Assembly (NCBI GenBank): GCA_903961015.1
Contig: CAJCCX010000221.1
Span: 1 to 48,126, forward strand
Direction of reading: 5' to 3'
Origin: an uncultured bacterium
GTDB taxonomy: Bacteria; Planctomycetota; Phycisphaerae; Phycisphaerales; SM1A02
DNA: 48,126 nucleotides
In this document: in pieces, positions 1 through 48,126 of the stretch
Layout of the letters: every line of letters begins with the position of its first letter
How positions within the stretch are numbered: position 1 is the stretch's first letter
Translations under genes and position numbers: made by a program
The notes under the pieces: model-generated
Database searches by the model: none
What the model saw: only the letters and a program-made list of their open reading frames with translations
What the model was told of the DNA's origin: nothing

Positions 1-504
1 ACTCCAAACACCGCGTTAAGTCAGAGTGCGAATCAAGAATTGAACGGCTTGCTTGATCAAATGAACAAAGATTCAGTCGCCGCTGGACTGCGATTGGATT
101 TGATTGAGACAGCCCTCGCAACTGGCGATGCGAATTCTGCAAAGGTTGCTGCATTGATGTCCCCAAAGCAAGGTACAAGTTTGACTGATTCGCTCTCTCC
201 AAATTTATTAAGTGGAGGCGATGCTGCACGAGGTCGCGAAGTGTTGATGTATCAATCGTCTGCCGCATGTTTGCGTTGCCACGCCATTGCGGGAGTCGGA
301 GGACACGCTGGACCGGCACTCGACGGAGTTGGTTCTCGACTCGATCGACACGCGATTCTCCAATCATTGCTCGAGCCGCAAGCAGTCATTACTGCGGGTT
401 ATGGCACAATTTCTGCGATGCCACCGATGGGTCCCCTACTCACGCCGCACGAAACGCGAGATCTCGTGGCGTATCTAGCGTCACTCAAGAGTGCGCAGAA
501 ATAA
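1..504 (+). CDS. Cytochrome c domain protein, 5' end outside the window
   Basis: The reading frame is open from base 1 to the TAA at 502-504, so this is the C-terminal 167 residues of a longer protein. A covalent heme motif CLRCH is encoded from about base 268. It is followed by a GPxLxGVGSR-like stretch and MPPMGPLL, which can give the axial Met, then the closing helix DLVAYLASL. This is the layout of the heme-binding domain at the end of large planctomycete/Verrucomicrobia dehydrogenase-like proteins, which probably transfer electrons in the periplasm. A helical stretch precedes the domain, as in the HEAT-like parts of those proteins. The missing N-terminal part would decide the substrate, so no specific function is assigned. 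Confidence 0.8.
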   Translation, partial: TPNTALSQSANQELNGLLDQMNKDSVAAGLRLDLIETALATGDANSAKVAALMSPKQGTSLTDSLSPNLLSGGDAARGREVLMYQSSAACLRCHAIAGVGGHAGPALDGVGSRLDRHAILQSLLEPQAVITAGYGTISAMPPMGPLLTPHETRDLVAYLASLKSAQK

Positions 505-523
505 ATTTCAAATCGAAATTGCT

Positions 524-1375
524 TCAATCGCGACCCAAGGTCATTGTCAACGCAGGGCCGTTCAACTTGACCGCGTCGATGTCTTTGCCCATTTGGAACA
601 CAACAGTTTCTGGCTCTTCAAAATATCCAACGCCTTGAATATTTTGTGCGGCAGATCCATTCCATGAAATACCGAGAACAAGTTTTCCTGTGTCATCAAT
701 CTTGCCAATGATCGATCCGTGTCGCGCAGACAGTCCAGCAGCGCTATCCGCCCATGCATCATCGACGAGGACGCCAGAGAAATCTCCGTCCCTAGTAATC
801 GTCGCGGTTCCTGTTCCTGCGTTTCCATCACTGGTATAAAAATTGACAGTCCAGCGACCTACAAACTGAGTCATAAAATTTGGTTGAGTTGTCTTTGGTT
901 TTCCATATGGCGGACCTGCTGCAACGCCCTGCTCGTGAAGAGCGAAGGCGATGTTTCCACCCTTTGCAAAATTTCCATCAGGACCATACTCGCGGATATT
1001 GATTCCCATCGAACCAAAAGATGGCGCACTAACCATACCTTCAAATTTTTCAGTCTGACTCGTGCTCCATGCGATCGTGACTTGCGCGACACCGGCAGTG
1101 ACCGTGCCAGAAACGATTCCAGTCCGTCCAACTCCATGAGCTGCCTGCCAAACAGAATCAACAAGCGAACCGTTCAGTTTTCCATCTGCGCCAATTGAAA
1201 GTCGCGCTTGGCCGCCACTTGTTTGATCTTGCGCTGTGAAACTGCCGGACCAACGACCAATTGTCGAAACGCTTTCGCCTGCGATCGGCCCAGGTTGTGT
1301 GGGCGGTGAATTGCACGCGCCAAACGTCAAAGTTGTGGCGATAAAAAAGAGTCTTGAGATTGATTGAATGGACAT
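524..1375 (-). CDS. Putative lipoprotein with two repeated beta-rich domains
   Basis: A 283-residue protein. I place the start at ATG 1375, 10 bp after the stop of the upstream FG-GAP gene, because it gives a clear export signal: MSIQSISRLF, a hydrophobic run, then FGAC with Cys21 as likely lipidation site. A longer frame to 1558 only adds residues overlapping the upstream gene. The mature part has two copies of one module: GRWSGSF with GSLVDSVW, then GRWTVNF with GVLVDDAW. Each is about 100 residues, Gly/Thr/Ser-rich and predicted to be beta-strand. I do not recognise a named family. Position suggests co-transcription with the FG-GAP/dockerin protein and a cell-surface or periplasmic role. 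Confidence 0.75.
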   Translation of the reverse strand: MSIQSISRLFFIATTLTFGACNSPPTQPGPIAGESVSTIGRWSGSFTAQDQTSGGQARLSIGADGKLNGSLVDSVWQAAHGVGRTGIVSGTVTAGVAQVTIAWSTSQTEKFEGMVSAPSFGSMGINIREYGPDGNFAKGGNIAFALHEQGVAAGPPYGKPKTTQPNFMTQFVGRWTVNFYTSDGNAGTGTATITRDGDFSGVLVDDAWADSAAGLSARHGSIIGKIDDTGKLVLGISWNGSAAQNIQGVGYFEEPETVVFQMGKDIDAVKLNGPALTMTLGRD

Positions 1376-1385
1376 ACGCCGTAAC

Positions 1386-3095
1386 TTACAGCCCAAACGC
1401 TGCAAGCACGATCGCGAGATCAATGCCATCAGAAAAATTATCGCCATTTGCATCGCCACCAGGGTCGGAGGTTCCAAATGCCGCCAAGATAATGGTGAGA
1501 TCAACTCCATCAACATGGCCATCGCCATTGCGGTCGGCTGGAATTGGAGGTGATCCAAATTCAGTGAATGTCAGAATTGGACCATCTCCAGTATTTCCAA
1601 ATGCATCAACCGAGCGCACGGAATAACTGACCAGCGACCCTGCCGCCTGCGCAGGCATCACACCGCGCCAGAGACAATTGCCCGTCAATTTCATTGGCAG
1701 AGTTTGTGAAAGCACGCCACCCGTTCCAAATCGAAGCGTCACGCTTCGCGCATGAAAACCCATATGACTCGTATATGCATCGCGAAGTTCGACTCGCACA
1801 GGATGCGCCGCGCCAACGACAGTTCCTGCGATCACTTGCTCCGTGCGAACCGTGACCGGCGGCAACGTGTCCACTGGACCGTTATTCATATAGATGCGAT
1901 TCTGAAATGCGCCACTTTCACCTTGACCCGTGACGATGTCATATCGACCGTCGCCGTCAAAGTCCGCAACTTTCACATCAAGCGACGCATCTGTCGACGC
2001 AGTAATGATATTGGTCACTTGCGTGAAAGCACCCGTGCCGTTGTTGCGATAGATGCGCTTCGTTGCGCCAAGCACTGCAACCACAAGATCGAGATCGCCG
2101 TCATTGTCCATATCGAAAAACTTACTGTCGTTGTCGTCGACCGAAGGATTGGGAGAAATCGAAGTAGAAACATTGGTCCAAGAAGTGCCTAATCCATTTG
2201 CATTTTTCGCTAGAAGTTCTGTGTTGGTCGTTCCAGCATTCGTTCCAATCAAGTCAAGATCGCCATCGCCATCGATGTCGCCTGCGTCGTATGCATATGA
2301 AGTTGAGTCATTTGGAAAGTTCCCGCCCGCAGCGAAAACTCCCGATCCATTATTCAGCCAAAGTCTGCTTTGACTTGGAGTCGATGCACGCGTACCAACA
2401 AAGAGATCGAGATCGAAGTCGCCATCGGCATCGAAAAAGAGAACATCCATTTGCTCTGAAATATTTCCGGTGGGAATTCGTCCTGTCGTTGCATCTGTGA
2501 ATCGACCGCCACCATCGTTGAGATACAGACGTGGTTGACCCGTCGTGCCAAAGCGAGATGTGCCAGAATTGCAAAGCGCAATGTCAAGATCGCCATCTGC
2601 ATCGACATCGCCGAATGTTGCGCGAGCTGTCGATGTGTTGAGGGTTGGAATGCGCACAGTGGTTTCGTTGGCAAAGACGCCCGCACCATTGTTGATCAGC
2701 AAGAGCATTTGCCGGCTGTAATCCTGACCAAGCAAGAGATCAACATCTCCGTCGCCATCCACGTCACCAAATTCTGCGCTGCGAAAACATCCAGTGATGC
2801 CTGCGACTCGCGTGTCTGTTTGATCGCTAAAGACACCTGCGCCATTGTTTATATAGATGCGTGGCTTGAGAAGCACCCCGAGCGCCGAATATCCCTGTCC
2901 ATTGGCGAAGCACATATCCAAATCGCCATCGGCATCAATGTCGGCGACTGCGATCTGATTTGTGTATTCGGCTTGAACTGGAAAACGCGCAGCGGTTCCA
3001 TCAACAAACTGAATCTGACCTTGGGCTTCAATTGAAGCGACAAAGGAGAAACCAATTGGCAGCAAAAAGGAGATAGCGTGAAAACGTGGGTTCAT
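1386..3095 (-). CDS. Secreted FG-GAP/VCBS repeat protein with dockerin-like C-terminus
   Basis: A 569-residue exported protein. Residues 1-25 form a signal peptide. Residues about 35-390 hold many Asp-rich calcium-loop repeats such as DIDADGDLD, DVDGDGDVD and DFDGDGRYD, the FG-GAP/VCBS pattern of beta-propellers. After a short beta-sandwich-like region, the end carries two dockerin-like loops, DRNGDGHVDGVDL and DANGDNFSDGIDL, each followed by a hydrophobic LAAFG helix. In planctomycetes this tail is common on secreted proteins and is thought to help anchoring or sorting. Substrate is unknown; FG-GAP propellers usually bind proteins or glycans. The lipoprotein gene follows 10 bp downstream. 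The same tail type is found on the protease at 43526..46150. Confidence 0.85.
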   Translation of the reverse strand: MNPRFHAISFLLPIGFSFVASIEAQGQIQFVDGTAARFPVQAEYTNQIAVADIDADGDLDMCFANGQGYSALGVLLKPRIYINNGAGVFSDQTDTRVAGITGCFRSAEFGDVDGDGDVDLLLGQDYSRQMLLLINNGAGVFANETTVRIPTLNTSTARATFGDVDADGDLDIALCNSGTSRFGTTGQPRLYLNDGGGRFTDATTGRIPTGNISEQMDVLFFDADGDFDLDLFVGTRASTPSQSRLWLNNGSGVFAAGGNFPNDSTSYAYDAGDIDGDGDLDLIGTNAGTTNTELLAKNANGLGTSWTNVSTSISPNPSVDDNDSKFFDMDNDGDLDLVVAVLGATKRIYRNNGTGAFTQVTNIITASTDASLDVKVADFDGDGRYDIVTGQGESGAFQNRIYMNNGPVDTLPPVTVRTEQVIAGTVVGAAHPVRVELRDAYTSHMGFHARSVTLRFGTGGVLSQTLPMKLTGNCLWRGVMPAQAAGSLVSYSVRSVDAFGNTGDGPILTFTEFGSPPIPADRNGDGHVDGVDLTIILAAFGTSDPGGDANGDNFSDGIDLAIVLAAFGL

Positions 3096-3198
3096 CGTTC
3101 TTATTACAGTAACTCGAATTCAGACAAAATCGACTTTCGATTCAAACATTTAAAAGATTCGTCTGATTTTCCCAGATTCAACGGATTGCAAAGCAGAT

Positions 3199-4071
3199 TT
3201 ATCGGCGCCGACGAGGCTTCACAAGACTCTTGATCGACGGACGAGCCACATCGCTACCTTTGGAGTCGTTTGCGCCAGCATTTCGCCCATCTTGACGACT
3301 CTGCCCCCCTGTTCCGCCGCCCGAACTCTGCATTTGTGAATTGAGATTGCGAATTCTCTGACGCGTCCCAAGAACTCCATTCACTCCGCCACCCTGCAAA
3401 TATGCGGAAGCCGCAGCATTTGCTTCTGAAAAGAGACCGTCAAATGTGATCGTGCTAGTAGCGACATCGATGCTGATTCCCACAACGCCCAGATCGGAGA
3501 TGAGGGAAACAATTGCATCGATCCGCTCATCATCCTTGGCAACATTACTTGCGATCAGCGATGCGAGCGCGCGCGTCGTCGTGATGTGGATCGGCTCGTT
3601 CAATCTTCGCATATCGACAACAGCTTGCATCGCTGGTTCCATCTTGTCTCTCGTCATCAGTTTCACGTCGCGCGGTTCTCCATTGAGTACGAAGATTCGG
3701 CTTGAAATATTCGCAAGCGCCATTGCCAACGCACGACCTGTTGCAATGTTGCCTTGTGAATATGGATCCGAAATATCTCGCGCACGCTCTTCTGCGGATA
3801 AGACCTTATCGATCGAACCGCCGGTGCCACCTTGCGGAATCGTCAAAGCGCGAACACCCATTTCGTGCAGAAGCCAGAGGCACCACTGAATTGGAGCGTC
3901 GGTCATGGTCTGACCGGATGCAAGTCCTTGCCCAAGAACGCCGCCGATGGATGGAACAAGGGGTTCCTTTGCCGCAATCAATGGCAGAAGCGCGTTGACC
4001 ACGCTCCCAAGCGTTTCTTGAGTTTGAATTGTCAGTTCGATTTGTTGACCATTGAGAATCATTGAGGGCAT
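3199..4071 (-). CDS. Hypothetical protein with Gly-rich, basic C-terminal tail
   Basis: A 290-residue protein I do not recognise. It has no signal peptide or membrane segment, so it is probably cytoplasmic. Residues 1-30 look like beta-strands and a helix (LNGQQIELTIQTQETLGSVV); residues 30-230 are a mixed alpha/beta region. The last 45 residues are low complexity (SSGGGTGGQSRQDGRN) and end in KPRRRR, which could contact nucleic acid or a membrane surface. ATG 4071 and ATG 4062 are both possible starts. It is divergent from the fucosidase gene, 33 bp apart, and 103 bp upstream of the FG-GAP gene on the same strand. No function is proposed. Confidence 0.65.
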   Translation of the reverse strand: MPSMILNGQQIELTIQTQETLGSVVNALLPLIAAKEPLVPSIGGVLGQGLASGQTMTDAPIQWCLWLLHEMGVRALTIPQGGTGGSIDKVLSAEERARDISDPYSQGNIATGRALAMALANISSRIFVLNGEPRDVKLMTRDKMEPAMQAVVDMRRLNEPIHITTTRALASLIASNVAKDDERIDAIVSLISDLGVVGISIDVATSTITFDGLFSEANAAASAYLQGGGVNGVLGTRQRIRNLNSQMQSSGGGTGGQSRQDGRNAGANDSKGSDVARPSIKSLVKPRRRR

Positions 4072-4104
4072 GCAAGAAGCCTATCGGTTTCGTACCGTGT
4101 TCGC

Positions 4105-6189
4105 ATGCGCATCCGCAAATTGCTCGTTCAATTTTTATCACTCGCCCTTACGACGAGTGCCATCACATCGAATACGCCTTGTACAGCGGATGAAATCGCT
4201 CCGCCTGATTTCGCATGGTGGCGAGAAGCGCGTTTTGGAATGTTTGTGCATTGGGGTTTGTATAGCGAAGCAGGAAGTGTTTGGAAGGAGCGATTCCTGC
4301 CTGGGTGGAGCGAGTGGATGCTCAATCGAAAGAAGATTCCTCCCGAGGAGTATTACGCAGAGTTGATGCCACGATTTGATCCTGCAGATTTCGACGCGAA
4401 TGCGTGGGTGCTCGCCGCAAAAAATGCTGGGATGAAATACATCGTGATCACGACAAAGCATCACGAAGGATTTGCGAATTGGCCAAGCGCTGTCAGCGAT
4501 CGAGATATTGCTGCGACAAAATTTGGAAAACCCATTTCAGAAGGTGGGCGCGGTCGCGATCCTCTGCGAGAACTTGCTGACGCATGTGAACGCCACGGAA
4601 TGAAGCTGGGATTTTATTACTCGTTATTAGATTGGGCGCATCCCGACTATCTCCCACGCCGCGAGTGGGATGTGCGACCAATCGATGGCGCGGAGTACTC
4701 ACGTTACGCACAATTTATGCGTGCGCAAGTGAAAGAACTTCTTGATGGACGATATGGAAAGATTGCCGTGCTTTGGGGCGATGGAGATTGGGAGCACGGA
4801 GCACGCGAACATACGAGCGATGAGATTGTTGCGATGGCGCGTGCGTTACAGACAGGAATTCTTGTGAATAATCGTTGGGCTCTGCCAGGTGATTATGCGA
4901 CGCCAGAAAATTCGATCCCAGATGCAATGCTTGATCGTCCGTGGGAGACCTGCATGACACTCAATGGGTCTTGGGGATATGCGCGTGACGATCATGATTT
5001 CAAAACCGCGCCAGTCGTCTTGCAAAATCTCGCAGATATTGTTTCCAAAGGCGGGAATTATCTTCTGAACATTGGACCAGATGGACGTGGGCGAATCGAC
5101 ACCGAGTCACTTGCTGTGCTCGTAGGTATCGGTCAGTGGATGCAAGCGCATTCGACATCTATATATAGGAATGGACATACGCCACTTCCCATTCCAGAGT
5201 GGGGACGATGGACGATGGGGACAAATCAAGACGGCAGCACAACAATCAACGCGCATATTTTTTCGTCTCCAAAATCAGGATTGATTCGCCTTGACGGGGT
5301 CATCGATAATCCGGCAGCGGTGCGTGTGATTGGTGGAGAGTTTGCCGCGCCGACATTTCGTCGAGAGGGTCCAGACTTGGTTGCGAATCTTGATCCCGCA
5401 GTGCAAGAAGCCATTTCGAAAACATCTGCGCATTCTGTCGTTGCGATTGACTTTGCGACACCTCCCAGAATCTTGACCGCGCCTGTAATCGTGGGAGATG
5501 ATCGGATGTTCGTTGGCACAACGACCGTGCGCTTTGTGCCACCGCCAACTGGCGCAACGATTCATGTCACGACTGATGGATCGCAACCAAATGCGAACAC
5601 GCTTGCGCTCACTTCGAATTCTCAGGGCGAATTTGTAATCGTGCTCGACCGAACTTCGACTTTGCGAGCGCGAACAAGTTGGCAGGGAAACATGAGCAAT
5701 GCCGAGACAACACTATCTTTCGTGCGCAGCGAGTTATTGCCAGCGAAAAAGTGTGGGGACACTATCGGTCTTGATGCACGAGTGATCGCCGGTACATTTG
5801 AAATTGTTCCAGCGAATGATGTTTTTGAAAACGCAGCGCAGAAGAGCGTGATTCAATCGGTTGCGATTCCAGTCGGGGTACCTGCGGACCGATACGCGAT
5901 ACAAATTCGCGGCATGATCGATGTGCCAGCAAGCGGTGTCTATCGATTCGAAATCGCAAGCGATGACGGAAGCGAGTTATGGATCGACGGCGTGCGCATC
6001 ATTGATAACGGTGGATTGCATGGTGCGGTACCAAAGGTCGGTGATGTCGCACTTGCGATTGGATGTCACGATCTTGATGTTCGAATGTTCGAGTCTGTTG
6101 GAAGTGAAGCGCTTGCTCTTCGTTGGCGACTGCCGATGACGACACAATTCGCTGAGATCCCTCTGGAAGCTTTTCGCAGCAAGCAATGA
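4105..6189 (+). CDS. GH29 alpha-L-fucosidase with PA14 domain
   Basis: A 694-residue exported enzyme expected to remove alpha-linked L-fucose from glycans. Residues 1-28 are a signal peptide. The catalytic barrel spans about 35-355: FGMFVHWGLYS, TTKHHEGF (118-123 region) and VLWGDGDW, whose Asp226 fits the GH29 nucleophile position; ETCMTLNGSWGY near 281 holds a candidate acid/base Glu. A beta-domain follows, then a chitobiase C-like fold (HVTTDGSQPN, around residue 490), and a C-terminal PA14 module (about 590-690, FEIASDDGSELWIDG), which usually binds carbohydrate. The usual HHDGF reads HHEGF here, a small departure. It converges with a second GH29 gene, leaving 12 bp between stops. Confidence 0.93.
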   Translation: MRIRKLLVQFLSLALTTSAITSNTPCTADEIAPPDFAWWREARFGMFVHWGLYSEAGSVWKERFLPGWSEWMLNRKKIPPEEYYAELMPRFDPADFDANAWVLAAKNAGMKYIVITTKHHEGFANWPSAVSDRDIAATKFGKPISEGGRGRDPLRELADACERHGMKLGFYYSLLDWAHPDYLPRREWDVRPIDGAEYSRYAQFMRAQVKELLDGRYGKIAVLWGDGDWEHGAREHTSDEIVAMARALQTGILVNNRWALPGDYATPENSIPDAMLDRPWETCMTLNGSWGYARDDHDFKTAPVVLQNLADIVSKGGNYLLNIGPDGRGRIDTESLAVLVGIGQWMQAHSTSIYRNGHTPLPIPEWGRWTMGTNQDGSTTINAHIFSSPKSGLIRLDGVIDNPAAVRVIGGEFAAPTFRREGPDLVANLDPAVQEAISKTSAHSVVAIDFATPPRILTAPVIVGDDRMFVGTTTVRFVPPPTGATIHVTTDGSQPNANTLALTSNSQGEFVIVLDRTSTLRARTSWQGNMSNAETTLSFVRSELLPAKKCGDTIGLDARVIAGTFEIVPANDVFENAAQKSVIQSVAIPVGVPADRYAIQIRGMIDVPASGVYRFEIASDDGSELWIDGVRIIDNGGLHGAVPKVGDVALAIGCHDLDVRMFESVGSEALALRWRLPMTTQFAEIPLEAFRSKQ

Positions 6190-6201
6190 ACAATGTGCGA
6201 A

Positions 6202-8046
6202 TCACTTCGCAACCGGCACAAGCGTGATTGATCGCAAGTTCATTACTGCGGAACCTGCCTTCGACAACGGCTTCACCACAATTTCGAAATCGCCGGCGGG
6301 GCACACGATTGTTCCCATATCAACCCCTTTGAAATCGCACCAGTTTGCGCTGGCTTGAATGGTTGATTCAACGCTTTCGGAAAGCGTTGCAACGCTTTCG
6401 GTTTCCGCCCCCGAAACCAAAACGCGAAATCGACTGCCTCCTTCGTTTGGAGCCGCTGCGACGTCTGCAGTCACGTTATATTTTCCCCCCGATTGAAGTC
6501 GAACTGCCCATCGTGCGGTTCCGTCGACATCGGTCCAGTATCCAATGTTGTCACACTTTTCTTCATAAACCAAATGACCGCGCAACTCTGCTTCTTTTGC
6601 GGTCAAATGAATTGTCCCAGTTGTGTCGGGAAGAACTGCGAAGGCGACAACTTTCGGTTCTCCAGCGATATCAACTGCGATCACGCTACTCACATCATCT
6701 GGTGCAACAACTGGAATTGAGATCGCCCAACCATCTCCTTGTCGGAATGGGTGTGTAGCGAATCCTGTTGCACCCAAAAGACGCGCGGAAAGAACTTCGC
6801 TGGTCAAACCAGGAATGAACAGCGCATTCGTACTGCCATCTACAGATTTCGGCCATTCAAAGATGTGAAAATAAAGTCTCGTTTGACCATTCGGCAACGA
6901 CTTCTGCGTGCAGCGTCCCCAAGGCAAGCGAACAAATGGGCTGGCGTGGGTTCCATAAATTGCATCGCCGTTCGTTTCCATCCATTGACCGATGCGCATG
7001 AGTCGATCAATTGATTCTTGTGGAATCTGTCCATTGGCTTGCGGGCCAACGTTGAGCAAGAAGTTTCCACCTTTGCTTGCGATGTCACAAAGCATGCGAA
7101 TCATTTCTTGGGCACTTTTCCAATTGTGATCATCGCTTTTGAAACCCCACGTGTCGTTCATGGTCATGCATGTTTCCCAATCACGACCTGGAAATCCTGT
7201 TGAAGGAACTTCTTGCTCAGGAGTTCCATAATCGCCCGCCCAATCGCCTTCGCCGTTCATGCCAGCCATTCCTGATCGCCCTTTATCAACACGATTGTTG
7301 ATGATGATGTCTGGATCGAGCGAATGAACGTACTTTGCAAGATCGAGACCACGCTCATGCGTCCACGACTCTTCCCATTCGCCGTCGAACCAAAGAATTC
7401 CAATCTTGCCATACTTGCCAGAGACCAATTCTTTCAATTGTTCTTTCATATTTCCGACGTAGCGATCGAAGTCCGCATCTTCATTCTTGCGAGGATCCCA
7501 TGAACGGTGCGGAACATAATCGTCGTGGGTCCAATCCATAATCGAGTGATAGAAACACAGTTGAACGCCGCCGCGCTCGCATGCACGCGCAAGTTCGAGC
7601 AAGATGTCTCGTTTGAATGGAGTTGCCATCACATCAAAATTTGAAACATTCGAATTCCAAAGTGCAAATCCATCGTGGTGCTTGCTGGTGATGACGATGT
7701 ACTTCTGCCCGGCAAGCTTTGCGATGCGAACCCACTCATCTGCATTGAAATCAATCGGATTGAACTGCGTCTGCAACTTCATATATTCCGACGGTTGAAT
7801 TTTTCCAGAATTCAAAATCCACTCACCCACACTTGGGATCGGCTTGCCTTCCCACTGACCAGCTGGAATTGCGTAAAGCCCCCAGTGAATGAACATGCCA
7901 AATCGTGCATCGCGGAACCATCCCATGCGTCGATCGAGATCGGCTTTCGCTGCAGTTGGTGCGGGTGAAGATGGGGCCTGCGCCAGAGATGTGGCAGGAA
8001 AAATCAAGGACAGAACAGCAACACAGCAGAGGATTATTGTTCGCAT
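6202..8046 (-). CDS. GH29 alpha-L-fucosidase (second copy)
   Basis: A 614-residue exported GH29 enzyme. I start at ATG 8046, which lies 4 bp after the stop of the thioredoxin gene and gives a clean signal peptide (MRTIILCCVAVLSLIF, cleavage near SLAQA). A longer frame to 8139 would overlap the thioredoxin gene. The barrel shows FGMFIHWGLYA, the canonical SKHHDGFALW, and ILWFDGEW with Asp221 as nucleophile; WETCMTMNDTWGF carries a candidate acid/base Glu. The end (about 510-614) is a beta-sandwich that may bind carbohydrate. It is closer to typical GH29 sequences than its neighbour at 4105 and lacks PA14, so the two probably act on different fucosides. Confidence 0.93.
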   Translation of the reverse strand: MRTIILCCVAVLSLIFPATSLAQAPSSPAPTAAKADLDRRMGWFRDARFGMFIHWGLYAIPAGQWEGKPIPSVGEWILNSGKIQPSEYMKLQTQFNPIDFNADEWVRIAKLAGQKYIVITSKHHDGFALWNSNVSNFDVMATPFKRDILLELARACERGGVQLCFYHSIMDWTHDDYVPHRSWDPRKNEDADFDRYVGNMKEQLKELVSGKYGKIGILWFDGEWEESWTHERGLDLAKYVHSLDPDIIINNRVDKGRSGMAGMNGEGDWAGDYGTPEQEVPSTGFPGRDWETCMTMNDTWGFKSDDHNWKSAQEMIRMLCDIASKGGNFLLNVGPQANGQIPQESIDRLMRIGQWMETNGDAIYGTHASPFVRLPWGRCTQKSLPNGQTRLYFHIFEWPKSVDGSTNALFIPGLTSEVLSARLLGATGFATHPFRQGDGWAISIPVVAPDDVSSVIAVDIAGEPKVVAFAVLPDTTGTIHLTAKEAELRGHLVYEEKCDNIGYWTDVDGTARWAVRLQSGGKYNVTADVAAAPNEGGSRFRVLVSGAETESVATLSESVESTIQASANWCDFKGVDMGTIVCPAGDFEIVVKPLSKAGSAVMNLRSITLVPVAK

Positions 8047-8050
8047 CAAG

Positions 8051-8629
8051 TCAGCGTACTGCAGCGTCAACCGCATGCATTGCTTCCGCCAATTGGTCAA
8101 AGCTGTGCGATCCGACCATCGTCTGTGACAAGGATCCATCGCGGCGAAGAATAAAAATCGTCGGAATCGAACGAACGGACGAAAATGGTTTGCCTACAGG
8201 CGGCGCTGGTGCGACCATCGGATAAGAAATTGATTTGTCGGCAAGAAATTTCGTTACCGTTGCTTTTGGCTCATTCGATACACCAATGACGACTAAATCA
8301 TTCGGGTATGCCTTTGCAAGTTGCTCTAGAGCTGGAAGAGTCGTTCGACACGGACCGCACCATGTCGCCCAGAAATCGATAAAGACAATCTTGCCTTTCA
8401 ATGTCGAGGGATTCAATTCGCGACCATCAATCGAAGTGAATGAATAGTTCAGTGCAGCAGACGAAACTGTTGATCCGCTTGACTCCATCGGCGCGCGTGG
8501 CACAATCGGCGCGACATTCTCGGTTGATGTCGTGGCATTGAATACAGCGAGAACAAGCACTCCTGCGACGGCAACACTTGCAATCAGAGATGTTGCGATC
8601 TTAAAAGACTTCATTCCAATGCTTTTCAT
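8051..8629 (-). CDS. TlpA-family thiol:disulfide oxidoreductase (thioredoxin-like)
   Basis: A 192-residue membrane-anchored thioredoxin. Residues 7-30 form an uncleaved or signal-like hydrophobic segment, followed by an Ala/Ser/Pro linker and an AhpC/TSA-TlpA fold from about residue 60. The active site is DFWATWCGPC, and the cis-Pro loop reads SIPTIFIL. Such proteins work in the periplasm, reducing disulfides, often in cytochrome c maturation or protein repair. The fucosidase gene follows 4 bp downstream, so the two are probably co-transcribed. ATG 8614 (Met6) is an alternative start. Only 20 bp separate it from the divergent MFS gene, so the promoters must overlap coding sequence or transcripts are almost leaderless. 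Confidence 0.9.
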   Translation of the reverse strand: MKSIGMKSFKIATSLIASVAVAGVLVLAVFNATTSTENVAPIVPRAPMESSGSTVSSAALNYSFTSIDGRELNPSTLKGKIVFIDFWATWCGPCRTTLPALEQLAKAYPNDLVVIGVSNEPKATVTKFLADKSISYPMVAPAPPVGKPFSSVRSIPTIFILRRDGSLSQTMVGSHSFDQLAEAMHAVDAAVR

Positions 8630-8649
8630 ATGCGTCTTATACTCGCTCT

Positions 8650-10089
8650 ATGACCGAAACGAATTCGCCTGACAGACGATGGCTGACACTGTTGGCTATG
8701 ACGGGTTCGCTCTCGATGATTATGCTTGATTCAACTGTGCTTGGTGTTGCGCTGCCAAGTATTCGTCAAGAGTTGCAATTTGATGATTCGACTTTGACGT
8801 GGGCCGTCAACGGTTATCTCCTTGCGATGGCTTCATGGGTTGCGATTGGGGGAAGACTTGGTGATTGGATGGGGCGAATCAATGCGTTTCGATTGGGAAT
8901 GATTGGATTCATGATCGCATCAATCGGATGCGCGCTTGCGCCAACTGCGTTGATTTTTATTGCCGCACGAATCTTTCAAGGAATTTGCGCAGGAACAATG
9001 CAACCAGCAAGTTCTGCAATCGTGATCGACATTTATCCAGCGAAACAGCGCGGACGAGCGATGGCGGCGTACGCAGGTATATCACTCTTGTTTATGGCCG
9101 GCGGTCCCCTGATCGGCGGCGCACTCGTGCAATTTGCATCTTGGCATTGGTGCTTCTGGCTGAATGTTCCCATCGCACTCATTTCACTCGGACTGACATT
9201 GACCTTGAAAATGAAATCAATTCGCGCAGCAAAACGCAAGACAGACTGGCCATCGGTCCTACTGTTGCTCACGGGTACGCCGCTACTGGTCAACGGATTG
9301 CAAGAACTTGGGCTTCACGGTCTCATGGCCAAACCTGCTTGGGTTTCAATCGTGATTGGCGGCGGACTCTTGTGTCTCTTTGCGCATCGGCAATTACGAC
9401 TGACACAGCCGACGATCGATCTGCGGCTCTTTCGTGATCGAGGGCTCTTTGGAAACGCATTCTTACTATTGTGCGTCAGCTTCATCAATGTGGGCCAAGG
9501 AATTTATGGTTCCTTCTATATGCAAACGTTTCTTGGATTCACGCCAATGCAAGCAGGATTAGGCACGCTTCCGCTGCTTGTACCCGTACTGGTCATCATT
9601 CACTTTGCAGGACGCATGTATGACCATCATGGCCCACGCCGTCCAATCATGCTGGGGCTTACTTTCGTACTGATTGGAACGGTGATCGAAACAATCGGCG
9701 TCTTCGCATTGAATTTTCCAATACTTGCGACAGGTATGGCCGTGCTTGGACTTGGATGTGGATTTGCAATGAGCCCAGCAAACGCTGATTCTCTGTCGCG
9801 TGCGCCGATCGCTCAGCGCGGCGAAGCGAGCGGGCTTGTGCAAATGATGCGGCAGTTTGGATCCACCATCGGTATCGCCTTGATGGTGCTTGTGATGCAT
9901 GGTTTGACTTCGCCCATTGCGCAAGAAAATGCGGCATCAACATTAACTGCGCGCAATATTGGGTTTGGATTTGGACTTCATGTCATTGTTGCGTTGACGG
10001 CATTCGTTGTTGGCTATTTCTGTATTCAGCGAGTGGCAGATCCGCAAGTACCTAGAAGTGAAGCGCCGCCAGCAGCGAATATCGGTTGA
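8650..10089 (+). CDS. MFS transporter, DHA2 (EmrB/QacA-like) drug exporter family
   Basis: A 479-residue integral membrane protein with about 14 hydrophobic segments. The N-terminus contains LDSTVLGVALPSI, the DHA2-family motif in the first helix, followed by the loop motif GGRLGDWMGRI typical of MFS proteins. The second half has further helices and a GLGCGFAMSPANA stretch. Members use the proton gradient to export drugs, dyes or other amphipathic compounds; the substrate cannot be read from sequence. There is no TetR or MarR regulator beside it and no membrane-fusion partner, so it may act alone. Its 3' end converges with the ABC ATPase gene, with 2 bp between stops. Confidence 0.9.
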   Translation: MTETNSPDRRWLTLLAMTGSLSMIMLDSTVLGVALPSIRQELQFDDSTLTWAVNGYLLAMASWVAIGGRLGDWMGRINAFRLGMIGFMIASIGCALAPTALIFIAARIFQGICAGTMQPASSAIVIDIYPAKQRGRAMAAYAGISLLFMAGGPLIGGALVQFASWHWCFWLNVPIALISLGLTLTLKMKSIRAAKRKTDWPSVLLLLTGTPLLVNGLQELGLHGLMAKPAWVSIVIGGGLLCLFAHRQLRLTQPTIDLRLFRDRGLFGNAFLLLCVSFINVGQGIYGSFYMQTFLGFTPMQAGLGTLPLLVPVLVIIHFAGRMYDHHGPRRPIMLGLTFVLIGTVIETIGVFALNFPILATGMAVLGLGCGFAMSPANADSLSRAPIAQRGEASGLVQMMRQFGSTIGIALMVLVMHGLTSPIAQENAASTLTARNIGFGFGLHVIVALTAFVVGYFCIQRVADPQVPRSEAPPAANIG

Positions 10090-10091
10090 CA

Positions 10092-11174
10092 TCATTCCTC
10101 CAAGCCGATGACTTGATCGGTGATGATGCTCAGCCGAACTTGCTTCCCCGCGAAGGATGACGAGTTCGGATTCACTTCAAAAACTTTTATGAGTTGACCA
10201 TTCGCGTCAACCAAATGCTGCGCACTTGCACCCAGATATGTTGACTCGAGACATTTTCCAAGAACAATTGTTGCATAAGATTGTGGGTTCGACACAGCAC
10301 TCAGGTGGTCGATGGTGATTGCCTCGGGGCGAATCGAAAGCGTAATACGATCTCCGACTTTTTTTGTCGATGGAACAAGAGCACGCATCGTTGCAATCGG
10401 CGTCCTGACCTCAGCGAATCCGCTTGAATCACGGACGCCCTGAATCTCGCCAGACACAAAATTTGTCTCGCCGATAAATTCCGCGACAAATCGAGTTCGT
10501 GGCCGTTGATAAATATCCCTCGGGGCTCCCAGCTGTTCAATCTTTCCTGCTGACATCACTGCGATTTGATCGGCGAGTGATAATGCTTCATGCTGATCGT
10601 GCGTGACATAAATCATTGTGATACGCAGTTCGTGTGAAATTCGCCGAATCTCCGAACGCATTTCAAGTCGCAGTTTGGCGTCAAGATTTGAAAGTGGTTC
10701 ATCAAGCAAAAGCAGATCGGGACGAAACGCGATGGCGCGCGCCAATGCAACGCGTTGCTGTTGACCGCCCGAAAGTTGGTTGGGAAGTCGATCAGCATAT
10801 TGACTCATGCGGACAAGTTCGAGTGATTCTCCAATACGGCTTTTCTTCTCGGCCGATGGCATGCGACGAACGTCCAGACCAAATCCGACATTCTGAGAGA
10901 CTGTCATATGCGGCCAGAGGGCGTAACTCTGAAAGACCATTCCGGCATTACGCTTTTCAGGGGAAAGTTCGGTGGCATCACGGTCGCCGAAGAAAATTCG
11001 CCCCGCAGTTGGCCGAACGAACCCAGCAATCATCCGAAGAATTGTGGTCTTGCCACATCCCGACGATCCAAGCAAAAAGAAAAGCGAACCCGACGAAACT
11101 TCAATACTGACATCTTCAACTGCGACCGTTTGGTCGAATGTCTTTCGTATGTTTGTCAGGCGAAGGCTCGTCAC
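10092..11174 (-). CDS. ABC transporter ATP-binding protein (PotA/CysA/UgpC-like)
   Basis: A 360-residue importer-type ATPase. Motifs in order: Walker A GSSGCGKTT (36-44), Q-loop FQSYALWP (Q82), signature LSGGQQQRVALARA (134-147), Walker B LLLLDEPLSNLD (154-165) and H-loop YVTHDQHEAL near 193. A TOBE-type beta-barrel follows from about residue 240. This architecture drives uptake of polyamines, iron, sulfate, sugars or glycerol-3-phosphate; the TOBE sequence alone does not tell me which. No permease or binding-protein gene is adjacent, so the ATPase is orphaned in this window. It is divergent from the DUF721 gene, 61 bp apart. Confidence 0.92.
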   Translation of the reverse strand: MTSLRLTNIRKTFDQTVAVEDVSIEVSSGSLFFLLGSSGCGKTTILRMIAGFVRPTAGRIFFGDRDATELSPEKRNAGMVFQSYALWPHMTVSQNVGFGLDVRRMPSAEKKSRIGESLELVRMSQYADRLPNQLSGGQQQRVALARAIAFRPDLLLLDEPLSNLDAKLRLEMRSEIRRISHELRITMIYVTHDQHEALSLADQIAVMSAGKIEQLGAPRDIYQRPRTRFVAEFIGETNFVSGEIQGVRDSSGFAEVRTPIATMRALVPSTKKVGDRITLSIRPEAITIDHLSAVSNPQSYATIVLGKCLESTYLGASAQHLVDANGQLIKVFEVNPNSSSFAGKQVRLSIITDQVIGLEE

Positions 11175-11235
11175 ACATGAAAGGATAGTAAACAGGTGGA
11201 ATCAGCGAGTTCGCACCGTACAATTGCTGCGCGCT

Positions 11236-11604
11236 ATGGGGAATCCTCTTCAACATCTTCATGATCTGCAAAAACGGCGTGGCGCAAGAAGTGCAAACAC
11301 GATCCCTGTCGATTCGATCCGTAGTGACATCACTCGACTGAGAACGACTGTCGAAAAACACGCGCAAAGATTTGGAGATGCTGCTGAATTGTGGGAGCGA
11401 TTCATTCCCGCGAATGTTCGAGATGACACGCGCCTCTCAGGAATCTCTGGCGGCGTGTTGACCGTCGTGACGGGATCTGCGGCGACAAGCTATACGCTTG
11501 ATCGAATATTGCGCAGCGGGGTTGATGCTGAAATTCGAAATGCAAGCGCAGGCAAGATCACTCGGGTGAGAATGCGCGTCGGGCAAGTCAACCCGCCGCA
11601 ATAG
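11236..11604 (+). CDS. DUF721 / DciA-like protein
   Basis: A 122-residue protein with the DUF721 pattern: an N-terminal basic helix region, then LWERFIPANVRDDTRL, then beta-strands SGGVLTVVTGSAATSYTL and the final strand ITRVRMRVG. Members of this family include DciA, which binds the replicative helicase DnaB in bacteria lacking DnaC; assignment of that role here is inference from the fold. The start ATG 11236 leaves 61 bp to the divergent ABC gene; a longer open frame upstream lies over the ABC gene and is not used. Its last 17 bp overlap the 3' end of the convergent thioesterase gene. Confidence 0.7.
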   Translation: MGNPLQHLHDLQKRRGARSANTIPVDSIRSDITRLRTTVEKHAQRFGDAAELWERFIPANVRDDTRLSGISGGVLTVVTGSAATSYTLDRILRSGVDAEIRNASAGKITRVRMRVGQVNPPQ

Positions 11605-11989
11605 GATCGCCGCTCCAATTTGCTGGCAAAGGTTGCACGCGACCATCACGATCAATACATGCGAGTGTCGTTTCGCCGATCACAAGTTCTTCATCGCCTC
11701 TGCAAAGTCGATAGGAATGTTCGATCTTCACATGGCCGACATCGCGCAGCGTGGTTTCGAGCACGAGCAATTCGTCATACTTCGCAGGCTTTCGATATCG
11801 CACATCTAGGCGCGTGACTGCCAACAATATCCCGCGCGCTTCAAGATCGGCGTATGTCGAACCACCCGCACGCAACAATTCCGTTCTGCCCATCTCGAAC
11901 CAAATTGGATAGACCGTGTGATGCACGACGCTCATCGGATCACACTCGCAGTAACGCGGCCTAATTTCCAATTTGTGGATATTGGTCAT
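11588..11989 (-). CDS. Acyl-CoA thioesterase, YbgC/4HBT hotdog family
   Basis: A 133-residue hotdog-fold protein. RYCECDPMSVVHHTVYPIWFE matches the family pattern in which Asp17 is catalytic, followed by the long central helix ending TELLRAGG and strands LDVRYRKPAKYDELLVLETT. Such enzymes hydrolyse short acyl-CoA or 4-hydroxybenzoyl-CoA-like thioesters; YbgC members associate with the Tol-Pal envelope system, but no tol genes are here. An AAGGAAGG run lies directly before ATG 11989, so a ribosome site is present though close. It is convergent with, and overlaps by 17 bp, the DUF721 gene and is divergent from rhodopsin. Confidence 0.88.
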   Translation of the reverse strand: MTNIHKLEIRPRYCECDPMSVVHHTVYPIWFEMGRTELLRAGGSTYADLEARGILLAVTRLDVRYRKPAKYDELLVLETTLRDVGHVKIEHSYRLCRGDEELVIGETTLACIDRDGRVQPLPANWSGDPIAAG

Positions 11990-12150
11990 CCTTCCTTTAT
12001 ATGTGATTCACGATTTTGTGCAGTTTGAGTTTTCGCTGGCGGCAATAACTAGATTCATCGAAAAATCAATTGAGACTCGCAGAACCGAATACGTTTCTCA
12101 AATACTGCAAACGCAAAATATAAAGCAATAATAGATACAAAATTTAAAGT

Positions 12151-12168
12151 TTTTAGGTTCTTCTAAAA
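12151..12168. repeat. Inverted repeat TTTTAG-n6-CTAAAA upstream of rhodopsin
   Basis: A perfect 6-bp inverted repeat with a 6-nt spacer, in the AT-rich part of the leader about 125 bp before the rhodopsin start. It could be a protein-binding site, but short AT-rich repeats arise easily by chance. Confidence 0.3.
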
Positions 12169-12248
12169 TTCTTCTTATTTTCTTTTCGAAGCCTTGCCAG
12201 AACAGAAGCGTGCATATCCTTGGGGCATTACAAATCTGGAAATAGGGA

Positions 12249-12265
12249 TTGACCTTGTTGGTCAA
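12249..12265 (+). promoter_or_regulatory. Hairpin TTGACC-n5-GGTCAA in the rhodopsin leader
   Basis: A perfect 6-bp stem with loop TTGTT, followed by AAAA, ending 14 nt before the SD at 12280. In RNA it would be a short hairpin close to the ribosome site; in DNA it could be an operator. The arrangement is visible; a regulatory role is inferred. Confidence 0.4.
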
Positions 12266-12279
12266 AAACTAGAACCACC

Positions 12280-12284
12280 GGAGG
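12280..12284 (+). promoter_or_regulatory. Strong SD (GGAGG) that fixes the rhodopsin TTG start
   Basis: GGAGG lies 7 nt before the TTG at 12292, ideal spacing. The next in-frame ATG at 12313 has no such site, so TTG is the better start. Most genes in this window lack a site this strong, suggesting rhodopsin is well translated. Confidence 0.8.
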
Positions 12285-12291
12285 ATTCACC

Positions 12292-13089
12292 TTGTTGACT
12301 CTCGCAGCTGAAATGACCACCACCATGAAGGCCCTGAATGCAGGCCTTTCAATGGAGGGCGTAACGATGTATCTGTTTTGGCTTAGTACCGTCGCTATGG
12401 GCGCAGGAATGATTTACTTTTTTCTTCAACGCAAGACCGTTCCGGTGCAATACCAGACCGCGATTACTGTGGCCGGTATTATTTGCGGCGTTGCTGCTTT
12501 CCATTACTGGAGAATGAGCGGTATTTATTTGGAAGGCGTTGCGAGCTTGTTCAATGAAGATGGAACACGAATCACAGGCGCGACCATAAAGCAATTCCCA
12601 ACTGCTTACCGATATATTGACTGGTTAATCACGGTTCCATTACTTGTGATGGAGTTCCCACTTCTGCTTAATTTGGGAAAAGCCGGTCGCGAACTATTCA
12701 AGTCACTGCTTTTCTGGTCGCTTGTTATGTTGGTAACCGCTTGGGTCGCAGAAGAAAGCGTTACTGGAAGTCAACAATGGTGGACATGGTATGTGGTTTC
12801 ATGCGGCGCTTGGCTGTACATCGTCTACACGCTGTTCACCAAGGTCTCAGAGTCCATGAAGTCCGCCCCTGAAAGTATTCAAGAAAGTTTGAAGACGATG
12901 CGTATGTTCGTGCTCGTTGGTTGGGTGATTTACCCAATTGGTTTCTTGATGGCTCTCAATGGTGGCAATGGCGAAAGTTGGCGCGAAATTTTGTACAACG
13001 TGGCTGACGTTATCAACAAGGTTTTCTTCGGCTTGGTTTGCTACCAAGGCGTAAAGGTTCTAGGACAACAACAGCACCAAAAAGCCTGA
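12292..13089 (+). CDS. Proton-pumping rhodopsin (proteorhodopsin-like, green type)
   Basis: A 265-residue, seven-helix retinal protein of the plasma membrane. Helix C reads RYIDWLITVPLLVMEF: Asp110, Thr114 and Glu121 give the DTE motif of outward proton pumps (Asp as Schiff-base acceptor, Glu as donor). Leu118 sits at the spectral tuning position (residue 105 of proteorhodopsin), where Leu means green and Gln blue absorption. His71 (AFHYWRM) matches the conserved His75 partner of the acceptor Asp. Lys243 (DVINKVFFG) carries retinal. By hand alignment Tyr167 occupies the helix E position that is Gly in xanthorhodopsin, so a carotenoid antenna is unlikely; that is inference. The start is TTG. 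The retinal-forming blh gene follows 19 bp downstream. Confidence 0.96.
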   Translation: MLTLAAEMTTTMKALNAGLSMEGVTMYLFWLSTVAMGAGMIYFFLQRKTVPVQYQTAITVAGIICGVAAFHYWRMSGIYLEGVASLFNEDGTRITGATIKQFPTAYRYIDWLITVPLLVMEFPLLLNLGKAGRELFKSLLFWSLVMLVTAWVAEESVTGSQQWWTWYVVSCGAWLYIVYTLFTKVSESMKSAPESIQESLKTMRMFVLVGWVIYPIGFLMALNGGNGESWREILYNVADVINKVFFGLVCYQGVKVLGQQQHQKA

Positions 13090-13108
13090 GTCCCTGGAAA
13101 TATTTAGT

Positions 13109-14176
13109 TTGAAACTCGCCCCGCCTAACGCCGCCGAGTTCGATGGATCCAAAAGATCTGCCGAACAGGTGGCGAAGGCGGGGTGTTTTATTTTTGCAAG
13201 CGCGCGCATATGGCCTTGGTGCATTTTGCTTTTTGGTGTGGTGAGCGCATTGATCAATCCCGCATTTACCAAAGCAATGGCGCCGTGGCCGTTTGTGATC
13301 GCATTATTTGTATTCGGTATGCCTCATGGATGCGCAGACTGGAGTGTGGCGGCACGACTTTCTGGGCGAGAAACATTTGGGCAAAAAATCAGTGGATTTA
13401 CAAGTTATTTGTGCCTCATGCTTGCAAGCTTGGCACTTCTCGCGCTGCTGCCGGGCGTCGCTGCCTTGTTGTTTCTATGTTTAACCATTTTCCATTTTGG
13501 CATGGCCGATGCAACTGCGGTGCATGCAGACAAGGATGGATTTGTTGCAAACTGGGGATTGGCGCTTGGTCGCGGAATACTTTTATTGAGCACGGCCTTT
13601 GCGTCGCATCCTGTTGCAGCATGGGCACCATTTGAGCAAATTGGAATTGCATTCAGCGCATGGCAACAGAGTTCCGCAAGCGCGTGGATCCCTACATCAA
13701 ATCAAATCCACCCATTTGCAGTCATTGGTGTTGTCGCAGGAGTACTACTTGCTCTTGCAAGCGCGATAGAACGCTTGCGCCGCGGACACGCCAAGGCAGC
13801 GATTGCTGATCTCATTGAAAATGGATTCGTTGCCGCTATGGCGGCGCTTGCGGATCCATTATTCTCGGTCGGTATTTTCTTCCTTGGGGTGCATGCATTC
13901 AGACACACTCGTCGCTTGGCGTGCACGAGCTCCATACTTTCATTTCATTGGGCACCAAAAGATTTAATGACCCGATTGATCCGCGTGCATGTCATAAGCC
14001 TCTCGTTGTTGTGGCCCACTTTGCCCTGCCTGATTCCACTGTGTTTACTGCTTGGTGGATTCAGCGCAAACTCGATTGCTGTTGCGAGCATTAGCTTCTA
14101 TATGATCACAACGCTGCCGCACCATTTGCTTGGCTTGCGTTTACCTGCTGCCGATTTATTGCCAGCCAGGGAATGA
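13109..14176 (+). CDS. blh: Brp/Blh-family beta-carotene 15,15'-dioxygenase
   Basis: A 355-residue multi-pass membrane enzyme that cleaves beta-carotene into two retinals, the chromophore for the rhodopsin encoded 19 bp upstream. Family His motifs are visible: GMPHGCADW (His73), FHFGMAD (His129), GVHAFRH (His262 and His266) and TLPHHLLGL (His338/339); these coordinate the iron. About eight hydrophobic segments are seen. The start is uncertain: TTG 13109 comes right after an in-frame TAG with only a weak GGA upstream, and GTG 13169 would remove 20 polar residues. Beta-carotene synthesis genes are not in the window. It ends 4 bp before the stop of the convergent mnmE. Confidence 0.9.
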   Translation: MKLAPPNAAEFDGSKRSAEQVAKAGCFIFASARIWPWCILLFGVVSALINPAFTKAMAPWPFVIALFVFGMPHGCADWSVAARLSGRETFGQKISGFTSYLCLMLASLALLALLPGVAALLFLCLTIFHFGMADATAVHADKDGFVANWGLALGRGILLLSTAFASHPVAAWAPFEQIGIAFSAWQQSSASAWIPTSNQIHPFAVIGVVAGVLLALASAIERLRRGHAKAAIADLIENGFVAAMAALADPLFSVGIFFLGVHAFRHTRRLACTSSILSFHWAPKDLMTRLIRVHVISLSLLWPTLPCLIPLCLLLGGFSANSIAVASISFYMITTLPHHLLGLRLPAADLLPARE

Positions 14177-14180
14177 CAAA

Positions 14181-15596
14181 TCACTTTCCGATGCAGAATC
14201 GTGCGAACAGTGCAGCAAGCACATCGTCTGGAGTTCGATGACCCGCAACGATTCCAAGCGCATCGAGCGCGTCGCGCAATTCCATCGCAATAATCTCTGC
14301 AGGCTCTGCAGCACGGCGCCCCGCATCGACGCACGCTTGTGCCGCATCGCGCGCTTGTCCCATCAAAGTCTGCGCATCAGCAAGTGCTGACCGATGCCGT
14401 GTAAGCAGAACTGGGGCGAGTCTCGCTCCACCAACCCAGCCTCCATCATCGACCGCTGCCGTGAGCGCTTCGCGAAGTTCTTCGATGCCATCGCCATTCA
14501 ACGCGCTTGTCATGCAACCACCCTGCACTTTGGCTTGCGCGAGACTTCGATCATCTGCGCAGTCTGACTTCGTCCACACAGTCATCATTCGTGGGCCACT
14601 CATAGCCTGCGCATCGACTGAAATCGGGACGCAATTCAATTGCAAAGTTGCTGCATCAAACGCATGCTGCGCAAGTTGTTGCATTTGCTCTGCAAGCGCA
14701 TGCTGTGGATCTTCAATTCCAGGCAAGTCAACCAGCAATGCTTCTCGGCCGCGGTTTAGTTTGAGAGTTTCGACAATCGCATCGCGCGTCGAGCCTGCTT
14801 GAGGTGATGTGACAACGCGTTCATGCCCAAGCAGTGCATTAAAAAGGCTCGATTTTCCAGCATTTGTCGCGCCACGCAGCGCAATGACAGGAAGCGCGCG
14901 CAGCGATTCTTCGGGAGTTGTTTGATTGACCGCTGCGGAAAGATCGTCCTGAACCGCGGCGATTCCAGCCGCAAGGTCGACTGCAGTAATTGCAACAACA
15001 TCTTCTTGGTCACTGAAGTCGATGCCAGCTTCGACAAGCGCAAGCAATCCAGTAATTTCCTCTGCGGCTTTCAACGCAATCTGCCGAATGCGCCCAGTGC
15101 GCAATTGTCGCGCTGCATCCAATTGCGAATCTGATTCGGCAGAAATTGAAAGTGCGATCGACTCCGCTTCCTCCATGGAGAGCGTGCCACTGAGAAATGC
15201 GCGAGCACTGAATTCGCCTGGCGATGCATGGCGCGCGCGCATTGCGCCCATTTCGGAATCGCACAGCGCATCAACGACTGCCGTCAAAAGTGAAGCATGT
15301 CCTGCGATCAAAAATTCGACAGTCTCTTGCCCCGTGAAACTTTGCGGAGCAACCATCACAAGTGCAAGTGCAGGGACATCAACCCTTTGTCCACATATCG
15401 ACACAGCGATGCGAACGGATTGCACTCCTCGGCGAGCGATCAATTTTTCTTCAACAAGTCGCTCATTTACAATCGCAAACGTCGCATCGCCGCTGATGCG
15501 CACGATGCCGCGCGCAGCAGAACCTGGCGGTGATGAAATCGCCGCAATCGCATCGGATGCTGACGCGGTCTCGACCCAGTTCGAGGGCTCGGGCAT
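14181..15596 (-). CDS. mnmE: tRNA uridine-5-carboxymethylaminomethyl(34) synthesis GTPase MnmE
   Basis: A 471-residue GTPase that with MnmG modifies U34 in the anticodon of several tRNAs. The N-terminal folate-binding domain includes PPGSAARGIVRISG and SFTGQETVEF; a helical domain follows, with an inserted G domain: GATNAGKSS (242-250), DLPG, and TKSD in place of NKxD. The final FARFCIGK carries the conserved catalytic Cys. Start ATG 15596 is one base past the yidC stop (TGATATG), showing translational coupling; the longer frame to 15677 would overlap yidC. The G1 motif has Ala-Thr-Asn-Ala instead of the more usual Arg-Pro-Asn-Ala/Val. Confidence 0.95.
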   Translation of the reverse strand: MPEPSNWVETASASDAIAAISSPPGSAARGIVRISGDATFAIVNERLVEEKLIARRGVQSVRIAVSICGQRVDVPALALVMVAPQSFTGQETVEFLIAGHASLLTAVVDALCDSEMGAMRARHASPGEFSARAFLSGTLSMEEAESIALSISAESDSQLDAARQLRTGRIRQIALKAAEEITGLLALVEAGIDFSDQEDVVAITAVDLAAGIAAVQDDLSAAVNQTTPEESLRALPVIALRGATNAGKSSLFNALLGHERVVTSPQAGSTRDAIVETLKLNRGREALLVDLPGIEDPQHALAEQMQQLAQHAFDAATLQLNCVPISVDAQAMSGPRMMTVWTKSDCADDRSLAQAKVQGGCMTSALNGDGIEELREALTAAVDDGGWVGGARLAPVLLTRHRSALADAQTLMGQARDAAQACVDAGRRAAEPAEIIAMELRDALDALGIVAGHRTPDDVLAALFARFCIGK

Positions 15597-15597
15597 A

Positions 15598-17859
15598 TCA
15601 GCCTCTGGCTTTGAACTTCTTGTTTGTTTCACGCTTTGATTGCGCGCGTTCCAAAGCTTTCTCGTACAACTTTCCAATTGCGTCGCGCGTCTTGGACTTC
15701 TTCACAACGACTGGCTGATCCTTTGTCATTTCAATGTATCGGCGCACGCGCTTACTCTCCCAAATTCCTACAAGCGTCGAAGTCATGATGTACAAAGTCA
15801 ATCCAGATGGAGCGGCATAAAGCATGACAGGGAACATAACAACTGTCATGATCCGCATCATCTTCTGTTGTTGTTCCTGTTCAGGAGTTTGCTGAGTCGA
15901 TGGCGGCGGCGCCATGTATTTCTGCTGAATATAGAAAACGCCACCCATCAGTAGTGGAACAAGATTGATACTTGCGAGAGAGAAAAAGTAAAGATTGATC
16001 GGAGTTGGCAGTGTGATGAATCGGTCCTGCGCGCTGAGATCGCCAAGAAAATTCCAGCCACCCAAAAGTTGGAAGACGCCGAAAAATGCTGGCTGTTGGC
16101 GAAGTTCGAATGCCAGATACAGAACGGCATACAGCGCCATCCAAATTGGCATCTGCAGGAATGTTGGCAGGAATCCACCAAGACACCCGACTGGATTCAC
16201 ACCCTTCTCTTTATATAGCCGCATCTGCTCTTGCTGCATCCGCTTTGGATCGTCACCATATCTCGCCTTGAGTGCATCGAGTTCTGGCTTCATCTCCGCC
16301 ATTCCTCGAGTCAAACGCTGCATTTGCACTTGCGACTTCTTGCTGATCGGATGCAAAATGAGACGCACGACAAGTACAAGCGCGATGATTGCCAGCGCCC
16401 AATCAAACACAACATAGTTATGTAGGAAATCCAAGAAGATGACCATCAAATTTGCCAGCCACGCAAATGTGCACCATGAACAACATCCACCCATCGAATA
16501 GACAATGAGCCCTGACATTTCAAGCGCGCTATAAGGAGGAACGGTGGAAAGGATCACATGATCCAGAGGTCCCGCAAACACCCCCATCGAAAAATCTGCC
16601 GTCTGTCCAGCCGCGACTATGCGCGCCGGCGAATGCAGCTCGATAAATAGCGTTGGCGCACCTGTTGTATCTGTGGGACTTGGATCGCCAAGCGATGCAC
16701 GAATGGACTCGATCGATGTTGCCAGCGACTTGCTTGGAATACCTGTAGCAGTTGGCACCATTGGTGCATGCACCGCAAGAGAAAAATATCGATTGGTCGT
16801 TCCAAACCAACTCAGGTGCTGATCTTGTTCCTTCTGCTCTGGACTCGGCCACACATCAAATTTTGCAGCGGTGACATTTTTCACAACCGCAGCGCGCTCG
16901 AGCATCGAATCATGCGTGATCACAGAAGTCTGCGCTGGATCACGTCGTTCGCTCATCAAATATCCAAACTGAAGACGACGAATATCCATCATCTCATTCG
17001 CGACTCGCGTCAAATCTCCAGGGCCGTATTGCACAATGCTGATCGTGTGCGTGGCGGAAGAAAGATTCTCGACGGTCTGCGAAAGCGTGATGTCGTATCC
17101 ATCGCCCTGTTTCGTTTGCAAAGCAAAAACACGCCGAACTTTCAACACTGGCGTTCCCGCATCATCGACAAGAAGTGTTTCGAAACTTCCGGGAGATTGC
17201 TGAGACCAGACAGCACCAAAGAGCGAAGTTGATTGACCATCGACCTGAATCGAATGCGCAGCCAACATTGGCACAGTGAAACTTGCGAGCGTTCCAACTG
17301 GCGCAAGAAAATATCTGTTGCTTACATCCGGCAAGGGTGGAATTGTGTTTGCGCCAGATGCGATTGCAGTTGCGTTGCGAATCGCGGCAGTGCGATCAGA
17401 TGCGTTCACCCAGAATTCGCTAAAAACTATTTTGCTAATTCCTGCGCCGGCTGTCGAGAAATCAATCGTGAAGCGATCGTTGGCTGGATCGAGCGAGCCA
17501 ACACTCGCCACAGTCGAAATTGCAGCGCCAGATGGACGAGCCTTCAACTTTGTTGTTGTCACTGCTGGAGAAACTGTGGCAGTTGGTGCATTCGGTGGGA
17601 TCACTGCAGCAGATGCAGAAATAGAGGTTGCAGTACCGGACGCAGTCGAAGCTGCTGCGCTCGTTGCAACCTCTGAGCTTGCAGGAGATGTGGGGCTGGC
17701 TGCAACTGGGGAATCACTCGCATTTTTCGATTTTGCGGCTCCCTTCCCTGTCATGACAATCGTCACGATGCTTGCAGCGAATGAGATGACCAACAGCGTC
17801 AGAAGTAATTTTCGAGTTCCCTTATTCATTTTTATTCGTTTCTCTTTCTTGATACTCAT
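15598..17859 (-). CDS. yidC: Membrane protein insertase YidC (Oxa1 family), long form
   Basis: A roughly 753-residue inner-membrane insertase. After a first TM segment (KLLLTLLVISFAASIV) comes an Ala/Ser/Thr-rich linker of about 90 residues, a large periplasmic beta-sandwich domain (to about 440), then the five-helix insertase core. The conserved core Arg near residue 499 is in VLVVRLILHPIS; NPVGCLGGFLPTFLQMPIW and FPVMLYAAPSGLTLYI mark later helices; a basic tail follows. ATG 17859 overlaps the upstream TGA (ATGA); ATG 17829 (MNKGTRK) is an alternative. A cysteine cluster, GGCCSWC, just before the second TM helix is unusual. It is longer than the E. coli form mainly through the linker and tail. 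Confidence 0.94.
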   Translation of the reverse strand: MSIKKEKRIKMNKGTRKLLLTLLVISFAASIVTIVMTGKGAAKSKNASDSPVAASPTSPASSEVATSAAASTASGTATSISASAAVIPPNAPTATVSPAVTTTKLKARPSGAAISTVASVGSLDPANDRFTIDFSTAGAGISKIVFSEFWVNASDRTAAIRNATAIASGANTIPPLPDVSNRYFLAPVGTLASFTVPMLAAHSIQVDGQSTSLFGAVWSQQSPGSFETLLVDDAGTPVLKVRRVFALQTKQGDGYDITLSQTVENLSSATHTISIVQYGPGDLTRVANEMMDIRRLQFGYLMSERRDPAQTSVITHDSMLERAAVVKNVTAAKFDVWPSPEQKEQDQHLSWFGTTNRYFSLAVHAPMVPTATGIPSKSLATSIESIRASLGDPSPTDTTGAPTLFIELHSPARIVAAGQTADFSMGVFAGPLDHVILSTVPPYSALEMSGLIVYSMGGCCSWCTFAWLANLMVIFLDFLHNYVVFDWALAIIALVLVVRLILHPISKKSQVQMQRLTRGMAEMKPELDALKARYGDDPKRMQQEQMRLYKEKGVNPVGCLGGFLPTFLQMPIWMALYAVLYLAFELRQQPAFFGVFQLLGGWNFLGDLSAQDRFITLPTPINLYFFSLASINLVPLLMGGVFYIQQKYMAPPPSTQQTPEQEQQQKMMRIMTVVMFPVMLYAAPSGLTLYIMTSTLVGIWESKRVRRYIEMTKDQPVVVKKSKTRDAIGKLYEKALERAQSKRETNKKFKARG

Positions 17860-18668
17860 CGGCCTTGGAGAAGTCGTTCGCCCAGCCAATCGTTCAAATC
17901 GTCGATTGCCTTGATCTTTTCGACCGTTCGTTCGATGTCATATTCCAAGCGAATGAACTGCACAGATTGTGGTTCGAAATTTTCGCCTGTTTCCAAGATT
18001 GCATACGAAGCACGCGGATCGAGGTCGCGAGGCTGACCAACCGAACCAGGATTCACGATGACAGAATCTTGCGCTGAAAATTTATAAATGCCATCAGTCA
18101 TCTCAGCTGCGGGAAGAAAGTCTGGATCGTCCGTGAAGACACCTGGTACGTGTGTGTGCCCAACAAGACAAACGCGCGAGGGTTTGATGCGTGCAAAAAT
18201 ATCCTTAATCTTCTTCGTGCTATTCAGTGGATCTTCGGGAAAGATGTATTCATTGATTGGTCGGCGCGGCGAACCATGCACACAAAGAAACGGACCAAAA
18301 ACTACACGGACGCGAAGCTGGCCAAGAAAATTCCATCGTCGCACAGCTTCCGCAACGTCATAATCAGCCCCTGCCTCGCCATCTTCCGCCTTCGGTGGCT
18401 CTAATTGTCGACGCGTCCAATATGCCGCCGCTTCAGCAGACGCATTGAAATTCGTTGGCTCATACAAAACGCCAAAATCGTGATTGCCCATCAAACTCCA
18501 CTCACATCGCTTCGCGACCAGATCGACGCATTCCTTCGGATCCGGGCCATACCCAACGATGTCGCCAAGGGAAAGAATCCGATCAACGCCTCGACTGTCG
18601 ATATCCGCCAGCACTGTTTCGAGCGCAGAGAGATTCGAGTGGATATCGCTGATGAGTGCAGTTCGCAT
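17856..18668 (-). CDS. Calcineurin-like metallophosphoesterase
   Basis: A 270-residue cytoplasmic metal-dependent phosphoesterase. All family motifs are present in order: DIHSN (8-12), GDIVGYGPDP, GNHD and GHTHVPG, with a final NPGSVGQPRD segment typical of the YfcE/PrpE-like group. Metal-binding Asp, His and Asn residues are intact. These enzymes cleave phosphodiesters or phosphoproteins, and the substrate is unknown. A GCGGGAAAACCT stretch before ATG 18668 may serve as a ribosome site. It heads a three-gene unit with yidC (ATGA overlap) and mnmE, and is divergent from lpdA, 77 bp apart. Confidence 0.92.
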   Translation of the reverse strand: MRTALISDIHSNLSALETVLADIDSRGVDRILSLGDIVGYGPDPKECVDLVAKRCEWSLMGNHDFGVLYEPTNFNASAEAAAYWTRRQLEPPKAEDGEAGADYDVAEAVRRWNFLGQLRVRVVFGPFLCVHGSPRRPINEYIFPEDPLNSTKKIKDIFARIKPSRVCLVGHTHVPGVFTDDPDFLPAAEMTDGIYKFSAQDSVIVNPGSVGQPRDLDPRASYAILETGENFEPQSVQFIRLEYDIERTVEKIKAIDDLNDWLGERLLQGR

Positions 18669-18745
18669 AGGTTTTCCCGCATGTTATTGAGGGGGAAGAG
18701 ATACTAGCAAACCTCTCACGATAGATCGCTAGAATCACCCCCCCT

Positions 18746-20242
18746 ATGGCAGATATAAAACATTATGACCTCATCGTGATTGGAAGCGGACCTGGCGGTT
18801 ATGTTGGCGCTATTCGCGCAGCGCAAATGGGCATGAAAGTTTGTTGCATTGAACGCGACAAGCTTGGTGGCGTTTGTTTGAACTGGGGTTGCATTCCAAC
18901 GAAGGCGCTGTTGCATAATGCGGAGCTTTATATGGAAGCGATTCGCCACGGTGAAACTTGGGGAATTGAAATCAAACCCGAGCATGTCAAAGTCAATTGG
19001 GAAAAAGTTGTCGGTCGAAGTCGTGGCATTACTGGTCAATTGAATGCGGGTATTGCATTCCTCTTTAAGAAAAACAAGATCGATCATGTTGTCGGACATG
19101 CAAAGATCACTGCAGGCAAGACGGCTGCGGGACCTTGCAAAGTTGAAGTGCGCAAAGCCAACGGAACGTATTACAAAGGTGCAAGCGAAGGTGATGCGCA
19201 AATCATCACGGCAGATCGTGTCATGCTTGCAACCGGCGCCGCACCGAAACAACTTCCATTCGCGCCATGTGACGGCAAGACGATCATTTCAAGTTATGAA
19301 GCAATGAATCTTCCAACACGGCCAGCTTCGATGTTGATCATTGGATCCGGCGCAATCGGAATGGAGTTCGCATATTTCTATAACGCATTTGGAACGAAGG
19401 TCACTGTCGTCGAGATGCAGGATCGCATATTGCCGATTGAAGATGACGACATTTCCGCAGCCGCGATGAAAACATTTGCCGCGCAGGGAATCACATTTCG
19501 AATTGGATCGAGCGTCAAGGCGATTGACAAGAATGCAACGGGTGCGAAAGTCACTTTGTATGAAATGAAAGACGAAAAAAAGACGGACACTTTGGAAGTC
19601 GAAGTCGTTCTTGTTGCTGTTGGTGTTGGCGCACGATATGACGGTTTGTTCGATCCTTCGCTTGGCGTTCGCATTTGTGATTCAGGTCCTGCGAAAGGCC
19701 ATATCTGGACGGATTATCAAGACAAGCCTGAACCTTCATATCAAACGAGCGTTCCAGGCGTCTATGCAATTGGTGATGTCATCGGACCACCTTGGCTCGC
19801 GCATGTTGCCAGCGAAGAAGCAGTTGCATGTGTCGAACGCATGAAGGGACATCACACTCTTGGCGTGGATTATTCTTCGATCCCAGGATGCACATATTGC
19901 AATCCACAAGTTGCATCCATCGGTATGACCGAACGCGAAGCAAAGGCAAAGGGATTGAAATATAAAGTTGGCAAGTATCCGCTGAAGGCACATGGGAAAG
20001 CAATCGCCGTTGGCGCAACCGATGGACTTGTCAAGATCATCACCAGCGAACCATACGGAGAAATTCTCGGAGCCCATATCTTCGGCGAAGACGCAAGCGA
20101 GTTGATTGGTGAAATGGGCTTGGCGAAACGACTCGAAGCAACTGCAGAGGACATCATTTCGACTGTGCATGCGCATCCGACAATGCATGAGGCCATTCAC
20201 GAAGCGGCGCTTGCGACCGAAGGTCGCGTGATTCACGGTTGA
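18746..20242 (+). CDS. lpdA: Dihydrolipoyl dehydrogenase (E3)
   Basis: A 498-residue flavoenzyme that reoxidises dihydrolipoamide in pyruvate and 2-oxoglutarate dehydrogenase complexes and in glycine cleavage. The FAD fold GSGPGGYVGAIRAAQ is at 13-27. The redox disulfide is Cys44-Cys49 in GGVCLNWGCIPTK. The NAD fold is IIGSGAIGMEFAYF, and YAIGDVIGPP marks the second FAD contact. The catalytic His-Glu pair is in HAHPTMHEAIHEA near the C-terminus. E1 and E2 genes are not adjacent, so this copy probably serves several complexes. No SD is seen before ATG 18746 (a run of C lies there). A strong hairpin follows the gene. Confidence 0.96.
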   Translation: MADIKHYDLIVIGSGPGGYVGAIRAAQMGMKVCCIERDKLGGVCLNWGCIPTKALLHNAELYMEAIRHGETWGIEIKPEHVKVNWEKVVGRSRGITGQLNAGIAFLFKKNKIDHVVGHAKITAGKTAAGPCKVEVRKANGTYYKGASEGDAQIITADRVMLATGAAPKQLPFAPCDGKTIISSYEAMNLPTRPASMLIIGSGAIGMEFAYFYNAFGTKVTVVEMQDRILPIEDDDISAAAMKTFAAQGITFRIGSSVKAIDKNATGAKVTLYEMKDEKKTDTLEVEVVLVAVGVGARYDGLFDPSLGVRICDSGPAKGHIWTDYQDKPEPSYQTSVPGVYAIGDVIGPPWLAHVASEEAVACVERMKGHHTLGVDYSSIPGCTYCNPQVASIGMTEREAKAKGLKYKVGKYPLKAHGKAIAVGATDGLVKIITSEPYGEILGAHIFGEDASELIGEMGLAKRLEATAEDIISTVHAHPTMHEAIHEAALATEGRVIHG

Positions 20243-20302
20243 TACTCTGAAACCTGTCCAAGAAAAGTGGACTCGCGAAACTTGGCGTGCAGAAATGAAA
20301 GC

Positions 20303-20340
20303 AGCACTCCCCGTATGAAATCGTTCATACGGGGAGTGCT
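20303..20340. terminator. Perfect 17-bp inverted repeat after lpdA (hairpin)
   Basis: AGCACTCCCCGTATGAA, loop ATCG, then its exact complement; 17 paired bases with a 4-nt loop, 60 bp past the lpdA stop. No T-run follows on either strand, so it is not a classic intrinsic terminator, but its stability suggests transcription stop or mRNA 3'-end protection for lpdA and for the leftward small gene ending at 20403. Confidence 0.6.
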
Positions 20341-20345
20341 TGATA

Positions 20346-20376
20346 CTGTGACGGCATTGGCGGTGACACGTCACAG
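20346..20376. repeat. Inverted repeat CTGTGACG...CGTCACAG
   Basis: An exact 8-bp inverted repeat with a 15-nt spacer, immediately after the 17-bp hairpin. The spacer itself contains GTGAC, which can also pair with GTCAC. It may form a second stem in the same 3' region; function unknown. Confidence 0.4.
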
Positions 20377-20402
20377 CAATGATGAATCAGTGTGAAGAAC
20401 CT

Positions 20403-20708
20403 CTATCGATCTTTCTTCTCTGTGGGCTTCACGTAGTTTTTCGCACACCAAACTGTGTACATACGTCGAACAACTCGTTCTTGGACGGTGTGCATCCACG
20501 CACGTCCAAAGTTGTCGTCCATAAATGTGGCAAATGCTTGCGGATACGCCTGCGCACGAAGAGACCAGCCAGGCGGTATGCAAAATGCGCTGTTCGTCTG
20601 CAAGCAGAGTGCTCCAACCGCGATCAAAGAAAAAGTAAGAAACGAAAATGAAAGCCGTTTCATTGATCTGCGAATGAAAGACCGTGCAAATTTATCGGGA
20701 AATTTCAT
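20403..20708 (-). CDS. Small exported or membrane-anchored protein
   Basis: A 101-residue protein. The start ATG 20708 is set by AAGGA at 20716..20720 (complement), 7 nt upstream, one of the better ribosome sites in the window; a longer frame to 20771 overlaps the regulator gene. The N-terminus is basic (about 20 residues with several Lys/Arg), then a hydrophobic run FSFLTFSLIAVGALC that could be a signal or anchor, then a 60-residue mature part containing two Cys and ending in a charged VKPTEKKDR. No family is recognised. It lies 20 bp after the HTH-TPR regulator stop, so the two are probably one operon. Confidence 0.6.
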   Translation of the reverse strand: MKFPDKFARSFIRRSMKRLSFSFLTFSLIAVGALCLQTNSAFCIPPGWSLRAQAYPQAFATFMDDNFGRAWMHTVQERVVRRMYTVWCAKNYVKPTEKKDR

Positions 20709-20728
20709 GTGGTTTTCCTTTCTGCCTT

Positions 20729-21982
20729 TCAGGCTGTGTGCAAAGAGCGAGCGCTCTCGAGGATTCGCCATCCTGTTTCGCGAAATGATGGGAATCGCCC
20801 CATCGTGCCAGTCACGGTTCGAACGTCGTCATCGTCCAGCAACCATTCGGTTGCATAGCCCAGTGATTCGTTCATCCTTTGTCGACGCAAGTGCTCGAAT
20901 GTAAACGCACGTTCTCGCATCGACCAGTTTTCCATTCGCTCAGCGATTTCTGCGGTCTTGTTGGAAAACACAGCCATATGTCGATGCAGTTCTGGTCCGC
21001 TTAAACCGCGCAGCACGACATTACATCCGAAGATCGCCCACCAACCATAACTCTCCAACCAATCTCCTGGTGGATAATTCACAACATCGACAACTTGATC
21101 CAATCCTGCTGAGAGTGCTTCGGCGGCACGCAGTGGATCCATCACTCCAAGCGCCGCATCGCATTCGAAAATCGCACCCGTGCAAGTATTTGCGATCCCC
21201 GCATACGACGCATCATCAAACTCTTGTGCGAGAGTTGTGTAAGCCGTCAGCGCAATCTGTAAATCTTCACGAGCGCGCTGCGCATGTGAATTTCCACTGA
21301 GTGGATCGGTTTCGATCAATCGGCGCTCAGATTGTCCACGAACATAATGCCCAAACGCTTGGACAACTCTCTCGGTGCGGGTTTCCGCTGGGCGAGATTG
21401 AAATCGTTCCACAAGGGAGTTTGCGACAGAGCAAGCCTCGACAAGATGCCAAAGCGCATAGTGCGCGTTGGCAAGATTGACTTCAAGCATCATCCGGACA
21501 TGTGAGGGAACTCCAGGTTCTGCGAGACCGCGTTGCAAAGCTGCGAGAGCTTTCGTGTACCGCCCAAGTCCGTCATACGCTCCTGCGAGACGATTTGCCG
21601 CTGTCGCGCGTTCACTTCCAGTATGCGCGGCAAGAAATAAAGCGCGAGACAATTCTGTCATACGACGATATTCGCCGGCGCGATGTGCTTCGATGGCTTC
21701 TCGATCGAGAATCGCGAATCCACGTTCAGCCATCGTTTCGATTTCTCCATAGGCCTCTGCTTCGTCGCGCCAAATGCCTTCCGCAACATCACCGACATCC
21801 CAATCAAGCGCCTCTGCGAGTCCCACAACTAAATCAAGCTTTGGATTTCCGCTTTCTGGAACCACTTTCGAAGGCTCGCGCCCAAGCGCTTGAGCCGTTT
21901 GGATTTTCGTCCACCTGCGATAAATACGGGCAAGGTCGACAAACTGACTCAGACGATCCCGCCGAACTTCATCTCGAGACAT
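20729..21982 (-). CDS. HTH-type regulator with C-terminal TPR-like helices
   Basis: A 417-residue cytoplasmic protein. Residues 15-70 (ARIYRRWTKIQTAQALGRE, then SGNPKLDLVVGLAEALDW) fit an XRE-like DNA-binding helix-turn-helix with an inserted loop. From residue 85 on, the chain is a series of helix pairs (AANRLAGAYDGLGRYTKAL, LANAHYALWHLVEAC) like tetratricopeptide repeats. HTH plus TPR is the architecture of peptide-sensing regulators in Gram-positives and of other regulators that bind a partner protein; which applies here is unknown. A perfect 14-bp palindrome lies 44 bp upstream. A small exported protein gene follows. Confidence 0.75.
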   Translation of the reverse strand: MSRDEVRRDRLSQFVDLARIYRRWTKIQTAQALGREPSKVVPESGNPKLDLVVGLAEALDWDVGDVAEGIWRDEAEAYGEIETMAERGFAILDREAIEAHRAGEYRRMTELSRALFLAAHTGSERATAANRLAGAYDGLGRYTKALAALQRGLAEPGVPSHVRMMLEVNLANAHYALWHLVEACSVANSLVERFQSRPAETRTERVVQAFGHYVRGQSERRLIETDPLSGNSHAQRAREDLQIALTAYTTLAQEFDDASYAGIANTCTGAIFECDAALGVMDPLRAAEALSAGLDQVVDVVNYPPGDWLESYGWWAIFGCNVVLRGLSGPELHRHMAVFSNKTAEIAERMENWSMRERAFTFEHLRRQRMNESLGYATEWLLDDDDVRTVTGTMGRFPSFRETGWRILESARSLHTA

Positions 21983-22000
21983 AGATACCCCACTTTCTCA

Positions 22001-22015
22001 CGGACTTCGTGTCCG
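22001..22015. repeat. Hairpin CGGAC-TTCGT-GTCCG
   Basis: A perfect 5-bp stem with a 5-nt loop, 19 bp upstream of the HTH-TPR start on its strand. It could be an operator or a 5' leader hairpin for that gene. Confidence 0.3.
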
Positions 22016-22025
22016 AAACCGCCGC

Positions 22026-22039
22026 CTATGCATGCATAG
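22026..22039. promoter_or_regulatory. Perfect palindrome CTATGCATGCATAG
   Basis: A 14-bp exact palindrome in the 150-bp gap between the HTH-TPR regulator and gmk. Its dyad symmetry and place suit an operator for a dimeric regulator, possibly the HTH protein itself. The role is inferred from position only. Confidence 0.4.
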
Positions 22040-22132
22040 AAGGAGTGATCGACGGATTTTCTTACATCTGATTTCTGATTTTTCTTCGCCGCACAGCGAA
22101 AGCGCTATCAACAAACTCTTTACACTTCGAAT

Positions 22133-22750
22133 ATGTCGAACGAACGAACTTCTGGATTCTCATTGAATGGATTACTTTTGGTTCTCAGCGGACCATCAGG
22201 CGTTGGAAAAACATCCATCGTCCACGAACTTCTTCAGCGGTTTGATGGCGTCTTTAGTGTTTCAGCGACAACGCGTCAAGCTGGTCCTGGCGAAGTGGAT
22301 GGTCGCGACTATCAATTCATCACCGAATCTCAATTTCAGAACATGATTAATGAAGACCGATTTCTTGAACATGCGCAAGTCTTCAGCCGCTCTTGGTATG
22401 GATCGCCGCGCGAACCAATCGAGGCTGCGCTGAAGAATGGTCGCCTGGCCATATTGGATATCGATGTGCAAGGTGCAGAAATTGTTCGTACGAAATATCC
22501 GCAGATGTATGGCATCTTTGTGCTTGCACCTTCGGAAGAAGAGTTACTTCATCGACTTCGACTGCGCGGGCGAGAAGACGAAGCGGCGATTCAGCGACGA
22601 TTTGCTGCAAGCACAAAAGAAATCGCACGCGCGCGTGTCGGAAATACATACGATGACTTTGTTGTCAACGATGACCTTGCCCGTGCGACTGACACGATCT
22701 GCGCACTCGTCGCAAAACAAATGGGCGTTGCGGTTCCAAATTCGATTTGA
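22133..22750 (+). CDS. gmk: Guanylate kinase
   Basis: A 205-residue cytoplasmic enzyme that phosphorylates GMP to GDP, needed for GTP, dGTP and signalling nucleotide supply. The P-loop GPSGVGKTS lies at 20-28, followed by FSVSATTRQAGPGEVDGRDY, the GMP-binding stretch, then LDIDVQGAEIVR (Mg/GMP contact) and RLRLRGRE (lid). The length matches the family. No SD precedes ATG 22133; TACACT lies about 10 bp upstream, so a leaderless or short-leader transcript is possible. It converges with tmk, and a weak intrinsic terminator lies between them. Confidence 0.95.
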   Translation: MSNERTSGFSLNGLLLVLSGPSGVGKTSIVHELLQRFDGVFSVSATTRQAGPGEVDGRDYQFITESQFQNMINEDRFLEHAQVFSRSWYGSPREPIEAALKNGRLAILDIDVQGAEIVRTKYPQMYGIFVLAPSEEELLHRLRLRGREDEAAIQRRFAASTKEIARARVGNTYDDFVVNDDLARATDTICALVAKQMGVAVPNSI

Positions 22751-22751
22751 T

Positions 22752-22771
22752 TCGATTTCAGAATCGATTTT
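22752..22771 (+). terminator. Weak intrinsic terminator after gmk
   Basis: TCGATT, loop TCAG, AATCGA, then TTTT, directly past the gmk stop. The stem is only 6 bp and AT-rich, so termination may be partial. Confidence 0.4.
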
Positions 22772-22825
22772 GCTCATTCATGACTTCACAGCGAAAACGC
22801 TTGAAATCTAAGGTCAATTTGCAGA

Positions 22826-23590
22826 TCAGTCCCGATGCAATCGATGCGTGATCCCCGCAGTCAACGCAGCAAAAACTGCTTCCGGTTGCGCTGTTGAATC
22901 AACCACGAGATATTTGTCAGGTTGAGAACGCGCCTGCTCTAAATATCCCTCGCGAACACGATGGTGGTACTCCGCGTCTTTCTGCTCCATTCGATCAAGT
23001 GCGCGAACCATTCGAGATTTTGCGGTCTTCCAATCAACGTCGAAAACCACAACAAGATCAGGCCATCGTCCACCGATTGCGATATCACCAACAGAAAGAA
23101 TGTCTTGTCGCGCCAAGCCGCCAGCACTTCCTTGATATGCAAGCGTCGACGAGATGAATCGATCCGCCAAGACGAATGCGCCACGAGCAAGGGCAGGAAG
23201 AATTCGTTCTTCCATCAATTGTGCGCGGCTTGCCATATAAAGGAGCATCTCGCAGCGAGTCACCATTTCGGAATTTGCAGGATCAAGCAGCACAGAGCGA
23301 ATCTTTTCGCCGATAGGCGTACCGCCTGGTTCTCGCACTTCAACGATTTCGACTCCTGCAGCTTGTGCAACTTTCGCAACGGCGTGAAACTGCGTGCTCT
23401 TTCCGCTGCCATCTGGACCGTCAAAGACGATGAATCGCCCAGGAAGAAGTGATGTCCATGCCGAAGAGTCCTGCATAGTCGCGGATTCTAGTCTCGCGCG
23501 AATTCGTCGAGTGTTCTCATCAACTTCAATCTGCACTTGAGTTTCTACCTTGTGATTACCCGTTGATTCAGTCGCCATCGAAGGAATCAT
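22826..23590 (-). CDS. tmk: Thymidylate kinase with N-terminal extension
   Basis: A 254-residue enzyme that converts dTMP to dTDP. The core begins at GRFIVFDGPDGSGKST (P-loop 58-66), with the dTMP site EPGGTPIGEKIR, DRFISSTLAYQG and LVVVFDVD following in order. ATG 23590 overlaps the upstream TGA (ATGA), which supports translational coupling but adds about 50 polar residues not needed for the fold. ATG 23476 (MQDSSAW) would give a near-standard length. The last residues (TAGITHRLHRD) are ordinary for the family. It is the second gene of a unit with the PLP-homeostasis protein, and converges with gmk. Confidence 0.94.
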   Translation of the reverse strand: MIPSMATESTGNHKVETQVQIEVDENTRRIRARLESATMQDSSAWTSLLPGRFIVFDGPDGSGKSTQFHAVAKVAQAAGVEIVEVREPGGTPIGEKIRSVLLDPANSEMVTRCEMLLYMASRAQLMEERILPALARGAFVLADRFISSTLAYQGSAGGLARQDILSVGDIAIGGRWPDLVVVFDVDWKTAKSRMVRALDRMEQKDAEYHHRVREGYLEQARSQPDKYLVVDSTAQPEAVFAALTAGITHRLHRD

Positions 23591-24390
23591 GCGATCTCAG
23601 TCTCCGTATCAGATTCTGATGAGGCCTCGGATTCACTTGCACCAAAGATCGCAGAACCGACTCGAACAATGTTTGCTCCAGCAAGGATTGCTTCTTCGAA
23701 GTCACCAGACATTCCCATCGAAAGCAAATCAAACGTTTTTCCGCCTTGACCACTCTGTCGAACATCAGTGAAAAGTTCGAATCCACGATCAAAGGTTTCG
23801 CGCGCTGCAGATGTTCCGCCAACGAGTGGGGCCATACACATCAAGCCTCTGACGCGAATGTTGACCATCGTGTCCAACTGTTGCACAACATGTCGAACTG
23901 CAGCGCCAGTAATTCCATGCTTTGAAATTTCTCCAGAGACATTGACTTCAAGCAGGACATCAATGGGTTGTTCACGCCGTGCTGCTTGAACATGAATTTC
24001 CTCTGCCAAGCGCAAACTATCTACGGACTGAATCAATCGAGACAACTCAACCGCCTTACGCACCTTGTTGCGTTGAATCGTGCCGATCATGTGCCATCGA
24101 ACCTCTGGTGCTTGACCTCGCAATTCTCGCAAGCGCACCAAGTGTTCATCGATCTGCGCAACGCGCTGGATCAACTGCTGAACACGATTTTCTCCAAAGT
24201 CCTGCTGACCGAACGAAATCAATTCTCGAATTTGCTCAATTGTCCCCGACTTTGAAACAACAACAAGCATGATCTGCTCTGGCTTGCGGCCACTTCGAAT
24301 AGCAGCTGCTGCAATTCGTCGCTTGACCTCGTCGTATCGTTCTTTGAGTGTTCCGTCCATAGTTTCTACTCTGGCGATCGCGTCCTGCAT
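23587..24390 (-). CDS. yggS: YggS/PLPBP-family PLP homeostasis protein
   Basis: A 267-residue protein that binds pyridoxal phosphate without catalysing a known reaction and balances vitamin B6 and amino acid pools. The PLP lysine lies in MLVVVSKSG; FGENRVQQL, WHMIGTIQRNKV and LLSMGMSGDFEEAI are the family signatures. I choose ATG 24390 because GGAGG lies 7 nt upstream; the longer frame to 24480 would run almost into gpmI and has no such site. The acidic tail (SESEASSESDTETE) is an added feature. Its stop overlaps the tmk start by 4 nt. Confidence 0.93.
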   Translation of the reverse strand: MQDAIARVETMDGTLKERYDEVKRRIAAAAIRSGRKPEQIMLVVVSKSGTIEQIRELISFGQQDFGENRVQQLIQRVAQIDEHLVRLRELRGQAPEVRWHMIGTIQRNKVRKAVELSRLIQSVDSLRLAEEIHVQAARREQPIDVLLEVNVSGEISKHGITGAAVRHVVQQLDTMVNIRVRGLMCMAPLVGGTSAARETFDRGFELFTDVRQSGQGGKTFDLLSMGMSGDFEEAILAGANIVRVGSAIFGASESEASSESDTETEIA

Positions 24391-24397
24391 TGCCGAA

Positions 24398-24402
24398 CCT
24401 CC
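24398..24402 (-). promoter_or_regulatory. SD (GGAGG on the minus strand) deciding the yggS start
   Basis: CCTCC on the plus strand reads GGAGG on the minus strand, 7 nt before ATG 24390. It selects this start over Met codons at 24360 and 24480. Confidence 0.75.
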
Positions 24403-24483
24403 AATTTCCCAAGAGTATCCGACTGCTCGGCCAAGTGCGACAACGAATTCCACCCTGCTTGTGAATGATCTATTCTGCATACC

Positions 24484-26097
24484 GTGAAATCGTCCATTTC
24501 AAATACCCCATGCGTTCTGATAGTGCGGGATGGCTGGGGGCGAAATCCGCACCCTTCACACAACGCATTTAATGCGCTGCTCTTAGCGAAAACCCCAGTC
24601 GATGACCGATTGACGCGTGAATTCCCAACGGTTCTGATTCGGACAAGCGGCGAGGATGTCGGATTGCCGATCGATTCGAGCGGGCCGGTGATGGGAAATT
24701 CCGAAGTCGGCCATCAAAATATTGGAGCAGGAAGAATTGTCGACCAAGAGCTCATGCGAATCTCGCGCGCCATTCGCGACGGCCGCTTCGCATCCAACAC
24801 GACTATGCGTGAAGCGTTCAATCGCAGTAAGGAAAATGGTCGGGGCGTTCACTTGATGGGCTTGGTCAGTGACGGACAAGTTCACAGCGATCTTTCGCAC
24901 CTCATTGCACTGTTGGAATTAGCGCGAGAGTGTGATTTTCCAAAGGAGCGGCTCTTTGTGCATGTCTTCACTGACGGCAGAGATTGTCCACCGAAATCAG
25001 CGCTTGGATTTATTGCAACGCTCGAATCTACGCTCAAGAAAAATGGCGGAAGAATCGCAACAGTCACGGGACGATTCTTTGCGATGGACCGAGATCATCG
25101 CTGGGATCGTGTCGCGCAAGCGTGGGAATGTTTGCTTGGAAGGAGTCCCCGAAGTTGCGATAGCGCAGCAAATGCGGTGGAACAACACTATGCCCATCCA
25201 GTTTCGGCAAATCAAACCAGCGACGAATTTGTGCCCGCGACTCGAATCTCTGGAGTTGACGGAGCAATCCACGATGGCGACAGCGTGATCTTTTTCAATT
25301 TTCGTGGCGATCGGCCTCGAGAGATCGTGAAGGCATTTCTCTTTTCAGAGAGCGAATTTCGTGCGCTTGCAAATGGTGGGTTTGATCGAGAAGCAATTCC
25401 AAAGGATTTATTTTTCTGCACGATGGCGGAATACGAACGAGGCTTACCTGTTCACGTGATTTTCCAACGGCCCGCGCCGATGAAAGATATTCTTGGTTCG
25501 TGGCTTGCCGATCATTCGATTCGGCAATTTCGCTGCGCAGAAACTGAAAAGTTTCCGCATGTCACATTCTTCTTTAATGATTATCGAGAAGAACCATTCG
25601 TGGGTGAGACTCGCACAATCATCCCCAGCCCGCGTGATGTTGCAACATACGACCTGAAGCCCGAGATGAGTGCGGCAGGCGTGCGTGATGCTGTTTTAGC
25701 CAGAATTGCAGCGCCAGACTGCGAAGATGTGATTATCGTCAACTTTGCAAATTGCGATATGGTTGGACATACAGGAAGTTTGCCTGCGGCAATTCAAGCA
25801 GTCGAGGTTGTTGATGCCTGCGTTGGCATGATCGCTGATGCAGTCTTGGCGCGCGGTGGTTCGCTTGTCATCACTGCAGATCATGGCAATGTCGAACAGA
25901 TGAAAGATCCAATCACTGGTGCCCCGCACACAGCGCATACAAATTATGACGTGCCACTAATGGTCGTCGGCAATGCATTTCAAGGACGATCGCTGCGTAC
26001 GGATGGAAGGCTTGCTGATATTGCTCCCACGATGCTCGACATGATGGGAATGCCTGCTCCCAATTCAATGACTGGTCGTTCTCTCTTGTTGCCATAA
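24484..26097 (+). CDS. gpmI: 2,3-bisphosphoglycerate-independent phosphoglycerate mutase
   Basis: A 537-residue glycolytic enzyme interconverting 3- and 2-phosphoglycerate using two manganese ions. The start is GTG 24484; DGWG follows at 16-19, the right distance for this family. The phospho-acceptor Ser73 is in MGNSEVGHQNIGAGRIV. Metal and substrate residues appear in DGRDCPP, VTGRFFAMDRDHRWDR, FFNFRGDRPRE and ITADHGNVEQM. No SD is visible before the GTG. It is divergent from yggS with 93 bp between starts, which must hold both promoters. The full alkaline-phosphatase-like fold is present with no obvious breaks. Confidence 0.96.
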   Translation: MKSSISNTPCVLIVRDGWGRNPHPSHNAFNALLLAKTPVDDRLTREFPTVLIRTSGEDVGLPIDSSGPVMGNSEVGHQNIGAGRIVDQELMRISRAIRDGRFASNTTMREAFNRSKENGRGVHLMGLVSDGQVHSDLSHLIALLELARECDFPKERLFVHVFTDGRDCPPKSALGFIATLESTLKKNGGRIATVTGRFFAMDRDHRWDRVAQAWECLLGRSPRSCDSAANAVEQHYAHPVSANQTSDEFVPATRISGVDGAIHDGDSVIFFNFRGDRPREIVKAFLFSESEFRALANGGFDREAIPKDLFFCTMAEYERGLPVHVIFQRPAPMKDILGSWLADHSIRQFRCAETEKFPHVTFFFNDYREEPFVGETRTIIPSPRDVATYDLKPEMSAAGVRDAVLARIAAPDCEDVIIVNFANCDMVGHTGSLPAAIQAVEVVDACVGMIADAVLARGGSLVITADHGNVEQMKDPITGAPHTAHTNYDVPLMVVGNAFQGRSLRTDGRLADIAPTMLDMMGMPAPNSMTGRSLLLP

Positions 26098-26126
26098 ATC
26101 ATTTTCATACCGCGCCTTATTCGTTC

Positions 26127-26732
26127 ATGAATTACACTCGTACCATGCCGAAGTCACATGGCGTGTTTTGCCTCGAAGCTGATTGGTTTGGATTGGTACG
26201 CCCAATGTCCATGCGGCCTGCACTCGACTTGATGGAAAGTAGCGATGCACGGATTCCGTATGTCCTTCGGGATGTTGTGACTCGTGCCGAAATCGAGTTC
26301 TATCTGCGCCGATCATTTCAGGCGCGCTACCGTCGATTCGATTTGCTTTGGTTTGCAATTCATTCTCGTCCTGGCGAACTTCTGCCCGGCGATATGCGAG
26401 TTCCGCTTGAACGCATATCGCTTGATGATTTGGAAGAAATGCTTGCAGGGCGATGTCGAGGTCGCATCTTGCATTTTTCTGGATGTCGCTTTCTGAATAT
26501 TCCAACAGCGCGACTCACGAAATTTATGAAGCGTACAAAAGCACTTTGTGTTAGCGGATTTTCGCGCGAAGTCCCTTGGCTCGAGTCAACCATCTTTGAA
26601 ACGTATTGGTTGACCCTGCTGCACTATGAATCTCGATCACGAATGGGAGCGAAACGAGCCGTCACACTCATGCGTCGCGAGCAAAAACCACTTTGTAAGA
26701 AATTTGGATTCGTCATGCGCGTTCAAGAGTGA
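26127..26732 (+). CDS. Uncharacterised protein, possible caspase/CHAT-like fold (DUF6642-like)
   Basis: A 201-residue protein. The opening GVFCLEADW, the middle YVLRDVVTRAEIEFYL and the pair LLWFAIHSRPGE and ILHFSGCRFLN follow a pattern I associate with a family of small bacterial proteins named DUF6642; this is from memory. The His in FAIHS and Cys in SGCRF sit where caspase-fold (CHAT) proteases carry their dyad, so a peptidase-like fold is possible, but the usual HG and CS neighbours are changed to HS and CR, which may mean loss of activity. ATG 26145 (MPKSHGVF) may be the true start. It is 53 bp upstream of der on the same strand. Confidence 0.6.
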   Translation: MNYTRTMPKSHGVFCLEADWFGLVRPMSMRPALDLMESSDARIPYVLRDVVTRAEIEFYLRRSFQARYRRFDLLWFAIHSRPGELLPGDMRVPLERISLDDLEEMLAGRCRGRILHFSGCRFLNIPTARLTKFMKRTKALCVSGFSREVPWLESTIFETYWLTLLHYESRSRMGAKRAVTLMRREQKPLCKKFGFVMRVQE

Positions 26733-26785
26733 GCCAACATTGCATTGGGTGAATTGTCGACGAACGACTATGATCGGATTATCTA

Positions 26786-28213
26786 ATGTTGCCAGTCATC
26801 GCTATCGTCGGTCGCCCCAATGTGGGTAAATCCAGTCTGTTCAATCGGCTTGCTGGTGAACGCATATCCATTGTCGACCCAACCCCTGGTGTGACTCGCG
26901 ATCGGATCTCGACCATCATCACCATCAATCCACCAAATGACACCGATGAAGCAGATGCGTTGCCTCGCGTCGCCGAGGTATGCGACACTGGTGGCTTCGG
27001 AATCTATGTGGCCGAAGGAAAAAGATTCGACGACGCTGGTGAAGATTTGTCTGCGCTCGCTCCCGATATCGAAGCACAAATTTTTGCGGCAGTTGAAGGT
27101 GCAACCATTGTGCTTTTCACCATCGACGCGCAATCTGGAATCACGGCTCTCGACGAAAAAATCGCCCAGCTTTTAAGACGCACTGGAAATACAGATCGTG
27201 TGATTCAGGTCGCCAATAAAGTGGATGGACCTTCTTGGGAAGTTCACGCACTTGATGCGGCGAAACTTGGCTTTGGTGATACGTTGTCTGTCTCAACAAA
27301 GGCGGGTTCTGGAATTCGACATTTAATGGAAGCACTGTGGACGCGACTGGGATCGCGACCCGATGAGCCCCCAGTATCGCCAGAAATGAAAGTGGCGATC
27401 GTTGGACGACGCAACGCAGGCAAGAGCAGTCTTGTCAATGCCCTCGCTGGTGCGCCGCGCGTCATCGTCAGCGAAATCGCAGGAACGACCCGCGACTCTG
27501 TTGATGTTCGCTTCGAATCTGATGGTCGAATTTTTATTGCGATCGATACGGCTGGAATTCGCAAACGCAAATCTTGGGCTGATGATGTCGAGTTTTATTC
27601 CCACAACCGCACTGAAGTTGCACTTCGCCGAGCCGATGTTGCGCTCTTGCTGCTCGATGCAACAGAGCCTGTTTCACAAGTCGAAAAACAACTTGCTGGC
27701 GAATTGGTTGAAGCGTTCAAACCAACGGTCATTGTTGTAAATAAATGGGATCTCGTTGAAGCAAAGCAAACTCCCAATGACTACTTGGAATATTTAACGC
27801 AGGAATTGCCGATGCTCAGCTTTGCGCCACTTGTTTTCATCAGCGCAAAGAATGGCGATGGAACTTCGGACGCAATCGCAATGGCTTTTAATCTACATAC
27901 CCAGGCAAGTCACCGAGAAACAACAGGCAAGCTGAATGCTCTCGTGCAAAAAATCCTGACTGAGCGCGGGCCATCTTCCAAACTCGGAACAATCGCCAAG
28001 ATTTATTACATCTCGCAAATCGAAACGAATCCACCGACAATTGCGATGGTGGTCAACAAGCCAGAACTCTTCGAAGGTGCTTATGAGCGATATCTCCTCA
28101 ATCGATTGCGAGAAGAGTTGCCATATTCAGAGGTGCCGATCAAGTTGATCTTCAGCGCGCGCCGCAGAGATCCAGATGATGTCAAAAACCGCCGATCCGC
28201 TGGACGCGCCTGA
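26786..28213 (+). CDS. der: Ribosome biogenesis GTPase Der (EngA)
   Basis: A 475-residue protein with two tandem GTPase domains and a KH-like C-terminal domain, needed for 50S subunit assembly. First domain: GRPNVGKS (9-16), DTGG and NKVD (144-147). Second domain: GRRNAGKS (207-214), DTAG (254-257) and NKWD (319-322). The end (GTIAKIYYISQIETNPPTIA and then ARRRDPDD) is the KH part, with a basic tail. The first domain carries a longer insertion between G1 and G3 (NPPNDTDEADALPRV) than many homologues. The start is ATG 26786 with at most a weak CGGA upstream. The ricT-like gene follows 11 bp later. Confidence 0.95.
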   Translation: MLPVIAIVGRPNVGKSSLFNRLAGERISIVDPTPGVTRDRISTIITINPPNDTDEADALPRVAEVCDTGGFGIYVAEGKRFDDAGEDLSALAPDIEAQIFAAVEGATIVLFTIDAQSGITALDEKIAQLLRRTGNTDRVIQVANKVDGPSWEVHALDAAKLGFGDTLSVSTKAGSGIRHLMEALWTRLGSRPDEPPVSPEMKVAIVGRRNAGKSSLVNALAGAPRVIVSEIAGTTRDSVDVRFESDGRIFIAIDTAGIRKRKSWADDVEFYSHNRTEVALRRADVALLLLDATEPVSQVEKQLAGELVEAFKPTVIVVNKWDLVEAKQTPNDYLEYLTQELPMLSFAPLVFISAKNGDGTSDAIAMAFNLHTQASHRETTGKLNALVQKILTERGPSSKLGTIAKIYYISQIETNPPTIAMVVNKPELFEGAYERYLLNRLREELPYSEVPIKLIFSARRRDPDDVKNRRSAGRA

Positions 28214-28224
28214 CGAACCAAACA

Positions 28225-29229
28225 ATGTCCATCCAACCCCTTCCAATTTTCGAGCGAGATGCGGATCCAAGTTTTCGCTCGCTCGAAACTGATGCAGAGG
28301 CGTATGCAAAACTGAAGTCGCCCACTTCGATTGTTGTGCGAGGCGGACGAATGAAATGGATCGCCGAGTATCCATACGAAGGCGGTGCGAAGCCAGGATG
28401 CGGAACGCGAATGATTGCTCATACGCATCGCGGTACAGAACTCGTCGAGATGTTGACGACTGTTTGCTCCAACTCTGGATGCTCTAAGAGTGTCTCGCGC
28501 CAAGAAGTGTTGGAGTACATCGAAAATTCAGGCGGTCGCGATTATCCTTTCCATCAAGAAGGACGAATTCTGCGCGTCGCAACAACCGAAGACATTGCTC
28601 AGTGGAATTCAACACAGTCCGAGGTCGCAGCACTTGGCCCCGTGGCAAAAGAACTCTTACGAAACAGCGGCCTGCCGATGAAATTTGTCGCCGTCGAACC
28701 CATTTTTGGTCGCGAAGTGTTGACGATCTATTACTTGAGTGAAGAGCGAATCGATTTTAGGGACTTGCTCAAGATTCTTGCCGCTCGTTTTTCAGCACGA
28801 ATCGAACTGCGGCAGGTTGGAGCGCGCGACGAAGCGCGTTTGGTGGCGGATTATGAAAAGTGTGGGCAGCACTGTTGTTGCAAAAATTTCTTGAAGGTGC
28901 TGAAGCCGATTTCGATGAAAAGCGCCAAATTGCAAAAAGCGACGCTTGATCCAATGAAAATCAGCGGCCGCTGCGGACGTTTGATGTGCTGCCTGCGATA
29001 TGAAGATGAAACATACGAGACACTTTCAAAGCGGATGCCGAAAGTGAAAGCTCGAGTCGAAACACCAGACGGTCCGGGCATCGTATTGGAGGCGCGAATT
29101 CTGGTGCAACTTGTCTTGATACGGTTGGAATCCAACGGCCACGAATTTGCGTATCCAATCGAAGATGTCAAAGTCATTCCTCGACAAGACGAATCGGGGA
29201 AAAATCCTCCGACTCCACCCAAAAAATAA
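28225..29229 (+). CDS. PSP1-domain protein, RicT/YaaT-like
   Basis: A 334-residue cytoplasmic protein with the PSP1 C-terminal domain. EARLVADYEKCGQHCCCKNF and GRCGRLMCCLRYE hold the Cys residues that in Bacillus RicT bind an iron-sulfur cluster with partner proteins; that complex helps RNase Y mature mRNAs. Conservation of function here is inferred. Residues 1-110 hold an extra N-terminal region with four Cys (CGTRM, VCSNSGCSKS) that may be another metal site. The tail ends in NPPTPPKK. It sits 11 bp after der and 25 bp before the signal peptidase, suggesting one transcript for ribosome, RNA and secretion housekeeping. Confidence 0.85.
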   Translation: MSIQPLPIFERDADPSFRSLETDAEAYAKLKSPTSIVVRGGRMKWIAEYPYEGGAKPGCGTRMIAHTHRGTELVEMLTTVCSNSGCSKSVSRQEVLEYIENSGGRDYPFHQEGRILRVATTEDIAQWNSTQSEVAALGPVAKELLRNSGLPMKFVAVEPIFGREVLTIYYLSEERIDFRDLLKILAARFSARIELRQVGARDEARLVADYEKCGQHCCCKNFLKVLKPISMKSAKLQKATLDPMKISGRCGRLMCCLRYEDETYETLSKRMPKVKARVETPDGPGIVLEARILVQLVLIRLESNGHEFAYPIEDVKVIPRQDESGKNPPTPPKK

Positions 29230-29254
29230 TTCGAAGTTGTAAGATGCTGCGGCA

Positions 29255-30868
29255 ATGAATGCCACTCGCGCAACCGAACATGCGCCACAGATGACGAGCG
29301 GCATCATCGACACCATACAGTCGCTTATTGTCGCCTTTGTTTTCGCAATGGCATTTCGAGGATTTATTCTTGAAGGATTTGTGATTCCAACTGGATCGAT
29401 GGCGCCGACTTTGATGGGCGCTCATGTTCGACTGCGAAGTCCGGTGACTGGATATGAATATGCCGCCGATAGCGCCGAACTCATTATGGCGGCAATGAGC
29501 AAAATGCAGGGACCGCGGCCGATCTTTGATCCGATGATCACTCGACAACTTCCTGTGCAAATGATTCCAAACGAAGAGCTTGCGACAGAAAGTCGGATGG
29601 GCGATCGCGTTTTGGTTCTGAAATATCTCTTTCCATTCACCGCTCCAAAGCGCTGGGATGTTGTGGTTTTCAAGAACCCAACGGATCCAGTTGGCGACGC
29701 GGTGTATTACATCAAGCGCCTCGTCGGCATGCCAGATGAGACACTTTTGATTTCGGATGGGGATATTTTTACTGGCCCAATCTCTGCACCTGCCGACGAA
29801 ATGCGCATTCAACGAAAGCCTGAATACATCCAGCGTGCAGTTTGGCAGCAGGTCTATGACAGCGACTTTCAGCCGACAGATATTCCGCGACTTGAATCCG
29901 TCTTGCGTCGCAGTTGGGCAGGTGCACCATGGACTGCATCAGAAGGATGGAAAATTCGTGGCGAACGTGCGTGGACTTGGGACAAAAAAACTTCCGCAAG
30001 TTTGACATGGTCGAATGACGTTCTCGCACTTGATGACTGGAACGCATACAACACCTATCGCCGTGAAATTGCACTCTTTCCTACAGCAGATCTCAGTATC
30101 GCCGCAGCACTCGATGTATCAGATGCAAATGCGTTTCACACAACACTCAACTTGACAGCGCGTGGAATGCTTTACAAGTTCGACTTTGCCAATGGCCAAG
30201 TTGTTCTCTCGGTGCAACAAGCAGAATCGCACGAAGTGATTGCAACCGTTACGCAGCCATTCATTCCAAAGTCGAACACGCCGCTTTGGTTGGAGATGTG
30301 GCATGTCGATCAAGAAATGTCTGTGTTCGTCAATGGCGAACGCATCGCTGATCTGCAATATGACTTCGGCGGACCCATCAAAAGAATTCTCGCTTCACAC
30401 TTTGGGCGATCTCTCGAGCAAGTGCTTGCAAATCCAATGGGGCAACGTCCGACTCCTACTGGAATCCAATGGACATTCGATGGCGCGCCTTTCACTCTGC
30501 GTCGAGTCGAAGTGAAGCGCGATCTGTACTACCGCCCAGATTTTTTAAGTGCGAATAATCAGTTTCCTACAAATGGACCTTCACTTGCAGGACTCGCATT
30601 TGCGACTGATCCGATGAATCTTTCCAGAGTAAAACCTGGCGAATATGTCATGTTTGGCGACAACAGTGGAGCGAGCAAAGATTCGAGATTATGGGGTCGA
30701 CCACATCCTTTAGTCGTATCTGAACTCGGCATTGAAAGTCCATTCATCGTTCCAAGACAAATGGTCATTGGAAAAGCTTGGTCGGTGTATTTCCCAGCGC
30801 CACTTTCACTGACTCCCGGCGGACGGTCATTTATTCCTGACTTTGGGCGCGTGAGATTTATTCGCTAG
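29255..30868 (+). CDS. lepB: Signal peptidase I with a large inserted domain
   Basis: A 537-residue membrane protease that removes signal peptides from exported proteins. The N-terminal TM segment (SLIVAFVFAMAFRGFIL) precedes box B with nucleophile Ser48 in IPTGSMAPTLMG; the general base is Lys154 in YYIKRLVGMP; box E is GDNSGASKDSRLWG at 468-481. Between Lys154 and box E lie about 300 residues instead of the roughly 100 usual in E. coli. The insert includes a beta-rich region (residues about 265-420, LSIAAALDVSDANAFHTTL, WLEMWHVDQEMSVFVNG) resembling concanavalin/LamG-type sandwiches. An added stretch between box B and the base (residues 55-110) is also long. No SD precedes ATG 29255. Confidence 0.9.
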   Translation: MNATRATEHAPQMTSGIIDTIQSLIVAFVFAMAFRGFILEGFVIPTGSMAPTLMGAHVRLRSPVTGYEYAADSAELIMAAMSKMQGPRPIFDPMITRQLPVQMIPNEELATESRMGDRVLVLKYLFPFTAPKRWDVVVFKNPTDPVGDAVYYIKRLVGMPDETLLISDGDIFTGPISAPADEMRIQRKPEYIQRAVWQQVYDSDFQPTDIPRLESVLRRSWAGAPWTASEGWKIRGERAWTWDKKTSASLTWSNDVLALDDWNAYNTYRREIALFPTADLSIAAALDVSDANAFHTTLNLTARGMLYKFDFANGQVVLSVQQAESHEVIATVTQPFIPKSNTPLWLEMWHVDQEMSVFVNGERIADLQYDFGGPIKRILASHFGRSLEQVLANPMGQRPTPTGIQWTFDGAPFTLRRVEVKRDLYYRPDFLSANNQFPTNGPSLAGLAFATDPMNLSRVKPGEYVMFGDNSGASKDSRLWGRPHPLVVSELGIESPFIVPRQMVIGKAWSVYFPAPLSLTPGGRSFIPDFGRVRFIR

Positions 30869-30882
30869 CCCGCGGAACCTTC

Positions 30883-31779
30883 GTGCGCATTTCCGTTCCA
30901 GTTGCAGATGGATTTCTTCTCGTATGCGCTGTGCTCTGGGGAGCCGGATTTGTTGCGCAAAGAATCGCCACACAAGAAATGGGCGATACTCCATTCACAT
31001 TCAACTCAGCACGATTTCTGCTGGGTGCGGTAATTTTGTTTCCATTCGTCGTGCGTCGAATATCTGCACGCACCAAAGTAACTGTGGTTGGTGGACTTGC
31101 TGCAGCATGCGCCATGTTGCTCGCTGCATCGCTCCAACAAAAAGCGATGGCGACAGTCACCGCTGGAACAGCAGGATTCATTACTGGCACATATGTGATT
31201 TGGACGCCGTTGCTTGGATTATGCTGGGGGCAAAAAGTCACTGCTCGAGTGTGGGTTGGCGCAGCGCTTGCTCTTGTTGGACTTTGGTTTCTCACAATGC
31301 AAGGTGGTGGAGAATTTTCTCTGGGAGATCTTTATCTTTTGGGATGCGCAATCGCTTGGGCGATGCACGTTCATGTGATTGGATGGGCTGCAACGCGCGG
31401 AGATGCGCTTGGGATTGCATTTGTGCAATTTGCGGCAACTGGAATTCTTTCTGGGATCATTGCGCTCGGATTTGAACCCGTTTCGATCGATTTGCTATGG
31501 ATGGGTTCTGGCGCGATCGCGTTTTCCGCCGTCTTCTCTATTGGCATCGCATTCACACTGCAGGTTCTTGCACAAACTGCAGCGCCACCCGCACATGCTG
31601 CGGTGATCTTGTCACTCGAGTCGCTCTTCGCAGAAATGTCTGGCTCGCTGTGGTTGAAGGAATCATTCGATCCAAGAAAATGGATCGGCGCAATTTTGAT
31701 GCTGATCGGCGCACTTGTGGCAACCGTCACTGGGCTCCGCGGTAAGGCCCCCCTTCGCCCATCGAATCCTGCAATCTAG
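30883..31779 (+). CDS. EamA-family DMT transporter
   Basis: A 298-residue protein with ten hydrophobic segments formed by two five-helix EamA repeats. The start is GTG 30883, 14 bp past the signal peptidase stop, with GGAAC upstream. Motifs typical for the family: LWGAGFVAQRIATQE at the first helix, SARFLLGAVILFPF, and SLESLFAEMSGSLWLKE near the last helices. Members export or import amino acids, sugars, purines or vitamins; the substrate cannot be told. The closing segment (LMLIGALVATVTG) completes the tenth helix. Confidence 0.9.
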   Translation: MRISVPVADGFLLVCAVLWGAGFVAQRIATQEMGDTPFTFNSARFLLGAVILFPFVVRRISARTKVTVVGGLAAACAMLLAASLQQKAMATVTAGTAGFITGTYVIWTPLLGLCWGQKVTARVWVGAALALVGLWFLTMQGGGEFSLGDLYLLGCAIAWAMHVHVIGWAATRGDALGIAFVQFAATGILSGIIALGFEPVSIDLLWMGSGAIAFSAVFSIGIAFTLQVLAQTAAPPAHAAVILSLESLFAEMSGSLWLKESFDPRKWIGAILMLIGALVATVTGLRGKAPLRPSNPAI

Positions 31780-31815
31780 ATATGCAGAACAGTTGCGACT
31801 CATTAAGGTATGACA

Positions 31816-32658
31816 ATGATTGAATCAATCATTCACGCTGTCTTGTTTCCAACCATACTCGCAATAATCATTTTTCTCTTACCACGATCGCCATGGTCGG
31901 TAGATACCGGACGACGAATGAATGTATGGACAGCTGCTCCAGCAATGTCGACGGCAACTATGTTGTCTTTGTATGCGGTAGAAGGTTCTGAAATTTGGAA
32001 TCTGACACAGAAGTGGCATTCACTATGGATATGTGCGCTCATTCTTGGAATCGGCGCGATGATCGCATCTATCACTTCGGGACAGGCTTGGGGGAAAATA
32101 GAACGCGTGAGACATGTTCAAGAATCGCTCATACTCGCATGCAGTTCGGGACTTGCGATTTTCTTTTTAAAGATGCCAAATATTGATGGTCCTTTTCACC
32201 GGCTGTTTCTCGCAATAGGAATCAGTGTCGCAGTTCTCTTGCTCGTCAAGCCATCAAATCGCGCCCCAATAATTTTGCCGTTTTCGATTTGTTTTGTGCT
32301 GTGCATACTTGCTGTGTTCTTGATTGTCAGCGGGTCACTCAAGATGGCGCTTATCGCATCGTCGATATCAATGACCGCTGGAATATGCGCAATCCTTACT
32401 CTTCTGGGGCGAGGATTTTCAGGTGGTGCGTCTTTCTCGATGGCGGGAATCACCATCACTTTCGCGATAGCCCTCTATGGAATGTCGTATCACAATAATT
32501 CAAATGTGCCAAATGAATTTTGGTGGATCGTCGCATTCACTCCACTCTTGCTTTGCTTTGCAAGTTGGTTTCGTTCACAGATTGCAATGCGTGTTGGTTT
32601 TGTAGCCATTCTGGTTGTCTGTATCCCACTCATGATTTTTGCAATTCAAAAAGTGTAA
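31816..32658 (+). CDS. Integral membrane protein of unknown function
   Basis: A 280-residue hydrophobic protein with eight or nine TM segments and short loops. I choose ATG 31816 because AAGG lies 7 nt upstream; ATG 31810 is an alternative two codons earlier with the site too close. Loops include the charged [12 protein letters not shown] near residue 100 and [11 protein letters not shown] near 237. There are no cofactor motifs, no conserved charges inside helices that I can identify, and no family that I recognise. It follows the EamA gene by 36 bp and precedes xylA by 44 bp. Confidence 0.75.
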
Positions 32659-32702
32659 ACGTTGAAACGCCACCACAAAATCAACTTCGTACACTGAATA
32701 GA

Positions 32703-34028
32703 ATGACTACCGAGCATTTCAAAAATATTTCTCGAATTGAATTTCAAGGGGTCACTTCCAAAAACAACCTTGGTTTTCGGCAATACGATGCGGATGAAAT
32801 TGTTGAGGGACGTTCGATGCGCAGCCATCTGCGCTTTGCTGCATGCTATTGGCACACGATGCGCAACGGACTCTCGGATCCATTTGGTGCCGCGACGGCG
32901 CTTACGCCTTGGGATGATGGCACACATTCCATCACAAACGCAAAAACTCGTGCGAATGCATTCTTTGAATTCATGCAGAAATGTCAAATTGAATATTGGT
33001 GTTTTCATGATCGCGATCTAGCACCAGAAGGCGACTCTATTGCCGAATCTGAGAAGAACCTTGATGCACTCGTCGGTCATGTCTTATCCCTACAACAACA
33101 AACAGGCGTCAAACTCCTTTGGGGGACGGCGAATTTGTTTTCACACCCGCGATACATGCATGGTGCTGCGACGAGTCCATCAGTCGACTCATTCCTATGT
33201 GCTGCAGCGCAAGTGCGAAAGGCGCTCGAAGTCACTCTGACACTTGGTGGCAGCAGTTATGTTTTCTGGGGTGGCCGTGAGGGATACACAATCTTACTCA
33301 ATACTGACCTCGCACGCGAGCGTGAACACCTCGCGCGATTTCTGCATCTTGCCGCTGATTATGCGCAACAAATCGGATTCACTGGCGCTCTCTTAATAGA
33401 GCCGAAGCCACATGAACCGACAACCCACCAATATGACAGCAATGCAGAAGCAACCCTAAATTTTCTAAGAGAGTTCAACTTGTTTGGAAAATTCAAATTG
33501 AATATTGAAACGAACCATGCAACACTCGCGGGTCATTCGATGGAGCATGAACTCTCGGTCGCAATTGCTGCAAATTCGCTCGGTTCGATTGACGCCAATA
33601 TGGGTACGCCTGGACTTGGATGGGATACAGATCGGTTTCCCACAGATTTGTATTTGACGACGCACGTGATGCTTGCCGTCTTGGGAATGGGTGGATTCCA
33701 AGCGGGCGGACTGAACTTCGATGCGAAACGACGGCGTGAAAGTTTCGAACCAATTGATTTGTTTTATTCCCACATTGCAGGAATGGACTCATTTGCATTT
33801 GGATTAAAGGCTGCTGCACGAATCCGCGCCGATGGGCGCTTCGCGCAATTCATTCAGGATCGATACGCATCTTGGTCGACTCCGCTTGGAATAGAAGTCG
33901 CTTCAGGAAAACACTCACTATCCGAGTGTGCACAGCTGGCGTCTAAAATTTCGCGACCATCTCTTGTTTCAGGGCGCCAAGAAATGCTTGAAGCGATTCT
34001 GAATGAGATCATTCTGCAGCGAGTTTAA
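32703..34028 (+). CDS. xylA: Xylose isomerase
   Basis: A 441-residue TIM-barrel enzyme interconverting D-xylose and D-xylulose (also glucose and fructose). [11 protein letters not shown] holds His102 and Asp105, the proton relay. [15 protein letters not shown] holds the metal-binding Glu and the Lys; [18 protein letters not shown] and [19 protein letters not shown] carry other metal ligands; [16 protein letters not shown] follows. The start ATG 32703 gives the standard length; an open frame to 32520 overlaps the membrane-protein gene. The usual EPKPQEPTKHQYD reads [13 protein letters not shown] here. No xylulokinase or transporter is adjacent. Confidence 0.96.
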
Positions 34029-34108
34029 GCTTGATAGATTTTGTCAGCTAAGAAGCTTGAGCGCAAATCCAATAACTGTTCTGAAACAGAGTGATCATTC
34101 GAAACAAA

Positions 34109-34792
34109 TCATTCGTTGCTCTTGGGCGTACTCCCAAGCTCAATCCCTTCAAGCGACACAATAATTCTTGTTTCATCGCCCAGCATTTTTTTCTCGACTC
34201 CATACGACACACCAAAGTCACTACGCTTGATTTCGAAGGAGGCTTCAAATCCAGCGCGAGTTTTGCCGCCGAGTTTGGAAATGGATGAACACTCGATAGG
34301 CACAGTGATTCGTTTCTTTATGCCATGAATAGTCAGATCTCCAACAACTTCGAATCGACCACTTTCGATATGTTTTGCGCTGATACTGACAAAGGTCATT
34401 TGCGGAAATTCAACTGAGTTAAAAAAGTCTGGACTTTTTAAATGTCGGTCGAGCTGTTCATTGTTGCTATCAACGCTTTCAGTGTGAATCGTGATGTTCA
34501 GCGACAAAGATTTCGTTGGGGTGTACTGAACAGTTCCGCTGACATCATTGAAGATTCCCCAGAATCTTCCGGCGCCCATATGTTGCACGCGGAACAAAGC
34601 CATTGAGTGCACGTCGTCTACTTCGAAGGTCGTCGGGGTGTCCGTGCTTTTTGTTTCTGTCGCTGACTGCACGGATGGCGTCTGCTGAGAAAAGCCAGTA
34701 GCAATGACGACGAATGTAGTGATGGCAGCTACAGATAATGCGCGGCGAAACGAAGAGATTTCAAATACCTGGGCTAGAAAATTATGAGTCAC
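34109..34792 (-). CDS. YceI-family periplasmic protein
   Basis: A 227-residue exported protein. The start is GTG 34792 with GAGAGG 7 nt upstream (34800..34805, complement). Residues 15-40 are a hydrophobic signal, followed by a Thr/Ser-rich linker and the lipocalin-like YceI domain (DDVHSMALFRVQHMGAGRFWGIF, HLKSPDFFNSVEFPQMTF, GDLTIHGIKK, SDFGVSYG). The fold binds long polyisoprenoids or other lipids and is linked to stress or quinone handling. Specific ligand unknown. It shares no operon partner on this strand other than, possibly, the small gene candidate upstream. Confidence 0.92.
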   Translation of the reverse strand: MTHNFLAQVFEISSFRRALSVAAITTFVVIATGFSQQTPSVQSATETKSTDTPTTFEVDDVHSMALFRVQHMGAGRFWGIFNDVSGTVQYTPTKSLSLNITIHTESVDSNNEQLDRHLKSPDFFNSVEFPQMTFVSISAKHIESGRFEVVGDLTIHGIKKRITVPIECSSISKLGGKTRAGFEASFEIKRSDFGVSYGVEKKMLGDETRIIVSLEGIELGSTPKSNE

Positions 34793-34897
34793 GAGTGTTC
34801 CTCTCTTTCAGATTTCTGGAATTGATGCGACGAGCTACAACTATGAAAAGACGATTATAAGTCCGCAACGAAGTCATTGGCGTTGCTTGGATTAAAG

Positions 34898-35182
34898 TCA
34901 GTCGGCATCAGAACATCTAGAACTGCACGTGGGAAAATCAGAGCACCACTTAGGAACGATCCTCTCGCAACGACGCAGCTCAAGAAGCTCGCATCCCCAA
35001 CCTCCAATCGACTGCTGCACATTACGAAGACATTGATTCCAATCTGTTTCCAACCGCAAAGGTGCGGCGAACAATTTGGCCGACCGAAGTGCGGATTTCA
35101 CCCCATAAGTAATTGCATTCCCTACTGGATTGATTTTCGGGTTGGTTGCAGTGGCGAACTTGATCTTCGTTTTAGTTCTCAT
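34898..35182 (-). CDS. Candidate small protein with strong ribosome site
   Basis: A 94-residue frame chosen because AAGGAG (35191..35196, complement) lies 8 nt before ATG 35182, among the best sites in the window. The product is basic at the start (MRTKTKIKF) and contains seven Cys, many near the end (CERIVPKWCSDFPTCSSRC). It has no signal peptide and matches no family I know. An inverted repeat at 35252..35271 lies upstream. The overlapping plus-strand frame from 34877 to 35275 looks random by comparison. The gene is plausible but not proven. Confidence 0.35.
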   Translation of the reverse strand: MRTKTKIKFATATNPKINPVGNAITYGVKSALRSAKLFAAPLRLETDWNQCLRNVQQSIGGWGCELLELRRCERIVPKWCSDFPTCSSRCSDAD

Positions 35183-35251
35183 GGTGTGTGCTCCTTTGTG
35201 CACATCCCATCGAACTCAATCGAGGCCGACTTCAACCAAACCAAAGTTTTC

Positions 35252-35271
35252 GTTATAGTGTGTCCTATAAC
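35252..35271. promoter_or_regulatory. Inverted repeat GTTATAG-n6-CTATAAC
   Basis: A perfect 7-bp inverted repeat with spacer TGTGTC just past the parB stop. On the minus strand it reads TTATAGGACACACTATAA; the TTATAGGAC half recurs at 36515..36528 on the other side of parB. It is suitable as an operator or promoter for the small gene at 34898..35182. Confidence 0.35.
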
Positions 35272-35275
35272 CTAA

Positions 35276-36427
35276 TCAGTAATTCAAATTATTCGGGTCA
35301 AAACCCATTTTCTGCAAAATACCATCGAACTGATCAAGTGTAAAAAATTGGATTGTCAATGTGCCCGTTCCGGCCTTGCGCCCCTTCTTGATCTTCACCT
35401 TCGATCCCATGTGAAGCCCAACGCGCCTTTCAAGGTCTCCGACCTGAGCTGACCCCCTGCGAGGCGGCGGTGGTGCTTGTGCCGGTGTAAGTCCAGATAC
35501 TGTCTTTACTCTCTGGACCTCCCGCTCAATCTGACGGACAGACCATTCATCATGGAGCGCCTTTTCAGCGATAGCTCGTCTAGCTTGAAGGTTGTCGATC
35601 GCCAACAACGCCTTTGCATGCCCTTGAGAGAGTCGCCCTTCACGTACACAACCTGCAGAGAATGGATCGAGATCGTTCAGTCGAAGTAAGTTCGCAACTG
35701 TGGCTCGATCCAGACCAACCTTCTCTGCGGCCTGTTGCTGAGTCCAAGAAAACTCAGTTATAAGCCTTTGTAATGCCTTAGAACGCTCTAAAGGGTTTAA
35801 ATCCTCACGCTGGACGTTCTCAATAAGCGCAAAAACTGCAGATTGAGCTTCATCTGCATCTCTAGTAATTGAAGGGATAGTAATCCGCCCAAGAGATTCA
35901 AAAGCTCGCAATCGCCTTTCGCCAGCGATCAATTCATGTGTCTTTCCACCATGCGGAATGCGTAATTTTCGAATGACAACAGGCTGCAGCAGACCGTGTT
36001 GCCTGATCGATTCAGCAAGGCTTTGTATTGCCCGATCGTCAAACTTCTCTCGTGGTTGTCGAGAGTTTCTTGCGATGAACGAGATGTTCATTTCAACTAC
36101 TACTGTTGTGGGAATGGATGGTGTGGCAGCTAGAATGTTCCCCGTGGAACGTTCTATGTTTTGAATGGTCGGATTTGGCTCTGGTGACTGAATTGCCAAT
36201 GGGGCACTGATGGCGCTAGGCACCTTTACTGGCGCGCTTACTGTCGAAGGGCTTTTTTCGATTTCTGGTTTAGTCACCGGCAAAGCAACCGGCTGAAATG
36301 GTGGTTGCGGAGCTGCTGGTATCAGCGACCCAAGGCCGCGACCAAGTCTAGAAGTTGGAACTTGTTTTCCAGAGGTTGTTGGGCTCGATTGTGAATTCGA
36401 CGTTGAATCCTTGTGATTTTCTTGCAT
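35276..36427 (-). CDS. parB: Chromosome partitioning protein ParB
   Basis: A 383-residue DNA-binding CTPase that loads at parS sites and slides to recruit SMC and ParA. The start SRLGRGLGSLIP is typical (ParA contact). A Pro-rich linker of about 65 residues follows, longer than usual. The ParB/Srx domain has QPREKFDD, GLLQPVVIRK, the CTP-binding GERRLRAFESLG (169-180) and ENVQREDLNPLE (203-214). The helix-turn-helix lies near 226-250 (WTQQQAAEKVGLDRATVANL), and the C-terminal dimerisation domain closes the protein. No parA gene is adjacent. One parS-like site is in the upstream region and another inside the gene. Confidence 0.95.
   Translation of the reverse strand: MQENHKDSTSNSQSSPTTSGKQVPTSRLGRGLGSLIPAAPQPPFQPVALPVTKPEIEKSPSTVSAPVKVPSAISAPLAIQSPEPNPTIQNIERSTGNILAATPSIPTTVVVEMNISFIARNSRQPREKFDDRAIQSLAESIRQHGLLQPVVIRKLRIPHGGKTHELIAGERRLRAFESLGRITIPSITRDADEAQSAVFALIENVQREDLNPLERSKALQRLITEFSWTQQQAAEKVGLDRATVANLLRLNDLDPFSAGCVREGRLSQGHAKALLAIDNLQARRAIAEKALHDEWSVRQIEREVQRVKTVSGLTPAQAPPPPRRGSAQVGDLERRVGLHMGSKVKIKKGRKAGTGTLTIQFFTLDQFDGILQKMGFDPNNLNY
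36137..36150. promoter_or_regulatory. parS-like site inside parB (one mismatch)
   Basis: GTTCCCCGTGGAAC differs from the perfect palindrome at 36446 by one base in the centre. It lies in the coding sequence of the ParB linker region. ParB usually tolerates little change at the central CACGTG, so binding may be weaker. Confidence 0.45.
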
Positions 36428-36445
36428 AACGATTCCTTTCGTTGA

Positions 36446-36459
36446 GTTCCACGTGGAAC
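36446..36459. promoter_or_regulatory. parS: parS site GTTCCACGTGGAAC
   Basis: A perfect 14-bp palindrome with the CACGTG core, 19 bp upstream of the parB start. It matches the conserved chromosomal parS consensus in its GTTCCACGTGGAAC variant. ParB bound here would sit over its own promoter, so autoregulation as well as partition nucleation is likely. Confidence 0.8.
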
Positions 36460-36514
36460 AATTGTGAAATTAGTATAGCGTCTCGTCAAAACTTGCAAAT
36501 AATTTATCTTTGTA

Positions 36515-36528
36515 TTATAGGACTATAA
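36515..36528. promoter_or_regulatory. Inverted repeat TTATAG-GA-CTATAA before the STAS gene
   Basis: A perfect 6-bp inverted repeat with a 2-nt spacer, followed by another CTATAA at 36536..36541. TTGCAA at 36494..36499 lies upstream, so the region may be the STAS-gene promoter. The TTATAGGAC half matches the repeat at 35252..35271 on the other strand. Confidence 0.35.
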
Positions 36529-36549
36529 AACAAACCTATAATTTGTTTC

Positions 36550-36885
36550 ATGAATGATGCAGAACCAGTTCTTAAAGCTTCGACATCGGGAGCCGTTCTC
36601 ACTCTCTCAATTCAACGGGCAACGATAAACACCGAAGATGCGTTGCGAATGCAGGATGAATTTCGAGCCCTTCTTCTCACGCTGCCCGAGAATCTTCAGA
36701 GTGTTCATCTAGAAATATCTGAAGTTCTTGCCATGAGCAGTCGCGGCTTCGAGACATTGTTGCTTGTCCATCGAAGTTGCGAAGAAAGGCACATTGCCCT
36801 AACTGTTTCAAAATTAACTCCAATTTTCAAAAGACTACTTTCGAGAATGGGATTCCTTCGACTCTTAAAAATCGAAGATGCTTGA
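36550..36885 (+). CDS. STAS-domain protein (anti-sigma factor antagonist type)
   Basis: A 111-residue cytoplasmic protein with the STAS fold: strand AVLTLSIQRATI, a helix, strand QSVHLEISEVL, then AMSSRGFETLLL with Ser63/Ser64 at the position phosphorylated in anti-sigma antagonists, strand IALTVSKL and the final helix. Proteins of this type release a sigma factor from its anti-sigma kinase when unphosphorylated. No kinase or phosphatase gene is nearby, so its partner is unknown. It is divergent from parB across 122 bp and converges with the nuclease gene. Confidence 0.75.
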   Translation: MNDAEPVLKASTSGAVLTLSIQRATINTEDALRMQDEFRALLLTLPENLQSVHLEISEVLAMSSRGFETLLLVHRSCEERHIALTVSKLTPIFKRLLSRMGFLRLLKIEDA

Positions 36886-36895
36886 CTCTTCGAAT

Positions 36896-38362
36896 TTAGT
36901 TGACGTGCAACGAATCGCCGAGGCATGGAAGGCGAACTTCACTTGAAACATTTTGTCGCAAGATTGCTGCGAATTCTTCGCGAGCCTCGACAGCTCCGTG
37001 AACGAGCGCAATAGTCTTCGGCGAACCTGGCATGCGCTTGACCCACGCCAAAAGATCGTCCGCATCTCCGTGGCCAGAGATTCCAGCAATCCGATCAATC
37101 TTTGCATTCACATCAAGCGCCGCACCATTGATCTCCACACGAGTTGCGCCATGCAACAAACCATGACCAAGCAATCCATCGAGTTGATGTCCAGTAAATA
37201 AGATTCTCGTGTCGGGTTGATCGATCGCCAGTTTGACGTGTCGCAGAATTGGCCCCGCGTCACAAAATCCAGAGCCCGCCATGATCACGCATGCCGTCTT
37301 GATTCGATCAATTGATTCTGATTCTCTGCGCGACATCAGCGTATGGAGCTCTGGAAAGTGAAGTGGATTTGTTCCGCGCATACACGAATGATGCAATGAC
37401 TCTTCTAGCAAATTGGGATGCCGTGCATACAACTCGCTTGCACGAACCGCCATTGCCGAATCAAGATAGACCGGCATCCCCTGAAGAACGCCGTCGCGCG
37501 AAGCGCGAGCAAGCAATTGCAGAATCGTCTGTGCGCGCCCAAGTGCAAAAACAGGGGCTAAAACACGCTGGTTTTTCGCTTTTGCTTCCTTCAAAATTTC
37601 GACGAGTAATTGATATTGATCAACTTGCGGAAATTTTCTTGCGCCATTTGTCGATTCCATTATCAATAAATCTGGAGTGCAATCTGACCACTGATGCGGT
37701 GCGAGTAGGGGATTCTCGATCGGACCAACATCGCCAGAAAAAAGAACACGCGCAGGTTCCATCCCATTTGTTCGTTGGACTCGCAATTCTATACTCGCAG
37801 CACCAATCACATGCGATGCGTGCAAGAATCGCATCTCCACTCCTTCGGCAATCGATTCCCATTCCATAAAAGGAATCGCACGCAGAGCTCTTGCGACTCG
37901 TTCCGCATTGCGATGGGTAAACAAAATCGGTGGGGGCTCGTTTCGAATTGGAATTGCAGATGCAAGGTGTGCAGGTGCAAGCACACGAGATGACGGCGAA
38001 GTCCCCGCGCGATTTTCCTGAATACGTAATTGCTGCAGCGTTGCAGAACTGGTCAGCACTCGTGGTAACAATTCTGCAGTTGGCTCTGTCGATAAAACTG
38101 GACCTTGAAATCCAAGCCCAGGAAGCATTCCCAACCGACCACAATGATCAATGTGGGCATGCGTGACCAATACGGCATCGAGTGATGCAAAATCAATGTC
38201 TGGCGCCTTTTTATTGCGCATCTCTTGCTCAGTGCCACCTTGAAACATTCCAAAGTCAACAAGCAAGTGCGCATGAGGAGTTGTGACTTCATAGCACGAC
38301 CCAGTCACTTCTCCAGCGGCTCCATGAATGCGAACGCTGACACATGGAACAACTTCACTCAT
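36896..38362 (-). CDS. MBL-fold ribonuclease with beta-CASP domain
   Basis: A 488-residue metal-dependent nuclease. Start ATG 38362 (MSEVVPCVSVRIHG) keeps the gene short of its divergent neighbour; the frame is open to 38401. The zinc motif HAHIDHCG is at 68-75; further ligands appear in HASHVIGAAS, FSGDVGPIENPLL and the RMMBL part GISGHGDADDLLAW plus LVHGAVEAREEF. The beta-CASP region lies between (residues about 240-380). This is the KH-less group of CPSF-like proteins (YsiC/TTHA0252-type) that cut RNA. Its target is unknown; a role in RNA decay is inferred. Confidence 0.92.
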   Translation of the reverse strand: MSEVVPCVSVRIHGAAGEVTGSCYEVTTPHAHLLVDFGMFQGGTEQEMRNKKAPDIDFASLDAVLVTHAHIDHCGRLGMLPGLGFQGPVLSTEPTAELLPRVLTSSATLQQLRIQENRAGTSPSSRVLAPAHLASAIPIRNEPPPILFTHRNAERVARALRAIPFMEWESIAEGVEMRFLHASHVIGAASIELRVQRTNGMEPARVLFSGDVGPIENPLLAPHQWSDCTPDLLIMESTNGARKFPQVDQYQLLVEILKEAKAKNQRVLAPVFALGRAQTILQLLARASRDGVLQGMPVYLDSAMAVRASELYARHPNLLEESLHHSCMRGTNPLHFPELHTLMSRRESESIDRIKTACVIMAGSGFCDAGPILRHVKLAIDQPDTRILFTGHQLDGLLGHGLLHGATRVEINGAALDVNAKIDRIAGISGHGDADDLLAWVKRMPGSPKTIALVHGAVEAREEFAAILRQNVSSEVRLPCLGDSLHVN

Positions 38363-38388
38363 ATCAGCGTGTGTACCATTCTTCTTGC

Positions 38389-39195
38389 ATGCTTGTCGCA
38401 ATTTTTATCTGTATTGCCATGATGAAATGCTCGAATCCACCTGAGAACTGCGCTGGACTCGACTCTGCGACAGCATCGCAAAGTGAACGACGAACCGCGA
38501 TTGATGCATGCGCTGCAGAAGCAAAGCAGAAGCCACTTGACTATTTTCTTGAACGAGTCGGACAACTCAGACTGCACGACTCACGATCGGACAGTTATGG
38601 CGACCTCATCGCGGCTTGGAACCCAGATGACCTTTCCCAAACCGCCATTGTCGCCAAATTATTTGCGGTCTATAAGAATGAAGCAACTTCAGCCGATGCT
38701 CGGGTCGTCGCTTTAAGAGCCATCGCAGCACTCCCTATGGATAAACGACCAGCCGATCTGTTGCCGATCGAGCAAGTCACGGTCGAAATCAGCACGCTTC
38801 CATCACAAATGGCTTACGACCGCAAAGAGTTCACGGTCGCACCCGGCAGCCTCGTTCACTTGATTCTCCATAATCCAGACGCTTTAGAACATAATTTCTT
38901 GCTCGTCTCGCCAAATGCACTCGCAGAAATCGGACTTGCGGGGGATCGAATGGGGCAGACACCTGAGGGCAAAGTGAAGGAGTTCGTACCAACTTCCAAA
39001 AAAGTTCTTGCCGTCTTGGGCCTCGTCTCACCTGGGAAATCCAAATCACTGTGGTTTATCGCTCCTACAAAGCCCGCAACGTATCCATATGTTTGCACCT
39101 ACCCAAGCCACTGGCGAACTATGAATGGGAAAATGAGGGTTGTTGCAAATGTCGTTGCGCCAATTCCTGAACAAAAGGGTGAAAAGATTAAATAA
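38389..39195 (+). CDS. Cupredoxin (azurin/plastocyanin-like) with N-terminal helical domain
   Basis: A 268-residue exported copper protein. I start at ATG 38389, giving MLVAIFICIAMMKCS, a short hydrophobic leader with a Cys14 that could be lipidated though the lipobox is poor. Residues 35-120 are helical. The cupredoxin domain follows: His168 in LEHNFLL, Cys236 and His241 in VCTYPSHW, and Met245 after it, the type 1 copper set with azurin spacing. It probably shuttles electrons in the periplasm; the partner may be a cytochrome such as that encoded at 1..504. It is divergent from the nuclease gene, only 26 bp apart. Confidence 0.85.
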   Translation: MLVAIFICIAMMKCSNPPENCAGLDSATASQSERRTAIDACAAEAKQKPLDYFLERVGQLRLHDSRSDSYGDLIAAWNPDDLSQTAIVAKLFAVYKNEATSADARVVALRAIAALPMDKRPADLLPIEQVTVEISTLPSQMAYDRKEFTVAPGSLVHLILHNPDALEHNFLLVSPNALAEIGLAGDRMGQTPEGKVKEFVPTSKKVLAVLGLVSPGKSKSLWFIAPTKPATYPYVCTYPSHWRTMNGKMRVVANVVAPIPEQKGEKIK

Positions 39196-39231
39196 TTAAA
39201 CCCCAGCCCTAAATTTCATTTTACGAGAAGT

Positions 39232-40686
39232 ATGAATTCGACTTATGAAATCCTCGATAAACACCTGATAATCTTTCCAGCTTACGGAAAACAGATGACA
39301 TCAACAAATTCCCCTCATTTAACTACCACTTCGCAATCCACAAGGCCTGCTGTTCAAAGCGCAATTGCGCAAGCTCTGATGCAGAAAATCGAAGCGAAGA
39401 CAGCGATCATCGCCATCGTTGGCTTGGGGTACGTAGGACTTCCGCTGGTCCAAGCAATTCGAGACAGCGGATTCCCTGTCATTGGGTTTGATGTCGATCA
39501 AAATAAAATCGATGCCTTGAATAGTGGCAAGCGATACATCTTGCATCTAGGCGATGATTTCTTCAGCAACCTTAAAGCTGATAAGCAATTCACTCCGACT
39601 TCTGATCCAAAAGATCTTGCCAAAGCAGATCTTGTTGTGCTCTGCGTTCCAACTCCACTTGGTCAACACCATGAGCCAGATTTGACTTATGTGTTTGAGA
39701 GTACGAAAACCGCTGCAGCATCTCTACGCAAGGGTCAACTGGTCGTTCTCGAGTCCACCACATATCCAGGAACAACCCGCGATGAAATGAAACCGATTCT
39801 TGATAAGAGCGGACTGAAATGCGGTGATGAATATTTCCTCGCGTACAGCCCAGAACGTGAAGACCCTGGTAGTGCTGGACGTAGTGCACAGCACATTCCA
39901 AAGTTAGTCGGTGGTGTTGATGATGTTTCAACCGATCTTGCGATGGCTTTTTATACGCGTGTTGTCAAAGCAGCACATCGCGTTTCCTCCGCTGAAATTG
40001 CAGAGAGTGCAAAGCTCCTTGAAAATATTTATCGTGCAGTGAACATTGCGCTCGTCAACGAGATGAAGGTCGTGCTGACCGATATGAACATCGACGTGTG
40101 GGAAGTCATCGCCGCTGCGAGCACGAAACCATTCGGATTTCAAGCGTTTTATCCAGGGCCTGGCCTTGGCGGACATTGCATTCCAATCGATCCATACTAT
40201 TTGACCTGGAAAGCAAAAGAAGTTGGGCGCAACACTCGATTCATCGAACTTGCCGGCGAGGTGAATACATCGATGCCGCACTATGTCATCGAACGAACGC
40301 AACATGCACTGAACGAACAGTCGAAGTCCGTCAAGGGCTCAAAGGTTCTTGTGCTGGGAATTGCATACAAGAAAAATATTGATGATCCGCGTGAAAGTCC
40401 ATCAGCCGAGATTATTGAGTTACTTCGGGACCGTGGTGCGGATGTTTCCTATCACGATCCGCATCTTGCAAAGTTTCCCACAATGAGAAAATATCGCGTC
40501 GACCTCTCGTCAGTTGCTTTGACTGCCGCCGCACTTTCTTCGAGCGATTGCGTCCTTATCTTGACCGATCACGACGCTGTGGATTATTCATTGATTGGAC
40601 AGCACGCCAAACTCGTCGTTGACACTCGAAACGCAATGGCGAATGTTTCTGCAAATCATGTCAAATGTCAGGTCATCAAGTCCTAA
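39232..40686 (+). CDS. UDP-sugar 6-dehydrogenase (WbpA/WecC-like)
   Basis: A 484-residue NAD-dependent enzyme that oxidises the C6 of a nucleotide sugar, probably UDP-GlcNAc to UDP-GlcNAcA, for surface polysaccharide. GLGYVGLPL (64-72) is the Rossmann loop, VLCVPTPLGQH and ESTTYPGTT follow, YSPEREDPG is typical of the GlcNAc-type group, and the catalytic Cys316 lies in GGHCIPIDPY. The C-terminal domain has LGIAYKKNIDDPRESP and LTDHDAVDY. ATG 39295 (MTSTNSPH) is an alternative start and would remove 21 residues. It is the first of five genes in the same direction. Confidence 0.9.
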   Translation: MNSTYEILDKHLIIFPAYGKQMTSTNSPHLTTTSQSTRPAVQSAIAQALMQKIEAKTAIIAIVGLGYVGLPLVQAIRDSGFPVIGFDVDQNKIDALNSGKRYILHLGDDFFSNLKADKQFTPTSDPKDLAKADLVVLCVPTPLGQHHEPDLTYVFESTKTAAASLRKGQLVVLESTTYPGTTRDEMKPILDKSGLKCGDEYFLAYSPEREDPGSAGRSAQHIPKLVGGVDDVSTDLAMAFYTRVVKAAHRVSSAEIAESAKLLENIYRAVNIALVNEMKVVLTDMNIDVWEVIAAASTKPFGFQAFYPGPGLGGHCIPIDPYYLTWKAKEVGRNTRFIELAGEVNTSMPHYVIERTQHALNEQSKSVKGSKVLVLGIAYKKNIDDPRESPSAEIIELLRDRGADVSYHDPHLAKFPTMRKYRVDLSSVALTAAALSSSDCVLILTDHDAVDYSLIGQHAKLVVDTRNAMANVSANHVKCQVIKS

Positions 40687-40726
40687 AGTTGTCGGAACTA
40701 TCTCGTACGATTGATAAAAATATCAA

Positions 40727-40990
40727 ATGAAAAAGAAATGCTCAAACTTGTTCAGATTTCAGACTCGAACTAAAATGTTATCTTCGATGTCTCTTGCGAT
40801 TTTAATTGCATTGCTCGCCACTGCGCCTGCGATTGCGCAAGAAGTGGCGGCACAAAATGTTTCGCCCAGACAGCCCGCGGTGCGTTCCATGACTTCGGCA
40901 TGGGTGGGATATGCCGCAATGTCTCTTATCTTCGGATTGATTCTGCTGATAAGTCTGCGCGGTTCTGCTCGTGGAGAACAAAAATCGTGA
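40727..40990 (+). CDS. Small membrane protein, first of a three-gene cassette
   Basis: An 87-residue protein with a basic N-terminus, a signal-like segment (SLAILIALLATAPAIAQ), a 20-residue polar spacer (NVSPRQPAVRS), and a TM helix (YAAMSLIFGLILLISL) before a short charged tail. After cleavage it would be a single-pass protein with a small outer part and a tail in the cytoplasm. ATG 40775 or later Met codons are possible starts. Its TGA overlaps the GTG of the next gene (GTGA), so translation is coupled. I do not recognise the family. Confidence 0.6.
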   Translation: MKKKCSNLFRFQTRTKMLSSMSLAILIALLATAPAIAQEVAAQNVSPRQPAVRSMTSAWVGYAAMSLIFGLILLISLRGSARGEQKS

Positions 40991-41295
40991 TTCTCCGCCG
41001 CCCTCGTTTGCTCGCTCTCACAATTCTCAATGCTGCGATTCTCGCTGCAATCATTGCGCTCCCTTTGACTCACAAAGCTGAAGGCCAAGATGCTCGTACG
41101 ACGAGATCGCATGCGACTTATTCCATGGCTGGCGGAAATGTTGGGGGCTTTGCAACTGGCGCCATTTATATCGTCGACGAAACGCACGATGAAATGATCA
41201 GCCTGATGTGGAATGATAAGTCCAAGGTTTTAACTTCTATTGGCTATCGAAATCTTGCCGCAGATGGTGGCGCTTCAGTGAGACCACAACCGTGA
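40987..41295 (+). CDS. Small exported protein, second of the cassette
   Basis: A 102-residue protein starting at GTG 40987, which overlaps the preceding stop by 4 nt. Basic start (MILRRPRLLAL), then a hydrophobic segment to about residue 26, then a polar part: HATYSMAGGNVGGFATGAIYIVDETHDEMISLMWNDKSKVL. The stretch IYIVDETHDEMISLMW resembles VYLLDNRNEMLMIYSV in the next gene, so the two appear to be relatives. The export signal may act as a membrane anchor. Function unknown. Confidence 0.6.
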   Translation: MILRRPRLLALTILNAAILAAIIALPLTHKAEGQDARTTRSHATYSMAGGNVGGFATGAIYIVDETHDEMISLMWNDKSKVLTSIGYRNLAADGGASVRPQP

Positions 41296-41305
41296 GTACA
41301 TTTTT

Positions 41306-41632
41306 ATGAAAGTAAATCGACTCGAATGGAGCTTGGCAACTTCTGCTTGCGTTCTAGGAACAATCCTGGTCATGCTGTGTCTATTCCAACCGATTGATCC
41401 AAGCGCCCACGCTGGAGAATCAATTGGACCAGCATCGAATGGAATCGGAGTGATGACGCTTTCGAATGGCGAGGGACCGGACAACCGCCCAAGCGAATGT
41501 GTTTATCTGCTTGATAATCGAAATGAAATGCTCATGATCTATTCGGTTGAAGTCATGAGTGGTAATCGAACTCTTGCGCTGCGTACAGCGGAAAAGTTGC
41601 CAAATCTTTTCCGCGCGGCACGGCCTCGCTGA
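41306..41632 (+). CDS. Small exported protein, third of the cassette
   Basis: A 108-residue protein 10 bp after the previous stop. N-terminal anchor or signal (SLATSACVLGTILVMLCLF), then a Gly/Ser/Pro-rich stretch and the VYLLDNRNEMLMIYSV motif that echoes the preceding protein. It ends in a basic FRAARPR. Together the three genes look like a unit of membrane-attached proteins sharing a short beta-strand motif. Function unknown; deoC follows 4 bp later. Confidence 0.6.
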   Translation: MKVNRLEWSLATSACVLGTILVMLCLFQPIDPSAHAGESIGPASNGIGVMTLSNGEGPDNRPSECVYLLDNRNEMLMIYSVEVMSGNRTLALRTAEKLPNLFRAARPR

Positions 41633-41636
41633 CACG

Positions 41637-42611
41637 ATGCGCGCTCGCCCTGTCGAGACTGTCACTGCCATCTCGCGTGCTGCGCGATTTACGAAACGAT
41701 CGATTAAAGCCGGCTCGAAACGTCAAGCGCTGCGTCTCACACTTTCGATGCTTGACATGACGACACTCGAGGGAAAAGATTCCAGCGAAAAGATTCGCGC
41801 GCTCTGCCAGAAAGCAATCTCTCCAAGCGAGTTGTTATTTACTCCGCCGCTTCCAAGTGCGGCCGCCGTCTGTGTCTATCCCTCACTCGTGCCGATCGCC
41901 CGTGAAGCTGTTGCGGGAACGAATATCAAAGTGGCATCTGTTGCGACAGGATTTCCAAGCGGGCAATATCCACTCGATGTTCGACTTGATGATTGTCGAA
42001 AGGCAATCGAAGCTGGTGCGGACGAAATTGATATGGTCATTTCGCGAGGACTTTTTCTTGCTGGACGATACGACGATGTTAGACGTGAAATTCGTGAAAC
42101 GCGCGCAGTATGCGCAGCAACATCAAAGTACATCAGCCGTAATCCAGTCCATCTGAAAATAATTCTCGAAACCGGTGAGCTTGGAACGCTTGACTCGATT
42201 CGATTCGCGAGCGATCTTGCGATCGATGCAGCAACGAGTGTTTCAGGATTGCCAGATCCCACTGACGGTGAAGTTTTTATAAAGACTTCAACGGGGAAAA
42301 TTCAGCCAGCGGCCACGATGCCTGTCACGCTGATCATGCTTGAAGCGATTCGTGATCACTTTCTTGCGACGGGCTTACGCATTGGGATGAAACCGGCGGG
42401 GGGGATTCGCACTGCGAAAAGTGCTATTGCATATCTCGTGATGGTGAAGGAGACGCTCGGCGAAGAATGGTTGACACCATCACTCTTTCGATTTGGCGCA
42501 TCCACACTAATCAACGATGTTGTGCGGCAATTGATTCGATTGGATATGCCGCGCGAATCGCCAGTCGCCGGTGCTGTGCGATATGCGGCTTCATACGATC
42601 CGACGGAATAA
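41637..42611 (+). CDS. deoC: Deoxyribose-phosphate aldolase
   Basis: A 324-residue TIM-barrel aldolase that splits 2-deoxyribose-5-phosphate into glyceraldehyde-3-phosphate and acetaldehyde in nucleoside breakdown. SVATGFPSG is near the phosphate site, EIDMVISRG carries the conserved Asp, LKIILETGEL holds the second Lys (about 174), and EVFIKTSTGK has the Schiff-base Lys216; MKPAGGIRT follows. It is longer than E. coli DeoC (about 260 residues) and resembles the long, eukaryotic-like group. ATG 41637 is 4 bp past the previous stop; an open frame to 41559 overlaps that gene. Confidence 0.92.
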   Translation: MRARPVETVTAISRAARFTKRSIKAGSKRQALRLTLSMLDMTTLEGKDSSEKIRALCQKAISPSELLFTPPLPSAAAVCVYPSLVPIAREAVAGTNIKVASVATGFPSGQYPLDVRLDDCRKAIEAGADEIDMVISRGLFLAGRYDDVRREIRETRAVCAATSKYISRNPVHLKIILETGELGTLDSIRFASDLAIDAATSVSGLPDPTDGEVFIKTSTGKIQPAATMPVTLIMLEAIRDHFLATGLRIGMKPAGGIRTAKSAIAYLVMVKETLGEEWLTPSLFRFGASTLINDVVRQLIRLDMPRESPVAGAVRYAASYDPTE

Positions 42612-42663
42612 ATTTCTGTTGCTTGATTCCGCAACTCAATTCTTTGTGTTGCAATGGTGTGCT

Positions 42664-42679
42664 GCGGACTGATTTGCCC
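42664..42679. repeat. Direct repeat, first copy
   Basis: GCGGACTGATTTGCCC; the second copy at 42784..42799 differs at one base (T to C). The offset is 120 bp. Sequences between the copies do not match closely. Confidence 0.4.
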
Positions 42680-42783
42680 AGGTTGTCAAACACCTATGGA
42701 ATGGTTTATGTGAACGCCGCGGGACGCATGTCCTGGCGCTCAAACATGCATGGACTCAAAAGTGTTTCGTGCAGATTTTGGTA

Positions 42784-42799
42784 GCGGACTGATTCGCCC
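42784..42799. repeat. Direct repeat, second copy
   Basis: GCGGACTGATTCGCCC; see the copy at 42664..42679. Confidence 0.4.
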
Positions 42800-42971
42800 C
42801 GGGGCTTTAACATGCTGCGTGCTGAAATCCAGCGCGCCCTCCGGCGCGCGCCAAGACAACTACGCGGACTCCGGCTCGGCTTGCAAACTCGCCGGGGTTC
42901 AAATCATTCCGCTGCCCACGTGAGCGAATCAAATTCTCGTTCGAACGTTTTCAGATCCGTCGCGCATCCGC

Positions 42972-43162
42972 TTGCGTATCCAGCCGTTGAAAAATTCTGC
43001 CGGGCGAGTTCCGCAGGCGGCCGACGGAATTTGTAATCAAACTTCGAAACCCGGATCGTGTCGGTCGCCGAGGACTGTCTGAGCCCGGCGGGATCTTTTC
43101 ACGGCTGCCCACTTATGTATCTCCGTGGCTCGAATCCGTGGCTGATTCCGTCGCACTTCAAT
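42972..43162. repeat. 191/192-bp tandem repeat, copy A
   Basis: Begins TTGCGTATCCAGCCGTTGAA. The most constant parts across the three copies are GGCGAGTTCCGCAGGCGGCC and GATCGTGTCGGTCGCCGAGG, with GACTGTCTGAGCCC after it and CTTTTCACGGCTG near the end. GC content is higher than in neighbouring genes. Copy A starts 191 bp before copy B. Confidence 0.8.
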
Positions 43163-43354
43163 TTGCGTACCCAGCCGCTGGAAAGTTCTCTCAGGCGAGT
43201 TCCGCAGGCGGCCGGCGGCACTTGCACTAAAATTTCGCAAATCGGATCGTGTCGGTCGCCGAGGACTGTCTGAGCCCCGAGAGGACTTTTCACGGCTGAC
43301 CACAAATGTATTTCTCTGGCTCGATTCCGTGGCTGTATTCGTGACTGATTCCGT
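43163..43354. repeat. 191/192-bp tandem repeat, copy B
   Basis: Begins TTGCGTACCCAGCCGCTGGA and is the most divergent copy (CTCAGGCGAG for CCGGGCGAG, CCCGAGAGGAC for CCGGCGGGATC). Period to copy C is 192 bp. Confidence 0.8.
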
Positions 43355-43520
43355 TTGCGTACCCAGCCGTTGAAAAATTCTGCCGGGCGAGTTCCGCAGG
43401 CGGCCGACGGCACTTGCAATAAAATTTCACAAACTGGATCGTGTCGGTCGCCGAGGACTGTCTGAGCCCGGCGGGATCTTTTCACGGCTGCTCACTTATG
43501 CATTTCCGCAGCTGTATCTG
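43355..43520. repeat. 191/192-bp tandem repeat, copy C (truncated)
   Basis: Begins TTGCGTACCCAGCCGTTGAA, nearly identical to copy A for 140 bp, then degenerates into GCAGCTGTATCTGCAGC. It ends just before the stop of the protease gene at 43526. Minus-strand frames across the copies are repeat artefacts, not genes. Confidence 0.75.
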
Positions 43521-43525
43521 CAGCT

Positions 43526-46150
43526 CTACGGCGTTCCCCACGATGCAAGCAAACGAGTGAGATCAGATCCATCAACAAGTCCACTCAAATCAATATCCGC
43601 ATTCGAATTCTGCGCGCCCCACGCAGCAAGCAATATGGCGAGATCCAATCCACCAACATCGCCATCCAAATTCAAATCTCCATGCGCACGCTCGCATCGA
43701 TCCGCCTTGCTGTCTAAATCTGTATCCAACAAATGTATTTCCATTCGAGCATCACCAACAAGAATTCCAGATCGCGCTTCTCGGTATGCGCCAACCGCAG
43801 CATATTCCCCTTGAACAGCAACAGCGAATCCAGCACGAATCGGTCCACGGGTCTCCCATCCAGATTCCGTCTGCACAAAATATTCGTGAGAACCATTGCT
43901 ATCCGAAGATGTCCAAGATCCAACTAATAATGTTTCGTCATCAATCGCAACACGCGCTCCGAATTTTCCGCCATTGACTGGTGATGCCGACTGAATTGTC
44001 TGCGTGAGTTGCCACTGAGATCCGCTTGGTTCAAATATGAAGACCGCACTTCCACTCAGAGACGATTGAGTGCCAGCACCTGGTGCACCAACAATGATTC
44101 GAGTCCCATCGATCGCAACGGACGATCCCGCACGTCCGGCATTTGCGGGAAAACCTGCCAGTCGCACTGGGTTCTGCCAACCCGCTTCTGTTCGCTGTGA
44201 AACATAGGCGGCTCCAGTTTCAAAGCCGCCCTCAAGCGTGACATACGGCGCACCGATCACAATAACTCCATCTGAAACTGCGACAGACAATCCAAAGTTG
44301 CCTTGATTCGTTCCATCGAGCGGCTGAAGCATCTTGACAAACTGCCAAACAGAATTGATCCGCTCAAAAACATATGCGCGTCCGCGCTGAATGGCTCCAC
44401 TGTTCACAACGGTCTGCGGAGAGCCGACAACAATGACATCGCCCTGCATTGCGACAGATGCGCCAAATCTCCCAGATTCCGTGGGGTTTGAAGAGACCAA
44501 AGTCGCATTCAGTTGCCAAGGTGCACCGGTTGAAGACTTTGCGAAAATCGAAACATCTCCAGCTGCATTGAAACCCTGCACATCACGCGTCTCGCTACCA
44601 ACCGCAATAAACGCACCATCGACAGCAACTGATCGACCAAAGAGATCCATTGAATTCGGATTTGTATGGCGCAGTGTCGTGACAAATTGCATCGTGCTTC
44701 CAACAATTGAAAAGACATTTGCACTTCCTGCAAAGTTGCCACCAATATCATCACCGTATGCGCCAACGACTACGTTGTGTCCATCCGTATCCACGGCGTA
44801 TCCATAAAAATTATCTGCGACGATGACCTGCGAAGGCAATCCGGCGATCACGCCACCTGGACAAAGAAATCGAGAAGGGTCGCTGCAAATCGTCGAAGAA
44901 ATTAGATCGCATCTATCCAAGACTCCGTTTCCATCGCAATCACTTGCAGAACCATCTGCCAATTGCATGATGTCTACTCGACCATCTTGATCACAATCTC
45001 CAAATGAACCAGGTGGTGCGGAGCAACGAAATCCGCGGATTGCTTGGTTGGTCAAGACGATTGAACCCGCATTGTCTCTCCCAGCATCTGAACCACTCGG
45101 CGCAATTCCTGTTGGCGTGTTATCAAAATTGACCAGCGGATTTGAAAAATTGTCAATTCGCGCTCCTGGGGAGTACGCCATGACAGTTCGGTATTGTGTG
45201 CCACTCGATCCATTGAAGCGATGGCCAACTGATTGGGGGAAAAGTCCGCCTGTCGTACAACCACCGCCATCGTTTGGTGCGTGACAACATCCCATGTTGT
45301 GCCCAAGTTCATGTGCAAATGTTTGACTCGACAAGCAACTCCACGCAGTCACACTGAAACCGATTCCAGAAACCGATGGATCATTTGCAGGCATCAAATA
45401 TGCAATGCCGCAATACTCACCAATCGAACGAACCATTGCAACAAGATCTGCGCCAGCCGCATCACGGAGCTGATGGATCTCATCAAGAATTCCGTCCCCT
45501 CCGCTGGCGAGCGTGCTGAGATCCGTTCCAAAGCTGACTTCGGTGTATGAAATTTCAGTGTCGAAAACGACACGAATACGTGTCGCAATATCGCTATTGG
45601 AATACGCAGCGTTCGCACTTGTTTCTGCAAGATCCACAAGCGCTGCAAGCGGTCCAACTCCGCCAGCTTGTTCGCGCGCTGCGGGGGTGGTGATCACCAA
45701 GACATCGACTGTTGGAGCATCGGCACATCCTCCGGCGATTCCGCCTTCAGCTTGGTCATACAAACCATTTTCAAGAAGTTCTTTGGGAGCTTCGACTGCT
45801 CCTGCGCAATCTTGCATCGCTTCCGGCGGAAGTATCTCAAATTGCAGCGGTTTTCCAGCGACGCCGCGAGCTCCCCAGCGGATTCCAGATCCATCAACAA
45901 GTGTTGCGGCAAGAAATCCACTGCGCTCGACAACGATTGCTTGAATCGGCCCATCTCTATCGTTGCCAGTTAGAACGCAGGACCTTCGGCCGACGGAACG
46001 CTCGGTCACTTTGGAAGATGTGAAGTCAATGACCCGAGGCCACTGTGCCTGTAGACCATCCCACCCGGCAGCAACCTGAGGTGCTGAGGTATTCGTTTTC
46101 CCTGTCGCCTCCAAGCCCATAACAAATAGGAGCGCGAAAGAAACAAACAT
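43526..46150 (-). CDS. Secreted metzincin protease with beta-propeller and dockerin tail
   Basis: An 874-residue exported protease. A short, weak signal sequence (MFVSFALLFVMGLEA) lacks basic residues. The catalytic domain (about 145-375) has HELGHNMGCCH at 280-290, giving three zinc His and Glu281, and the Met-turn VMAYSPG near 324; this is the reprolysin-like M12 type. Then come Asp-rich loops (DCDQDGRVDI, DCDGNGVLDRCD), a FG-GAP-like propeller (about 455-790, repeated FGxSVAV or FGASVAM with VVGxP) and a C-terminal dockerin-like pair (DLNLDGDVGGLDLAILLAAW, DLSGLVDGSDLTRLLASW). It likely degrades extracellular protein. ATG 46150 lies 2 bp after the upstream stop, suggesting coupling. Confidence 0.88.
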   Translation of the reverse strand: MFVSFALLFVMGLEATGKTNTSAPQVAAGWDGLQAQWPRVIDFTSSKVTERSVGRRSCVLTGNDRDGPIQAIVVERSGFLAATLVDGSGIRWGARGVAGKPLQFEILPPEAMQDCAGAVEAPKELLENGLYDQAEGGIAGGCADAPTVDVLVITTPAAREQAGGVGPLAALVDLAETSANAAYSNSDIATRIRVVFDTEISYTEVSFGTDLSTLASGGDGILDEIHQLRDAAGADLVAMVRSIGEYCGIAYLMPANDPSVSGIGFSVTAWSCLSSQTFAHELGHNMGCCHAPNDGGGCTTGGLFPQSVGHRFNGSSGTQYRTVMAYSPGARIDNFSNPLVNFDNTPTGIAPSGSDAGRDNAGSIVLTNQAIRGFRCSAPPGSFGDCDQDGRVDIMQLADGSASDCDGNGVLDRCDLISSTICSDPSRFLCPGGVIAGLPSQVIVADNFYGYAVDTDGHNVVVGAYGDDIGGNFAGSANVFSIVGSTMQFVTTLRHTNPNSMDLFGRSVAVDGAFIAVGSETRDVQGFNAAGDVSIFAKSSTGAPWQLNATLVSSNPTESGRFGASVAMQGDVIVVGSPQTVVNSGAIQRGRAYVFERINSVWQFVKMLQPLDGTNQGNFGLSVAVSDGVIVIGAPYVTLEGGFETGAAYVSQRTEAGWQNPVRLAGFPANAGRAGSSVAIDGTRIIVGAPGAGTQSSLSGSAVFIFEPSGSQWQLTQTIQSASPVNGGKFGARVAIDDETLLVGSWTSSDSNGSHEYFVQTESGWETRGPIRAGFAVAVQGEYAAVGAYREARSGILVGDARMEIHLLDTDLDSKADRCERAHGDLNLDGDVGGLDLAILLAAWGAQNSNADIDLSGLVDGSDLTRLLASWGTP

Positions 46151-46152
46151 AA

Positions 46153-46623
46153 TTACATTCTAGGTGGAAAATCACGAGGTGCAAAAGGTTTCGGCGGGAA
46201 TTTCAATCTTTCTATAGCAACGCACGCACGCTCGACATCTGCGAGTGCTGCACGAACTCTGCGCCACGGCGCGAAAATTGCATCAAGATCTAATTCTTTT
46301 GTGTGTTCAAGCACGCTTGTCGCTGGAATCTTTACACCTGGCGCTGATAACGCTTTTGTTGCATCTTCTAATTCACGAATCATTCGTTCGAGATCAGCAC
46401 GAGCTGCGGCCAATCGCAAAGCAGTAGGCCGTGCACGAGGCCCTTCATCTGTCTTCTTCCACGAACCTGTGCGAGACGTATTGCCGCGTGGTGCACCACG
46501 ACCACCGCGAGAACCACCAAAGCCGCCTCCACGAGGACCACCGCTTGATCGATCATCGCTCGGTCCATCATTGTTGTTGGGATTTCCTTGCGGATAAAAT
46601 GGACGATTTGGCGGGAGAGGCAT
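46153..46623 (-). CDS. Gly/Arg-rich protein of unknown function
   Basis: A 156-residue cytoplasmic protein. ATG 46623 gives MPLPPNRPFYPQG; the frame is open to 46686 but would overlap the divergent transporter gene. Residues 15-70 are low complexity (GGPRGGGFGGSRGGRG), like RGG tails of RNA-binding proteins. The C-terminal part (70-156) is helical, with RLAAARADLERMIRELEDA and IFAPWRRVRAALADVERA, which could form a coiled coil or helical hairpin. I know no family match. It is 2 bp upstream of the protease gene and divergent from the CDF gene by 36 bp. Confidence 0.55.
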   Translation of the reverse strand: MPLPPNRPFYPQGNPNNNDGPSDDRSSGGPRGGGFGGSRGGRGAPRGNTSRTGSWKKTDEGPRARPTALRLAAARADLERMIRELEDATKALSAPGVKIPATSVLEHTKELDLDAIFAPWRRVRAALADVERACVAIERLKFPPKPFAPRDFPPRM

Positions 46624-46659
46624 AAAGAGCAATCGTAGAGACTCGCACCCAACTGTGGT

Positions 46660-47592
46660 ATGACACTTCCCGTGAGAATGACACAAACAACAATTGCGAA
46701 AATTGCGGTTGTGGGTTCTGTCGTCATTTTGGGGGTGAAACTGACGGCGTGGTGGCTGACTCGGTCTGATGCCGTGCTGTCGGATGCCCTCGAATCAATT
46801 GTGAATGTCGTTGCGAGCGTCATGACTTTGGGTGCGGTTCGACTTTCTGCGAAACCACCTGATGAAGATCATCCATACGGCCACGGCCGAGTTGAATTTG
46901 TCAGCGCTGCGGTTGAGGGGGGGATGCTCATTGCCGCGGGAGCTTTTATTCTGATTCACTCGGTTGGGTCGCTGATCGATCATTCACCACCGATTGAAAA
47001 TGCGACTTGGGGAATTGCCCTTGTCGTCATTGGAGGATTGATCAATCTGTGTCTTGCGTGGATGATGATTTCGATTGGGCGCCGCACAAACTCTGCGGCG
47101 TTGCTGGCAGATGGTGTTCATATTCTTTCTGATTCACTGACCACGGCTGCGGTCATCGCGGGTCTGATCATCATTCACTTCACAGGAATATGGTGGATCG
47201 ATCCAGCGATTGCATTCATGCTGGGATGTCTGTTGATGTATATGGGATGGCACGTTGCGAAAAGTTCAGTCAGTCGATTGATTGATCGTCAAGATGACGG
47301 CGATATTCAAAAGCTGCAGATACTTTTGAAAAGTCATTTGCCAAGCGGGGCAAACTCTCCCAAAATTTGCTCGTTTCATAAAGTTCGTTGCCGTCACGAT
47401 GGAAGTATGCACTGGATTGATATGCACATTCAGTTACCTGGAGAAATGAGCGTGGCGCAGAGCCATGACATTGCAACCGTGCTGGAATTAGAAGCAATCG
47501 CTGCGCTTGGTGGCGCGGGGAATGCAACAGCTCACTGCGAGCCGTGCGAAGATTGTTCGTGCGCTCTCAATCGATCTGCAAGCACGTCATAA
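46660..47592 (+). CDS. Cation diffusion facilitator (CDF) metal transporter
   Basis: A 310-residue inner-membrane exchanger of divalent metals for protons. Six TM helices are seen. The metal site motifs are SDALES (41-46) in helix 2, HPYGHGRVE (71-79) and LLADGVHILSDSL (about 146-158) in helix 5: one Asp pair and His residue form the zinc/iron/manganese site. A cytoplasmic domain follows (KICSFHKVRCRHDGSMHWIDMHIQ). The C-terminus has the unusual Cys-rich HCEPCEDCSC. ATG 46678 (MTQTTIAK) is an alternative start. The 3' end overlaps the convergent membrane gene by 61 bp. Confidence 0.93.
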   Translation: MTLPVRMTQTTIAKIAVVGSVVILGVKLTAWWLTRSDAVLSDALESIVNVVASVMTLGAVRLSAKPPDEDHPYGHGRVEFVSAAVEGGMLIAAGAFILIHSVGSLIDHSPPIENATWGIALVVIGGLINLCLAWMMISIGRRTNSAALLADGVHILSDSLTTAAVIAGLIIIHFTGIWWIDPAIAFMLGCLLMYMGWHVAKSSVSRLIDRQDDGDIQKLQILLKSHLPSGANSPKICSFHKVRCRHDGSMHWIDMHIQLPGEMSVAQSHDIATVLELEAIAALGGAGNATAHCEPCEDCSCALNRSASTS

Positions 47593-48126
47593 GAGCCGCA
47601 AAACAGAGCGACAAATTCTGGGAGTCCGCGGGTGATGAGACCGATCAGATATCCGAAAATTGTTCCCCGAATCAATGCCCATATGGCGTAAAGCGCAACG
47701 ACTGAGAGAGGACCATTCTGCCGGCGAGTCATTCGCCAAGATTTTGCAATTGCGGGAAAAGCTCCCATGCGATCCAAAGCTGGATCGATGATCGCAATCC
47801 CTGCATAGACCAATCGAAATTGAAAATAGATGCTGAGAAAAATGAACGGTATACCAACGATCAGCACCGTCAACATGATTGTGAGGATTTGGCTTGTCGG
47901 ATCGCCTTCACTCATTACTGAAATCAAGCTGACGATAAATGACACAATGATCGCAACGATAATCCAAATCAAAAGCGGAATGAACCCAGACAGAATAAGC
48001 ACGAGCGAAAAGATCGAAAAATCCCAAGCGCGAAGATATGGCGCAAAGAGATCAGATCGCTTGGGTGACTCGTTTCGAATCGCACGCAATCCGATGAGCC
48101 CGGCTCCATACGAAATAGGAAGAGCG
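47532..48126 (-). CDS. Membrane protein, 5' end outside the window
   Basis: The frame remains open to the window edge. TTG 48089 would be the first start codon, but the residues before it (YGAGLIGLRA) look like continuing protein, so I treat the gene as partial. About 198 residues are visible, with four or five hydrophobic segments (LVLILSGFIPLLIWIIVAII, ILTIMLTVLIVGIPFIFL, then others). The loop RMGAFPAIAKSWRMTRRQ resembles those in DUF975/glycerophosphodiesterase-membrane-domain proteins, but the match is weak. Its 3' end overlaps the CDF gene by 61 bp in opposite orientation. Confidence 0.7.
   Translation of the reverse strand, partial: ALPISYGAGLIGLRAIRNESPKRSDLFAPYLRAWDFSIFSLVLILSGFIPLLIWIIVAIIVSFIVSLISVMSEGDPTSQILTIMLTVLIVGIPFIFLSIYFQFRLVYAGIAIIDPALDRMGAFPAIAKSWRMTRRQNGPLSVVALYAIWALIRGTIFGYLIGLITRGLPEFVALFCGSYDVLADRLRAHEQSSHGSQ

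Follow-up and report, generated by a model that had tools for sequence, protein, structure and literature searches.

The 48,126-nucleotide contig analysed here (called the window; contig CAJCCX010000221.1 of GenBank assembly GCA_903961015.1) comes from an uncultured member of the Phycisphaerales and carries a rhodopsin gene and a Brp/Blh dioxygenase gene (blh) as an insertion between mnmE and a thioesterase gene. Gene content gives good support to the view that the host, like its relatives with this rhodopsin type in the order, has no known endogenous route to beta-carotene. As an explanation, we slightly favour a mobile photosystem fed by an imported beta-ring carotenoid, which would make the host a provitamin-A-dependent phototroph. 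The insertion and its borders are composed as follows:

11588..11989, minus strand: YbgC/FadM-type thioesterase gene (4HBT), flanking the insertion on its left (TIGR00051, 77.8 bits, cut-off 68.7)
11990..12291, no strand: AT-rich non-coding part of the insertion, 37% GC, probable promoter site, with GGAGG at 12280-12284
12292..13089, plus strand: type-1 rhodopsin of 265 aa, DTE proton-pump type, PVC/Exiguobacterium-like clade (by Pfam, structure match, residues and tree)
13109..14176, plus strand: Brp/Blh dioxygenase gene, blh (by Pfam BCD, TIGR03753 and conserved His)
14181..15677, minus strand: mnmE, right border of the insertion site (Pfam MnmE_helical and TrmE_N), present in all 19 genomes of the genus

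The rhodopsin gene starts with TTG at 12292, 7 nt downstream of the GGAGG motif, and is separated from blh by 19 bp (13090-13108). Its product matches Pfam Bac_rhodopsin with 149.4 bits (cut-off 24.6). The closest solved structure is 4hyj (E 2e-51), listed in the structure table as 'Rhodopsin', which we take to be the Exiguobacterium protein (ESR). The residues D110, T114, L118, E121 and K243 are present, as are H71 and D239, and the signature of outward pumps is complete, with K243, D110 as acceptor, T114, E121 as carboxylic donor and D239 in helix G. Judged by these residues, the protein is very likely an outward light-driven proton pump. Open reading frames, Pfam matches and alignment thus agree with the sequence-only reading, which had described a DTE rhodopsin and a dioxygenase homologue with this spacing and residue numbering in a probable planctomycete host.

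The Blh protein matches Pfam BCD with 92.8 bits (cut-off 28) and NCBIfam TIGR03753 with 92.2 bits, about 3 bits below the cut-off of 95.25. Histidines 73, 129, 262 and 266 are invariant in all 37 aligned Blh proteins, including that of the genome G007, and His 338 is found in 36. By family profile and conserved histidines, the protein qualifies as a Brp/Blh dioxygenase, and it is likely to act on a beta-ring carotenoid. No solved Blh structure was found, and two plasmid records contain Blh. Both genes are under purifying selection. The dN/dS ratio ranged from 0 to 0.13 for the rhodopsin (13 pairs) and from 0.15 to 0.37 for blh (12 pairs), the highest value stemming from the comparison of the window with G090, where there are few changes. 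These values were derived from 16 genome pairs (15 for blh), of which three were saturated, and the pairs include close relatives and are not independent. Since a gene without a substrate should decay, the purifying selection on blh indicates that something is probably cleaved by its product.

A blh-like reading frame lies directly downstream of the rhodopsin in 29 of the 30 loci first fetched, and the sole exception (L005) stops at a contig edge. For this reason, the pairing is not attributable to chance. Within 7 kb around the cassette, or less at shorter loci, no third partner gene emerged, as no family recurred beyond 6 of 20 taxon groups once rhodopsin, blh and overlapping reading frames on the opposite strand were set aside. 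Of the fetched loci, G090 and G360 alone gave a match to the 302 bp upstream of the rhodopsin (11990..12291). On the plus strand of this segment, no consensus sigma-70 site was found. The promoter scan returned 1 site versus 2.7 in shuffled sequences and the terminator scan 3 versus 3.1. A 15-nt imperfect direct repeat (12246-12260 and 12283-12297), whose second copy covers the rhodopsin start, could be an operator or a chance occurrence.

The same site is empty in six genomes of the genus, where thioesterase gene and mnmE are 22-32 nt apart. In three of these no rhodopsin was found (G255, G126, G045) and in three it lies elsewhere (G209, G211, G225). The window has about 2.19 kb between the two genes, and G090 is arranged alike, with flanks syntenic to those of the window; in G360, rhodopsin, blh and mnmE share one short contig that begins inside the insertion. 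The view of the cassette as a later insertion, already taken by the sequence-only reading, is therefore supported by the empty sites. Around the cassettes of G209, G225 and G211, the contig of the last being only 4.5 kb long, no match was found to any of 20 window genes outside the pair. On the mnmE tree of the 19 genus members, rhodopsin presence requires three changes. The rhodopsin tree, computed with a quick method, places the window sequence in a supported set of eight, whose other members are three genus-mates, three sequences from a second genus (g6) and a bin that carries no label. The genus label requires four changes, and starred branches force two of them. A supported set of 27 includes three rows with Verrucomicrobiota titles; one of its other rows is titled delta proteobacterium, and all the rest are planctomycete according to code or title. 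The other 12 Verrucomicrobiota rows lie outside this set. The odd taxon titles could stem from binning errors in metagenome-assembled genomes (MAGs). Empty sites, non-matching flanks and the two trees together demonstrate that the pair moves between loci, and it probably also moves between genera and phyla.

Nucleotide composition, which had been proposed as a sign of transfer, was discarded. The GC content of the rhodopsin gene is 47.4%, compared to 50.4 +/- 2.0% for 30 window genes. However, its third-position GC of 53.4% is higher than in 29 of these 30 genes, and blh is within their range; it is the empty site, not composition, that provides evidence of transfer. Around the insertion, no bracketing repeat pair of at least 14 nt was found that could mark the ends of a mobile element, and the window contains no tRNA or Rfam match. 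The window genome and G090 share a 300-bp stretch (13950-14250) and the mnmE protein with 100% identity, as opposed to 86% over the 302 bp preceding the rhodopsin, perhaps owing to a recent recombination tract at 13950-14250 and mnmE.

The window genome is a draft of 2.88 Mb in 308 contigs, with 93.5% completeness and 3.3% contamination. Among 400 genomes drawn from the order, 52 have a rhodopsin match, covering 20 of 163 genera, and within the genus of the window genome six of 19 do. Most close relatives that the rhodopsin has among named records come from MAGs with Planctomycetota, Phycisphaerae or Phycisphaerales in the title, followed by Verrucomicrobiota, and their titles point to lakes and the sea as habitats. 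Rhodopsins of the window clade occur in 41 genomes of the order (the window genome, 38 from fetched regions, G263 and G313), 30 of which are at least 90% complete. This count leaves aside G060, G273, G309 and G311, which have partial rhodopsins, and G035, which has other types. Very divergent rhodopsins, 20-25% identical to that of the window, are present at L130 (G182) and at L128 and L129 (G035).

Retinal normally derives from beta-carotene (available text of PMC3587595), and beta-carotene is reached through CrtB, CrtI and, from lycopene, CrtY, as the accessible part of PMC8163842 names the steps. These genes were sought in 49 of the 52 carriers, G215, G245 and G038 having been dropped for rhodopsin matches of 20-25 bits. 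For lycopene cyclase, PF05834 and TIGR03462 were used in the window genome and the carriers, with no separate CruA-type model. The window genome has no match to TIGR03462 and none to PF05834 at E 0.001, and TIGR03462 is absent from all 49 carriers searched. PF05834 is matched in 27 of the 49 at E 0.001, in 15 over the family cut-off and in three over its full length (G007, G053, G074). The rhodopsins of these three form their own group, that of G007 being xanthorhodopsin-like, and they lie beside crtI-crtB-crtY with blh after crtY (by profile match for G007). As these positive controls show, the search method works in this order. The row of G007 spans L123:6161-11719, and similar rows are found at L124 and L125. 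Among 108 rhodopsin loci, in which many genomes are represented twice, crtB and crtY matches were confined to these three genomes.

In contrast to these controls, neither a CrtB-like gene nor a cyclase was recognised in any of the 41 genomes with a window-type rhodopsin. The number of SQS_PSY matches is two in 32 of them, three in two (G096 and G263, pieces by their coordinates), one in four (G135, G358, G012 and a fragment in G299) and zero in three (G081, 97% complete; G303, 96%; G340). Despite this absence, G081 and G303 possess rhodopsin and blh. Two SQS_PSY genes are also present in all 13 rhodopsin-free genus mates. The window genome has only two such genes, in tandem: one scores above the cut-off of HpnC; for the other, HpnD is the best model, at 230.8 bits against a cut-off of 278.6; and the adjoining gene passes the HpnE cut-off. 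In a FastTree phylogeny that returned long-branch warnings (73 sequences from 46 loci, not all of them carriers), the carriers' genes are HpnC-like, HpnD-like, where they group with those of rhodopsin-free genus mates, or squalene-synthase-like (G135, G358, G012), and the three CrtB proteins of G007, G053 and G074 form a set apart from them. Profile classification covered the window pair, G135, G012, G416 and five verrucomicrobial genes, several of them below curated cut-offs, and the carriers outside the tree and profile sets were read by gene number and adjacency. The single-contig genome G012 (99% complete) encodes rhodopsin, a blh-like gene and a squalene-synthase-like gene beside a CrtI-type gene, and it has no full cyclase match. 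The claim that the pair supplies the cell's own retinal is therefore not upheld for the window genome.

The weak PF05834 matches were considered as hidden cyclases and rejected. The 19 proteins scanned (17 from carriers, two verrucomicrobial) best fit other flavoprotein models, namely the geranylgeranyl-reductase family, halogenase, sulfide-quinone reductase, choline/mycofactocin dehydrogenase, the CrtI family and HpnE, mostly below the cut-offs of these models; for L113 (G340), L120 (G041) and L243 no model was matched at E 1e-20. Partial matches over the PF05834 cut-off occur in 12 of the 49 carriers, of which 11 were assigned to other families and G340 has no assignment. The scan left aside the remaining weak matches, including one of G307. 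In 17 further genomes of unstated completeness, to which named loci led (15 with Verrucomicrobiota or one of its families in the title, one with Planctomycetes, one untitled), the models run were PF05834, with three partial and no full matches, and PF00494, which matched in 15. This hints that the pathway gap may extend to Verrucomicrobiota. The known steps to beta-carotene are thus missing from the results for 41 genomes of one order, and perhaps for related Verrucomicrobiota.

The host nevertheless probably has genes for a carotenoid of its own. In G209, two CrtI-family genes lie together with genes for an aldehyde dehydrogenase, an acyltransferase and a glycosyltransferase, a set expected for an acyclic C30 acid ester. 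C30 skeletons do not contain the carbons needed for a beta-ring. The window genome has two CrtI-family matches, at the ends of a 3.6-kb contig. Together with the HpnC/D/E-type genes, this suggests that the host probably makes an acyclic C30 carotenoid by the squalene route. The sequence-only reading would have been overturned by the absence of a carotenoid pathway, an absence seen here for beta-carotene and not for carotenoids in general. In the accessible part of PMC12078418, the squalene route to C30 carotenoids is reported for Planctopirus limnophila, and C40 and C45 carotenoids for two strains of marine Pirellulaceae; planctomycetes thus differ among themselves in this respect. CrtI-family genes over the cut-off are found in 47 of the 49 carriers and, within the genus, in 6/6 rhodopsin carriers versus 5/13 non-carriers (one-sided Fisher p 0.017). 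On the mnmE tree, this trait changes only twice, and independent pairs lend no support to its association with the rhodopsin. One possible reading of the association is that the carotenoid made by the cell itself plays a part in the function of the pump.

Two positions of the retinal pocket set the window clade apart, the alignment columns being presumed to correspond to bacteriorhodopsin numbering. At the Gly122 position, 58 of the 59 clade rows have Ala (Ala150 in the window) and one has Ser, and at the Trp189 position all 59 have Phe (Phe218). Gly and Tyr occupy these positions in ESR, green proteorhodopsin, xanthorhodopsin and the three G007-type rows. The 59 rows include close relatives and are not independent, and L128, L129, L130 and L236 were removed from them as other types or long branches. 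Proteorhodopsin position 105 is Leu in 40 rows, among them the window (Leu118), and Met in 19. Gly122 contacts the ionone ring and is highly conserved, and its change blue-shifts various rhodopsins, as stated in the available text of PMC6197263. Leu118, on which the 'green-type' label of the sequence-only reading relied, is present, and the label is uncertain in view of the Ala in place of Gly122. The absorption of the clade may be shifted away from green even with Leu or Met at position 105. The proton donor is Glu in 58 of the 59 rows. The single Lys, found in L160 (G065), is shared with the Exiguobacterium rhodopsin. At the Trp138 position, mapped by hand since xanthorhodopsin is gapped there, the window has Tyr167 and 57 of the 59 rows have Tyr; we assume that this position equals Gly156 of the xanthorhodopsin antenna fenestration.

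Taken together, the favoured explanation is a mobile two-gene system in which the rhodopsin would pump protons outward, using retinal that Blh would cleave from a beta-ring carotenoid. The host would take up beta-carotene or another beta-ring carotenoid from algae, cyanobacteria or other bacteria. We infer this uptake because no known route to beta-carotene was detected in the host. A point against it is that no carotenoid-uptake gene or transporter was identified. A YceI-like protein is encoded at 34109-34792 of the window; the YceI fold binds polyisoprenoids, and the protein is a possible carotenoid carrier. Two adjacent, converging alpha-L-fucosidase genes (4105-6189 and 6202-8139) would fit fucose polymers, perhaps algal, as food, and prove nothing in this regard. 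If uptake is true, the use of light energy by these bacteria of lakes and the sea hinges on pigments made by algae or neighbouring cells, which would be the bacterial equivalent of provitamin A use and analogous to animals that need dietary vitamin A. If it is wrong, there is another, unknown way to the rhodopsin chromophore.

The main alternative is such a way, an unrecognised internal route, in which an HpnC/HpnD-like enzyme would yield phytoene, a CrtI-type enzyme from the separate CrtI cluster would desaturate it and a novel protein would close the rings. The HpnD-like protein of the window genome scores below its curated cut-off and unusual HpnC/D products are conceivable, nearly all carriers have CrtI-family genes, which are associated with the rhodopsin in the genus, and retinal was nevertheless produced by an actinobacterium that lacks both blh and diox1 (PMC7734400, as far as its accessible text goes). 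We consider this route rather unlikely, since the CrtI cluster of G209 is composed as for an acyclic C30 ester, CrtI-family genes occur without rhodopsin in five of 13 genus mates, all 13 of these mates have two SQS_PSY genes as well, and two nearly complete genomes, G081 and G303, have rhodopsin and blh with no SQS_PSY match at all. It is improbable that the cells scavenge retinal itself and that Blh is vestigial or serves some other function. The position of blh next to the rhodopsin in 29/30 loci, its four histidines in 37/37 proteins and the purifying selection speak against this, despite a score just below the NCBIfam cut-off and despite rhodopsin bearers without blh being known (PMC7734400, PMC12422013 and PMC9418006, from their available text).

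A further variant would make use of the C30 carotenoid directly: Blh would split it mid-chain to a ring-less C15 polyene aldehyde that serves as the chromophore instead of retinal. Such an aldehyde has the same double-bond chain as retinal and no ring. The C30-type cluster, the missing cyclase and the two clade-wide pocket changes (Gly122 to Ala, and Phe at Trp189 where relatives have Tyr) would be in line with it, and it would represent a natural rhodopsin with a squalene-route chromophore for which cyclase, phytoene synthase and uptake are needless. To our knowledge, characterised Blh enzymes require a beta-ring. In addition, the changes from Gly to Ala and from Tyr to Phe are small, and the first has an ordinary spectral reading in the accessible part of PMC6197263, so this variant appears very improbable. 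Hardly any weight is given to a technical cause, meaning crt genes lost from the MAGs or a cassette that is contamination. The window genome is a fragmented draft with some contamination and most other genomes are drafts too, but the cassette is embedded in a contig of 48 kb, where its flanks show synteny with G090, and the pattern recurs in 41 genomes, including the 30 of at least 90% completeness and one on a single contig.

Neither the phylum nor the gene pair is new as such, while the gap in pigment supply was not found in print. In freshwater Planctomycetes, five green rhodopsins, one of them in Phycisphaerae, were reported in 2019 (PMC6461901), and planctomycete rhodopsins are described from Lake Baikal (PMC8071047) and cyanobacterial mats (PMC13043013), each according to the available text. 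In the literature searched, with subscription papers outside its scope, no report of a bacterial rhodopsin with blh and without carotene synthesis was found. Near to the topic is a paper on Saccharibacteria with host-sourced retinal (PMC9296517). In MAST protists, according to the accessible part of PMC8163842, blh was detected in a few species and a lycopene cyclase, in part, in a single species. Most rhodopsin-bearing Verrucomicrobiota are said in the part of PMC10284914 available to keep crtE/I/B/Y and blh beside the rhodopsin, which disfavours extending carotenoid import to this whole phylum. Clades P4 or P5 of that study may include the rhodopsin type of the window.

The window rhodopsin resembles a PVC clade near the Exiguobacterium rhodopsin (PMC5673642, PMC6040077) in its best match to 4hyj and in its relatives among Phycisphaerae and Verrucomicrobiota MAGs, an assignment by resemblance and not by sequence comparison; the accessible text of these two accounts does not treat carotenoid supply or pocket changes. 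With ESR itself it shares the overall sequence, the His-Asp pair and Tyr at the Trp138 position. Unlike ESR, it has Glu121 instead of Lys as the donor, and Ala150 and Phe218 in place of Gly and Tyr. As in the canonical proteorhodopsin and xanthorhodopsin operons with crt genes, rhodopsin and blh stand in one row, whereas crtB and crtY are neither beside the pair nor recognised elsewhere in the genome. An incomplete retinal pathway is shared with Rhodoluna, Luna-1 and Comchoano, rhodopsin bearers that may depend on a chromophore from outside (PMC7734400, PMC12422013, PMC9418006). However, according to the available text of these studies, those bacteria are wholly or mostly without blh, and the window type keeps blh and misses the carotenoid steps. 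In the literature cited, as far as accessible, retinal dependence in bacteria has hitherto meant a rhodopsin unaccompanied by blh; the type described here retains this final enzyme.
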